From NCBI GenBank assembly GCA_021157965.1, contig JAGGVO010000040.1, forward strand, positions 1-44,863: a DNA stretch of 44,863 nt, read 5' to 3'. The DNA comes from Candidatus Neomarinimicrobiota bacterium. GTDB lineage: Bacteria; Fidelibacterota; Fidelibacteria; Fidelibacterales; Fidelibacteraceae. The notes under the pieces were generated by a model that worked only from the letters and a program-made list of their open reading frames with translations, had not been told where the DNA came from and did not search any database. Shown here one piece after another: positions 1 to 44,863 of this stretch (its first letter is position 1; each line of letters begins with the position of its first letter). The position numbers and the translations under genes were made by a program.

Positions 1-88
1 CCTGATGGTCCTGTCTGTTCTATCTTTAATATGAGTTAATTGAGAGTAATTTCTGTCAACACTATTCAGGGATGGTCATTGGGCCACT

Positions 89-160
89 CGTCACGCGTCA
101 CGCGTCACTATTAAGTCGGCAGTCATCAGTCGGCAGGATTGGTCAACTGTCACGCGTCAC
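89..160. repeat. short direct repeats (GTCACGC units and AGTCGGCAG pair)
   Basis: The unit GTCACGC recurs in tandem at 89-108 and again at about 149-160. Between them the 9-mer AGTCGGCAG occurs twice (about 114-122 and 128-136). The rest of 1-164 shows no gene or RNA that I recognise. The repeats abut the broken end of the aldo/keto reductase remnant at 165, so they may mark the junction where that gene was lost. Confidence 0.6.
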
Positions 161-164
161 TTTC

Positions 165-245
165 TTACACACCCAACCAAGCCCATGCGCCGAAATCAAT
201 GACGAAGACTTTGGGGCCACGTTGACCCAGATGTATATATTTCAT
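165..245 (-). pseudogene. N-terminal remnant of an aldo/keto reductase
   Basis: A 26-codon reading frame begins at an ATG at 245 behind a clear ribosome-binding site (AAGGAG, 252-257 on the minus strand, 6-nt spacing). Its peptide starts MKYIHLGQRGPKVFVIDFG and goes on with AWAWLGV. This matches the usual opening of large-family aldo/keto reductases (M-K-Y-x-x-L-G-x-x-G-x-K-V-S-x-I-G-F-G). A stop at 165-167 ends it where about 300 further residues would be expected, and the DNA beyond is repeats with no recognisable continuation. It lies 60 nt downstream of trhP and could still be translated from that transcript. I read it as a truncated gene fragment and not a functional small protein. It is only an N-terminal piece, so the exact subfamily cannot be named. 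Confidence 0.65.
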
Positions 246-304
246 GGAATTCTCCTTAAAATTTTCTGTCAGTTAATGGGTTGAAGAAGATCCCCGTTAC
301 AGAT

Positions 305-1621
305 TCACTCTGTTTTCTGCCGGAGGAAAGCATAATCGCCGGGATTTTTCGGCAAAAGAATCCGGACATTCCCGGCGCCGCCGTGGGCTGTCTCCAGTTT
401 TTCCCCTTTCAGATTTTCCATGACCTTCAGGGTGAAGGGGATGGTTTCTTCGGGCGTGACAAGCTCCAGGATTGATCCGGTTTTCATCCGGTTTTTAACT
501 TCAAAGATTCCCATGGAGGATGTGTCGTCATATTCTTTCAGAATGCCCGTCACCTGATAGAGAAAGCCGACGGAGTAGCCATCCTCAAAATTCTCTCCGT
601 ACTGCCTGGGATTCCGGGTGTAGAAACCGGTGGTGTAGGTCCGGGAGCTGAGTGTCATGAGGTCCCGGAGGTGTTCCGGATTGAAGGATCTGCCTGCCGT
701 CATATCGTCAATAGCCCGCCGGTAACTCCTGGCCGTCATGGCGGCATACCAGGCGGATTTGGTCCGCCCTTCCACCTTGAAACTCATCACACCCGCTTTC
801 ACCAGATCGGGGAGGAGTTCAATCGCGCAGAGATCCCGGGAATTCATGAGATAGGTTCCGAATTCATCCTCAAAAATCGGCATTTTTTCGTTGTGGCGTT
901 TGGGTTCGGACAGGGTAAAACCATCCGGAAGCCGGGTGTTAGATTCATAGGTATAAGGGGATTGGGAATTTTCCACCTCAAGGATGGAGCCTTTTTCCCA
1001 GGCCAGTTTATATTCCCAGCGGCAGCTGTTGGTGCATGTCCCCTGATTGGCATCCCGGTGGTTCAGGTAGTTGGAAATCAGGCAGCGACCGGAATAGGCA
1101 ATGCAGATAGCGCCGTGGACAAAGGCTTCCAGTTCAACATCCGGTACTTTTTGGTGCATGTGGGCAATTTCATTCAGGTGGAGTTCCCGGGAGAGGATAA
1201 TGCGCCGGATTCCCAAATCCCGCCAGAAACGGACAGTGGTCCAGTTGGTGGTATTGGCCTGGGTGCTCAGGTGGATGGAAATTTGGGGATAGCGTTTCAG
1301 GGCCAGGGCAATGAGTCCCGGATCGCTCATAATGAGTCCGTCGGGTTGCCACGCTGCTACATAGTCCAGCTCTTTCAGAAAACCGTCCACCTTCAGGTTG
1401 TGGGCGTAGATATTCATTACCAGGTAGATTTTTTTGCTCAATCTGTGGGTGTATTCCACAGCTTCCCGCAGGTTCTCCCGGCGGAATCCGATTTCCCGGG
1501 TCCGCAAGGAATACTTCGGAACTCCGGCATAGACCGCATCGGCTCCAAAGGCCAGAGCTACCCGGAGCTTTTCCGGGTCGCCGGCCGGGAGGAGGAGTTC
1601 GGGAGCTTGAGTTGGTTTCAT
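305..1621 (-). CDS. trhP: U32 family protein, tRNA hydroxylation protein P-like
   Basis: This 438-aa protein opens with the U32 pattern ELLLPAGDPEKLRVALAFGADAVYAG written as a TIM-barrel start (residues 8-33). It carries the U32 signature with a cysteine cluster: EAFVHGAICIAYSGRC, followed by GTCTNSC about 17 residues later. Such cysteines bind an Fe-S cluster in the family. In E. coli the closest relatives (YegQ/TrhP) are needed for prephenate-dependent 5-hydroxyuridine formation at tRNA position 34. The family was first described as collagenase-like peptidases, but that activity is doubtful for this branch. Length fits the single-domain TrhP type and not the longer RlhA type. It is apparently monocistronic. 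The space upstream is filled by REP-like hairpins and the RAYT gene. The family is certain; the TrhP branch is likely. Confidence 0.85.
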   Translation of the reverse strand: MKPTQAPELLLPAGDPEKLRVALAFGADAVYAGVPKYSLRTREIGFRRENLREAVEYTHRLSKKIYLVMNIYAHNLKVDGFLKELDYVAAWQPDGLIMSDPGLIALALKRYPQISIHLSTQANTTNWTTVRFWRDLGIRRIILSRELHLNEIAHMHQKVPDVELEAFVHGAICIAYSGRCLISNYLNHRDANQGTCTNSCRWEYKLAWEKGSILEVENSQSPYTYESNTRLPDGFTLSEPKRHNEKMPIFEDEFGTYLMNSRDLCAIELLPDLVKAGVMSFKVEGRTKSAWYAAMTARSYRRAIDDMTAGRSFNPEHLRDLMTLSSRTYTTGFYTRNPRQYGENFEDGYSVGFLYQVTGILKEYDDTSSMGIFEVKNRMKTGSILELVTPEETIPFTLKVMENLKGEKLETAHGGAGNVRILLPKNPGDYAFLRQKTE

Positions 1622-1693
1622 GAAAAGAATTTACATGTTTCAGCGAAAGAAAAGAAGTTTCATTCAGCAGGGACTGCCGGGAGTGGTTGGGAC

Positions 1694-1806
1694 TCTCCTG
1701 GACTGAAGTCCCGGGTTGGGGGCGCCGCCTCTGCGCTGCTCCGGGACTGAAGTCCCGGGTTGGGTGTGTTCCTGCCTTCGAGCTGCCCGGGACTGGAGTC
1801 CCGGGT
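1694..1806. repeat. array of three REP-like palindromes
   Basis: Three hairpins of the form CCCGGGACTGAAGTCCCGGG lie at 1694-1714 (5' arm degenerate), 1741-1759 and 1786-1805 (loop GGAG variant). Each is followed by GTTGGG or GTTAGGG. The arms are 8-9 bp around a TGAA-like loop. Copies share one orientation, with about 47 and 46 nt between starts. The third copy overlaps the end of the RAYT gene and supplies its stop codon (TAA from the TTA at 1806-1808). Palindromes of this kind next to a RAYT gene are typical REP elements. Confidence 0.85.
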
Positions 1807-2186
1807 TAGGGTGGTGTAAGGGAGTGGTGTTCTTTTTGGTGAAGGATGTATCGGATAACCGTTTTTTTGTGGTGTGGACAGATTGTTGCAATGTAGTAGC
1901 CCGGTTGCCAACGAAAAGGAGCTTCAAAAAGTTTGTTCTTGTTGATCCATCGGGATGATTCTCCCTTGATAGCTTTTATGGCATCTGATACGGCTATGTA
2001 GACAGGAATCGTAGCAAAAATGTGCAGATGATCCTGATATCCGTTTATGGCATGTATTTGAATGCCTTTTGTTGATGCATATGTACGTATGTGTTGTATT
2101 AAAGCCATTAACCGTGGTTGATTCAGTCGTTTTTCACGGTACTTGGTGATTATCACAATGTGATAGAAAATATCTCTGTACGGCAT
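1806..2186 (-). CDS. REP-associated tyrosine transposase (IS200-like, Y1), C-terminally short
   Basis: This 126-aa protein has the Y1 HUH-nuclease layout. It starts with FYHIVIITKYREKRL, carries the metal-binding motif HLHIF (near residue 52), then a KGESSRWINK segment, the catalytic-tyrosine region FRWQPGYYIATI and finally YILHQKEHH. Members of this family cut and join single-stranded DNA hairpins, and RAYTs are domesticated forms that act on REP palindromes. RAYTs usually continue 20-40 residues past the QKEHH motif. Here the protein ends five residues later at a stop inside the third flanking palindrome, so the tail is missing and activity may be altered. REP-like hairpins lie on both sides (three downstream, one upstream). 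No second insertion-sequence gene and no intact IS ends were seen. Confidence 0.85.
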   Translation of the reverse strand: MPYRDIFYHIVIITKYREKRLNQPRLMALIQHIRTYASTKGIQIHAINGYQDHLHIFATIPVYIAVSDAIKAIKGESSRWINKNKLFEAPFRWQPGYYIATICPHHKKTVIRYILHQKEHHSLTPP

Positions 2187-2293
2187 TTTTACCCCGCATG
2201 TACAAAAGAATAAAAAAATTCACCAGGAATTACAATATTATTCATTAATACGTATATTCGACAATCCTAATGGGTGGCACACAACTCAACCAA

Positions 2294-2313
2294 GGACTTC
2301 AGTCCCGGGTTGG
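2294..2313. repeat. single degenerate REP-like palindrome upstream of the RAYT gene
   Basis: The sequence GGACTTCAGTCCCGGGTTGGG repeats the right arm and tail of the 1694-1806 copies, but its left arm has decayed (CCAAGGACTT for CCCGGGACT). It lies in the 208-nt divergent space between the RAYT start (2186) and the C25 peptidase start (2395). That space otherwise holds only AT-rich DNA that probably contains both promoters. I could not assign confident -35/-10 boxes. Confidence 0.7.
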
Positions 2314-2394
2314 GTGGAACCGGGATTGTTCCTCATCACATGTCCGAAGGCATGAGTTGTTGTTTAGACAGAAAAATCTTCGGAAATTATGTAA

Positions 2395-5300
2395 ATGACC
2401 AAATCCTGTGTAAAAAAAACCTCCATGGCGGTTTTGATGGTTTTTGCGATGGTGGCAGGACTTTTTCCTGCGCCGGTGTTTCTTTCGCCGGCGGAAGGAG
2501 AGATTCCTGTACAAGCCCGGAGAACAGCACCGGGACGGCTTCAATTGGAGATTCACATTCCCCGGCTTCGCCTGGAGTCTGTATCCGCACCGGACGGAGA
2601 AAGCTATACCCAAATTCGGATTGAAGGTGAATACACCACACGGGAAGAGGGACACCCCGAACTCCCCGTCATCCGTCGTCTGATACGGGTTCCGGCAGAC
2701 CGCTTTCTAAGTGTGAGTCTGGACGATTCGTCACATACCCGCCTGTTCTTAAGCCGGTATACCCTGCCGGACAAAATCTGGCCGGTCCAGCCCTCTCGTC
2801 CCAAACGGCCGGACGTAAAACTCCTGTTTCAAAATCCCGACATCCGGGCGTACAGCCAAAAGACCCGTTTCCCGGCGGTGCGGCTGACCGATCTGGGCAT
2901 CCTGCGGCAGGAACGGATTTACCGGCTGGATGTTTTTCCCGTAAATTATGATCCCAAAAACGGCAGCCTGGACCTGCGAAAATCCCTTTCGTTGACCCTG
3001 TCCGAATCCCCCGGCAAGGGAGTCTACACTCCGCCACCCTCTCCCTTCTTTTCCAAACTCACGGCGCCGCTTCCCGCTACCAGCGACAATCCTCCATCTC
3101 TTATTCAATCCCCCCCGGAATATCTGATTGTCACCCCCTCAGCCTTCGAACCGGCCCTGGAGCCTTTCATCACCTGGAAAACGCGCCGGGGCTTTCAGGT
3201 AGATGTGCTTATTTTGGAAAGCCTGGAAAATCCGGATACAGCAAGCATCCGCCAGGCCATTCACGACCGGTATCTCAATCCGCCGGCAGGGCACTTCGCC
3301 CCTTCCTTCCTCCTGCTGGTGGGTGATGAAGATTATATCCCCGTTTTTAAAGGGGAAAAAAACGACCATTTTACCGATCTGCCCTATGTGACGGTGACGG
3401 AAGGGGATTACCTGCCTGATCTCTATGCCGGCCGACTGCCGGTCCGCTCCGCCACGGAGCTGTCCCGACTTATCGAAAAAATACTGTGGGTTGATACCTA
3501 CACCTATGATGATCCCGGCCATCTGAATAACGTGATGCTCATCGCCGGCTGGGATGCCAACTGGGCGGAAATGTACGGCTATCCGGCGGTGAATTATGCC
3601 CGTGATCACTACTTGAACGAGACGGCGGGTTTTAACACCTATACTTTTCTGTCCAGCCGGGCAGGAGAATTTACAACAGCCGTCCGGAACCGACTCAATA
3701 CAGGATTCAGCCTGATTTACTATACCGGCCACGGGTCTGCCACATCCTGGCAGGATCCGGCCGTAAGTACCCTTGAGCTTTACGATATGCAGTCCTGGAA
3801 TACCGCACCCCTGCTCATCACCAACGGCTGCCAGACCTCCAACTTTGCCATCAACAACAGCTTCAGCGAAACCTGGGTCCGCCTGGAAAACCGGGGTGCA
3901 TCCGCCGCTATCGGCGCCACCAACGACACCTACTGGGATGAAGACCTGTGGTGGGCAGTGGGACTCTATACGATCGGGCCGGACGGTCGGACCCCCACGC
4001 CGGAAGAGACCGGTACCGGTATGTTTGACATCCCCTTTACACGGACGGATCTGGATAATCCTTCCGCCCTTATCTACACAGGCAATCTGGCCGTCAGCCA
4101 ATCCGCTTCTTCTTTTTCCCGCTATTATTGGGAAATCTACACCCTTTTCGGCGATCCATCCATGACCCTCCGCTTCGGCGAATCAGAACCCCTTGACGTA
4201 TTTTCCGAGAATTGTATCGCCTGGGGTACCGTGAATTTTCAGGTGGATGTAAACGGGGTCCCCAATGCTTTGGTGGGACTCTCCCGGGGGGATTCCCTTA
4301 TCGCCGCAGCTTATACCGACGACTGGGGACTGAGCACCCTCACCTTTCCGCCGTTAAACAGTCTGGAGAATCTCCACCTCACGGTCACAGCTCCGGGATA
4401 TATCCCCTATGAAAAAATTATCACGGTGATTGAACCGTCTCAACTGATCACGGATAAGGATACCCTGGCCATCCAAACGACAGATACTCTGTCCGTAACG
4501 GTCCTGGATACGGATGGCAATCCCCTGGAAAACATGGAAATCCGGGCACTGTCCCCGGGATACAGCTCGGATACGGTAATGACGGACCAGAACGGCCTTG
4601 CCATATTGCCCCTCTGTGTTCCCTACGGTCCCTCACTTACTCTGCTTGCCCGGGATCCGGCGGCCCGTTATCCTCTCAAACGGGAAACGCTGATCATCAC
4701 CGGAGGTCAGGATTTTACGGCACCGGAACTGCATTTGTACTCCCGGTATGGTGTGGCGGATTCCCTTCTGCTGAGGATTCCCTTTACCCTGACAGGATCA
4801 GCTGCAAATACGGCTGTCCAGACTTGGTATTCTCAGGATGGGCTTCATTATGAAGGTGGAAACGACACCCTGAGAGTAGAGAGCGATATTCCTGAGCCCC
4901 TGTCCGCTGCCCTCACGGCGCCGGGTTATAATACACATTACCGGACATTCCCCATTGTTTCCCTTTTTACCCTCTTCTCCGGGGCGGTGACGAATACAGC
5001 CGGCAAACCCATTTCCGGTGCGGAACTCCGCTTTCAGGGAGATAATTACCGCACCTACACTTTTTTTACTGACGATTCGGGACACTTTGCATCACCGAAC
5101 CCCGTACTCATGGAACCGCTGAATCTCCGGATCCGGGCTTTCGGATACGAAAAATCCGACACCCTTATCATTCCCCGCTGGCCGGCCGATTCCCTTGCCC
5201 TGGTGCTGAAAGAGAGTCCCCGCCGACTTTGGACCGCCCGGGTTTACGATATTTACGGCATGCCGCTGGAAGCCCGGTACCAGGTGTACATCGGCACCAG

Positions 5301-7056
5301 TGATTCTCTCTACGCCGAAGGATTCTGCAGCAACGCACCCGATTCCAACCTGCAGGTTTTACTCCCCCATTACACCTACACATTGCACCTGACCCTGCCG
5401 GGATACGTACCGGTCCGACTGGTGTTCAATACCGAAGATTCCCCCTACGCCAATATCCCCATGTCCCTCCGGAGCGGCTACCTTGTGATTAATGACGATT
5501 CAGCCAAACGCTATAAAGATAAAAACGACATCATTCCCTGGAGGGATGGGGTTTCTGCAAATTCCGCCTTCCTCATGGCAGATATCCTCCGGGATGCCGG
5601 GCTCTCTGTTTCGGTAAAAAGCAGCGCCGATATCAATCCCTCCCTCCTCTCCACCTACAATGGCGTGATATACTCCCACGGCGCCGATCAGCAGCCTGTA
5701 AGCACCACCCTGCAAACAGCCCTGGAAAATTACCTGGACTGGGGCGGTCCCCTGCTGATTGAAGGCGGTGAGCTGGCCTATGAACATTACGAGGATCATT
5801 TCGGCCGGGATGTGCTTCACATTAGCAATTGGATTATTGATAAAGGCGGAGCGGTGACCCTGACGCCGGAGGGCCGTGATTTCATGCGGGCACTATACTC
5901 TCTTCCGGATGAAATGGAACATACTTACGATGTCTATGGTGACCAGGATGTGGTTGAAGCAGCACCGGGTGTGGTTTCTTTAGGATCCTGGAGCGAACGG
6001 GATACTTACAGTTCAATGCTTCTCGTGCCGGATACCCTGGCATATATGTCCTTTCATTTCGCCTCCCTGACCCGCCCGGCGGACCGCCATCATCTTTTGT
6101 GGAACCTGATCCGTCTTCTGCCCTTTTTCAATCCTCATCAGGACTATGCACCTCATGCCTGGATAGACAGCTACGAGGTGCAGAAAAACGACTCTCTCAC
6201 CGTGGATCTCCTGGCCACAACCTGGGATCCGGACGGGGACAGCCTGACACCGGGAGCGGTATACGGGAACAACCTCCATGGAAGCTACAAGACCGATTCC
6301 ACCGGCGAAAAGATAATTTACAAAGCTCCGGCATATCCGGGTGTTTCCGATACCCTGTTTTACACCGTATCGGACGGGAAATACACCGATGAAGGTATGA
6401 TTGTCATATCGATTACGGGAAACAACACCCCGGTTTCCGTCACCCTCCTGGATCCGCCGGATAATTACATCAACCGGGACAGCAGCTCGGTGATTCTCCT
6501 CTGGAGTGCCTCATTTGATCCGGATCCGGACACGCTTCTTTATCTGGTGGGATTGAGTCAGTACAACGGCCTTCATCTGATGGATACTCTGCTCCACACG
6601 CCGGACACTCTTCTGCGGGTTTTTCCTGCCGATCTGGGTTTTGCCCCTGATCTTTCCATCACCTGGCAGGTCTGGGTTACAGACGGACAGGATACCAGTC
6701 TCTCATCGGGAATCCGTCATTTCACCATGGACAGTTCCGCCTTCAACGCCCTGGATCCTGAAGATCTTTTGCCCGTCACCTTCAGCGCAGGTCCCAACTA
6801 TCCCAACCCCTTCAATCCCGTCACATCCATCCCCCTGGCCCTACCGGAAGCCGACGAAGTTACCCTGATAATCTTCAATATCCGCGGCGCCCAAATCCGG
6901 AGCATTGGTCCCCTCTCCTTCCATGCCGGTTATCACTCCCTGGTCTGGGACGGCCGGGACAACCGGGGACACACGGCCGGGACAGGCCTTTACATCGGTA
7001 AAATCCAAACCCGTCACGGACACACAACCACTTTAAAAATGATATACATGAAATAA
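2395..7056 (+). CDS. secreted gingipain-like C25 cysteine peptidase with T9SS-type sorting domain
   Basis: A 1553-aa multidomain exported protein. Residues 1-36 look like a signal peptide (KK, then a hydrophobic stretch). Residues 45-210 resemble the C25 propeptide (GHPELPVIRR). The catalytic domain runs from about 243 to 590. It has the gingipain dyad: His446 in YYTGHGSATSW and Cys479 in LLITNGCQTSNF, and it closes with IYTLFGDPSM. After it come carboxypeptidase-regulatory-like Ig segments (about 620-1010), a ThuA/glutamine-amidotransferase-like flavodoxin-fold segment (about 1028-1250, LVINDDSAKRY, then GGPLLIEGGE), cadherin-like repeats with DPDGDSLTP, and a C-terminal FlgD-like sorting domain beginning NYPNPFNP (1468-1475). 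T9SS C-terminal domains send cargo across the outer membrane, where they are removed or anchored. The likely role is secreted proteolysis. The substrate cannot be told, because both Arg- and Lys-specific members exist. It forms an operon with the esterase 4 nt downstream. Confidence 0.9.
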   Translation: MTKSCVKKTSMAVLMVFAMVAGLFPAPVFLSPAEGEIPVQARRTAPGRLQLEIHIPRLRLESVSAPDGESYTQIRIEGEYTTREEGHPELPVIRRLIRVPADRFLSVSLDDSSHTRLFLSRYTLPDKIWPVQPSRPKRPDVKLLFQNPDIRAYSQKTRFPAVRLTDLGILRQERIYRLDVFPVNYDPKNGSLDLRKSLSLTLSESPGKGVYTPPPSPFFSKLTAPLPATSDNPPSLIQSPPEYLIVTPSAFEPALEPFITWKTRRGFQVDVLILESLENPDTASIRQAIHDRYLNPPAGHFAPSFLLLVGDEDYIPVFKGEKNDHFTDLPYVTVTEGDYLPDLYAGRLPVRSATELSRLIEKILWVDTYTYDDPGHLNNVMLIAGWDANWAEMYGYPAVNYARDHYLNETAGFNTYTFLSSRAGEFTTAVRNRLNTGFSLIYYTGHGSATSWQDPAVSTLELYDMQSWNTAPLLITNGCQTSNFAINNSFSETWVRLENRGASAAIGATNDTYWDEDLWWAVGLYTIGPDGRTPTPEETGTGMFDIPFTRTDLDNPSALIYTGNLAVSQSASSFSRYYWEIYTLFGDPSMTLRFGESEPLDVFSENCIAWGTVNFQVDVNGVPNALVGLSRGDSLIAAAYTDDWGLSTLTFPPLNSLENLHLTVTAPGYIPYEKIITVIEPSQLITDKDTLAIQTTDTLSVTVLDTDGNPLENMEIRALSPGYSSDTVMTDQNGLAILPLCVPYGPSLTLLARDPAARYPLKRETLIITGGQDFTAPELHLYSRYGVADSLLLRIPFTLTGSAANTAVQTWYSQDGLHYEGGNDTLRVESDIPEPLSAALTAPGYNTHYRTFPIVSLFTLFSGAVTNTAGKPISGAELRFQGDNYRTYTFFTDDSGHFASPNPVLMEPLNLRIRAFGYEKSDTLIIPRWPADSLALVLKESPRRLWTARVYDIYGMPLEARYQVYIGTSDSLYAEGFCSNAPDSNLQVLLPHYTYTLHLTLPGYVPVRLVFNTEDSPYANIPMSLRSGYLVINDDSAKRYKDKNDIIPWRDGVSANSAFLMADILRDAGLSVSVKSSADINPSLLSTYNGVIYSHGADQQPVSTTLQTALENYLDWGGPLLIEGGELAYEHYEDHFGRDVLHISNWIIDKGGAVTLTPEGRDFMRALYSLPDEMEHTYDVYGDQDVVEAAPGVVSLGSWSERDTYSSMLLVPDTLAYMSFHFASLTRPADRHHLLWNLIRLLPFFNPHQDYAPHAWIDSYEVQKNDSLTVDLLATTWDPDGDSLTPGAVYGNNLHGSYKTDSTGEKIIYKAPAYPGVSDTLFYTVSDGKYTDEGMIVISITGNNTPVSVTLLDPPDNYINRDSSSVILLWSASFDPDPDTLLYLVGLSQYNGLHLMDTLLHTPDTLLRVFPADLGFAPDLSITWQVWVTDGQDTSLSSGIRHFTMDSSAFNALDPEDLLPVTFSAGPNYPNPFNPVTSIPLALPEADEVTLIIFNIRGAQIRSIGPLSFHAGYHSLVWDGRDNRGHTAGTGLYIGKIQTRHGHTTTLKMIYMK

Positions 7057-7060
7057 GGTG

Positions 7061-8545
7061 ATGAAAAAATATTTGCTCTTAACCCTGCTTTTATTCTCTG
7101 TCCTCCGGGCAGTATCCTTCGAATCCTGCAACGCATTCAGGGATTCCCTCTTTAAAATCACGTCCATTCAGACAGCTACGGAACGAAATGCGGCGTTGGA
7201 TACCCTGTGGCTCCAATTAAAAGAACAGCGGCAGATTCCCTTTAAAATGGCGGATTCCGTTATATTTCTTTATCGCGGATCGGCATCTTCCGTAGCCTGG
7301 TACGGCGATTTCAACAGCTGGTCGGACGACGCATTCAATGCCACCGTGCAGAAATTAAACGGCAATATCTGGATCCTGGAAAAAACTTTTCCTTCCAATG
7401 CCCGCCTGGATTATAAAATTGTTCTGAATGGAAGCACCTGGATTCTGGATCCTGCGAATCCCTTCCGTCAAATGGGCGGATATGGGTACAATTCCGTGCT
7501 TCGCATGCCGGATTATGAATTTCCCATGGAGGTGTTAGCCCGGGAGGATACGCGAAAAGGAACTCTTTCAGACAACATTCCCATTTACAGCAACGCCCTG
7601 GCCTACAGTCTTCACTACCGGGTTTACACCCCGGCGGACTATGAAACCTTGTCCCACTTGCCTGTTTTGTATATCACAGACGGACACGAATATGCCAACA
7701 GTCTTATGGGCAGCGTTCCCACGGTTCTGGATAATCTGATTCACGACCGGAAAATCAAGCCCCTCATCGCCGTCTTTATCAGTCCGGTCACACCGGGCGG
7801 CGGTATAAACCGCCGTATGAGCGAATATAACATGAACGCAGCTTTTGCCGATTTTTTAGCGGATGAGCTGGTACCCTACATTGATTCCACATATAAAACA
7901 CAAACTGATCCGGATTCCCGGTGCCTTTTGGGGACATCCATGGGCGGGATTTGTTCCGCCTACACCGGTGCCGTGAAACCGGAAACTTTTCATTTGCTGG
8001 CCATCCAATCCCCCGCATTCTGGTACAATCCGGTAATCTACAATCTCTATTCGGATTATCCTCTTCGCCCTTTAAAGATCTGGATGTCCACAGGCACAAT
8101 TCACGACATGCAGAGCGGGGCCCTGCACATGAAAGAAATTTTCGAAAACAAGGGATACGAGTACACATACATGGAGGTTCCGGAAAGCCATTCCTGGGGA
8201 AACTGGCGCGGACAGATTGATGATATCCTCACATGGTTTTGGAAGGACTCCACACAGGTATCCATCCTGCCTGAAAAGAAGGCCCGGAGTTCGACTTCTG
8301 CCCACCCCAATCCTTTTAACGGGCAAACCACCCTGCACCTTTCTCCCCTCCCCTTTCCCCGGAAAGGACAGATACGGATTATAGATCTGGCGGGACGGGA
8401 AATTTTCAGCTCATTCCTCCAGGTTCCGGCAGGCCAGGCGGTATCAATCCCCCTTGACTTCGACCACCAGGCATCCGGCATTTACATTTATACTTTTTTA
8501 TCCTCAAATACACGGGAATCGGGAAAGCTTTTACATCTTAAATAA
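7061..8545 (+). CDS. secreted esterase, enterochelin-esterase-like alpha/beta hydrolase with sorting domain
   Basis: This 494-aa protein (from ATG 7061; a GTG at 7058 is the alternative start) has a signal peptide (MKKYLLLTLLLFSVLRAVS). An N-terminal E-set/CBM48-like beta domain follows (about 60-140, VAWYGDFNSWSDD), as in Fes/IroE-type esterases. The hydrolase domain has nucleophile Ser293 in LLGTSMGG, probable Asp349 (IHDMQSG) and His377 (PESHSWGNW). The last 80 residues start with AHPNPFNGQTTL and form a T9SS-type C-terminal domain. Fes-like enzymes cleave ester bonds in siderophores, and related secreted ones cleave feruloyl or acetyl esters on polysaccharides. No siderophore gene is nearby, so a carbohydrate or lipid ester is equally possible. 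It sits directly behind the C25 peptidase (a 4-nt gap), suggesting co-expressed extracellular hydrolases. It converges on tmk with 26 nt between and no clear terminator. Confidence 0.85.
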   Translation: MKKYLLLTLLLFSVLRAVSFESCNAFRDSLFKITSIQTATERNAALDTLWLQLKEQRQIPFKMADSVIFLYRGSASSVAWYGDFNSWSDDAFNATVQKLNGNIWILEKTFPSNARLDYKIVLNGSTWILDPANPFRQMGGYGYNSVLRMPDYEFPMEVLAREDTRKGTLSDNIPIYSNALAYSLHYRVYTPADYETLSHLPVLYITDGHEYANSLMGSVPTVLDNLIHDRKIKPLIAVFISPVTPGGGINRRMSEYNMNAAFADFLADELVPYIDSTYKTQTDPDSRCLLGTSMGGICSAYTGAVKPETFHLLAIQSPAFWYNPVIYNLYSDYPLRPLKIWMSTGTIHDMQSGALHMKEIFENKGYEYTYMEVPESHSWGNWRGQIDDILTWFWKDSTQVSILPEKKARSSTSAHPNPFNGQTTLHLSPLPFPRKGQIRIIDLAGREIFSSFLQVPAGQAVSIPLDFDHQASGIYIYTFLSSNTRESGKLLHLK

Positions 8546-8571
8546 ATCACATTTTTAAAATTGAAAAGGTA

Positions 8572-9204
8572 TCAGAGAAATTTACGTCTTTGAAGTTCCC
8601 GGCGGATTTTCTCCCGGATATCTGTTTCCGGTTCATGGCCATCCAACACATAACAGCGATCCGGTTCGCGGCGGGCGATTTCCAGAAAACCCTGACGGAC
8701 TCGCTGATGAAAAGCCCGTTTTTCATTTTCCATCCGGTCCGGTGATTTTCCGATGAAGGCCATGCGTTCGGCGGAAGTTTCAAGGGATATGTCAAAGATG
8801 AAAGTCAGGTCGGGGACAAGATCATGGGCGCCGATGGCATTGAGTTGAAGCACCATTTCCAGGTCAAGCTGCCGGCCGTAACCCTGGTAGGCAGTGGTGG
8901 AGTCGTAAAACCGATCTGACAGGACGATTTTCCCTGCTTCCAGGGCAGGAAGGACTTCCTCAGCCACCAGCTGGCTCCGGGCTACGGCAAAAAGGAGAAT
9001 TTCCGTCGTGGCATCCATTTCGGCATACCGGGGATTCAGGAGGATTTCCCGGGCCGCTTCACCCACCGCTGTCGAGCCCGGATCCCGGATTTCCAGGACT
9101 TCAAAGCCTTTTTTCCGGAACATCTCGGCCGTATGACGCACCTGGGTGCTTTTTCCGCAGCCATCCACTCCTTCAAAGGTGATAAAGCGTCCCTTACGAT
9201 CCAT
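8572..9204 (-). CDS. tmk: thymidylate kinase
   Basis: This 210-aa protein phosphorylates dTMP to dTDP with ATP, an essential step of dTTP synthesis in the cytoplasm. It shows the P-loop EGVDGCGKST (residues 11-20), the dTMP-binding DRFYDSTTAYQGYGR segment (about 96-110, with the DRx motif and YQG), and the LID region SPDRMENEKRAFHQRV. The length is normal for bacterial Tmk. A GGAGTG ribosome-binding site lies 10 nt before the ATG at 9204. The start overlaps the end of the PorQ-like gene by 11 nt, so tmk is the last gene of the priA-peptidase-porQ-tmk unit and is probably translationally coupled. Confidence 0.95.
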   Translation of the reverse strand: MDRKGRFITFEGVDGCGKSTQVRHTAEMFRKKGFEVLEIRDPGSTAVGEAAREILLNPRYAEMDATTEILLFAVARSQLVAEEVLPALEAGKIVLSDRFYDSTTAYQGYGRQLDLEMVLQLNAIGAHDLVPDLTFIFDISLETSAERMAFIGKSPDRMENEKRAFHQRVRQGFLEIARREPDRCYVLDGHEPETDIREKIRRELQRRKFL

Positions 9205-10084
9205 GGTAATAATTCACTCCGAATGTGCTGACGGTTCCCAATCCTCCATAACTGAAAAAAGAGAATTGCAGGGTTACCTTATTATAGCGGTAGCGTCCCC
9301 CCATGGCCAATCCGGCAATGTAATCCTGTCCCAAGCTGTTACTTTGCAATCCTCCCCGCCGAAAATCGAGTCCGGCCAGAAATTCCAGGGGTGAGCCGCT
9401 TCGGAAATATCCTCCCAGGGTGAGATTTTCAATGTCATGATCTCCCCGGGTGCGGTAATCCAGATTCATAGTGAGGGGCAGATAAAGGAGGGGATGGCTC
9501 AGGGAGATGCGGATTTCATCCTCCATCGGTTCCGGATAATCTGTATAGGCCAGGCTCACCCGGGTTTTATCCGCAACGGGGATAATGGTCAGCCCGTAGG
9601 TAAGCACGCTGAAATTTTCCCGGCTTGAAGCAATATTTTCCGACACATAGCGGAAAGAGGCCCCCACCTGCAGCCGTGAAGAGAGCAGGTAACTCCAGGC
9701 GCTGAAGTACTGAGTCCGTCCGGCGCTGAAATTGCCGCTACTGTAGCCTTCCGTATCCAGACGTTCAAAATCGCCGTAATTTTCGTAATTGATGCCGCCG
9801 CTGAAGACATGCTTTTTGATCTGATAGCGGCCGGTAAGCTGGGACACCCGGATATCCGCGGGCATGAGGGCCAGGTTGGCGGAAAGGGAGTATTTGAAAG
9901 TGCCGGGTATGAGAGAGGGATTAATCCAGACCTGGTCGGGCAGATCCTTTAAGGCGCCGCCGGAGCGGGCAATGCCCCAGTATTCCGGCGAGGCAAGGAT
10001 ATCCGCCTCAGGCACCACCTGAGCCGAAAGGGACCGTGTCAATCCTCCGAGAAGAATTATGAAAACCAATGTTTTACGCATCAT
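9194..10084 (-). CDS. PorQ-like outer-membrane beta-barrel protein
   Basis: This 296-aa protein has a signal peptide (MMRKTLVFIILLGGLTRSLSA, cleavage likely before QVV). The rest is made of alternating short amphipathic strands rich in Y/G/S, ending in a terminal aromatic strand (STFGVNYYHGS), as in outer-membrane barrels. The early segment ARSGGALKDLPDQVWINPSLI resembles the PorV/PorQ (UPF0164/FadL-like) family, where a Gly-Gly stretch precedes a DP..WxNPA motif. In Bacteroidota PorQ belongs to the T9SS attachment machinery that handles cargo C-terminal domains. That would fit the two CTD proteins encoded at 2395-8545. The assignment rests on motif memory and is moderate. The ATG at 10084 has an AAGGATG ribosome-binding site and overlaps the peptidase gene by 11 nt. 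Confidence 0.65.
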   Translation of the reverse strand: MMRKTLVFIILLGGLTRSLSAQVVPEADILASPEYWGIARSGGALKDLPDQVWINPSLIPGTFKYSLSANLALMPADIRVSQLTGRYQIKKHVFSGGINYENYGDFERLDTEGYSSGNFSAGRTQYFSAWSYLLSSRLQVGASFRYVSENIASSRENFSVLTYGLTIIPVADKTRVSLAYTDYPEPMEDEIRISLSHPLLYLPLTMNLDYRTRGDHDIENLTLGGYFRSGSPLEFLAGLDFRRGGLQSNSLGQDYIAGLAMGGRYRYNKVTLQFSFFSYGGLGTVSTFGVNYYHGS

Positions 10085-11018
10085 GAAAATTTACATCCTT
10101 TTTATCTTCATGGGGAGGAAAGTCCGGATTTTTCTGAATTTCTTCCGCCTGCCAGGTATCCTGAATACGTGCATTGCGCCTTCGCATTTGCAGCCAGCCA
10201 AAAAGCAGCAATATCGGCAAAATACCCCACAAAAGGGTGTGCAAATCCACCAGCGCATACGCTTTATACCGTTTTGTAGCCCAGAGTTCCCAATTGGTGC
10301 TGTAATAGCGGGGTTCGTAGCCGTAAACAATCTCGAAAGCCCGGCTCCAGTCCACCCCCTCCTGCAAAAGGATCAGCAATTCCCCGATGCTTTCATAGCC
10401 GTGTTCCTCTATCAGGTATTGGACGGCGGACACACTCTGGGCATAAGCCAGATTGGCCCGGTTCTGTTCAAATTTGAGCACATCGTCGATTTTGTGCAGG
10501 TCCATAAATTTACCGTAGAGAGCTGCCTGTCCCAGTAAAACTTTTTGATGCCATTCAAACTGTCCCGCCTCATGCTGAGCCAGGCCTTCATTGAGCCACC
10601 GGGGCAAATAAGTGAGTCGGTCGATGGGTTCCAGGGCCAGGTGGATCATTTCATGGTGAAGGGTGGCGGACAGTTCGGGAAAGCTCTGGCGGCTGAAGCG
10701 CGGACTCTTCAAAAGGATTTTTCGTCCCCGGTACAGGGCGGCAGCCACACCCCAATGGGGAAAATCTTTACCGGAGGCTTCTTTGAACTCTTTCTCACGT
10801 GCCGTGAGGATAATTTGAAAAGGCATCATTTCGAGTCCCAGCTTGTTCCGGATTTCCAGGCGAAAAATTTCGGCCCGTTCGGCAATAAACTCCGCTGTTT
10901 TCCGGTCTTTGGGCTCATATTGGATGGTAAAATCCTTTTCCGCCAGGATATTCCCCGACAGCATGTGCGGCATGAAAAGCGCAATCCACAGTATCCATTT
11001 TAAATAAAAACACCTCAT
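10074..11018 (-). CDS. membrane-anchored zinc metallopeptidase, peptidase MA-like
   Basis: This 314-aa protein has an N-terminal signal or membrane segment (residues 5-25). A gluzincin core follows: zinc ligands in HEMIH (122-126) and a downstream WLNEGLAQHE (141-150) giving the third ligand Glu144. A C-terminal transmembrane helix lies near 258-278, followed by a basic and charged tail. This order matches the peptidase MA-like family, whose members are predicted periplasmic peptidases with few known substrates. The catalytic domain should face the periplasm and the tail the cytoplasm. The ATG shares one base with the priA stop (ATGA at 11016-11019 on the minus strand), so translation is coupled. 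The neighbouring porQ-like gene suggests a role in envelope protein handling, but that is inference. Confidence 0.75.
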   Translation of the reverse strand: MRCFYLKWILWIALFMPHMLSGNILAEKDFTIQYEPKDRKTAEFIAERAEIFRLEIRNKLGLEMMPFQIILTAREKEFKEASGKDFPHWGVAAALYRGRKILLKSPRFSRQSFPELSATLHHEMIHLALEPIDRLTYLPRWLNEGLAQHEAGQFEWHQKVLLGQAALYGKFMDLHKIDDVLKFEQNRANLAYAQSVSAVQYLIEEHGYESIGELLILLQEGVDWSRAFEIVYGYEPRYYSTNWELWATKRYKAYALVDLHTLLWGILPILLLFGWLQMRRRNARIQDTWQAEEIQKNPDFPPHEDKKDVNFHDA

Positions 11019-13408
11019 CAGTTCATACTCACAGGGTCGACATTCATGGTAATTTTCAGTCCGTACATACGGTTTCGCCGGTCCTGAAGAATGCGAATCA
11101 TGATGGTTTTCATCCGGTTCAACAGCTCGTCCCCGTTCCGATTAAATTTCAGGAGGATTTGCCAGCGGTATAATTCCTTTACTTTCTCCACCGGCGCGGA
11201 TGAAGGGCCCAGGACCTGTTCAGGCGGCATCTGTTGTTTACAGATATCCGCCAGTTGTTTCACGGCACTCATGACCCTGTCCCGGTCTTTCCCCGTCACC
11301 CGGATCAGAATCAGCCGGCTGAAAGGTGGATAAAGGAGGTTTTTCCGTCGTTCCAGTTCCTGTTGATAAAAGGCATGGACATCCAGCCGGGCTGCCAGAT
11401 TCACGGCAGGATGTTCCGGTTGCCAGGTCTGGATAATCACCCGTCCGGGCAGGGCTCCCCGTCCGCTACGGCCCGATACCTGAGCTACCAGCTGCCAGAC
11501 CCGCTCTGCACTGCGGAAATCGGGAATACCCAGTCCCGTATCGGCATTCACAATACATACCAGGGTCACATTGCTGAAATCGAGTCCCTTGGAAACCATC
11601 TGGGTCCCCAGCAGAATATCAAAATTCCGGTTTTCAAAAGTATTGAGGATTTTCACGTGGGAGTGGCGGCTCCGGGTGGAATCCAGATCCATACGGATCA
11701 CCCGGGCATCTTTGATGCGTTTGATCAGCTCATCCTCAATCCGCTGGGTACCGCTTCCGGCGACCCGGAGGGAAGCTTTGCCGCAGGAGGGACACTCGGC
11801 AGGAATGGGTTCCTGATGGTCACAGTAGTGACAGACCAGTTTTTGCCAGGGTTTGTGCCAGGTCATGGAAACAGAGCAATGGGGGCACTCCACCGGTTGT
11901 CCGCAATATTCACAACGGACAAAAGTATGAAAGCCCCGTCGGTTATGGAGTACAATGGCCTGTTCCCCCCGCTTCAGGCAATCCCGGAGAGCTTCCAGCA
12001 TTTCTTGTGTAAAAAGGCTTTCGCCGGGATTTTTGGTGCGGAGGTCAATCACATCCACCCGGGGATATCCTGCGCTGCCGAAGCGTTCTTTGAGAGTGAG
12101 AAGGTGATATTTCCCCCTCTGTGCCAGGTACCAGCTTTCCACGGAAGGTGTGGCAGATCCCAGGATTACGGGAATCCTGAGAAGACGGGCGTAATAAATG
12201 GCTGCATCTCTTCCGTGATAGCCCGGACTCTGTTCCTGTTGTTTGAAGGAGGCGTCGTGTTCCTCATCCACCACAATCAGACCTGGACGTGGAAAGGGAG
12301 AAAAAAGGGCACTGCGGGCACCCACCACCACCTGGATATCCCCCCGCCGGATGCTCTGCCAGGTCCAGATCCTTTCCCCGGCACTCATGCGGCTGTGCCA
12401 GATGGCCACTTTTTTTCCGAAGACACTCCGGAAACGACCGGCCACATGGGGAGTAATGGCAATTTCGGGAACCAGAATCAGGGCCTGCTTCCCCCGTTTC
12501 AGGGCTTCACTGGCCAGATGAATGTAAACCTCCGTCTTGCCGCTGCCGGTCACACCGTGGAGCAATACCGGATAAAAACGATTAAAGTGTGCCGTTATCT
12601 CTTCAATGACCTGAATCTGTTCGTCCGTAAGGATAATATTCCGGCTTTTGGGCACATAGGCTCCGGAAAAGGGATCGGAGGGAATTTCCTGATCAAAGCT
12701 TTCCACCACGCCTTTTTTTTCGAGGGTTTGGAAAACGGAGCGACTTACACCGGTTTCCCGCATCAGGTCGGACAGGGTGGCTTCAGGGATAGCCCGGCTT
12801 TTCAGTGCCGCCAGGATTTTTACATGGGAAGGGTGTTCCCCTTTGGCAAACACATCTTTCAGGCGAATGGCCTTCACACTCCGGGTGGAACGTTCCACGG
12901 AAAAAACATTATCAACCACCAGCATCCGGCGCTTCAGGAGAAATTGTATATTCTTCTGCTCCTCCGGTGCCATCTTCTTCAGGGCGGAATCAGACAGGCC
13001 GTCCGGAGGAATATTCAACAATTGAATTTCCGGGTGATCCTTCATACCCGGTGCGGGAAAATAGCGAATCTCTTTTTTGAATCCGGCCTCGGAGGGATGG
13101 GCCGCCTTAAATACCAGTCCCGGCGCTGCCATGTAATAAAAGGCCATCCATTGAAAAAGCTGTATTTGTTCCGGAATGAAAAGGGGTTTCTCATCCCGGA
13201 TTTCAGATAAGAATCTGAGTCCTTTCGGCAGGGCGGACAAATCCGATTCGGACACGCTGACGCAGTATCCGGGCTGATGCCGTCTGCCGAAGGGGGCAAT
13301 CACCCGGCATCCGGGCTTCAACCGGTCTTTGAACCGGTCCGGAATCCGGTATGTGAAGGTTTGCATCACATCCACCGGAAAAGCGATTTCGCAGACGGGT
13401 ACTATCAT
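11018..13408 (-). CDS. priA: primosomal replication restart helicase PriA
   Basis: This 796-aa DEAH-box helicase restarts collapsed replication forks. The N-terminal 3'-end binding domain begins CEIAFPVDVMQTFTYRIPD. Walker A is LHGVTGSGKTEVYIHLA (near residue 285), Walker B reads VVDEEHDASFKQQE, and GSATPS is helicase motif III. The zinc-binding insert has eight cysteines in four pairs (CEYCG, CPHC, CHYC, CPSCG). Motifs V and VI (GTQMVSKGLDF, QVSGRSGR) are intact. The length is close to other PriA proteins. It is first in the minus-strand unit priA, MA peptidase, porQ-like, tmk, all overlapping. A rho-independent terminator at 13444-13474 separates it from the ribosomal operon upstream. The ribosome-binding site is weak. 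Confidence 0.97.
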   Translation of the reverse strand: MIVPVCEIAFPVDVMQTFTYRIPDRFKDRLKPGCRVIAPFGRRHQPGYCVSVSESDLSALPKGLRFLSEIRDEKPLFIPEQIQLFQWMAFYYMAAPGLVFKAAHPSEAGFKKEIRYFPAPGMKDHPEIQLLNIPPDGLSDSALKKMAPEEQKNIQFLLKRRMLVVDNVFSVERSTRSVKAIRLKDVFAKGEHPSHVKILAALKSRAIPEATLSDLMRETGVSRSVFQTLEKKGVVESFDQEIPSDPFSGAYVPKSRNIILTDEQIQVIEEITAHFNRFYPVLLHGVTGSGKTEVYIHLASEALKRGKQALILVPEIAITPHVAGRFRSVFGKKVAIWHSRMSAGERIWTWQSIRRGDIQVVVGARSALFSPFPRPGLIVVDEEHDASFKQQEQSPGYHGRDAAIYYARLLRIPVILGSATPSVESWYLAQRGKYHLLTLKERFGSAGYPRVDVIDLRTKNPGESLFTQEMLEALRDCLKRGEQAIVLHNRRGFHTFVRCEYCGQPVECPHCSVSMTWHKPWQKLVCHYCDHQEPIPAECPSCGKASLRVAGSGTQRIEDELIKRIKDARVIRMDLDSTRSRHSHVKILNTFENRNFDILLGTQMVSKGLDFSNVTLVCIVNADTGLGIPDFRSAERVWQLVAQVSGRSGRGALPGRVIIQTWQPEHPAVNLAARLDVHAFYQQELERRKNLLYPPFSRLILIRVTGKDRDRVMSAVKQLADICKQQMPPEQVLGPSSAPVEKVKELYRWQILLKFNRNGDELLNRMKTIMIRILQDRRNRMYGLKITMNVDPVSMN

Positions 13409-13443
13409 GGATAAAGTTATTCCCGTTAAAAAATATCCTCAAC

Positions 13444-13474
13444 AAAAAAGGTCCTGCCAAAAACGGACAGCACC
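13444..13474 (-). terminator. rho-independent terminator of the rpsF-rpsR-rplI operon
   Basis: On the minus strand GGTGCTGTCC and GGCAGGACC pair (8 of 9 positions, one G-G mismatch, one G-T) around a T-rich loop and are followed by six T residues. It lies 50 nt past the rplI stop and 36 nt before priA, so it can end the ribosomal transcript. Confidence 0.7.
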
Positions 13475-13523
13475 CTTTATGTATTGAAAAAAGGCTGTGC
13501 GCCCGGAGGCGTTCACATCCCGA

Positions 13524-13967
13524 TTATTCTTTCACCACCCAGAGTTTGACTTCGGCGGTCACATCGCTGTGGAGTTTAATGGGAATATCATACACACCCA
13601 GGGCTTTGATGGGTTCATTCAGGACGATATGCCGTTTATCCACGTCGTAGCCTTTTTCAGCCAGAAGCTCAGCTATAGTCTGGGAGGTGACGGAACCGAA
13701 AATTTTGTCATCTTCGCCGGCTGCGACGGATGTGGTCAGCGAGATATTTTTCAGCTTTTCAGCCAGACGGCGGGCTTTATCTACAGCCGCAGTCTTTTTC
13801 CGTTCCTCAATTTTTTTCAGCTCTTTGGCTATTTTCATATTGGAGCGGGTTGCCTGCACAGCCAGTCCTTTGGGAATGAGAAAGTTCCGGGCATATCCGT
13901 CCTTTACCGTCACAACATCCCCGGCAACGCCGACATTCTCCACATTTTCTTTCAGTATAATTTTCAT
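13524..13967 (-). CDS. rplI: 50S ribosomal protein L9
   Basis: This 147-aa protein binds 23S rRNA and stabilises the L1 stalk side of the 50S subunit. The N-terminal domain carries the diagnostic L9 signature (residues 13-40): GDVVTVKDGYARNFLIPKG and then LAVQAT. A lysine-rich connecting helix follows (AKELKKIEERKKTAAVDKARR) and then the C-terminal domain (IFGSVTSQTIAELL, HSDVTAEVKLWVVKE). Length is normal. A GGGAGAT ribosome-binding site precedes the ATG at 13967. It is the last gene of the rpsF-rpsR-rplI operon, 14 nt after rpsR. Confidence 0.97.
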   Translation of the reverse strand: MKIILKENVENVGVAGDVVTVKDGYARNFLIPKGLAVQATRSNMKIAKELKKIEERKKTAAVDKARRLAEKLKNISLTTSVAAGEDDKIFGSVTSQTIAELLAEKGYDVDKRHIVLNEPIKALGVYDIPIKLHSDVTAEVKLWVVKE

Positions 13968-13981
13968 AACGGATATCTCCC

Positions 13982-14212
13982 TCAGTTTTGCGTTACGTCA
14001 TAAGAATAAGGCAGGAGGGCAATATTCCGGGCCCGCTTGATTGCCGTCACGAGTTCACGCTGATGTTTTGCACATGTCCCCGTTACACGCCGGGGAATAA
14101 TTTTTCCCTGCTCTGTGATAAAACGGCGAAGTGTCTTATAGTCTTTATAATCAATGCTTAACTTCTTGTTTTCACAGAATTTGCAGACCTTTTTTCTTGA
14201 AATGAAAGCCAT
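13982..14212 (-). CDS. rpsR: 30S ribosomal protein S18
   Basis: This 76-aa protein pairs with S6 on the platform of the 30S subunit. It has the S18 core: [19 protein letters not shown], then [29 protein letters not shown]. The N-terminal [11 protein letters not shown] keeps a CxxC that, with a Cys in the core (TGTCAKHQ), suggests the zinc-binding variety of S18. A strong ribosome-binding site (AAAGGAG) lies ahead of the ATG. It sits 31 nt after rpsF. The ssb gene that often separates rpsF and rpsR is absent here. Confidence 0.97.
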
Positions 14213-14243
14213 TTCACTTTACTCCTTTGCTATCTGAAGCGGT

Positions 14244-14687
14244 TTACACCGTTTCTTTTACAGCTTCTTCAGACGTTTCTTCCGAATCGTCTTCTACTTC
14301 TATTTCTTCTTCCTCGTCATAATCCTCATCGGATCCATCATCTGTTATCTCGTCCTTAACTTCATCGTTATCTTCATGATGGGACGGGACACCGGCCGGT
14401 TTTTCATCCAGCCGCACAATCAGCTGGGCGAGGATTTGTGCCTGAAGTTCAAACCAGGTTTGCAATTCAACCACGGCCGAAGGTTCGGCATCAAAATAAA
14501 TCAGAACGTAATTTCCTGATTTCTGTTTTTCGATGGGATACGCCAGTCTGCGTTTTCCCCAATCATCCACAGCCAGAACATGTCCGCCAATATCGGCAAT
14601 ATGGCCTTTCACCATCTTAATAACCGAATTCAGACGATCCTGTTCGTAGTTTGGATGCACAATGAAGAGTGTTTCATAATACCTCAA
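14244..14687 (-). CDS. rpsF: 30S ribosomal protein S6 with long acidic tail
   Basis: This 147-aa protein has a ferredoxin-like S6 domain (residues 1-100): RYYETLFIVHPNYEQDRL, then GKRRLAYPIEKQKSGNYVLIYF and a conserved helix. The remaining 45 residues are almost all Asp/Glu/Ser/Thr, an acidic extension much longer than in the typical 95-110 aa S6. The start is a TTG at 14687, supported by AAAGGAG eight nt upstream. No in-frame ATG lies close by. It is the first gene of the operon. The 118-nt space upstream to hppA should hold the promoter, and part of it is a GAATTGA-type repeat. Confidence 0.95.
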   Translation of the reverse strand: MRYYETLFIVHPNYEQDRLNSVIKMVKGHIADIGGHVLAVDDWGKRRLAYPIEKQKSGNYVLIYFDAEPSAVVELQTWFELQAQILAQLIVRLDEKPAGVPSHHEDNDEVKDEITDDGSDEDYDEEEEIEVEDDSEETSEEAVKETV

Positions 14688-14771
14688 GAGTGTAACTCCT
14701 TTTTTTTATTTAATTCCGAATGATGAATTCTGAATTTTGTTGGGTTTATCAACAGATACTTCCATTCTTTC

Positions 14772-14803
14772 AATTCTCAATTATTCATTCTCAATTCTCA
14801 ATA
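14772..14803 (-). repeat. GAATTGA-type repeat at the 3' end of hppA
   Basis: Read on the minus strand just after the hppA stop, the DNA is a run of GAATTGAGAAT units (for example TTGAGAATTGAGAATG, the reverse complement of 14786-14801). The identical 16-mer occurs on the plus strand at 44591-44606, again right at the end of a gene, and a related GAATTGG run ends the gene at 30539. Confidence 0.7.
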
Positions 14804-14805
14804 AC

Positions 14806-16866
14806 CTAAGTAATCAGCGGTGCGATCACCAGGGAAACGACGGACATCAATTTAATGAGGATATTGAGGGATGGGCCGGCGGTATCCTTGAAGGGATCGC
14901 CGACGGTATCTCCCACGACGGAAGCTTTATGGGCATCACTCCCTTTGCCTCCCAGGTGTCCGTTTTCAATATATTTTTTTGCATTATCCCACACGCCGCC
15001 GGCATTGGCCATAAAAATTGCCATAAGGACACCGGTAATAGTCGTCCCTGCCAGCACACCGGCCAACATGCTCGGGTCGTAAAAACCCACAGCCACCGGC
15101 ACGCCCACAGCCAGGAGCCCGGGAAGGACCATTTTGCGGATGGCCGCTTGAGTGGAAATATCCACGCAGCGTTTGAAATCGGCTTTCGCTTCACCGGCCA
15201 TGAGTCCCTTGATTTCCCGGAATTGCCGCCGCACTTCCGTAATCATGGAAAAAGCCGCATCACCCACAGCCTGCATGGCCAGGGATGTAAAAAGAAAGGG
15301 CAGCATGCCGCCGATAAAGAGTCCGGCCATTATCCGGGGTTCAGTCAAATCAATTTGATCAATCCCGGCTGTGGTTTTATAGGCATTGAAGAGTGCCAGG
15401 GCCGTTAATGCGGCAGATCCCACGGCAAATCCCTTACCGATAGCTGCCGTTGTATTTCCTACCGCATCGAGGGCATCAGTCCGCTTACGGACAGATTTTT
15501 CCAGTCCGGCCATTTCCGCAATCCCGCCGGCATTATCGGCAATGGGGCCAAAAGCATCCACGGAAAGCTGAACACCGATGGTTGTCAGCATACCCATTGC
15601 CGAGATGGCAATGCCATAGATTCCGGCAAAATGATAGGCAATCATGATAGTCCCGGCCAGCACCACAATGGGCAGGGTCGTACTTCTCATCCCCATGCTC
15701 AGTCCGGAAATAATATTGGTTGCTGCCCCGGAGGAAGCTGCATTGGCGACTCTTCGTGCCGGGGATCTACTCTCTGACGTAAAGTATTCGGTAATGAGTC
15801 CGATAAGAGTTCCGGCCAGAATCCCGAAAAGGGTGGCAATATAAACACCGGAGGCGGACAAACCCTCCCTTTGTCCCGATTCAAAGGTTCCGGAGGGCAA
15901 AACCCGGGTAATAATAAACCAGGAAAGGATAATCATGAGGATGGCGGCGCCGTATTCGCTGATATTCAGGGCGGTTTGTGGTTTAATCTTTTCATTCTCC
16001 CGGACAAAAAACACAGCCACCAGGGAAACAAGGGCTCCCGCGGCGGCCAGAATCAGGGGCAGCATGACAAAACTGCCGGAAAAACCGCCTCCCACTGAGA
16101 CGATGGCTCCCAGCACCATGGCTCCAATGATGGATCCCACATAGGATTCAAACAAATCGGCACCCATGCCGGCCACATCCCCCACATTGTCCCCCACATT
16201 GTCGGCAATTACCGCCGGGTTCCGGGGATCATCCTCGGGGATACCGGCTTCCACCTTTCCCACCAGATCTGCCCCGATATCGGCGGCTTTTGTATAGATG
16301 CCGCCACCCACGCGGGCAAAAAGGGCAATGGAACTGGCGCCCAGACTGAATCCGCTCAGGATGGGCAATACCGTATTTTGAATCGTCGCGGGATCACTGC
16401 CCAGATAACGGACATAAACCCAAAAGAGAGAACCCAGTCCCAGGAGTCCCAAACCCACAACACTGAGTCCCATCACGGACCCGCCGGAAAAGGCAATCAC
16501 CAGCGCTTTGGCCAGACTGGTTTTTGCTGCCTGAGTTGTGCGGACATTGGCGGCTGTTGCCACCCGCATGCCGATAAATCCCGCCAGGGCACTGGCCAGG
16601 GCTCCGGTGATGAACGAAAGAGCCACAAGCCGTAAAATCCCGCTGTTGCTCAGAATCAGTAAAAAAGCCACAATCACCACAAAGAAGCTCAACACCCGGT
16701 ATTCCCGGACGAGAAAAGCCATGGCACCTTCCCGGATATGATGGGAAATTTCCACCATCTCCTTTTCACCGGAATCCTGTTTTGTAATCCAACCGGAACG
16801 AATCAGGGCATAGATCAAAGCAAGAGCTCCCACCGCAGGGACCATGATAAGTATCCAGTTGATCAT
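14806..16866 (-). CDS. hppA: membrane-bound ion-translocating pyrophosphatase, K+-dependent and probably Na+-pumping
   Basis: A 686-aa integral membrane enzyme with about 16 transmembrane helices. It hydrolyses cytoplasmic pyrophosphate and pumps ions outward. The substrate site is present: [20 protein letters not shown] followed by [10 protein letters not shown]. The K+-dependence motif reads [10 protein letters not shown] (residues 470-479). Ala474 and Gly477 are the K+-dependent states, where K+-independent enzymes have Lys and Thr. In transmembrane helix 6 the sequence is [11 protein letters not shown] with Glu240 directly after Phe. In Na+-pumping members the gating Glu sits there, whereas in plant H+ pumps it lies four residues later. 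I therefore infer a K+-dependent Na+-PPase, though dual Na+/H+ pumps cannot be excluded. The ATG overlaps the pth stop by four bases (ATGA), so the two are coupled. Confidence 0.95.
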
Positions 16867-17477
16867 GGCGACATCTCCTTGGTTTCATCATTTGAAACAG
16901 ATTCCGTATCTTTTCCCTTTTCCGAACGGTTATAGCGATTCATGGCAGTGTTCAGATCCTCCTTTAAAAAGAGTTCAACTGCATCGGCGGCTTTTTGCAC
17001 CATCTCCTTCACCGTTTCCCGTTCTTCGGGCAAAAAGGGTTTAAGCACGTAGATTTCAGCATCCATTTGCCGCCGCTCCGGGGTATTGATGCCAATTTTA
17101 ATCCGCGGAATATTCTGAGTCCCCAAAACACTGAAAACGGATTTGAGTCCGTTATGCCCGCCGGCAGAACCGGTCGGACGGATTTTCAGACGCCCGAAGT
17201 CCACATCCAGGTCATCATGGACCAGGAGTGTCTCTTCAGGGTTCAGGGGATAGCGTCTGGATACATCCGCCAGAGCCTGTCCGCTCAGGTTCATAAAGGT
17301 CATAGGTTTCACCAGAAGGGATCCGTCGGGCATCCGGGATTCCAGGAATACACCCCGGCCGGATTTGAATGTTAATCCGTGGCGGTCTGCCAGCTCATCC
17401 ATGACCATAAAACCCAGGTTGTGGCGGGTTTGGGTATATTTTTTCCCGGGATTTCCCAGTCCGACAATCACCTTCAT
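16863..17477 (-). CDS. pth: peptidyl-tRNA hydrolase
   Basis: This 204-aa enzyme releases peptides from stalled peptidyl-tRNA. It shows the Pth N-terminus [20 protein letters not shown], with catalytic His19 in RHNLGF and the tRNA-contacting Asn18/Asn20 region. [41 protein letters not shown] split as usual, and PRIKIGI follow. The length is slightly above the usual 190 because of a charged tail. It follows rplY by 9 nt, with a GGAG ribosome-binding site, and overlaps hppA. The rplY-pth pair is conserved in many bacteria. Confidence 0.96.
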
Positions 17478-17486
17478 GACTCCGCT

Positions 17487-18119
17487 TTATTCCTCTTCAG
17501 ATTCTTCTTCGGCTTCTTCACCTTCCAGTTCTTCTGCTTCTTCAGCCTCTTCTTCAGCCTGTGCAGCCTTGGACGGCGGCGTGACGGCAACAATCAGAGC
17601 ATCGGCAGGGGTCACAATATCAATTCCCTCAAAGGTCAGATCACCCACATGCAAACTCTCATTCATGTGCAGACCGCTGATATCCACATCCAGCTCGTGA
17701 GGAATTTCACCGGCTTTACAGCGAACCAACAGTTCATAAAGGTGGGTATCCATTACACCACCCTCTTTGAGTCCGAAAGGTGTTCCCAGGAAATTGATGC
17801 GGACTTCCACTTCAATCATTTCCTGAAGGCTCACACCCTGAAAATCGATATGAACAATCTCGTCCGTTACGGGATGGTACTGCAGTTCCTTAAAAATGGC
17901 TTTCTTGGGCTTTTTGGCTTTATCCACATAGAGGTCAATAAGCCGTTCGCCGGTTTTCAGTACTTTATGCAATTCCAGCAAATCCACACTTAACGGAATG
18001 GATTTTTCCGAATGAGTGTAGTAAATCGCGGGAATCCGTCCGGTGGCCCGGAGTTTTTTCATTTTCTCTTTTCCCCGTTCTTCCCGTTTTGAAACATTCA
18101 GTTTTACTGCTTCTGTCAT
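17487..18119 (-). CDS. rplY: 50S ribosomal protein L25/general stress protein Ctc
   Basis: This 210-aa protein binds 5S rRNA through its N-terminal L25 domain (residues 1-95: REERGKEKMKKLRATGRIPA, then VHIDFQGV). A C-terminal TL5/Ctc beta domain follows (about 100-185, FLGTPFGLKEGGVMD and ELLVRCKAGEIPHELDVD). The last 25 residues are almost pure Glu/Ala, an acidic tail like that of S6 in this genome. The ATG has an AGGAGA site. It lies between prs and pth, the order seen in many bacteria (prs-rplY-pth). Confidence 0.96.
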   Translation of the reverse strand: MTEAVKLNVSKREERGKEKMKKLRATGRIPAIYYTHSEKSIPLSVDLLELHKVLKTGERLIDLYVDKAKKPKKAIFKELQYHPVTDEIVHIDFQGVSLQEMIEVEVRINFLGTPFGLKEGGVMDTHLYELLVRCKAGEIPHELDVDISGLHMNESLHVGDLTFEGIDIVTPADALIVAVTPPSKAAQAEEEAEEAEELEGEEAEEESEEE

Positions 18120-18149
18120 GTTATTTTATCTCCTGTTATCCGTTGATTT

Positions 18150-19094
18150 CTATTTGAAGAGAACACTGATGGAATCTTCATTGTTCGTTCTCTGAATGGC
18201 TTCCGCAAAGATATCCGCCACGGAGACCACTTCCATTTTGGGAATCCGTTTTTCTTCCGGAAGGTAGATGGTATCTGTCGTGATCACCCGGCTGATGGGT
18301 GAATTCTTGATCCGTTCGATAGCCTGACCTGACAGGACCGGATGAGTAAACATGGCATAGATGTCCAGGGCTCCCAGATCTTTCAGTTTTTGGGCTCCGG
18401 CCACCAAGGTCCCGGCTGTATCACACATGTCGTCCACGATAAGGGCCCGTTTGCCTTTCACTTCTCCGATCAGGTGCATCACTTCGGACTGGTTGTGGCC
18501 GGTCCGCCGTTTGTCGATAATGGCCAGACTCCGGTTCAGCACGCCGGCATAGCTGCGGGTCCGATGGACACTCCCCATATCGGGGGCCACAATCACCAAA
18601 TCGCTGCTTGTATCCTCGCTCAGAGAGAGGCAGTGTTCCAGAAGAGCCGGCCGGGAATAGAGGTGGTCAAAGGGGACATCCACATAGCCCTGAATCTGCG
18701 TGGAGTGGAGGTCCATAGCCATAATCCGGTCCGCACCGGCCTTGACCAGCAAATCCATGAACAGCCGCGCCGAGATGGGCACCCGGGGTTGGTCTTTCCT
18801 GTCCTGCCGGGCATAGCCGTAGTAAGGGAGGACTGCCGTAATCCGGCTTGCCGATGCCCGTCGTGCCGCATCCAGAATCAGCAGAAGCTCCATGTAATTT
18901 TCTGCCGGGGAATTGGTGGACTGGATAATAAAGATATCCTTACCGCGGATGCTTTCTTCAAAGCGGACCCAGATTTCACCGTCACTGAACCGTTTAATGG
19001 TCAGGGGGCCTACTTTTACTCCCAGTTTTTCACAAATTTTTTCCACCAATGGCCGGTTGGAACTGCCGGAAAAGACTTTTAATTCACCGTACAT
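18150..19094 (-). CDS. prs: ribose-phosphate pyrophosphokinase
   Basis: This 314-aa enzyme makes PRPP from ribose 5-phosphate and ATP, feeding purine, pyrimidine, His, Trp and NAD synthesis. It has the ATP-binding FSDGEIWVRFEESIRGKDIFIIQ-type N-terminal region. The catalytic flexible loop (YYGYARQDRKDQPR) is present, as are the metal site DLHSTQIQGYVDVP and the PRPP-binding motif LIVDDMCDTAGT (about residues 213-224). It is a class I enzyme by length and motifs. The ATG at 19094 has a GAGGTG site. It lies directly downstream of tRNA-Gln and 30 nt upstream of rplY. Confidence 0.97.
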   Translation of the reverse strand: MYGELKVFSGSSNRPLVEKICEKLGVKVGPLTIKRFSDGEIWVRFEESIRGKDIFIIQSTNSPAENYMELLLILDAARRASASRITAVLPYYGYARQDRKDQPRVPISARLFMDLLVKAGADRIMAMDLHSTQIQGYVDVPFDHLYSRPALLEHCLSLSEDTSSDLVIVAPDMGSVHRTRSYAGVLNRSLAIIDKRRTGHNQSEVMHLIGEVKGKRALIVDDMCDTAGTLVAGAQKLKDLGALDIYAMFTHPVLSGQAIERIKNSPISRVITTDTIYLPEEKRIPKMEVVSVADIFAEAIQRTNNEDSISVLFK

Positions 19095-19147
19095 GGGCTT
19101 ACACCTCTGATTTGGGTTAATAAAAAACTGTTGTATGTATGAATGAG

Positions 19148-19218
19148 CTCAGGGGAGAGGAGTCGAACCCCTATTGACGGGACCAAAACCCGCTGTCCTG
19201 CCATTAGACGACCCCCGA
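19148..19218 (-). tRNA. tRNA-Gln (anticodon TTG)
   Basis: Reverse-complementing 19148-19218 gives a 71-nt cloverleaf. The acceptor TCGGGGG pairs with CCCCTGA (one G-T). The D arm GTC/GAC holds TAATGGCAG. The anticodon arm is GCGGG-TTTTGGT-CCCGT, the variable loop CAAT, and the T arm AGGGG-TTCGACT-CCTCT. The discriminator base is G, and CCA is not encoded. Loop positions 34-36 read TTG, which decodes CAA (and CAG by wobble). It is embedded between ispE (3 nt away) and prs in the same direction and is probably processed from their transcript. Confidence 0.95.
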
Positions 19219-19221
19219 GTA

Positions 19222-20061
19222 TCATGTCAAACCCCGCGGCTGACACAAAGCAATACGGCCATAATCCTGCAGTTTTGGTATGCAGGTCCGGGCCTTGTCG
19301 TCAGAGCAGAATATTCCATACACAGTCGAGCCGGAACCCGACAAAGCGGAGATTTCCGCCCCCGCTTCAAGCAGCGCGGACTTTATCTCTCCGATTTGTG
19401 GATATGCCGGAATAATCACCCTTTCAAAATCGTTTTCAAAAAACCGCCAGGCAAATCCCTGACGCAGAAAGCTTGGAATATTAGTTTTTTTCACCGTATC
19501 AGTCAAGGAAATTCTCAAATCCCGGTAAGCCTGCTCTGTTGAAACGGAAAAAGGCGGCATAACCAGCACAGCGGTCCAGTCCAGGGGAATGGAGACCGGT
19601 TCCAGTTCATCCCCGATGCCTGTGGCATAAGCCGTTCCTCCTGTCAAAAAAAAGGGAACATCCGCTCCCAGGGAGAGGGCCAGGGATTTGAGGGGTGGTT
19701 CCCGGTGGCAGAAAGGTCGGAAAAATTTGAGGATAGCCGCTGCATCGGAAGATCCTCCTCCCAATCCTGCACCCGGCGGAATCTGTTTATCCACGAAAAT
19801 GTCCGCTCCCAGATCTTCAGGCAGCCAGGGCTTTAACGCGGTCACGGCTTGAAGGATGAGGTTGGATTCATCCAGGGGGATATCATCCCTGTTGGAGACC
19901 AGAGTATAACGACCGGAGCGATTTACCCCGATGTGGATATCATCGGCAAAATCCATCTCCTGAAAAATGGTTTCCAGCAAATGGTATCCGTCTGATGGCC
20001 GGCGGCCCAAAATCCGCAATCCGATATTGATTTTCGCATAAGCCTGAATGGATGTTTTCAT
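19222..20061 (-). CDS. ispE: 4-diphosphocytidyl-2-C-methyl-D-erythritol kinase
   Basis: This 279-aa GHMP-family kinase phosphorylates CDP-ME at the 2-hydroxyl in the MEP isoprenoid pathway. It shows AYAKINIGLRILGRRPDGYH-type motif 1 (residues 7-27; here with an extra Ser, RRPSDGYH). The ATP-binding glycine loop PPGAGLGGGSSDAAAIL (about 91-107) and motif 3 SALSGSGSTVYGIF near the C terminus are also present. Length is normal. Its ATG overlaps the gltX stop (TAATG), so the two are coupled. IspD and IspF lie just upstream on the same strand, so three consecutive-pathway enzymes are clustered. Confidence 0.96.
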   Translation of the reverse strand: MKTSIQAYAKINIGLRILGRRPSDGYHLLETIFQEMDFADDIHIGVNRSGRYTLVSNRDDIPLDESNLILQAVTALKPWLPEDLGADIFVDKQIPPGAGLGGGSSDAAAILKFFRPFCHREPPLKSLALSLGADVPFFLTGGTAYATGIGDELEPVSIPLDWTAVLVMPPFSVSTEQAYRDLRISLTDTVKKTNIPSFLRQGFAWRFFENDFERVIIPAYPQIGEIKSALLEAGAEISALSGSGSTVYGIFCSDDKARTCIPKLQDYGRIALCQPRGLT

Positions 20062-21485
20062 TATGCCTTTTCCAGGGCTGTATCCAGTCGTCGAATCATT
20101 TCATCATTCCCCAGATAATAAGCAATCACCCCCAGTTCAGGTCCGTGGAATTCACCTGTCAGGGCAATACGGACAGGCATCCAAAGGTTTTTGCCTTTCA
20201 CACCGGTTTCCTTTTGTACCCCTTTCATAAGGGAGAAAAACCCGGCCGGTTCATCCAGCGATTGTGTCCGGAGTTTTTCTTTTAATACCTTAAGGACCGT
20301 GCGGGTAGATTCTGCAACCATAAGTTCGACTCCCTCCCCTTCCCGGGGAAGGGATACCCCGGAGACAAAGGGACCCAGTTTTTTCGGGATTTCGTTAAAG
20401 CGTGTGAGTCCGGATTTTACTGCCAGTAGAGCTGCATTCCCCCGTTCATTCAGCACAATGCCGGACAGCCACTTGCGTGCTTCTTTCAGGTAGGCCTCAT
20501 CCTCCATGGACTGGATATACTGCTGGTTCATCCAGTCCAGTTTTTCCGTATTGAATACTGCCCCCGCCTTGTTCACGCGGTCCAGTGAAAAGAGTTCAAT
20601 CAGTTCATCCATAGAAAAAATCTCCCGGTCGTTGCCGGGGTTCCAGCCCAGGAGAGCCAGGAAATTATTCAGGGCCTGAGGCAGATAGCCTTTGGCCAGA
20701 TAATCTTCCACTGCCACATCGCCCTGCCGTTTGGAGAGCTTCGATTTATCCGGGTTCAGAAGAAGGGGCAGGTGGGCAAAGATCGGTGCTTCCCACCCCA
20801 GGTAGTCATATAAAAGCAGATGTTTGGGGAGGGAGGGCAACCACTCTTCCCCGCGGATGACATGGGTGATGCTCATGTAGTGATCATCCACCACATTGGC
20901 AAGGTGATAGGTGGGAAAACCATCCGATTTCATCAGCACCTGATCGTCCAGGCGGTTGAATTCCACCGTTACATCTCCACGGATTTCATCGTGAAAAGTC
21001 ATGGCACCTTCATCGGGGATCCGCATTCGGATGACATGGGGCTCGTTTTGAGCCCGTTTTTCCGCCTCTTCAGGATCCAGATGCCGGCAGTGCCCGTCAT
21101 ATCCCGGAGCTTCACCGGCAGCGATCTGTCTTTCACGGAGCTTTGCCAGACGTTCAGGCGAACAGAAACAACGGTATGCCTTGCCGGAAGCCAGAAGACG
21201 GGTGACTTCTTTGTCGTAAATCTCCCGGCGTCGGCTCTGAAAGTAGGGACCTTTTGCATCTTCCCTATCCGGCCCCGCATCCCAATCCAGTCCCATTGCC
21301 CGAAGGCTTTTCACCAGATTTTCAACGGCGCCTTCCACATAGCGGGACTGATCCGTATCCTCAATCCGGAGGATAAAGCGTCCCCCGTGCTTCCGGGCGA
21401 ACAAATAATTGTATAAAGCGGTTCTGTGTCCTCCCACATGCAAGTACCCTGTGGGACTGGGTGCAAAACGAACAATTACGGTCAT
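20061..21485 (-). CDS. gltX: glutamyl-tRNA synthetase
   Basis: This 474-aa class I synthetase charges glutamate onto tRNA-Glu. The HIGH motif region reads APSPTGYLHVGGHRTALYNY, with HVGG in place of the common HIGG. The KMSKS-type motif is KSKLSKRQGDVAVEDY (about 245-260). The zinc-region cysteine of some GltX proteins is present once (CFCSPERL) and a CRHLDPEEA follows. No glnS or gatCAB gene is visible in the window. Whether this enzyme also charges tRNA-Gln for the amidation route cannot be judged here. It couples to ispE, and REP-like hairpins fill the gap to ispF upstream. Confidence 0.96.
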   Translation of the reverse strand: MTVIVRFAPSPTGYLHVGGHRTALYNYLFARKHGGRFILRIEDTDQSRYVEGAVENLVKSLRAMGLDWDAGPDREDAKGPYFQSRRREIYDKEVTRLLASGKAYRCFCSPERLAKLRERQIAAGEAPGYDGHCRHLDPEEAEKRAQNEPHVIRMRIPDEGAMTFHDEIRGDVTVEFNRLDDQVLMKSDGFPTYHLANVVDDHYMSITHVIRGEEWLPSLPKHLLLYDYLGWEAPIFAHLPLLLNPDKSKLSKRQGDVAVEDYLAKGYLPQALNNFLALLGWNPGNDREIFSMDELIELFSLDRVNKAGAVFNTEKLDWMNQQYIQSMEDEAYLKEARKWLSGIVLNERGNAALLAVKSGLTRFNEIPKKLGPFVSGVSLPREGEGVELMVAESTRTVLKVLKEKLRTQSLDEPAGFFSLMKGVQKETGVKGKNLWMPVRIALTGEFHGPELGVIAYYLGNDEMIRRLDTALEKA

Positions 21486-21504
21486 TGGACTCCTTTTTTC
21501 CTTC

Positions 21505-21610
21505 CCCCGGACTGAAGTCCGGGGTTGCTTTTTTTCACTCCCCCGGATTGAAGTCCGGGGTTGTTTTTCCCGGACTGAAGTCCGGGGTTTTCACGGACTG
21601 AAGTCCGGGG
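21505..21610. repeat. cluster of four REP-like palindromes between ispF and gltX
   Basis: Hairpins of the form CCCCGGACTGAAGTCCGGGG lie at 21505-21524, 21541-21560 (ATTGAAGT variant with one mismatched pair), 21569-21587 and 21594-21610 (shortened left arm). All have the same orientation and most are followed by GTT. They differ from the RAYT-flanking copies by one G/C register: CCGGACT here against CCGGGACT there. They sit in the only sizeable gap of the isp/gltX block and could stabilise the 3' end of ispF mRNA or attenuate transcription into gltX. Confidence 0.85.
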
Positions 21611-21613
21611 TCA

Positions 21614-22090
21614 TCACCTCGTTATCAAGCAAATCGCCAGCGCTGCCACTCCTTCTTCCCGACCGGTGAACCCCAATCCTTCTTCGGTGGTGGCTTTTAC
21701 AGAAACGGCATTTGTGGGGATGTGCATCGTTCGGGCGAGGTTTTCGCGGATTTGGGGAATGAAGCGGGCGATTTTCGGTTTTTGAAGGATCAGGGTTGCA
21801 TCCACGTTTACGACGGCATATCCCTGTTGTTCCAGCAGGGCAAGTACCTTTTCCAGCAGTTTCAGGCTGTCTGCATTTTTATAGGCGGGATCCGTATCGG
21901 GAAAATGGGTCCCGATATCCCCAAGAGCGGCGGCACCCAAAAGGGCATCCATCACGGCATGGGTCAGCACATCGGCATCGCTGTGGCCGGCAGGACCTTT
22001 TGAGTGGGGAATGGTCACTCCTCCCAGAATCAGAGGCCGTCCTTCCGTCAGGCGATGGACATCATATCCCTGACCAATACGAAGATTCAT
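21614..22090 (-). CDS. ispF: 2-C-methyl-D-erythritol 2,4-cyclodiphosphate synthase
   Basis: This 158-aa MEP-pathway enzyme cyclises CDP-ME 2-phosphate and releases CMP. It starts [14 protein letters not shown] (zinc ligands Asp10 and His12). [33 protein letters not shown] (split for length) carries the third zinc ligand His and the conserved acidic residues. It ends with the [19 protein letters not shown] signature. I chose the ATG at 22090 over an in-frame ATG 36 nt upstream because homologues begin at this point. The start lies inside the 3' end of ispD (29-nt overlap), suggesting coupled translation. The REP-like hairpins begin right after its stop. Confidence 0.95.
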
Positions 22091-22784
22091 AATTTTCCAC
22101 CAGCATTTCCGCCATTTGCAGATCAAAGGGCGTGGTTATTTTAATATTTTCAGGCGTATCGGGAATCACGGCCAGCTTATAGCCGTACCGTTCTGCCAGC
22201 ATACACTCATCAGTCCCGTAAAAATGTTCGGAAAAGGCCTTTTCATAGACGGTTCTCAAGACGGATGCATGAAAAAGCTGAGGGGTGTGAATCTGAACCA
22301 GGGAATCCCGGGGCACCGTACCTACAATTGCCTGTCCTTCCGTTTCTTTTATGGTATGAACCACCGGCACTCCGGCGGCGGCACCGTGAAAAGTTTTTAG
22401 AAGCGCCATACCGTCATGAAGCACAGAGGGGGCAAAAAAGGGGCGGACTGCATCATGGACCGCCAGCACGCTGCTGTCAGGAGCCGAAGCCTGAATGCCC
22501 TGCCATACCGAATCCTGCCGTTCTTTTCCCCCTTCCCGGATTTTTATCGGGATGGGGGATTCAAAGGATGCGGCAAGCGCTTTGGCATCCTCCCAAATGG
22601 TAGGAGAAACCACAAGGATAATTTCGGATACTAAGGGATTGGTCAGAAAGCGGGCAAGGGTATACCAAAGGACGGGCCTGTCTTTAATCAGAAGAAAGGG
22701 CTTGGGAGTTGAAGCGCCCATCCGTGTTCCCTGACCGGCGGCGGGAATGATGACAGAGACACTTTCACGGAATAAAGTCTGCAT
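22062..22784 (-). CDS. ispD: 2-C-methyl-D-erythritol 4-phosphate cytidylyltransferase
   Basis: This 240-aa enzyme transfers CMP from CTP onto MEP, the third step of the non-mevalonate isoprenoid pathway. The nucleotide-binding N-terminus is [20 protein letters not shown] (residues 11-30). [12 protein letters not shown] (CTP and metal binding) and [23 protein letters not shown] follow. Length is typical. It lies 5 nt after queA with little visible ribosome-binding sequence, so it probably depends on read-through ribosomes. It overlaps ispF at its end. Confidence 0.95.
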
Positions 22785-22789
22785 AAATA

Positions 22790-23860
22790 TCAGAGAATCA
22801 GCATGGCATCGCCGTAAGAGAGGAAACGGTACTTTTCATTCACGGCATGCTTGTAGGCCTTTAACAGAAAATTGCGGTCCACAAAAGAGGCCGCCAGAAT
22901 CAACAAGGTGGATTTCGGCTGATGTAAATTGGTCAGCAACACATCCACCACCTTGATTCCCTGGGGCGGAAAGATGAATTTATCGGTCCAGGCCTTCTTC
23001 GGATTTACATCGGTGCCTGTTATAAGGGAGGATTCCAGGGCCCTCACCACCGAGGCTCCCATAGCTACAATACGCTTCCCTTTTTCTTTAACGGCATTGA
23101 TGGTTTTGGCCGATTCTTCGGAAATTTCAAAGTATTCCGAATCCATGTGGTGGCGGTGCAGGTCTTCCACCATCACCTGCCGGAATGTCCCCAATCCGAT
23201 ATGGAGGGTAATGGGGACCATCTTCACCCCTTTTCCCCGGATTTTTTTCACCAGTTCCTCATTGAAATGGAGTCCGGCTGTCGGTGCCGCTACAGCACCG
23301 GGCTTTACGGCAAAAATGGTCTGGTACCGTTCCCGGTCCATGGGTTCACTGTCCCGGGTAATGTAGGGCGGAAGAGGTGAGTGTCCTTCTTTCAGGACGA
23401 ATTCCATAAATTCTTCATTGGAGCAGTTATGCCGGATGACCCGCCCGCCGGAGACGGTATTGTCGATGACATCGCTGTAAATATCCTTATTGAAACGGAG
23501 TTTATTTCCAATGCGGACCTTCCGGGCCGGTTTGACCAGGATTTCCCAAATCTGATTTTCCAGTTCCCGCAGGAGAAAGACTTCCACGGTGGCGTCGGTT
23601 TTGTCCTTTTTGGCAATCAGTTTGGCCGGAAAAACCCGGGTATCGTTATAAACCAGGCAATCCCCCGGTTCCAGGTAATCCACAAAATCCTGAATGTGTT
23701 TATCTTCCATTTTCTCCGCTTTGGAGTGGACGACCAGCATCCGGGAATCACCCCGTTTTTCCGTCGGGTACTGAGCTATGAGTTTCTCCGGTAACTCATA
23801 ATCAAAATCCGACAACCGGTACGTTTTTGGCTGGGTATCAAAAATTTCAAACTTCGTCAT
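22790..23860 (-). CDS. queA: S-adenosylmethionine:tRNA ribosyltransferase-isomerase
   Basis: This 356-aa enzyme converts preQ1 in tRNA to epoxyqueuosine using the ribosyl group of SAM. Family marks are: [20 protein letters not shown] (17-36), [47 protein letters not shown] and [19 protein letters not shown]. The length is normal. Its 5' end overlaps the ruvB stop by 14 nt. The ruvB-queA pairing is common in bacteria. No other queuosine gene (queD, queE, queC, tgt) is in the window. Confidence 0.96.
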
Positions 23861-24884
23861 TGAAGAGTGTCTCCTGTTTCTTTGGGTTCGAAAGTTCCAG
23901 ATTCAGGTGCTCATACGCCCGCAACAGGGCAATCCGTCCACGGGATGTGCGCTTCAAAAATCCTTCCTGAATCAGGTAGGGTTCATAGACTTCCTCGATG
24001 GTTTCCGCTTCCTCGCCGATGGCTACTGCCAGGTTCTGAAGCCCAACCGGTCCCCCTTCAAAGGTTTTCACCAGGGTCCTCAGAATACGGATATCCATTT
24101 CATCGAGTCCCAGATTATCCACCTCCAGCATTTCCAAAGCATCCCGGGCGGTTTCCAGGGTAATCACGCCATCAGCCCGCACCTGGGCGAAATCCCTGCA
24201 TCGCCGGAGCAAACGATTGGCAATCCGGGGGGTACCCCGGGAGCGCCGGGCAATTTCGGCAGCCCCTTCCGGTGTAATGTCTATATTCAATATCCCCGCA
24301 GAACGGGTGATAATGCGTGTCAAATCCTCAAAATTGTAGTAATCCAGCCGGAGGACAATCCCGAAACGGGCCCTGATGGGAGAGGTCAGAAGTCCTGCCC
24401 GGGTTGTGGCTCCCACCAGCGTAAAGCCTTCCAGATCCAACTGAATACTCCGGGCGCTTGGACCTTTATCGATCATGATGTCGATGCGGAAATCCTCCAT
24501 GGCGGAGTACAGATACTCTTCAACCACACGGTTGGTCCGATGGACCTCGTCGATGAAGAGTACATCGGAAAAGTTCAGATTGGTCAGCAAACCCGCCAGG
24601 TCACCCGCCCGCTCCAGCACCGGTCCGGACGTGACCTTGATCCCGGCATTCAGCTCATGGGCGATAATGTGAGCCAGAGTGGTTTTTCCTAGTCCAGGTG
24701 GTCCGAACAGAAGCACATGATCCAGGGGCTCTCCTCGCTTTTTGGCTGCCTCAATATAGATTTTCAGCTTTTCAACCAGGCGTTTTTGTCCGACAAATTC
24801 TTCCAGGACAGCAGGCCTGAGGGTGGTTTCCAGTTCTTCTTCCTGTTCCTGCCAGGCAGGATTGGTAAATTCTGTTCTCATCAT
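23847..24884 (-). CDS. ruvB: Holliday junction branch migration helicase subunit RuvB
   Basis: This 345-aa AAA+ motor drives branch migration with RuvA. It shows [19 protein letters not shown] (the RuvB N-terminal mark), Walker [18 protein letters not shown], Walker [20 protein letters not shown], sensor 1 GATTRAGLL and the arginine finger region [15 protein letters not shown]. The C-terminal winged helix includes [16 protein letters not shown] and [17 protein letters not shown] placed the start at the ATG pair 24884/24881, since homologues begin with a short polar N-terminus and the upstream transketolase gene ends at 24886. An upstream in-frame ATG at 24962 lies inside that gene and is rejected. 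Confidence 0.96.
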
Positions 24885-24885
24885 A

Positions 24886-25857
24886 TCATTTACGTTTGAG
24901 AACCTTCCGGACAGCCTGAACAATATCAGAAGCCCTGAGATGATAGTAATCGAGGAGCTCATCGGCCTTTCCGGACTGGCCGAACTGATCTTTCATGCCC
25001 ACCATTTCGATAGGCACCGGTTTATTTTGCGTACTCCACACCGACACGGCACTTCCAAGTCCGCCCAGGCACTGATGTTCTTCCGCCGTTACAAAGGCGC
25101 CTGTTTCCAGAGCGGCCGCCATAAGGGCTTCATGATCCAGGGGTTTGACCGTATGCATATTCAGCACACGGACGGAAATATTTTCCTCTGCCAGGATTTG
25201 GACCGCCATGAGGGCTTCATAGACCAGTACGCCGTTGGCGATAACCGTTACATCTTCGCCGTCCTGGAGCATCAGGGCCTTTCCCAGCTCAAAGGGGGCA
25301 TCTTCCGATGTAACAAGGGGTGCACTCTGCCGTCCCAGGCGGATATAAAAAGGTCCCTCCATTTCTTTCACTGCCGTCAGGGCTTTGACGGCTTCCCGGG
25401 TATCACAGGGGACAATCACCCGCATGCGGGGCAATACCTGCATCAGGGCCACATCTTCCAGCATCTGATGGGTGACTCCGTCTTCACCTACCGTAACACC
25501 GGTATGGGTTGCCACCAGTTTGACATTGGTATTGGAATAAGCCAGCAACACCCTCACCTGATCATAACAACGACCGGTAATAAACACCCCGAAGGTGGAT
25601 ACATAGGGCAGGAGTCCCTCCCGGGCCATTCCGGCAGCCACCGCTACCATATTCTGTTCGGAAATCCCCATATTGTAAAAACGTTCAGGAAATTTATCGG
25701 CAAACCAGTTCGCCCGGACCGACCCGGATACGTCGGCAGTCAGGACCACAATCCGGTTATCTGTTTCACCCATGGCAGATGTAGCCAGGCCGAAGGCATC
25801 CCGGGTTGGTTTCTTTTGAACATTTGTGAAAACGTCTTTATCCAGATAACGTGTCAT
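24886..25857 (-). CDS. transketolase, C-terminal subunit
   Basis: This 323-aa protein has the pyrimidine-binding and C-terminal domains of a two-gene transketolase. The motif [19 protein letters not shown] (about 83-101) supplies the catalytic Glu that activates thiamine diphosphate. [19 protein letters not shown] and [15 protein letters not shown] are typical. Transketolase moves two-carbon units between sugar phosphates in the pentose phosphate pathway, here as a heterodimer pair with the gene just upstream. Split forms are common in archaea, Firmicutes and several FCB lineages. DXS and other TPP enzymes share the fold, but these motifs fit the split transketolase best. Its ATG overlaps the stop of the N-terminal subunit gene (ATGA). 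Confidence 0.92.
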
Positions 25858-26708
25858 TTCTTGTTTCCCCCCTGATAATTGGCTTCAATTTCCTGAAGAG
25901 CTTTTTCCGCTTCCTCATCCTTGGGCGGGGTGCCGTGCCATTTTGAAACACCATCCATAAAAGATACGGGAAATCCCAGTTTTGTGCGGAAAAGAATGAT
26001 CGAGGGTTTTCCTTTATAATTTTGTGCCATCTCAAAGGCTTTGAAAATATCATCAAAATCGTTGCCGTTGGCTTCAATCACATGCCAGCGGAAGGCTTTC
26101 CATTTATCCGCCATGGGTTCCATCGTGAGGATATCTTCCGTATTGCCATCAATCTGAATGAAATTCCGGTCCATAAATACCGTCAGGTTATCCAGTTTGT
26201 GGTGACCGGCACTCAGGGCTGCTTCCCAGATGGAGCCTTCCTGTGACTCGCCGTCCCCGATGGAACAATAGATCCGGTGGGACTGTTTTTTCTGTCGGGC
26301 GGCAAGGGCCATCCCTACAGCCACACCCAGACCGTGTCCCAGGCTCCCGGTGGATATTTCAATCCCCGGTAAATTGGTCCGGCTGGGGTGCCCCTGCAGA
26401 CGGCTGTTCAGCTTTCGCAATGTCATGAGTTCTTCCACGGGAAAATATCCTGCATGGGCCATAGAAGCATACAGAATAGGCGCCACATGTCCGTTGGACA
26501 ACACAAAACGATCCCTCCCCTCCCAGTCGGGATTGGATGGATCATGATTTAAAATCTTGAAAAAAAGAGCGGTAAAAATATCCGCCAGTCCGAGAGAACC
26601 GCCGATGTGGCCTGATTTCGCATGATGAATCATGTGGACACAGTCCACGCGAAGTGTATGTGCTTTTTCCTTTAAAACCCTGAGGGTCCTGCTATCTGGA
26701 TTGGTCAT
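25854..26708 (-). CDS. transketolase, N-terminal subunit
   Basis: This 284-aa protein holds the thiamine diphosphate domain. It has MIHHAKSGHIGGSLGLADIF (residues 27-46), STGSLGHGLGVAVGMALAAR, and the Mg/TPP motif IGDGESQEGSIWEAALSAGHHKLDNLTVFMDRN (GDGE...N, shown split). Together with the C-terminal subunit it makes a complete transketolase of about 607 residues. The two genes overlap by 4 nt, consistent with equal expression. Upstream lies a 71-nt gap to the parvulin gene in which I see nothing else. Confidence 0.93.
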   Translation of the reverse strand: MTNPDSRTLRVLKEKAHTLRVDCVHMIHHAKSGHIGGSLGLADIFTALFFKILNHDPSNPDWEGRDRFVLSNGHVAPILYASMAHAGYFPVEELMTLRKLNSRLQGHPSRTNLPGIEISTGSLGHGLGVAVGMALAARQKKQSHRIYCSIGDGESQEGSIWEAALSAGHHKLDNLTVFMDRNFIQIDGNTEDILTMEPMADKWKAFRWHVIEANGNDFDDIFKAFEMAQNYKGKPSIILFRTKLGFPVSFMDGVSKWHGTPPKDEEAEKALQEIEANYQGGNKK

Positions 26709-26779
26709 TCAAATTCTCCGGATATGATTTTACGTTAAGACATGAATGAAATTTACTGATATTTCAAAGGATAGGCAAT

Positions 26780-27064
26780 TCAACTCTCTTGCCGTTCACC
26801 GGTCTTCCGGATGATATGATATCCGAATCGGGTTTTCACCGGACCCAAGATCCGGCCCTTACTACCTTTTTTTACGGCATCTTCAAAGGGTTTCACCATC
26901 TGTCCTTCAGAAAACCATCCCAGATCACCCCCTTTACTTTTGCTGGGACACGTTGAGAAATCCCGGGCCAGGGCTTCAAAGGAACCGCCGGATTTCAATC
27001 GTTTGATAATAGCTTCGGCCAATGATTTATCCCGGACAAGAATATGGCTTGCTCTCCATTCCAT
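26780..27064 (-). CDS. single-domain parvulin peptidyl-prolyl isomerase
   Basis: This 94-aa protein is a stand-alone parvulin (PpiC/rotamase). It has ASHILVRDKSLAEAI (5-19, first catalytic His), the SKSKGGDLGWFSEGQMVKPF core and the closing GPVKTRFGYHIIRKTGER. No signal peptide or membrane anchor is visible, so it should act in the cytoplasm, catalysing cis-trans isomerisation of X-Pro bonds, like E. coli PpiC/Par10. It lies 17 nt after the antiporter gene and in the same direction as the transketolase pair. Confidence 0.93.
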   Translation of the reverse strand: MEWRASHILVRDKSLAEAIIKRLKSGGSFEALARDFSTCPSKSKGGDLGWFSEGQMVKPFEDAVKKGSKGRILGPVKTRFGYHIIRKTGERQES

Positions 27065-27081
27065 ATCTGTTTCCTTTCTGA

Positions 27082-29250
27082 TTATTCTTCACTTTCAGTA
27101 AGATATTGATAAACCGCCTGGGGCGTTTTGCAATCCAGAATTTTCCGGATAGCGTTTTTCTTGCTCATGACGGCTGCAATATGGGCCAGTATCTGGATAT
27201 GGGGGACTGTCTTATGTTTGGGAGAAAGGAGAAGAACAAAAACCCGGGAGGGCTCACCGTCGAGGGAGTCAAAATTCACACCTTTCCGGTGAATTCCCAC
27301 AGCCAGGGTAATGGTCCCCACATGATCTGTCCGTGCATGAGGGATGGCCAGGCCGTTTTTCATGCCTGTGCTGATAGACACTTCCCGCTCCCAAACGGCA
27401 TCAAATACTGCTTTTTTCTCCGTAATCTGATACTGGGAATCCAGGATGTCCACTAATTCTTCAATGATTTCTCTTTTGGTTGATCCCTTCAAATTCAGGC
27501 GGATACAGCCCGGATCCAGCACCCGCCGAAGGTCCACCCACCTGTCGTCATTCCCCTCTATGAAATCATTTTTCAGGAATTCGGGCCTGGTGATGTCCTT
27601 CAGATCATTGATAATTTCATTAAGTTCCACAAAGGATTCATACATGAGGGTTTTCACGTAATGAGTATCATCGGGAGAGGATTCAAAATAGATGCCGTTA
27701 GGCTTACAGATCATGGTGATGGAGATATCATTCTTCCGGATATGATAATATTTATATCGCATCTCCATCTGATTGATAAAAAAGCCCTCATCTCTGAAGA
27801 GCTGGAGACTTTTAGCAGAGACAAACTCTACAGTTTCGAGAGACGGAAGAGGAAACTCCGTCACGACACTTTCTGTGGGGAGCAATTCTTCCGTTGTCCC
27901 TTTTTTTTCTTTTTTAAAGAGGTAATCCACAAGAGGCGGAGTCGAAATGGTCGTCAGCATAGTCATAAAAATCACCATCCCGAATACATCCCGGCTAATG
28001 AGTCCGTCACTGAGACCGACACCGGCAATAATCAGGGCCACTTCGGCCCGGGGTGCCATGCCGAATCCCACACGAAGGGCACCTAAAAGATTGAATTTCC
28101 TGAAAAGCAGGGGAATGCCGCATCCTAAAACCTTGGACAGAATAGCGCCGAGAGTGTACACGAGCCCTAAAAAGATAATCGTTCTGGAGCTGAGGACACT
28201 CAGATCCACCATCATGCCGGATACAACAAAAAAGACGGGGACGGCAAAGAGGTAAAGGCTTTTCAGGGATTCCTGGATCACATAGTTCAAATCGGTTTTG
28301 GACAGGCTGAGTCCCATCACATAGGCTCCGATAATCATGGCCAGACCGGCTTTTTCAAAAACACCCGCCATAAGCAGTGCAAGACCGAAGGCCATCACGG
28401 CGGGAACGTTGATTCCTTTGAAAATCTTCAGGAAATTGCCGGTTTGTTTGGAAAGGGCAAGCCCGAGGGTGGTAAACAACAGCCACACACCAACGGCTTC
28501 TGCCCCCAGTCGGACCACATTCCCCCAGTGCAAAGACTGTCCGGAGTCATTCAGAACGGGAATCATTCCCAAAATCACAGCCAGCAGGACAATACCCAGG
28601 ACATCGTCAATGACAGCAGCCGCCAGAATGGTAACTCCTTCGGGTGTATCCATTTTCCGCCGTTCCGTCAGGATTCGCCCGGTTATACCGACAGAGGTGG
28701 CCGTACTGATCACGCCCAAAAAGAGGGTTTCAGGATGGAGAAAAGGCAAATCCAACAGCAGCATACCGACCCACACTCCCATAAGAAAAGAGACGACCAC
28801 TCCGGAAATCCCTACAATCAAACCTGTGGCCGATAAACGGAGAAAAAGGGAAAAATTGGTTTCCAGTCCCACCATGAAGAGGAGTAAAACCGAAGCGATA
28901 GTGGCAATTCCGTAGAGTTCGGGAGAGACCGGAAGGGTTGCTTCGGGATTCAGGGCAAGAAAAGTCCCGAACAAGCCATACTCAAAACCGGGAAGGGGAA
29001 TGCCGCCCAGGAGGTAGGGGCCAATGATAATACCGGCTGTCAGTTCACCGACAACACCGGGAATCTTCATTTTTTCAAAGAGGATGGACATGCCCTTTGC
29101 TACAAAAATAATCACACCCAATTGCAAAACCAATAATTCCATCTTATGCATCATGGAATGAGAAGGTCCGCTGACCTCGGCAAAAAGGATGATTGGTATA
29201 AGAAAAAAGAAAAAAAGCCTGCCGATCAATTTCCACGGGGATTTAACCAT
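27082..29250 (-). CDS. CPA2-type cation/H+ antiporter fused to a PTS EIIA domain
   Basis: This 722-aa protein starts at ATG 29250, chosen over an in-frame ATG at 29268 because AAGGAG lies 6 nt upstream. Residues about 35-410 form 11-12 helices of the Na+/H+ exchanger family. They include GKGMSILFEKMKIPGVVGEL-like helix 1-2 sequence, TAGIIIGPYLLGG and a central VIDDVLGIVLLAVI, where the double Asp marks the ion site. A cytoplasmic linker follows (about 415-560). Then comes a type-2 EIIA domain (about 565-720) with the phosphorylatable His638 in NGLAIPHARTDHVG, as in EIIA-Fru and EIIA-Ntr. Known antiporter-EIIA fusions are thought to tie ion exchange to PTS phosphorylation, but the mechanism is not settled. 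The substrate is Na+ or K+ against H+. Confidence 0.9.
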   Translation of the reverse strand: MVKSPWKLIGRLFFFFLIPIILFAEVSGPSHSMMHKMELLVLQLGVIIFVAKGMSILFEKMKIPGVVGELTAGIIIGPYLLGGIPLPGFEYGLFGTFLALNPEATLPVSPELYGIATIASVLLLFMVGLETNFSLFLRLSATGLIVGISGVVVSFLMGVWVGMLLLDLPFLHPETLFLGVISTATSVGITGRILTERRKMDTPEGVTILAAAVIDDVLGIVLLAVILGMIPVLNDSGQSLHWGNVVRLGAEAVGVWLLFTTLGLALSKQTGNFLKIFKGINVPAVMAFGLALLMAGVFEKAGLAMIIGAYVMGLSLSKTDLNYVIQESLKSLYLFAVPVFFVVSGMMVDLSVLSSRTIIFLGLVYTLGAILSKVLGCGIPLLFRKFNLLGALRVGFGMAPRAEVALIIAGVGLSDGLISRDVFGMVIFMTMLTTISTPPLVDYLFKKEKKGTTEELLPTESVVTEFPLPSLETVEFVSAKSLQLFRDEGFFINQMEMRYKYYHIRKNDISITMICKPNGIYFESSPDDTHYVKTLMYESFVELNEIINDLKDITRPEFLKNDFIEGNDDRWVDLRRVLDPGCIRLNLKGSTKREIIEELVDILDSQYQITEKKAVFDAVWEREVSISTGMKNGLAIPHARTDHVGTITLAVGIHRKGVNFDSLDGEPSRVFVLLLSPKHKTVPHIQILAHIAAVMSKKNAIRKILDCKTPQAVYQYLTESEE

Positions 29251-29659
29251 TATCTTCTCCTTTTCCATTGGAAAACAAAGCGCTGTGTGTCCGACATATT
29301 TCCAGTTTCAGCCATAGAATCAGGGACACCTGATGGAGGAGGAAAAAGAGGATAAAGGAGACCATAAGGGGGATGGAGTCAAAGCCGGCTTTCAGGATGA
29401 GGAGAAGCAGAATCACCACCAGGGCAACCAGGCGAAAGGCAATGCTGCCCATCAACCGTTTGAATGTCCCCTCTTTCCCGCTGACGGCAAACCAGGCTGC
29501 CGAGCTTGTATTCAAAAAACTCAGAACAGCCGGCCAAATCCAGGATGCCGGCAAACCGTGAGATAAAAAAAGACGGACCCCTCCAAGGAGAATCACCGTG
29601 ATGAGAAGGAGAATGAATGAAAAAAACCAGAATGATCGAATTGTCATTGCATGAAACAT
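29243..29659 (-). CDS. small four-helix membrane protein, AtpI-like
   Basis: A 138-aa protein with four predicted membrane segments (about 9-29, 38-57, 69-88, 93-116) and a charged C-terminal tail. Size and topology recall AtpI (ATP synthase protein I), but no atp gene is near and the similarity is only of layout, so I leave it unnamed. It stops 5 nt inside the start of the antiporter gene (8-nt overlap), so the two are coupled, and it may help that transporter assemble or work. An internal ATG four codons downstream is an alternative start. The 97 nt upstream are shared with the divergent metallo-hydrolase gene. Confidence 0.6.
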   Translation of the reverse strand: MFHAMTIRSFWFFSFILLLITVILLGGVRLFLSHGLPASWIWPAVLSFLNTSSAAWFAVSGKEGTFKRLMGSIAFRLVALVVILLLLILKAGFDSIPLMVSFILFFLLHQVSLILWLKLEICRTHSALFSNGKGEDNG

Positions 29660-29756
29660 GATTTAAAATTTAATGAATTTCCCGTGATTTTATTAGGGAA
29701 AACTCCTGTTTCATGGCGTGAAAATCGATAAATTCCCGTGTTGAAAAGGATGATTC

Positions 29757-30539
29757 ATGATACTACAGGTTTTGGCCAGCGGCAGTAAGGGAAATGTAAC
29801 GTATATTGAAGAAGGGGGACAATCCATCCTCATTGATGCAGGATTATCCTGCCGGGAGACAGTCCGCCGTATGAGAGTTGCCGGGCGGGAACCGGAAAAG
29901 CTGAGAGGTATTTTCATCACCCATGATCACAGGGATCATATTGCCGGAGCCCGGGTTTTAAGCCGGACTTTCGGGATTCCCGTGATCCTGAGTGAAACTC
30001 TGTATGCTGCTGCAGGGCACAAATGGCTGAAGGATGTAAGCCGGATCTCCCTCTATCCCCGGGGAAGCAACATCCAGCTGGAATCCATGTTCATCCGGCC
30101 TGTTCCTGTAAGTCACGATGCCACGGAAACAGTGAGTGTAATCGTATCCAACGGGCAATACGCTGCAGGAATTTTTACCGATTTGGGAACTGTTTCCCTG
30201 CCGGTGAGCACCTGTGCCGCCGATGTGGATCTTTTAATGGTTGAGGCAAATCACGACCTGAAAATGCTGAAAAACGGCCCTTACCCCTTATGGCTTCAGC
30301 AGCGAATCCGGTCCAATCAAGGCCATTTGTCCAACGACCAGTGCGGAGAACTTCTGGTGAACTCCTGTCGGAAAGGACGGGTTAAAAAGATGATCCTGGC
30401 CCATATCAGCGAAGAAAATAACCGGTATGATCTGGCGTATACATCTGTCAACCGGTATTTAAACAGGGAAAAGATTGATTTGCCGGTTTATGTCGCAAAG
30501 CAGAAAAACATTTTGGGGGAATTGGGAATTGGGAATTGA
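29757..30539 (+). CDS. MBL-fold metallo-hydrolase, WalJ/YycJ-like
   Basis: This 260-aa metallo-beta-lactamase fold protein has the metal motif THDHRDHI (His56, His58, Asp60, His61). Downstream ligands are probably His115 region (PVSHDATETV), Asp near GIFTDLGTVS and His in ILAHISEENN. Its opening ILQVLASGSKGNVTYIEEG is the YycJ/WalJ hallmark (LASGSxGN). In Bacillus and Bacteroides the family has been linked to cell-wall regulation, DNA maintenance and 5'-exonuclease activity, so the precise role is open. AAAGGATG lies before the ATG. The coding end overlaps a run of GAATTGG units. Confidence 0.88.
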   Translation: MILQVLASGSKGNVTYIEEGGQSILIDAGLSCRETVRRMRVAGREPEKLRGIFITHDHRDHIAGARVLSRTFGIPVILSETLYAAAGHKWLKDVSRISLYPRGSNIQLESMFIRPVPVSHDATETVSVIVSNGQYAAGIFTDLGTVSLPVSTCAADVDLLMVEANHDLKMLKNGPYPLWLQQRIRSNQGHLSNDQCGELLVNSCRKGRVKKMILAHISEENNRYDLAYTSVNRYLNREKIDLPVYVAKQKNILGELGIGN

Positions 30540-30545
30540 AAATTC
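30511..30545 (+). repeat. GAATTGG repeats at the 3' end of the metallo-hydrolase gene
   Basis: Three to four units of the type GAATTGG cover the last codons and stop of the gene, followed by GAAAATTCGAG. They encode the Gly-Glu-Leu-Gly-Ile-Gly-Asn C-terminus. The same kind of sequence marks the 3' ends at 14806 (minus strand) and 44594. Confidence 0.6.
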
Positions 30546-30604
30546 GAGTGGTGAATAACAAGAGTTCGAAGGATGAGCAGCAAGGGAGAAACGGGGTAAC
30601 ATGG

Positions 30605-30623
30605 CCCCGGATTTCAATCCGGG
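30605..30623 (-). repeat. single REP-like palindrome before the cyclophilin gene
   Basis: The minus strand reads CCCGGATTGAAATCCGGGG, a copy of the isp/gltX REP form (CCCGGACTGAAGTCCGGGG) with a compensating G-C to A-T change in both arms, so base pairing is kept. It lies 20 nt before the lipoprotein start, in the 5' leader, and is in the opposite orientation to the other copies. Confidence 0.75.
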
Positions 30624-30642
30624 TGAAAAGAAGGAGGAATCC

Positions 30643-31485
30643 ATGAAAATAAAACACATCGTACTTATCATTTTAGTCCTGACGATAGCTGTTTCCTGCG
30701 GCCGGAAAGGCGGAGTGCTGGAAATTCAGTCGGACCGGGAATCAGCGGATGTTTATCTGGATGAAACGCTGATTGGTCAGACACCTTTAATGCTTGAAGA
30801 GGTGGAGTCCGGGAAACATGTTTTGAAGATTCAGAAAAAAGAGGACGGACACATTTACGAATACCAGGAGGTTTTTACCATGCCGGAGAAAGAAGATATA
30901 AACATTGATGCCATTTTGACACGCTTGCTGACAAAAGAAGAAATTAACGATATCCTGATTGAAGTCGCCCAGACCCACCCCCAGCCGGTCAAAGAAGATG
31001 ACCGGGCTGTGATTGAAACGCCGTACGGACGGATTGTGATTCAGTTTTTCCCCGAAGAGGCCCCTGTTCATTGCGCCAACTTTAAACGGCTGGCCAAGGC
31101 CGGTTATTACAACGGTACCACCTTTCACCGGGTGATACCGGGATTTATGATTCAGGGAGGGGACATTCTTTCCCGGGACGACAATCGGTACAACGACGGG
31201 ACCGGCGGACCGGGATACACCATTCCGGCGGAATTCAATGCCATTCATCATGGTCCGGGAATCGTCTCCATGGCACGGGCCCAGGATCCCAACAGCGCCG
31301 GGTCCCAATTTTTTATCTGTCATAAAGATGCCGGATTTCTGGATAAAAAATACACGGTCTTCGGAAAGGTCACCGAAGGTATGGATGTGGTGGATAAAAT
31401 CGCCAATGCCGAACGGGATAAGCGGGATAATCCCCTGATTCCCATCCGGATGAAGGTCACAATGACAACAGTCGATTCTTTATAA
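30643..31485 (+). CDS. lipoprotein with PEGA domain and cyclophilin-type peptidyl-prolyl isomerase
   Basis: This 280-aa protein starts at ATG 30643, behind the strong site AGAAGGAGG. An in-frame ATG 42 nt upstream lies at the REP-like hairpin and is rejected. It has a lipoprotein signal ending AVSC (Cys19). A PEGA domain follows (about 23-90, LEIQSDRESADVYLDETLIG and GQTPL), a small beta module found in many surface proteins. A cyclophilin domain runs from 110 to 280: ETPYGRIVIQFFPEEAPVHC, the catalytic FHRVIPGFMIQGG, GSQFFICH and FGKVTEGMDVV. It should be anchored in the membrane and fold proteins in the periplasm. The catalytic Arg in FHR is present. PEGA plus cyclophilin is an unusual combination to my knowledge. 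A terminator follows at 31512. Confidence 0.92.
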   Translation: MKIKHIVLIILVLTIAVSCGRKGGVLEIQSDRESADVYLDETLIGQTPLMLEEVESGKHVLKIQKKEDGHIYEYQEVFTMPEKEDINIDAILTRLLTKEEINDILIEVAQTHPQPVKEDDRAVIETPYGRIVIQFFPEEAPVHCANFKRLAKAGYYNGTTFHRVIPGFMIQGGDILSRDDNRYNDGTGGPGYTIPAEFNAIHHGPGIVSMARAQDPNSAGSQFFICHKDAGFLDKKYTVFGKVTEGMDVVDKIANAERDKRDNPLIPIRMKVTMTTVDSL

Positions 31486-31511
31486 AAGACAAAGAAAGCA
31501 GATATCACAAG

Positions 31512-31539
31512 ATCCCCGCCAATAAGCGGGGATTTTTTT
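31512..31539 (+). terminator. rho-independent terminator after the cyclophilin gene
   Basis: The perfect 8-bp stem ATCCCCGC/GCGGGGAT (31512-31519 and 31526-31533) with a 6-nt loop is followed by seven T residues (31533-31539). It ends the plus-strand gene and separates it from the convergent gene that stops at 31538. Confidence 0.92.
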
Positions 31540-32632
31540 ATTCCATCACGGGAACCGGTCCGGTTCTGCCTTCCAGATAGTACTCCGGGAAACGTCCCCG
31601 GCGCCAGATTCTGCCACTTCCCCGGAAATCACAGAGGGAATACATCTGGAATGTACCCTCCCGGTTTGCATGGAGCAGCCACACCTGATCCCGGCGGGAG
31701 ATTTCATAAGATACACTATAAGGACTGAGGGTAGTCACAATCAGCTGACTGCCCAGGGGATTGGTGCGGGGATTATTGAAACGTTCCAGAATGGCCTTCC
31801 GGATGAGGGGATGAAACAAATCCCAATAGCCGTGAAGGATAATCACGGAGTGGAAACGAAGGGCGTAAAAAAGTTCGGCAAGAATGAGTGTCTCTTCACG
31901 GAACTGAAGGGGCAATGAACCGAAGGGGATTTCCGGCTGGCGTTTCCACCGAAAGGCCAGATTGTCCACGTGCCCCGAATCCCCGATGATCTGCTCAAAT
32001 GAAGGGTCTGCCTTTTGTAAAAATTCATTCAGATCCGTTAAGACATTCTCGGGGATTTTCCGGATAATGATTTCATGATACCGGTTCCTGTCCAGACAGC
32101 GCATAAAGGCATGGGGCAGGATATCCCGAATCCCCCGGGGGAAAAGTTTTACCGCCGTTCCCAGGAGAAATTTTTTAGGTCCGGCCAGATGCCGCCGTAC
32201 CAGTTCGGTCAAATCCGTAAAACGGCTGTTCACCTCGAATATGTCTTCCCGTTTGGAAAAAATATAGGTTTCCCGTTTTTCCTTATAATAGAGCCATTCG
32301 GCGGTGATGCGCCCCTCCCGGATTTCAAAACCGTAGCGGTAACGGATACCGTCCCTGAGCCAGATCAGTTCACGTTCCCCTTCAATACCCGGCAGGAGCC
32401 GTTCGGATTGCATGGCTTCAAGGAAACGTTGGAGGGCATTGTAGCTGATGGCCGTAATCCGGCTGTTGGAGCCCAAAAGGGCTGAAAAACGCAGGAGAGG
32501 ACCTGCAGGTGTCTCCGGTATCAGTCCCGTCCCTGCATCAAGATGCAACGCTTTAATCGATGAGGCAGACAGACTGAATGCCCGCAATCCCTCAGTCACT
32601 CCGGGAATATTGAAGGTAAACTGGATAAACAT
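31538..32632 (-). CDS. degenerate AAA_15/OLD-like ATPase (pseudo-ATPase)
   Basis: This 364-aa intact frame has the layout of the small AAA ATPases often found in OLD-like and Abi-type proteins. It has the opening FIQFTFNIPGV, a P-loop-equivalent segment near 50-62, an NNPRTNPLGSQLIVTT block (286-301), SRRDQVWLL (312-320) and the closing YSLCDF...YYLEGRTGPVPV. These proteins usually have GANxSGKS in the P-loop. Here it reads ALLGSNSRITAI (51-62), so the Gly-Lys-Ser becomes Ile59-Thr60-Ala61. The Walker B Asp-Glu eight residues before HP is replaced by Leu266-His267 (IILHGYWDLFHP). It should not hydrolyse ATP by the usual mechanism. The frame is long and undamaged, so it may have a non-enzymatic role. 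Family assignment is by motif memory. Confidence 0.65.
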   Translation of the reverse strand: MFIQFTFNIPGVTEGLRAFSLSASSIKALHLDAGTGLIPETPAGPLLRFSALLGSNSRITAISYNALQRFLEAMQSERLLPGIEGERELIWLRDGIRYRYGFEIREGRITAEWLYYKEKRETYIFSKREDIFEVNSRFTDLTELVRRHLAGPKKFLLGTAVKLFPRGIRDILPHAFMRCLDRNRYHEIIIRKIPENVLTDLNEFLQKADPSFEQIIGDSGHVDNLAFRWKRQPEIPFGSLPLQFREETLILAELFYALRFHSVIILHGYWDLFHPLIRKAILERFNNPRTNPLGSQLIVTTLSPYSVSYEISRRDQVWLLHANREGTFQMYSLCDFRGSGRIWRRGRFPEYYLEGRTGPVPVME

Positions 32633-32712
32633 GACAAATCTCCTGTATCACGTAACATCAATATAACTTGTGTCACAGGGAAATTCCAGTCTTTTTACCT
32701 TGCCACCTGCCT

Positions 32713-33543
32713 TCAAAAATCAAAACTCTCCGGATCCGGCCCCATGTGCTTTCCCCGGTCCAGAGCATCAAAGCGTTTCATATCGTCCGGTTCAATTTCA
32801 AAGGAGAAGATGTCCGCATTACTGATAATCCTGTCCTTTTTAACAGATTTGGGAATCGGGAGAATATTTTTTTGCCTTGCCCAACGGAGTGTTATCTGAG
32901 CCGGGGTCCGGTTGTATTTTTGGGCCAATTCTAAAATTTCCGGGACTTCCAGAAAAGCACCTTGCATCAGGGGACCCCAGGACTCAAATACGATCTGATG
33001 TTCGGAACAAAAGGTCCTCAGTTCGTTATGCTGCAAATAGGGATGACATTCCACCTGATTCAGGGCCGGTATTACTTCCGCTTCTTTAAGAAGGTCCTGA
33101 AGATGGTGGACATGGTAATTACTGACCCCAATAGCCTTCACCTGTCCCTCTTCAAGGAGATTCTCCATGGATTTCCAGATGGAGACATACTTGTTGGGAA
33201 CCGGCCAGTGAACAAGATACAAATCCACGTAATCCAGTCCCAGCCGTTCCAGACTCTTGTGCAGGGCTTCCCCGGCTTCTCCCTTTCGGATATCGTCATT
33301 CCAGATTTTCGTAGTGACAAAAACCTCTTCCCTGGGAATACCGCTTTCACGGATGGCTTTTCCCACGGATCGTTCATTCTGATATATGGCTGCCGTATCT
33401 ATCAGGCGGTAACCCGCTTCAAGAGCCCAGGAAATCGCTTTCCGGGTCTCATCACCCTCTTTGGATAAAAAGGTCCCCAATCCCAAGACCGGAATATCGG
33501 GACCATGATTCATCGATATTCTGCTTTGCAATGATTCTTTCAT
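32713..33543 (-). CDS. aldo/keto reductase, AKR5-like
   Basis: This 276-aa NAD(P)H-dependent oxidoreductase has the TIM-barrel catalytic tetrad. Asp and Tyr are in YRLIDTAAIYQNERSVG, Lys in VTTKIW and His in YLVHWPVPNKYVS. The cofactor region IPKSVKKDRIISNADIFSFE is close to the end. This is the short DKGA/YvgN-like form (AKR5), which reduces aldehydes and ketones of several kinds. No pathway is implied by the neighbours. A strong GAGGAGG site lies 5 nt before the ATG at 33543. It has no relation in length or position to the truncated AKR at 165-245, which belongs to a different subfamily. Confidence 0.93.
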   Translation of the reverse strand: MKESLQSRISMNHGPDIPVLGLGTFLSKEGDETRKAISWALEAGYRLIDTAAIYQNERSVGKAIRESGIPREEVFVTTKIWNDDIRKGEAGEALHKSLERLGLDYVDLYLVHWPVPNKYVSIWKSMENLLEEGQVKAIGVSNYHVHHLQDLLKEAEVIPALNQVECHPYLQHNELRTFCSEHQIVFESWGPLMQGAFLEVPEILELAQKYNRTPAQITLRWARQKNILPIPKSVKKDRIISNADIFSFEIEPDDMKRFDALDRGKHMGPDPESFDF

Positions 33544-33614
33544 TTTTCCTCCTCATCAGACTTTTTATTTAGAGGTAACGCAGGTTGCAGGTTACAATTT
33601 ACGGGCATAAAACG

Positions 33615-33669
33615 TATAGCGGCCCACCCTGGGAGTTAGACGTTATGTGTCTTGCGGGGGGCCGCTATA
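33615..33669. repeat. large inverted repeat with 33-nt apical loop
   Basis: TATAGCGGCCC (33615-33625) and GGGCCGCTATA (33659-33669) are perfect 11-nt inverted repeats around a 33-nt loop that contains GGGAGTTAGACGTTATGTG. The element lies in the 293-nt space between the aldo/keto reductase start and the phage-CI-like gene. That space otherwise shows no gene. The heptamer GTTAGAC fits the integron core-site pattern GTTRRRY, but the partner RYYYAAC site is not found. I therefore call it only an inverted repeat. Confidence 0.8.
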
Positions 33670-33828
33670 ACTATGTATAGTTTACAAAAATGTTTTAATT
33701 AATTCAAATTTATCGCATGTCCGGACATTCTTTTTTGAAGTTCCCGTACATATCACTATATTTTCAAAATAAGAAAACATAATAAATATGTACACAATAC
33801 ACCCAACTTACCGAAAAATAACTACATA

Positions 33829-33867
33829 TTGTCAACATGTCAAGAAATAATTTACAATTTGTCAACA
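33829..33867 (+). promoter_or_regulatory. operator-like direct repeats over the start of the CI-like gene
   Basis: TTGTCAACA occurs at 33829-33837 and 33859-33867, exactly 30 bp apart (about three helical turns). The two copies flank the ATG (33837) in AT-rich DNA. This is the arrangement expected of an autoregulatory operator for the DNA-binding protein that starts here. The A of the start codon is the last base of the first copy. No Shine-Dalgarno sequence precedes the ATG. Confidence 0.45.
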
Positions 33868-34202
33868 CAATTCTGGATCGGATCAAAGAATACTACACTC
33901 TGAAGACAGATTTTGATTTAGCAAATTTTCTGGAGGTCCACCGGAGTACGGTTTCAGCCTGGCGCCGGCGGGGAGCCATGGATTACGGACTTGTTTTACA
34001 AAAATGCACGGATCCGGACCTGAACTGGCTCATATACGGAAAGAAGCCCCGGGAGGATGCCTATCCCCTGGCCTACGGCCGGGATCAGTTCCGGGAAAAA
34101 ACGGAAAGTGATAACGATCCCGAAAAAATGAAAAACCTGCTGGATACGTACCGGGAAGTCACAAAAGCCATGCGTGAACTGCTATCCCGGTTACCTGAAT
34201 AA
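33837..34202 (+). CDS. phage CI repressor-like helix-turn-helix protein
   Basis: This 121-aa protein has an N-terminal helix-turn-helix of the bacteriophage CI repressor type. TLKTDFDLANFLEVHRSTVS leads into AWRRRGAMDYGLVLQKC (about 18-55), ending with LNWLIYGKKP, as in many phage CI-like proteins. Residues 65-121 are charged and helical (DPEKMKNLLDTYREVTKAM) and could form a short coiled coil for dimerisation. No peptidase S24 domain follows, so it is not self-cleaving. No other phage gene is nearby. It is convergent with rnr (10 nt apart). No ribosome-binding site is visible, so a leaderless or unusual start is possible. It may be a domesticated regulator. Confidence 0.8.
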   Translation: MSRNNLQFVNTILDRIKEYYTLKTDFDLANFLEVHRSTVSAWRRRGAMDYGLVLQKCTDPDLNWLIYGKKPREDAYPLAYGRDQFREKTESDNDPEKMKNLLDTYREVTKAMRELLSRLPE

Positions 34203-34212
34203 AACCCTGTTT

Positions 34213-36369
34213 TTATTTATTTTTTAATTTATTATTCTTTTTGCCGGATTCTTCGTGATCCTCATCTTTCCCTTCCACCAGATGAAAATCCACCTCCATG
34301 TGTTCCAGGGAAACCCTGGCCACCCGGACCTTTACATGATCCCCCATGCGGAAACGCCGTTTTGAACGCCGGCCCGTCAGGGTATAAGCCACAGGGTTAA
34401 ATTCCCAGTAGTCAGAAGGCAAAAATTTCCGGTGGACCAGTCCTTCCACCAGAGTCTCGGGAATTTCTACATAAAATCCGTACTGAACCACACCGGAAAT
34501 AATCCCGCTGAAAACATCTCCGAGATGTTTTTCCAAGAATTTGACCTGTTTTATCTTGTGGTACTCCCGTTCAGCATTTTGTGCCCGGATTTCACAATCG
34601 GTGGATTTTTTCGCTGCAGCATCCAGGGATTCCTTCAGGCGGTTCCGGTCTTTGATCCTCTCATTTTTCAGATACTTTCGTAAAAGCCTGTGAACGATCA
34701 AATCGGGGTACCGGCGGATGGGAGAAGTGAAGTGGGTATACTCATCAAAAGCCAAGCCAAAGTGTCCCAGCGGCTTCGTGTCGTACCGGGCTTTCATCAT
34801 GGTCCGCAGGGCAATTTTTTCCAGAAAGTAACGGGCATCCGTATCCTGTACCGCCAGCAGGGCATCCCTGAAATCTGCAGGCCGCACAGAGCGCCCCTTC
34901 ACGGCTTTTTCAAAACCAAAGTTCCTCAACAACTTGAAAAATGCCAGGGCGTCGTCCGGCTTGGGTGTTTCGTGGACACGATAAATAAAGGGCAGTGGAT
35001 CCTGTCGGCTCTGAATAAAGCGCGCCACGGTTTTATTGGCAATCAACATGCATTCTTCCACAATCCGATGGCTCCACAGGCGTTCCCGGGGGTAGATTTC
35101 CGTGGGAAAACCCGAATCATCCAGGATGTATTTCGGCTCGGGAATGTCAAAATCGATGCTTCCCGCCTGATTCCGCACATCATTGAGAATTTTAGCCAGT
35201 TTAAAAAGGGCGGATATTTCAGTGAAATACTCTCCCTTTCCCCGGTCCAGTATCTGTTGAACCTCTTCATAGGTAAAACGCCGCCTGCTGTGAATCACCG
35301 AAGGGGTTATCCGGCTTTTAATGACCGCCCCTTTGGGATTGATGGTCATCAGGGCTGAAAAACTCAGACGGTCTTCATTCGGGTTCAGGGAACACAATTC
35401 GTTGCTCAATTTCTCCGGAAGCATGGGGATCACATAGCGGGTGAAATAGACGGATGTCCCCCGCTTCAGGGCTTCTTTATCCAGTGGAGATCCTTCCGGT
35501 ACATAATGACTCACATCGGCAATGTGAACCCCAAGTTCGTAAGTGCCGTCTTTATTCACGGCAACAGAGAGAGCATCGTCAAAATCCCGGGCATCCTCAG
35601 GATCGATGGTAAAGGTGACAAGATCCCGCAAATCAGCACGGCCGTCCGGAGTGATTTTTTGAGATATGGCCTCGGCCTGTTCCAGAACCTCAGCCGGAAA
35701 ACGGTCCGGAATGCTGTACTGATTCGCCACCAGCACCGCATCAAATTCTTTTGTCTCACGGCTGCCGATCAGACGGGTGATACGCCCGTAAGGTCGTCGT
35801 GAACTATCCCGCCAATCCGTGATTTCCACCGAGATAATGCTTCCGTCATCGGGTTTATAGCCGTTGAAATCGGTGATGACTACATCCTTCCGGAGCTGTG
35901 CCGTTTCGGGAATACCCAGGGAATAACCCCGTACCTCCCGGTAAATGCAGACAAATTCATTCCGGCCCCGCTTGACAACACGACGGATAAAGCCTTCCGG
36001 ATTATCCCCTTTTTGTTTTTTAAGGATTTTTACACTGACCGTATCCCCGTGACAGGCATTGCCCAGGTCATCGGCATGAATGAAGATTTTTTTGCCGTCA
36101 GTCGTATTGACAAAGCCAAAACCTTTGGCATGGATATCCAGTACTCCCACCGTTTCAGAGGGTTCTTCATGTCCCGGCAGTCCGTAAACATTGCCCTGAT
36201 ATTGCTTAAGCCGGCCGGCCCGGGCCAGGTTTTTTACTGCATCCCGCAGCAAGGGATAATTCCGCTGGGACACATTCAAAGTAGTCCGGAGTTTTTTAAG
36301 TTTCATCCGGGTGGATGGATTCTCTTTGAAAAAAGCCATCACCCGCTGTGCATAATTGTTTTGTTTCAT
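34213..36369 (-). CDS. rnr: ribonuclease R
   Basis: This 718-aa 3'-5' exoribonuclease degrades structured RNA. It has an N-terminal RNase B/winged-helix region (residues 1-70), cold-shock/OB domains (GVLDIHAKGFGFVNTTDGKKIFI at about 73-95), and the RNB catalytic core. The core's active-site motif is DLVTFTIDPEDARDFDDALSV (Asp residues near 252-261), with HIADVSHYVPEGSPLD, HFTSPIRRYPDLIVHRLL and a C-terminal S1 domain (SGIISGVVQYGFYVEIPETLVEGLVH). A basic C-terminal tail follows. Length is typical of RNase R. It is monocistronic, with its start 82 nt from the small broken gene at 36452-36645. Confidence 0.95.
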   Translation of the reverse strand: MKQNNYAQRVMAFFKENPSTRMKLKKLRTTLNVSQRNYPLLRDAVKNLARAGRLKQYQGNVYGLPGHEEPSETVGVLDIHAKGFGFVNTTDGKKIFIHADDLGNACHGDTVSVKILKKQKGDNPEGFIRRVVKRGRNEFVCIYREVRGYSLGIPETAQLRKDVVITDFNGYKPDDGSIISVEITDWRDSSRRPYGRITRLIGSRETKEFDAVLVANQYSIPDRFPAEVLEQAEAISQKITPDGRADLRDLVTFTIDPEDARDFDDALSVAVNKDGTYELGVHIADVSHYVPEGSPLDKEALKRGTSVYFTRYVIPMLPEKLSNELCSLNPNEDRLSFSALMTINPKGAVIKSRITPSVIHSRRRFTYEEVQQILDRGKGEYFTEISALFKLAKILNDVRNQAGSIDFDIPEPKYILDDSGFPTEIYPRERLWSHRIVEECMLIANKTVARFIQSRQDPLPFIYRVHETPKPDDALAFFKLLRNFGFEKAVKGRSVRPADFRDALLAVQDTDARYFLEKIALRTMMKARYDTKPLGHFGLAFDEYTHFTSPIRRYPDLIVHRLLRKYLKNERIKDRNRLKESLDAAAKKSTDCEIRAQNAEREYHKIKQVKFLEKHLGDVFSGIISGVVQYGFYVEIPETLVEGLVHRKFLPSDYWEFNPVAYTLTGRRSKRRFRMGDHVKVRVARVSLEHMEVDFHLVEGKDEDHEESGKKNNKLKNK

Positions 36370-36451
36370 TTATTCGTCCGCATAGAAATATGCAGCTCCT
36401 TATTTTTGTTTTGAGTGTATGTGTGTTTTAAAGGTTTCATCCATGAGGATT

Positions 36452-36645
36452 TCATGATTCTGTGGTTTCAGATATCAGGTGGTTACAATTCTCTTCCACC
36501 CGGATTTTCACATAATTGATCACATATCCATCACCCCTATGGTCCCCGGTGAAGTTCCCGCTTTTTCACCTTCGATACAGAGATCACATTCCCCGTAATG
36601 CAGAATAACCCGGACCTTTTCACAGCTTTTAGAGGTTTTCATCAT
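36452..36645 (-). pseudogene. small cysteine-containing gene with apparent frameshift in an A5 run
   Basis: The minus strand opens MMKTSKSCEKVRVILHYGE (from ATG 36645) and goes on with CDLCIEGEK before the frame breaks up and stops at 36520. One extra base in the run of five A residues (36562-36566) would connect this frame to an equally protein-like continuation, SGNFTGDHRGDGYVINYVK then IRVEENCNHLISETTES, ending in a TGA at 36452. The joined product is about 64 residues with a CxxC (GECDLC) and no family I recognise. Three explanations fit: a sequencing or assembly error, a real frameshifted gene, or programmed -1 slippage on AAA-G. The reading frame quality on both sides makes a non-coding origin less likely. 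The rest of 36370-36691 contains nothing further that I can identify. Confidence 0.5.
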
Positions 36646-36691
36646 TGCTTCATATAAGCTTTTTTAATTTAAATATCAAATACATTCTGAA

Positions 36692-38023
36692 TCAAAAAGT
36701 CCATCCCACATGGATCTTTCCCTGATTCAGAGGTTCTTTTATATCAAATCCCAGGAGAATTTTCAACCGGGTTGTCCCGGTCGGCAACGAAAGGCTTGTC
36801 CCCACGTGGATCAGGGGCGTTGAAATTCCCTCAATAAAAGCCCAGTCGGCAAAGAGTCCTGCTCTGAGGAGCCCGTCTTCCACACCCCCTTCCAAAATAC
36901 CACCGGTGTACCAATCCACCCGGTACTGCTCAAAAAGGGCACCTCGCAGGAACATCCCCCCGCCCAGGCGGAACTGCTGATATCCGGCCGGATCCCCCTT
37001 TGAAAAAATACGACCCCCCAGAAGTTTTCCCTGAAAATACCAGGGTTTGGAATGAAAGAGAATCTCTGCCTCGTAATCCACGGGATACTGGAGACTATCC
37101 TCCCCGATCCGGACACCTCCTGTCAGTGACACGTGATACTGCCATGCCGCCCCGATCAGATCCTCCAGCCGGACATTCAGGGCGGAAATATGGCGTGTAC
37201 CGGGAATCACACCGGCGCTGTCTCCCGCTTCGGTGGTGTACACATCCTCCCGGGAAATCACCACTCCCACATCAGTTATCCTGTTTTCCCAGATGAGTTC
37301 AAACCGGCTTTCCCGGGTGACGTAGAGCGTATCCTCGTGTTCCTGTTTAAAACGAAGACCGGCGGAAAATCCTGTATTGATAAGGTAGGGCTCATACCAG
37401 TTCACGGTGACCCGGTTGGTTCTTTCTGAAGGATGATACCAGGAAAAATCCGCCCGGCGTCCCAATCCCAGAAAATTGATTAAAGCGATATCGGCCTGCC
37501 CCACAAGTCCACCGGCCCGGCTTTGATAACTGAGAAGGACATTAAAGGAAAAATCTTCCACCCTTTCTGCATAAAAACGAAGGGCAGAACCGGAAATGTC
37601 ATGCCGGTCCGCAGTATTCAGCCAGGAGCTTTCCCTGAGACGGTTCTGAGCCTTTCGAATCCGGTTACCATGGTACGGACCGGTCAGGTCATCCCGGATC
37701 AGTCGCTGTAAACGGCGCACTTCCGCCGGTGAAAATTCCCCAAAGACAACTGTATCAATGGATACCGACTCACCCGGAATCAAGCGGTAAGTGACAAATG
37801 CGGTGTCGGAGCTGTTGTGATATTCGGACAGAACCAGTTCAGCAAATGGATACCCGTTATCGGTCCATTTTACCAATACACGATCCAGGGTTGTGAGGAT
37901 ATTTTCCGGCATTATCACTCCGAGCGTGTCTGGGCCGATAGCCAGGCAAACCGACCGGCTCCCTGAAGCCATCAGGGGAGAAAAAAGCAAGATCATAAGG
38001 CAGATGTATTTACAGGTACGCAC
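36692..38023 (-). CDS. Omp85/BamA-family outer-membrane protein with POTRA domains
   Basis: This 443-aa protein starts at GTG 38023 with a GGAGG site and a signal peptide (MRTCKYICLMILLFSPLMASG). Residues about 40-150 look like one or two POTRA domains (VSIDTVVFGEFSPAEVRRL, RIRKAQNRLRESSWL). A 16-strand-type barrel follows and ends with an aromatic last strand (IHVGWTF). Near residue 350 is the loop-6 motif FRLGGGMFLRG, the Omp85 (V/L)RG(F/Y) signature. BamA-type members insert barrels into the outer membrane, and TamA types export. With fewer POTRAs than BamA (five), it is likely a specialised paralogue for the barrel encoded just upstream, with which it overlaps by 14 nt. Confidence 0.8.
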   Translation of the reverse strand: MRTCKYICLMILLFSPLMASGSRSVCLAIGPDTLGVIMPENILTTLDRVLVKWTDNGYPFAELVLSEYHNSSDTAFVTYRLIPGESVSIDTVVFGEFSPAEVRRLQRLIRDDLTGPYHGNRIRKAQNRLRESSWLNTADRHDISGSALRFYAERVEDFSFNVLLSYQSRAGGLVGQADIALINFLGLGRRADFSWYHPSERTNRVTVNWYEPYLINTGFSAGLRFKQEHEDTLYVTRESRFELIWENRITDVGVVISREDVYTTEAGDSAGVIPGTRHISALNVRLEDLIGAAWQYHVSLTGGVRIGEDSLQYPVDYEAEILFHSKPWYFQGKLLGGRIFSKGDPAGYQQFRLGGGMFLRGALFEQYRVDWYTGGILEGGVEDGLLRAGLFADWAFIEGISTPLIHVGTSLSLPTGTTRLKILLGFDIKEPLNQGKIHVGWTF

Positions 38024-41000
38024 GGGCCTCCACGCGGATGAGGGTTACAGATTGACTGTCTCCCCGTTTTCTGTACTGAAAGGTTCCATTCAGGGAGACC
38101 ATATCACTGAGCCGTCTTTCATACCGGAACATGAACTGCAGGGTATATCCGGCCGGAAGACCATCCGCCACTTCATAAGGCAGTGGCCGGTCATATTCCG
38201 TACTCACCGAGATCAGATTAAATCGGCCATTTACAAATTCTCCGGGGATCCGGCTCCAGGTTCCGCTGATTTCCCCTTCAAGTCGGCGGGTGGAAAAATC
38301 CTCCGTGAGAAAGGTGCTGGCAATGGCAGAAAAGGCGGCGGAAATGCCCAGGTCCAGGGACTGTCCGGGTGTCCGATGGAATGCTGCCTGAATACCCCTC
38401 CGGTTATTTTTCACGGAATAGGATCCCAGGGGAAAGCGTTCACGGCGGTCCCGGCCCAGGTTAAGTGTATATTCCTGATATCCCTTCTCTCCCCGGCGCC
38501 GCCATATCATTTCTCCTTTGTCCTTCCCTGACAGACTTTCACTGTGAAGATCCCGGGTGTTCTGGGTGCGGAAATGGTTCGTTGCCAGACGAAGGGACCG
38601 GCCCTGGTCGGGCGATGTAAGGGTCAGGTCGTTCCGGGCCCGGATATTTGCCAGAAGGATGTTTTTCCGGGGCCGGGTCAGGGAAAGAGATTGATAGACT
38701 ATCAAATCATCACTCCTGTATTCCAGATCTCCGTTGAACTGGTAACGGAGGGAAATCCGGCCGAACCGGTGCTGCCAGCGTGTAGTGAAAGCACTGGAAT
38801 GAATCACCTGATCCAGGCGGTCATTCGTCTGTTCGCGGCGGAGAACGTAATTCCCCAGGAGGTCGGGGACATACTCATTGTAAACTTCATCCCATCGGTA
38901 TTGTCCCATGCCGTCGGCAACCCGGATAAAGAGTGCCTCCCGGCGATATTCGGACGTCCGGTTAATCCGGGTAGTTAACTGACCGGAAAGATTAATGGAC
39001 GGTACATTCCACTGAAGCCGGTTGCTGGTAAGCATGGTAAAGCTCTTTTGAGTATCCCGCCGGTCCAGACGGCCGGTCAAATCTCCCTGCCAACGGATGT
39101 AATCCCTGAAATCAAAACGCCCTTTCAGTTCCAAATCGTGTTTTTGTGAATAGCGGTCAAACTGTGAACCGCTCCATTCATAATCTTCCCGGTAGCGGTA
39201 TTCAACACCCATGTTTTCCTTAAATCGGATTCCTCCCCGTAAAATATCATTCCGCTCGGCATAGGCACGCCCCAGGGGTTCAAACAAAGTTCTTTTCCAT
39301 CCGGCATACAGGGCGTGGATTTTCCCTGACACTCCTGCCTGATAATAGGGCAACCAGTGGGAATTTCTCAGGCGAAACCCTTCCCATGAAAGGGCGACCT
39401 TTTTTCCTACAGAACCGGAAAAAGAGAAACGGTGGCGTAGAGAATCGGGACGGATGCCGGCACTCTGCCAGGTCAGGATCGTGTGAAATTTGTCTGAATC
39501 ATACACCAGGGCATTCCGGATATTTATACGAAGGGTATCCCCGGGATGAAAACCCATGTCCCGGGAAAGAGAGACGGATTCGGGCGCTTCGTAGCTGATA
39601 AAATGTTCCGAGCGATTCCAGCCGTCGCTTTGAAACGTAAAACGTGATATCGGCAGCTCAGCCTGCCAGTTCCCTCCAATGCCGTTGTACATAGTGCCTG
39701 TGCCGAATCCCCTTTCAAATTGTGAGAGTGTAACATGTCCCGACACCATACCCTTCAGGAGTTCCCATCGGAAATCCCCGCCCAAATGGGAGAGTGTTTC
39801 GGGATAAACTACAGGCCTTCGGGGGAAATACTGGGATAAAGGATCCTCCGGAGCATATTCATAATAAGGCAGTCCGTCAGCATCATAGCGCCGGATATAT
39901 CCACCGTTTTGATTTTCCCGGAAAAACCGTACCCGGTGCGTGCCCTGTTTCTCCCCGGCATAGAGCCAGAAACCCTCATCCGACCAGACATAACTGCCGG
40001 TCGTATCTGCCTGAGCGGTGGAAAGAAAATCACCTTCCATGAGGGCAGATAGTGAATCAGAACTGAGATTGGCCATGCTTTCATCCAGGGGACGGGAACT
40101 GTCATCTGATTCCCGGAGGGCGTAAAGATGCACCCTCCACCGGTTTCCGGTATATCCCACACGTCCCCCGGTACTCAGGCGCGGAAACCATTCATTCCGG
40201 TACCGGTATTCCACAAACACGCGGTCCTCTTTCGACAAAAGGTATCCGGTGGAAAATGTAAGCTCGGCGGCGGCATAATCCACCAGATACCGGGAAGATT
40301 CCAAGCGAATCCCGTTCAGAAAAACCCGTTCCGATCCGGGGACAATCATCACAGAAGAAAGTGAGCCTGAAAGAAGGCGGTAAGGGCCCTGATCCCCTTC
40401 ACGGACAGTTATTTCCCGGCGGATAAACCTGCCGGATGGACTCCCGGCAAATCCTTCCCACGACAGGGCTCCGTGGGATTCGGGTGATGATGCAGCGGTA
40501 ACACCCGTCAGGTGACCGGAATAGCGGCTGAAAGGGCTCCAGTCCGTACCGATTCGCAGATCCCCCAAACGACCCTTTCCCCCCGGGGTTTCCAGTTCCA
40601 GATAAATCTGATCCAGTTCCTCAAGACTTTGGGACGACATGGCGGCTTCAAAGGGTGTTTCATGATCCGAGATCACACCGCTCAACATCACATTCGGTAG
40701 AAGTTCACCCCGGATCTGCAAATCCATCCCGCCTGATACACTGCTTTGTCCGTTGGTACTCACCTGCACAGAGCGGAAAAGGGTCCCCCGGGTTCGGACA
40801 CCGGATGATGGGACGGCCGACCGGTCTGACGTTTGAGGTCTGTTTTTTTCATCAGGAAAGAGATCGGGCAAATAGCGAACACCGGACGAATACCGGAGGG
40901 GCAAAGACCAATCAGGTGTTGAATAGAAAATCTTCACTGTGTCGGGTGCATCGGGATTATCCAAAACCACCCAGCGGCCTTCCACGGGATCCAGAGCCCA

Positions 41001-41168
41001 ACGGAGAGTGTCGGCAGGATTTTCCCAGCGAATGGAATCAAGAGTCACCAAAGGATGGGAAAGAGAAAAAACCGTTTGCCCCGGCCGGACAATAAAATCC
41101 TCCTGATAGGAAACGGCACATGTCAGTGTGACGGCTAAAAGAAGAGTTGTAAATATGCGGAAAATCAC
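38010..41168 (-). CDS. very large outer-membrane beta-barrel protein of FCB type
   Basis: A 1052-aa protein. Start GTG 41168 is chosen because it gives a signal peptide (VIFRIFTTLLLAVTLTCAVS) and a GTGA overlap with the previous gene's stop; a longer frame to 41264 is less likely. Residues about 120-210 contain a stretch seen in large FCB outer-membrane proteins: TRGTLFRSVQVSTNGQSSVS, then DLQIRGELLPNVMLSGVISD, then LEELDQIYLELETPGGKGRLGDLRIG (shown split). The remainder is alternating aromatic beta strands with charged turns and ends in a barrel-like strand (IRVEARAYL). No TonB box or plug motif was seen. Function is not recognised. It is placed between a secreted propeller-like protein and an Omp85 insertase, so a surface complex or secretin-like pore is possible. 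Confidence 0.7.
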   Translation of the reverse strand: MIFRIFTTLLLAVTLTCAVSYQEDFIVRPGQTVFSLSHPLVTLDSIRWENPADTLRWALDPVEGRWVVLDNPDAPDTVKIFYSTPDWSLPLRYSSGVRYLPDLFPDEKNRPQTSDRSAVPSSGVRTRGTLFRSVQVSTNGQSSVSGGMDLQIRGELLPNVMLSGVISDHETPFEAAMSSQSLEELDQIYLELETPGGKGRLGDLRIGTDWSPFSRYSGHLTGVTAASSPESHGALSWEGFAGSPSGRFIRREITVREGDQGPYRLLSGSLSSVMIVPGSERVFLNGIRLESSRYLVDYAAAELTFSTGYLLSKEDRVFVEYRYRNEWFPRLSTGGRVGYTGNRWRVHLYALRESDDSSRPLDESMANLSSDSLSALMEGDFLSTAQADTTGSYVWSDEGFWLYAGEKQGTHRVRFFRENQNGGYIRRYDADGLPYYEYAPEDPLSQYFPRRPVVYPETLSHLGGDFRWELLKGMVSGHVTLSQFERGFGTGTMYNGIGGNWQAELPISRFTFQSDGWNRSEHFISYEAPESVSLSRDMGFHPGDTLRINIRNALVYDSDKFHTILTWQSAGIRPDSLRHRFSFSGSVGKKVALSWEGFRLRNSHWLPYYQAGVSGKIHALYAGWKRTLFEPLGRAYAERNDILRGGIRFKENMGVEYRYREDYEWSGSQFDRYSQKHDLELKGRFDFRDYIRWQGDLTGRLDRRDTQKSFTMLTSNRLQWNVPSINLSGQLTTRINRTSEYRREALFIRVADGMGQYRWDEVYNEYVPDLLGNYVLRREQTNDRLDQVIHSSAFTTRWQHRFGRISLRYQFNGDLEYRSDDLIVYQSLSLTRPRKNILLANIRARNDLTLTSPDQGRSLRLATNHFRTQNTRDLHSESLSGKDKGEMIWRRRGEKGYQEYTLNLGRDRRERFPLGSYSVKNNRRGIQAAFHRTPGQSLDLGISAAFSAIASTFLTEDFSTRRLEGEISGTWSRIPGEFVNGRFNLISVSTEYDRPLPYEVADGLPAGYTLQFMFRYERRLSDMVSLNGTFQYRKRGDSQSVTLIRVEARAYL

Positions 41169-41968
41169 GGTGTGGTGGCCCCTTTGGGCAGATGGGGGTA
41201 AAATCCTCCGGGAATAGGCGTTCCGTCCGGACGTACCCGCCGGTCTTTCCAGATTCTCAGACAAGGTTTATCATCGATTTTTTCAGGAGGATTCCCCGGT
41301 ATCAGCATCCATGTGCCTCCCGGACCGGAGATAAAAAGAAAGTCCTTCCATCCACCTGCAAGATGGCGGATATCCAGTGAATCGGGTATATGAATCTTAT
41401 GAAGAAGCCGTCCCTGAGTATCGGTAATCCAGGCAAGGGATTCTGCCGGAGAAAGACAATAGACCCTGTTTCCGTCACCCATGAGGGACAAATCGGGCGG
41501 TATCACGGCAAAATCCTGTCCGGTGCCCCAGGGGACGGGTGTAGTGAATCCCGGACTAAACTGCCAGATTTTTTGATTCAGAGCATCGGCTAAAAGCCAT
41601 CGGCCGTCGGATAAAATGAGAAAGGCCATGGGATCCTCAATCCGGGAAGGAAGAGAGAGGGAACCAAGATAATTCAGGGCGGCATCAAATTCCAGGAAGG
41701 ATTTACCGGATCTATCCAGCACCCATACGGACGAGGGGAACTGAAGCTGAAGGCCCGCCGGTTCCTGCAGGCGGGACATAAGTGCCGGACCATCCCCCCG
41801 TTTCAGCGTTCCTTCGGGAGCATGACGGATGATAACACCTTCCCGGACAGAAAGCATGTACAGACGGTTCATGGGGTCGATTTCGGCATAATCATAACTT
41901 ATGCCCGGTAAAACGGCGGGGATAAAAAAAAGAAAAAAGGCAAATAGACAGGACTGTATTCTGGACAT
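41165..41968 (-). CDS. secreted beta-propeller-like protein
   Basis: This 267-aa protein is read from ATG 41968, two bases after the end of the previous gene's stop region, with an AGGTG site. A longer frame to 42094 overlaps that gene and lacks a signal at its start. MSRIQSCLFAFFLFFIPAVLPG is a signal peptide. The rest has repeating blade-like segments (SVWVLDRSGKSFLEFDAALN, DGRWLLADALNQKIWQFSPG, NRVYCLSPAESLAWITDTQG), like NHL or six-bladed propellers. It has no catalytic motif that I recognise, so a binding or scaffold role in the envelope is likely. It overlaps the large-barrel gene by 4 nt (GTGA). Confidence 0.65.
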   Translation of the reverse strand: MSRIQSCLFAFFLFFIPAVLPGISYDYAEIDPMNRLYMLSVREGVIIRHAPEGTLKRGDGPALMSRLQEPAGLQLQFPSSVWVLDRSGKSFLEFDAALNYLGSLSLPSRIEDPMAFLILSDGRWLLADALNQKIWQFSPGFTTPVPWGTGQDFAVIPPDLSLMGDGNRVYCLSPAESLAWITDTQGRLLHKIHIPDSLDIRHLAGGWKDFLFISGPGGTWMLIPGNPPEKIDDKPCLRIWKDRRVRPDGTPIPGGFYPHLPKGATTP

Positions 41969-41972
41969 ACAC

Positions 41973-42773
41973 CTAATACTTTTTACCACAGAAGGGACAA
42001 AAAAGGTGTCCGGTTGTTCTGGGTGCACCACAATAGCCGCAAAAACGCATGGCATGGGATTCCCTTTCCGTGTCGTCATGGACAGGCCGGACAACCCGCC
42101 GGATCAGAAGGGCCAGAATCAGCATGAGGATAAAGAGGCCGATGCCGATTCGCCGGACGGCGGGTGAAAGTTGACGCCGGATGGGTTCCGGCGGTTCCAT
42201 GGTTCCCGGAGCCGTCAGCTGTCCGCTGGGATTGGTGTAACGAAGAGAAACCATAAAGGGTTCCTCCGGGCGAATCCCGGCAAATTTTGTGATGCTGTAA
42301 ACCAACCCACTCCTGTCCTTCACTTCCCGGGTAAATGCCGTGGCATCCATAAAATCAAAATCACGGGCTGCCGAAGGTTTCTGAATCCGGATGAAAAGAG
42401 TATCTACAGCTAAATTTGAGTAGAAAAAATAATCATAGGACCGGTAGGATGTATCGGGAAAAATATCGTAATAGGTCATGGTGAAATGATCCCCCCGGGG
42501 AGTAAAACGGATCATGTTCATGGCATCGACGGTGATGATCTTCTGGAAATCAAGGTAACCTTCACGAATCCGCACATGTTTGACAGATTCGGGGATGACA
42601 AAAACAACAGGTGCCGCGCTATCCATGGACATTTCCATTATCACCAACATGGCTGGCTGGTCATAATCGGGCCAGAGATCCACCCTGGCTTCCGTGAAAC
42701 GGGCAGCAGAGAGTGATTCCGCACCGGTAAACAGAAAAAAAAGACAGGCCGAAAAAAGAATCCGCAACTTCAT
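41973..42773 (-). CDS. membrane-anchored protein with periplasmic domain and cytoplasmic zinc ribbon
   Basis: This 266-aa protein has a signal peptide (MKLRILFSACLFFLFTGAES), a beta-rich periplasmic domain (25-200), one transmembrane helix (about 209-226) and a C-terminal zinc ribbon: CGYC (245-248) and CPFCG (259-263). A zinc ribbon on the cytoplasmic side of a periplasmic domain is uncommon and suggests signalling or assembly across the inner membrane. The first gene of a four-gene operon, it is divergent from the flavodoxin gene. The stop (41973-41975) lies 4 nt before the start of the propeller gene. No family name is known to me. Confidence 0.65.
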   Translation of the reverse strand: MKLRILFSACLFFLFTGAESLSAARFTEARVDLWPDYDQPAMLVIMEMSMDSAAPVVFVIPESVKHVRIREGYLDFQKIITVDAMNMIRFTPRGDHFTMTYYDIFPDTSYRSYDYFFYSNLAVDTLFIRIQKPSAARDFDFMDATAFTREVKDRSGLVYSITKFAGIRPEEPFMVSLRYTNPSGQLTAPGTMEPPEPIRRQLSPAVRRIGIGLFILMLILALLIRRVVRPVHDDTERESHAMRFCGYCGAPRTTGHLFCPFCGKKY

Positions 42774-42797
42774 GGTGAAATTTAATGGTAAGAACCA

Positions 42798-42849
42798 TAT
42801 AATATCGAGTTATTTCATGGATAAAGAGCGCCGAGATTGTATAATATCG
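42798..42849. promoter_or_regulatory. divergent promoter region with repeated TATAATATCG
   Basis: TATAATATCG occurs at 42798-42807 and 42840-42849 in the 120-nt gap between the divergent zinc-ribbon and flavodoxin genes. TATAAT matches a sigma70-type -10 element, and its 3' half could serve either strand. A matching -35 was not seen, so this may be a regulator half-site pair instead. Confidence 0.35.
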
Positions 42850-42893
42850 TGACCTTTGGGGCCGGGAAGAGACAAAACCACGAAGGAGGTACT

Positions 42894-43403
42894 ATGAATA
42901 TCGGCATATTCTACGGATCATCAAGCGGAAATACGGAAAAGGCGGTGGAGAAAATTCGTCGAAGACTCTCCCTCCCGGAAGAAAACATTCATGATATCAG
43001 CGAAACGGAAGCCGAAACCTTTGAGAATTACGATGTCATCATCTTTGCCAGTTCAAGCACGGGGACGGGCAACATGCAGCCGGACTGGGCGGAGTTCCTG
43101 AATAAGCTGGAAGAAATCGATTTTTCCGATAAAACAGTAGCCTTTGTGGGGATGGGAGATCAGATGATGTTTCCCGACTCCTTCCTGGGCGGCATCAGTT
43201 ACCTCTACAGCCTGGTAGCAAAAAAAGCGGAACGGGTCATCGGCGGGAACTGGCCGGCAGACGGCTATGAATTTGAACACTCCGGATTTTTTAAAAAGGG
43301 AAACTTCCGCGGCCTCGCCTTAGACGCAGACAACCAGTCCGAACTGACAGATGAACGGATTGAGCGCTGGGTTAGACAGATTCAGGAAGAGCTGCGGAAG
43401 TAG
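42894..43403 (+). CDS. flavodoxin
   Basis: This 169-aa protein starts at ATG 42894 behind AAGGAGGT; a longer frame to 42837 is not supported. The FMN phosphate loop is NIGIFYGSSSGNTEKAVEKI, a typical (T/S)xTGxT-like loop with SSSGNTE (residues 8-14). The second FMN segment is FASSSTGTGNMQPDWAEFL, followed by VAFVGMGDQMMFPDSFLGGI. It is of the long-chain type by length. Flavodoxin carries single electrons in place of ferredoxin and is often induced under iron limitation. The neighbours do not show its partner. Confidence 0.94.
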   Translation: MNIGIFYGSSSGNTEKAVEKIRRRLSLPEENIHDISETEAETFENYDVIIFASSSTGTGNMQPDWAEFLNKLEEIDFSDKTVAFVGMGDQMMFPDSFLGGISYLYSLVAKKAERVIGGNWPADGYEFEHSGFFKKGNFRGLALDADNQSELTDERIERWVRQIQEELRK

Positions 43404-43559
43404 AAAAAACCCTCCCCGAACTTATGCCGGATTAAAGTCTGAGACTGTTTTCTCCCTCTCTCTATCGTACCCTCATACCCCCGCATCTTCTGCCTGCAAT
43501 TTCCCCCACGAAATATTATATTCCATCGCTTGAAAAGAGATAATCAAAGAGGATTGATC

Positions 43560-44594
43560 ATGGAACTGAAACTGCACGAATTTGATTTGCCCCTGAAATA
43601 TAAATTCGGGATATCACGGGAAACCCGGACGGTTCAGAAGACGGTGATTGCCGAAGTCATTCAGGACGGCGTGAAGGGATATGGTGAAGCGGTAGCCAAC
43701 CATAAGTATTACGGGTTTACCGTGGAAAAAATGTTTTCCGATCTGAATGGTCTCCAGGAGGACTTAAAAACGCGGAATCTCCTGGAAATCACACCGAATG
43801 CCCTGTGGTCAATCTACCATCCCAAGCTGAAAGACAACCCCTTTGCCCAGTGTGCCCTGGACATGGCCTTGTGGGATCTTTACGGAAAACTGAAAGGGAA
43901 AAAGACCTGGGAATTGTGGGGACTGGATGCGTCCAAACGGCCGGTGACGGATTATACCATTGGTATCGACGAAATCGATGTGATGAAAAAGAAACTCCTG
44001 GAATTCAGGGACTGGCCTGTCTTCAAAATCAAACTTGGGACAAAACATGACATGGAAATCATGCAGGAACTGCGGAAAGTAACGAATGCCACCCTGCGGA
44101 TTGATGCCAATTGCGCCTGGACAGCCGGGCAGACCATTGAATTTTCCAAAACCCTGAAAGAACTGGATGTGGAGTTTATTGAACAACCTTTGCCCGCCGG
44201 GGATTGGATGGGGATGAAACAGGTTTATGAACACTCGGTTTTACCGGTCATTGCCGACGAAAGCTGTGTCCATGAGGAAGATGTGGACCGCTGCCACGGA
44301 TTTTTTCACGGGGTGAACATCAAGGTGGTCAAATGCGGAGGACTCACACCGGCTCTGCGGATGATTCACCGTGCCCGGGAACTGGAGATGAAAGTTATGG
44401 TGGGCTGTATGACCGAATCTACAGTGGGCATTTCCGGCATTGCTCAGCTGATGCCTCTCCTTGATTATGTGGATGCAGACGGACCTCTCCTTTTGGCAAA
44501 AGATATTGCAACAGGTGTTACTATTGAAAAGGGTGTTGTCTCTTTTTCAGATGTGCCGGGGAATGGAGTTGTTCTGAGTGCTGGAATGATTTGA
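43560..44594 (+). CDS. dipeptide epimerase (L-Ala-D/L-Glu epimerase type), enolase superfamily
   Basis: This 344-aa enzyme (ATG 43560, site AGAGGA; a frame to 43530 is less likely) has the muconate-lactonising subgroup core. The KxK acid-base Lys pair is in FKIKLGTKHD (near 160). Metal ligands are in RIDANCAW, FIEQPLP and VIADESC, and the second Lys is in NIKVVKCGGLTPA. The GCMTESTVGIS loop and the end DADGPLLL are marks of Ala-Glu/dipeptide epimerases, which racemise dipeptides from peptidoglycan turnover. Other dipeptide specificities exist in this clade and need testing. It is probably a single gene. The stop is embedded in a GAATTGA repeat. Confidence 0.88.
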   Translation: MELKLHEFDLPLKYKFGISRETRTVQKTVIAEVIQDGVKGYGEAVANHKYYGFTVEKMFSDLNGLQEDLKTRNLLEITPNALWSIYHPKLKDNPFAQCALDMALWDLYGKLKGKKTWELWGLDASKRPVTDYTIGIDEIDVMKKKLLEFRDWPVFKIKLGTKHDMEIMQELRKVTNATLRIDANCAWTAGQTIEFSKTLKELDVEFIEQPLPAGDWMGMKQVYEHSVLPVIADESCVHEEDVDRCHGFFHGVNIKVVKCGGLTPALRMIHRARELEMKVMVGCMTESTVGISGIAQLMPLLDYVDADGPLLLAKDIATGVTIEKGVVSFSDVPGNGVVLSAGMI

Positions 44595-44606
44595 GAATTG
44601 AGAATG
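44591..44606 (+). repeat. GAATTGA-type repeat at the 3' end of the epimerase gene
   Basis: TTGAGAATTGAGAATG spans the stop codon (TGA at 44592-44594). It is the exact inverted copy of 14786-14801 after hppA. Both read the same on the coding strand of the adjacent gene. Confidence 0.75.
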
Positions 44607-44618
44607 GAGAATTGTACC

Positions 44619-44651
44619 TCGAATAGAACCCGCCAGGCGGGTTCTATTCGA
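44619..44651. repeat. perfect palindrome with 16-nt arms
   Basis: TCGAATAGAACCCGCC (44619-44634) and GGCGGGTTCTATTCGA (44636-44651) are perfectly complementary around a single A. There is no T-tract on either side, so it is not a standard terminator. It resembles a miniature palindromic element or a dyad site for a homodimeric protein. The remaining 44652-44863 is AT-rich with one GC-rich patch near 44762 and no gene that I can support. Confidence 0.85.
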
Positions 44652-44863
44652 TGATCGGGAGTGGTATATTATCTCTGGAATGAATCCATTGATTTATTCG
44701 CCACATCATATATACGAATAACAATATTATCTTGCGTGATGTTAAAAAACGGTGTATTTTACCCCCGGGGTGGGGGGCGTTACCTAAGCGAAATCATATA
44801 TCAAATTTGACTTATTATCTTGGTGTTAAACCGTTGATTATTTTGAAGTTAGAAGTTTGAAGC

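Follow-up and report, generated by a model that had tools for sequence, protein, structure and literature searches.

A predicted giant outer-membrane barrel and a co-occurring Omp85-family protein in Neomarinimicrobiota and Bacteroidota

Results and Discussion

The window analysed here comprises positions 1 to 44,863 of contig JAGGVO010000040.1 (assembly GCA_021157965.1), part of a 2.3 Mb genome of Candidatus Neomarinimicrobiota. The open reading frames called in the window include four co-directional genes on the minus strand, g1, g2, g3 and g4. g1 (41973..42773, ATG start) encodes a predicted type I inner-membrane protein of 266 aa. It is followed by g2 (41165..41968, ATG start), which encodes a secreted six-bladed NHL-type β-propeller of 267 aa that is degenerate in the genus of the window. 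g3 (38010..41168, GTG start) encodes a predicted giant outer-membrane β-barrel of 1052 aa, and g4 (36692..38023, GTG start) an Omp85-family protein of 443 aa. The stop codon of g1 and the start codon of g2 are separated by a 4-nt gap, g2 and g3 overlap by 4 nt (GTGA), and g3 and g4 overlap by 14 nt. Each of the four products begins with a hydrophobic segment of the signal-peptide type. The close linkage and the signal peptides were both claimed in a preliminary description of this DNA, and both are confirmed. A divergent flavodoxin gene lies upstream of the set. Downstream of g4 and outside the module is a gene for RNase R (34213..36369, minus strand; TIGR02063, 733 bits). Elsewhere in the window, the ORF at 7058-8545 has a C-terminal sorting domain of T9SS type A (8303-8530).

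A profile search (E<1e-30) found g3 as a single-copy gene in 76 of 98 high-completeness Neomarinimicrobiota genomes. At least 577 relatives of g3 were obtained from a scan of named genomes, and 80 of these were kept. They belong to Neomarinimicrobiota, KSB1, Calditrichota, Zixibacteria, LCP-89, Ignavibacteria, Chlorobiota and Bacteroidota. About 46 loci, from Neomarinimicrobiota, KSB1, Calditrichota, Zixibacteria and further groups, keep the order g2-g3-g4, which answers positively the check for the same gene order in related genomes. Outside Bacteroidota and Ignavibacteria, g2 immediately precedes g3 in 46 of the 47 loci with g2, and g4 immediately follows g3 in 45 of the 46 with g4. Since the arrangement is conserved across loci, it is not a chance product of ORF calling. 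A gene of the RNase R family is found downstream of g4 in 17 loci. The RNase R gene (rnr) and other neighbours such as lgt, lepA and DUF4837 are of the housekeeping type, and we did not count them among the functional parts for this reason. The products of g2, g3 and g4 are almost never lipoproteins. In seven loci from Ignavibacteria/Chlorobiota-type genomes, g3 ends a cluster of TolC, HlyD, ABC and multiple MacB-permease genes. Four Neomarinimicrobiota families (f20, f21, f22 and f7, the last with genomes of 0.8-1.0 Mb) have lost g3 and kept SprA, a protein of the T9SS discussed below.

The g1 protein consists of the signal peptide, a periplasmic β domain of about 160 aa, one transmembrane helix and a C-terminal cytoplasmic zinc ribbon. 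The AlphaFold2 model (pLDDT 80) shows an all-β ectodomain and places the helix at residues 204-227 (42093..42164, minus strand), where a second hydrophobic segment is found at about residues 209-227. The ribbon (residues 244-263; 41985..42044, minus strand) gave weak Zn-ribbon matches, under the gathering score. The four cysteines of its CxxCG...CxxCG pattern are invariant in 11 of 11 aligned sequences and bear out the zinc ribbon proposed earlier. The fold of the ectodomain resembles the N-terminal β-saddle of M1 aminopeptidases and Ost1, and g1 has no catalytic domain. g1 was found in 10 loci only, all from Neomarinimicrobiota, and we therefore rejected it as a fixed subunit; outside the genus of the window, lgt is usually located between g1 and g2. 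g1 is a loose neighbour of the module and may be co-regulated only. The proposed four-gene unit has a firm g2-g3-g4 core and a looser g1, which is not obligatory.

The window copy of g2 has no direct match in Pfam. Among its family members, 28 of 46 match PF01436 (NHL), and a profile of the family finds NHL propellers of known structure in the PDB, with E values down to 6e-56. These profile matches identify g2 as a degenerate NHL β-propeller. The NHL assignment holds for the family only, and the propeller suggested in the preliminary description is upheld by this route, not from the window copy alone.

Neither the g3 protein nor its family has a sequence relative in Pfam, NCBIfam or the PDB. 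Weak, scattered matches are all that Pfam gave on 29 family members, and an hmmscan of g3 against NCBIfam returned 0 families. The AlphaFold2 model of g3 (82 sequences) has a pLDDT of 85.8 and a pTM of 0.74. DSSP assigns 38-40 long strands past residue 120, and 36 strands show a transmembrane-like alternation, as counted in the predicted model. This confident model supports the earlier claim of a giant outer-membrane barrel, with a predicted size of roughly 36-40 strands. A terminal phenylalanine is the usual β-signal of outer-membrane proteins, and a C-terminal Phe is present in 74 of the 82 members of the g3 family.

The best matches of the g3 model in the PDB, as found by Foldseek, are the SprA structures 8gl8_A (E 4.8e-9) and 8gl6_A (E 7.7e-9). 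The TM-scores with SprA are low (TMq 0.25), other large outer-membrane barrels score nearly as well, and LptD is among the fold matches. Because of these low TM-scores, we limit the claim of homology between g3 and SprA to one domain. It spans residues 272-354 of g3 (40107..40355, minus strand) and comprises the motif GSE..V..NG..L...Y.(V/I)DY with the first strands that follow. Profile-profile alignment of g3 with SprA gave an E value of 5e-10 (prob 96.6) over 85 columns. In some 55 Neomarinimicrobiota genomes, the g3 profile also has SprA as its second match, in every case near model columns 278-358. By alignment, then, g3 and SprA have one specific domain of about 85 residues in common. Six ORFs in other genomes, each some 1030-1043 aa long, align with the g3 profile over columns ~193-316 only and possibly represent a second barrel family related to g3.

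SprA is a 36-strand barrel (PMC10994853). Like the predicted g3 barrel, this T9SS translocon (SprA/Sov; PDB IDs: 6H3J, 8GL6, 8GL8) is a giant single-chain outer-membrane barrel, and the common domain of about 85 residues stands just before the barrel strands. At 1052 aa, g3 has half the length of the SprA of the same genome (2041 aa). Unlike SprA, it is a separate gene without a TIGR04189 match, is paired with an Omp85 protein and is absent from many T9SS genomes. The 2041-aa protein, on contig C41, is the sole match to TIGR04189 in the genome. The presence of this separate SprA, to which only one domain aligns, rules out g3 as SprA itself. LptD (LptD_2, PF19838) is likewise a large outer-membrane barrel. 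Unlike LptD, g3 matches neither PF19838 nor PF04453; the PF04453 search of the genome was uninformative, since it also missed a Bacteroides control. Replacement of LptD by g3 is excluded because the same genome has a distinct LptD_2 protein, also on C41 (E 1.9e-94).

The window copy of g4 matches TIGR03303, the BamA model, with an E value of 1.8e-7 over aa 49-233; the score is 30 bits, compared with an equivalog cut-off of 297 bits. This divergent copy is below Pfam significance and is missed by the PF01103 search. Within the g4 family, PF01103 is found in 29 of 40 members and POTRA in 13 of 40. The g4 profile matches BamA and TamA structures in the PDB with E values down to 2e-35, the best PDB sequence match being 9ccg_A. 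g4 has about one POTRA and a barrel in the genus of the window, and more POTRAs in relatives. Omp85 proteins have a conserved RG(F/Y) motif in loop L6 (PMC12611786). Judged by sequence, its equivalent in g4 is the LRG at residues 359-361 (36941..36949, minus strand), of which R360 and G361 are conserved in 40 relatives. The TIGR03303, PF01103, POTRA and structure-profile matches all agree with the Omp85 identity first assigned to g4.

In phylogenetic trees, the Bacteroidota orthologs of g4 group with the g4 proteins of the operons and are separated from BamA, from the TamA of E. coli and from other Omp85 proteins. The support for this subgroup is 0.999 in a smaller set (FastTree) and 61 in a larger one (UFBoot). 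With the g4 profile, E. coli TamA scores 55.9 bits and E. coli BamA 102 bits; the Bacteroidota orthologs score 175-411 bits, and one divergent member 115. The scores are bimodal, with at least 141 bits for orthologs versus at most 90 for the best match in genomes without g3. g4 as BamA or TamA was rejected on the basis of the score gap and the tree, in which the bootstrap is modest. The sequence comparisons thus indicate that g4 is a genuine Omp85 protein forming its own subgroup. The preliminary description had named a mapping of the two proteins to known families as an argument against its reading. The Omp85 protein does belong to a known superfamily, in its own subgroup, and the barrel belongs to none. 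A separate BamA-like protein is encoded in the genome (contig C23). In all, the genome has at least five Omp85-family proteins besides g4, on contigs C23, C12, C47, C57 and C55, and these include ORFs of 1055 and 449 aa whose type is unclear.

TamA is, like g4, an Omp85 protein with POTRA domains and a barrel. Unlike TamA, g4 co-occurs with g3 as a partner, and E. coli TamA groups elsewhere in the tree. No TamB-sized gene (>1200 aa) lies beside g4 in the operon loci and six Flavobacteriia regions. The BAM complex of Bacteroidota (BamA-BamD-BamG-BamH-BamM-BamP) resembles the module in that an Omp85 protein is combined with extra, phylum-specific parts; its described subunits include no giant barrel, NHL propeller or second Omp85 protein (PMC12611786). 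In two-partner secretion (TpsB/TpsA), an Omp85 protein is coupled to one large exported partner, as proposed for g4-g3. Unlike TpsA, a secreted β-helix, g3 is modelled as an outer-membrane barrel, and its family has the C-terminal Phe β-signal.

An ortholog of g4 appears to have been described before under another name. Fjoh_0402 of Flavobacterium johnsoniae was reported as an unexpected TamA homolog with three POTRA domains, an SPI signal peptide and no adjacent tamB, and homologs were found in 11 of the Bacteroidota species surveyed there (PMC12045153). The gene could be deleted without a growth defect, and the protein was detected only in TamL-depleted membranes (PMC12045153). Fjoh_0403-0405 form a major SusC-SusD-SusE complex (PMC12611786). 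In five of six Flavobacteriia-type genomes, g4 is located between rpsL and genes for a SusC-like protein of ~1040 aa and a SusD-like protein of ~480 aa (SusC, SusD and rpsL were named by size and N-terminal sequence). In the sixth, rpsL adjoins g4 and there is no SusCD. As the rpsL/g4/SusC/SusD synteny in Flavobacteriia relatives matches the numbering of Fjoh_0402-0405, Fjoh_0402 is very probably the g4 ortholog and not a member of the TamA family. The absence of a growth defect on deletion of this likely g4 means that the module is not essential in F. johnsoniae.

In Bacteroidota, g3 is an isolated gene, unlinked from g4. Searches with the g4 profile located the g4 ortholog at other sites in genomes of Flavobacterium, Pedobacter and Stygiobacter, with scores well in excess of those of BamA from these genomes. 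Among 118 Bacteroidota genomes (Ignavibacteria included), g3 and g4 are both present in 74 and both absent from 42; none has g4 only and 2 have g3 only. The latter two have a divergent g3 and weak, divergent Omp85/g4-like matches. Fisher's exact test for the co-occurrence gives p 5e-30 with genomes counted without regard to phylogeny, and the losses in Bacteroidota may be few clade-level events. Independence of the genes in relatives, which would speak against a machine, is thus found at the level of linkage in Bacteroidota, and g3 and g4 still co-occur there. This near-perfect co-occurrence even where the genes are unlinked supports the dedicated pairing of barrel and Omp85 protein suggested earlier. 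As they are present or absent together across the superphylum, g3 and g4 look like one uncharacterised envelope machine. The module matches no named secretion system, in agreement with the preliminary description. The trans-envelope machine proposed there is not supported in that form, as the analysis revealed neither an energy source nor a cargo nor a component that spans the periplasm.

Taken together, g4 is probably an Omp85 partner dedicated to g3, which would be an SprA-like outer-membrane channel, with g2 as a close accessory and g1 as a loose neighbour. This reading builds on the observed gene order, the families, the predicted fold and the co-occurrence; the fold, co-occurrence and operon evidence are mutually independent. 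Because cells have both proteins or neither, g4 would most likely help to fold and insert g3, or remain bound to it, or both. g3 would act as a large channel in the outer membrane, gated like SprA. The g2 propeller, exported to the periplasm or the surface, would be a third component, an accessory whose gene is tightly linked in groups other than Bacteroidota, and would dock on or near the g3 channel. We infer the physical interaction between g3 and g4, the direction of transport, the cargo and the role of g4 as an assembly factor or a stable partner.

The distribution of g3 is nested inside that of the T9SS. Almost all Neomarinimicrobiota genomes have SprA (97 of 98), and it occurs in 91 of 118 Bacteroidota genomes; all 76 Bacteroidota genomes with g3 carry it, and all 27 that lack it are also without g3. 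The module could then be an accessory of the T9SS, either another SprA-type exit channel, of smaller size, that serves part of the cargo, or an aid in building the T9SS. The domain and fold in common between g3 and SprA would fit such a role, as would the more than 50 matches to T9SS C-terminal signals in the source genome, which has its own SprA. We nevertheless consider it unlikely. SprA is kept without g3 in 15 Bacteroidota and about 20 Neomarinimicrobiota genomes, so g3 is not needed for the T9SS. The operon neighbourhoods that were examined contain no recognisable T9SS gene, and the nesting may reflect common ancestry followed by loss in host-associated or streamlined lineages.

Export of lipids or lipoproteins to the cell surface by g3-g4, perhaps with g2, would be analogous to LptD or TAM and seems less likely still. 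LptD is among the fold matches of g3, several operons of Neomarinimicrobiota have lgt between g1 and g2, and the TolC-HlyD-ABC-MacB cluster precedes g3 in Ignavibacteria. Against this, the genome has its separate LptD_2, and the operon contains no gene recognisable as a TamB-like partner. The neighbours lgt, lepA and rnr have housekeeping functions, and lipoproteins are almost never found among g2, g3 and g4. The housekeeping nature of rnr, lepA, lgt and DUF4837 could also mean that the locus is only a loose neighbourhood, in which g3 is an ordinary BAM-assembled outer-membrane protein and g4 a generic paralog of TamA or BamA; the likely F. johnsoniae g4 was indeed called TamA (PMC12045153). 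The strict co-occurrence of g3 and g4, though unlinked in Bacteroidota, makes this the least credible of the readings. Moreover, the Bacteroidota g4 scores above E. coli TamA and BamA with the g4 profile and groups with neither.

Conclusion

Omp85 proteins, giant barrels and NHL propellers are known kinds of protein; in the open-access literature, we found no description of their combination or of the g3 family. We tentatively suggest a broader interpretation of the dedicated g3-g4 pair, in which g2-g3-g4 may be a hitherto undescribed system for transport across the outer membrane in the FCB superphylum, apart from the T9SS, with a 36-40-strand channel that equals or exceeds SprA in size and is built only by its own Omp85 insertase. 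If this is true, g4 would exemplify a bacterial barrel-assembly factor dedicated to one client, and the 'TamA' of F. johnsoniae would be such a factor. This would re-interpret a protein recently published as an unexpected TamA outside Proteobacteria. g3 stands for a superphylum-wide family of predicted giant outer-membrane proteins without a Pfam or NCBIfam name or a sequence relative in the PDB, and would add a second SprA-like giant barrel to T9SS-bearing bacteria. The strict pairing of g3 with one Omp85 subfamily raises the question of whether an Omp85 protein can be devoted to a single client.
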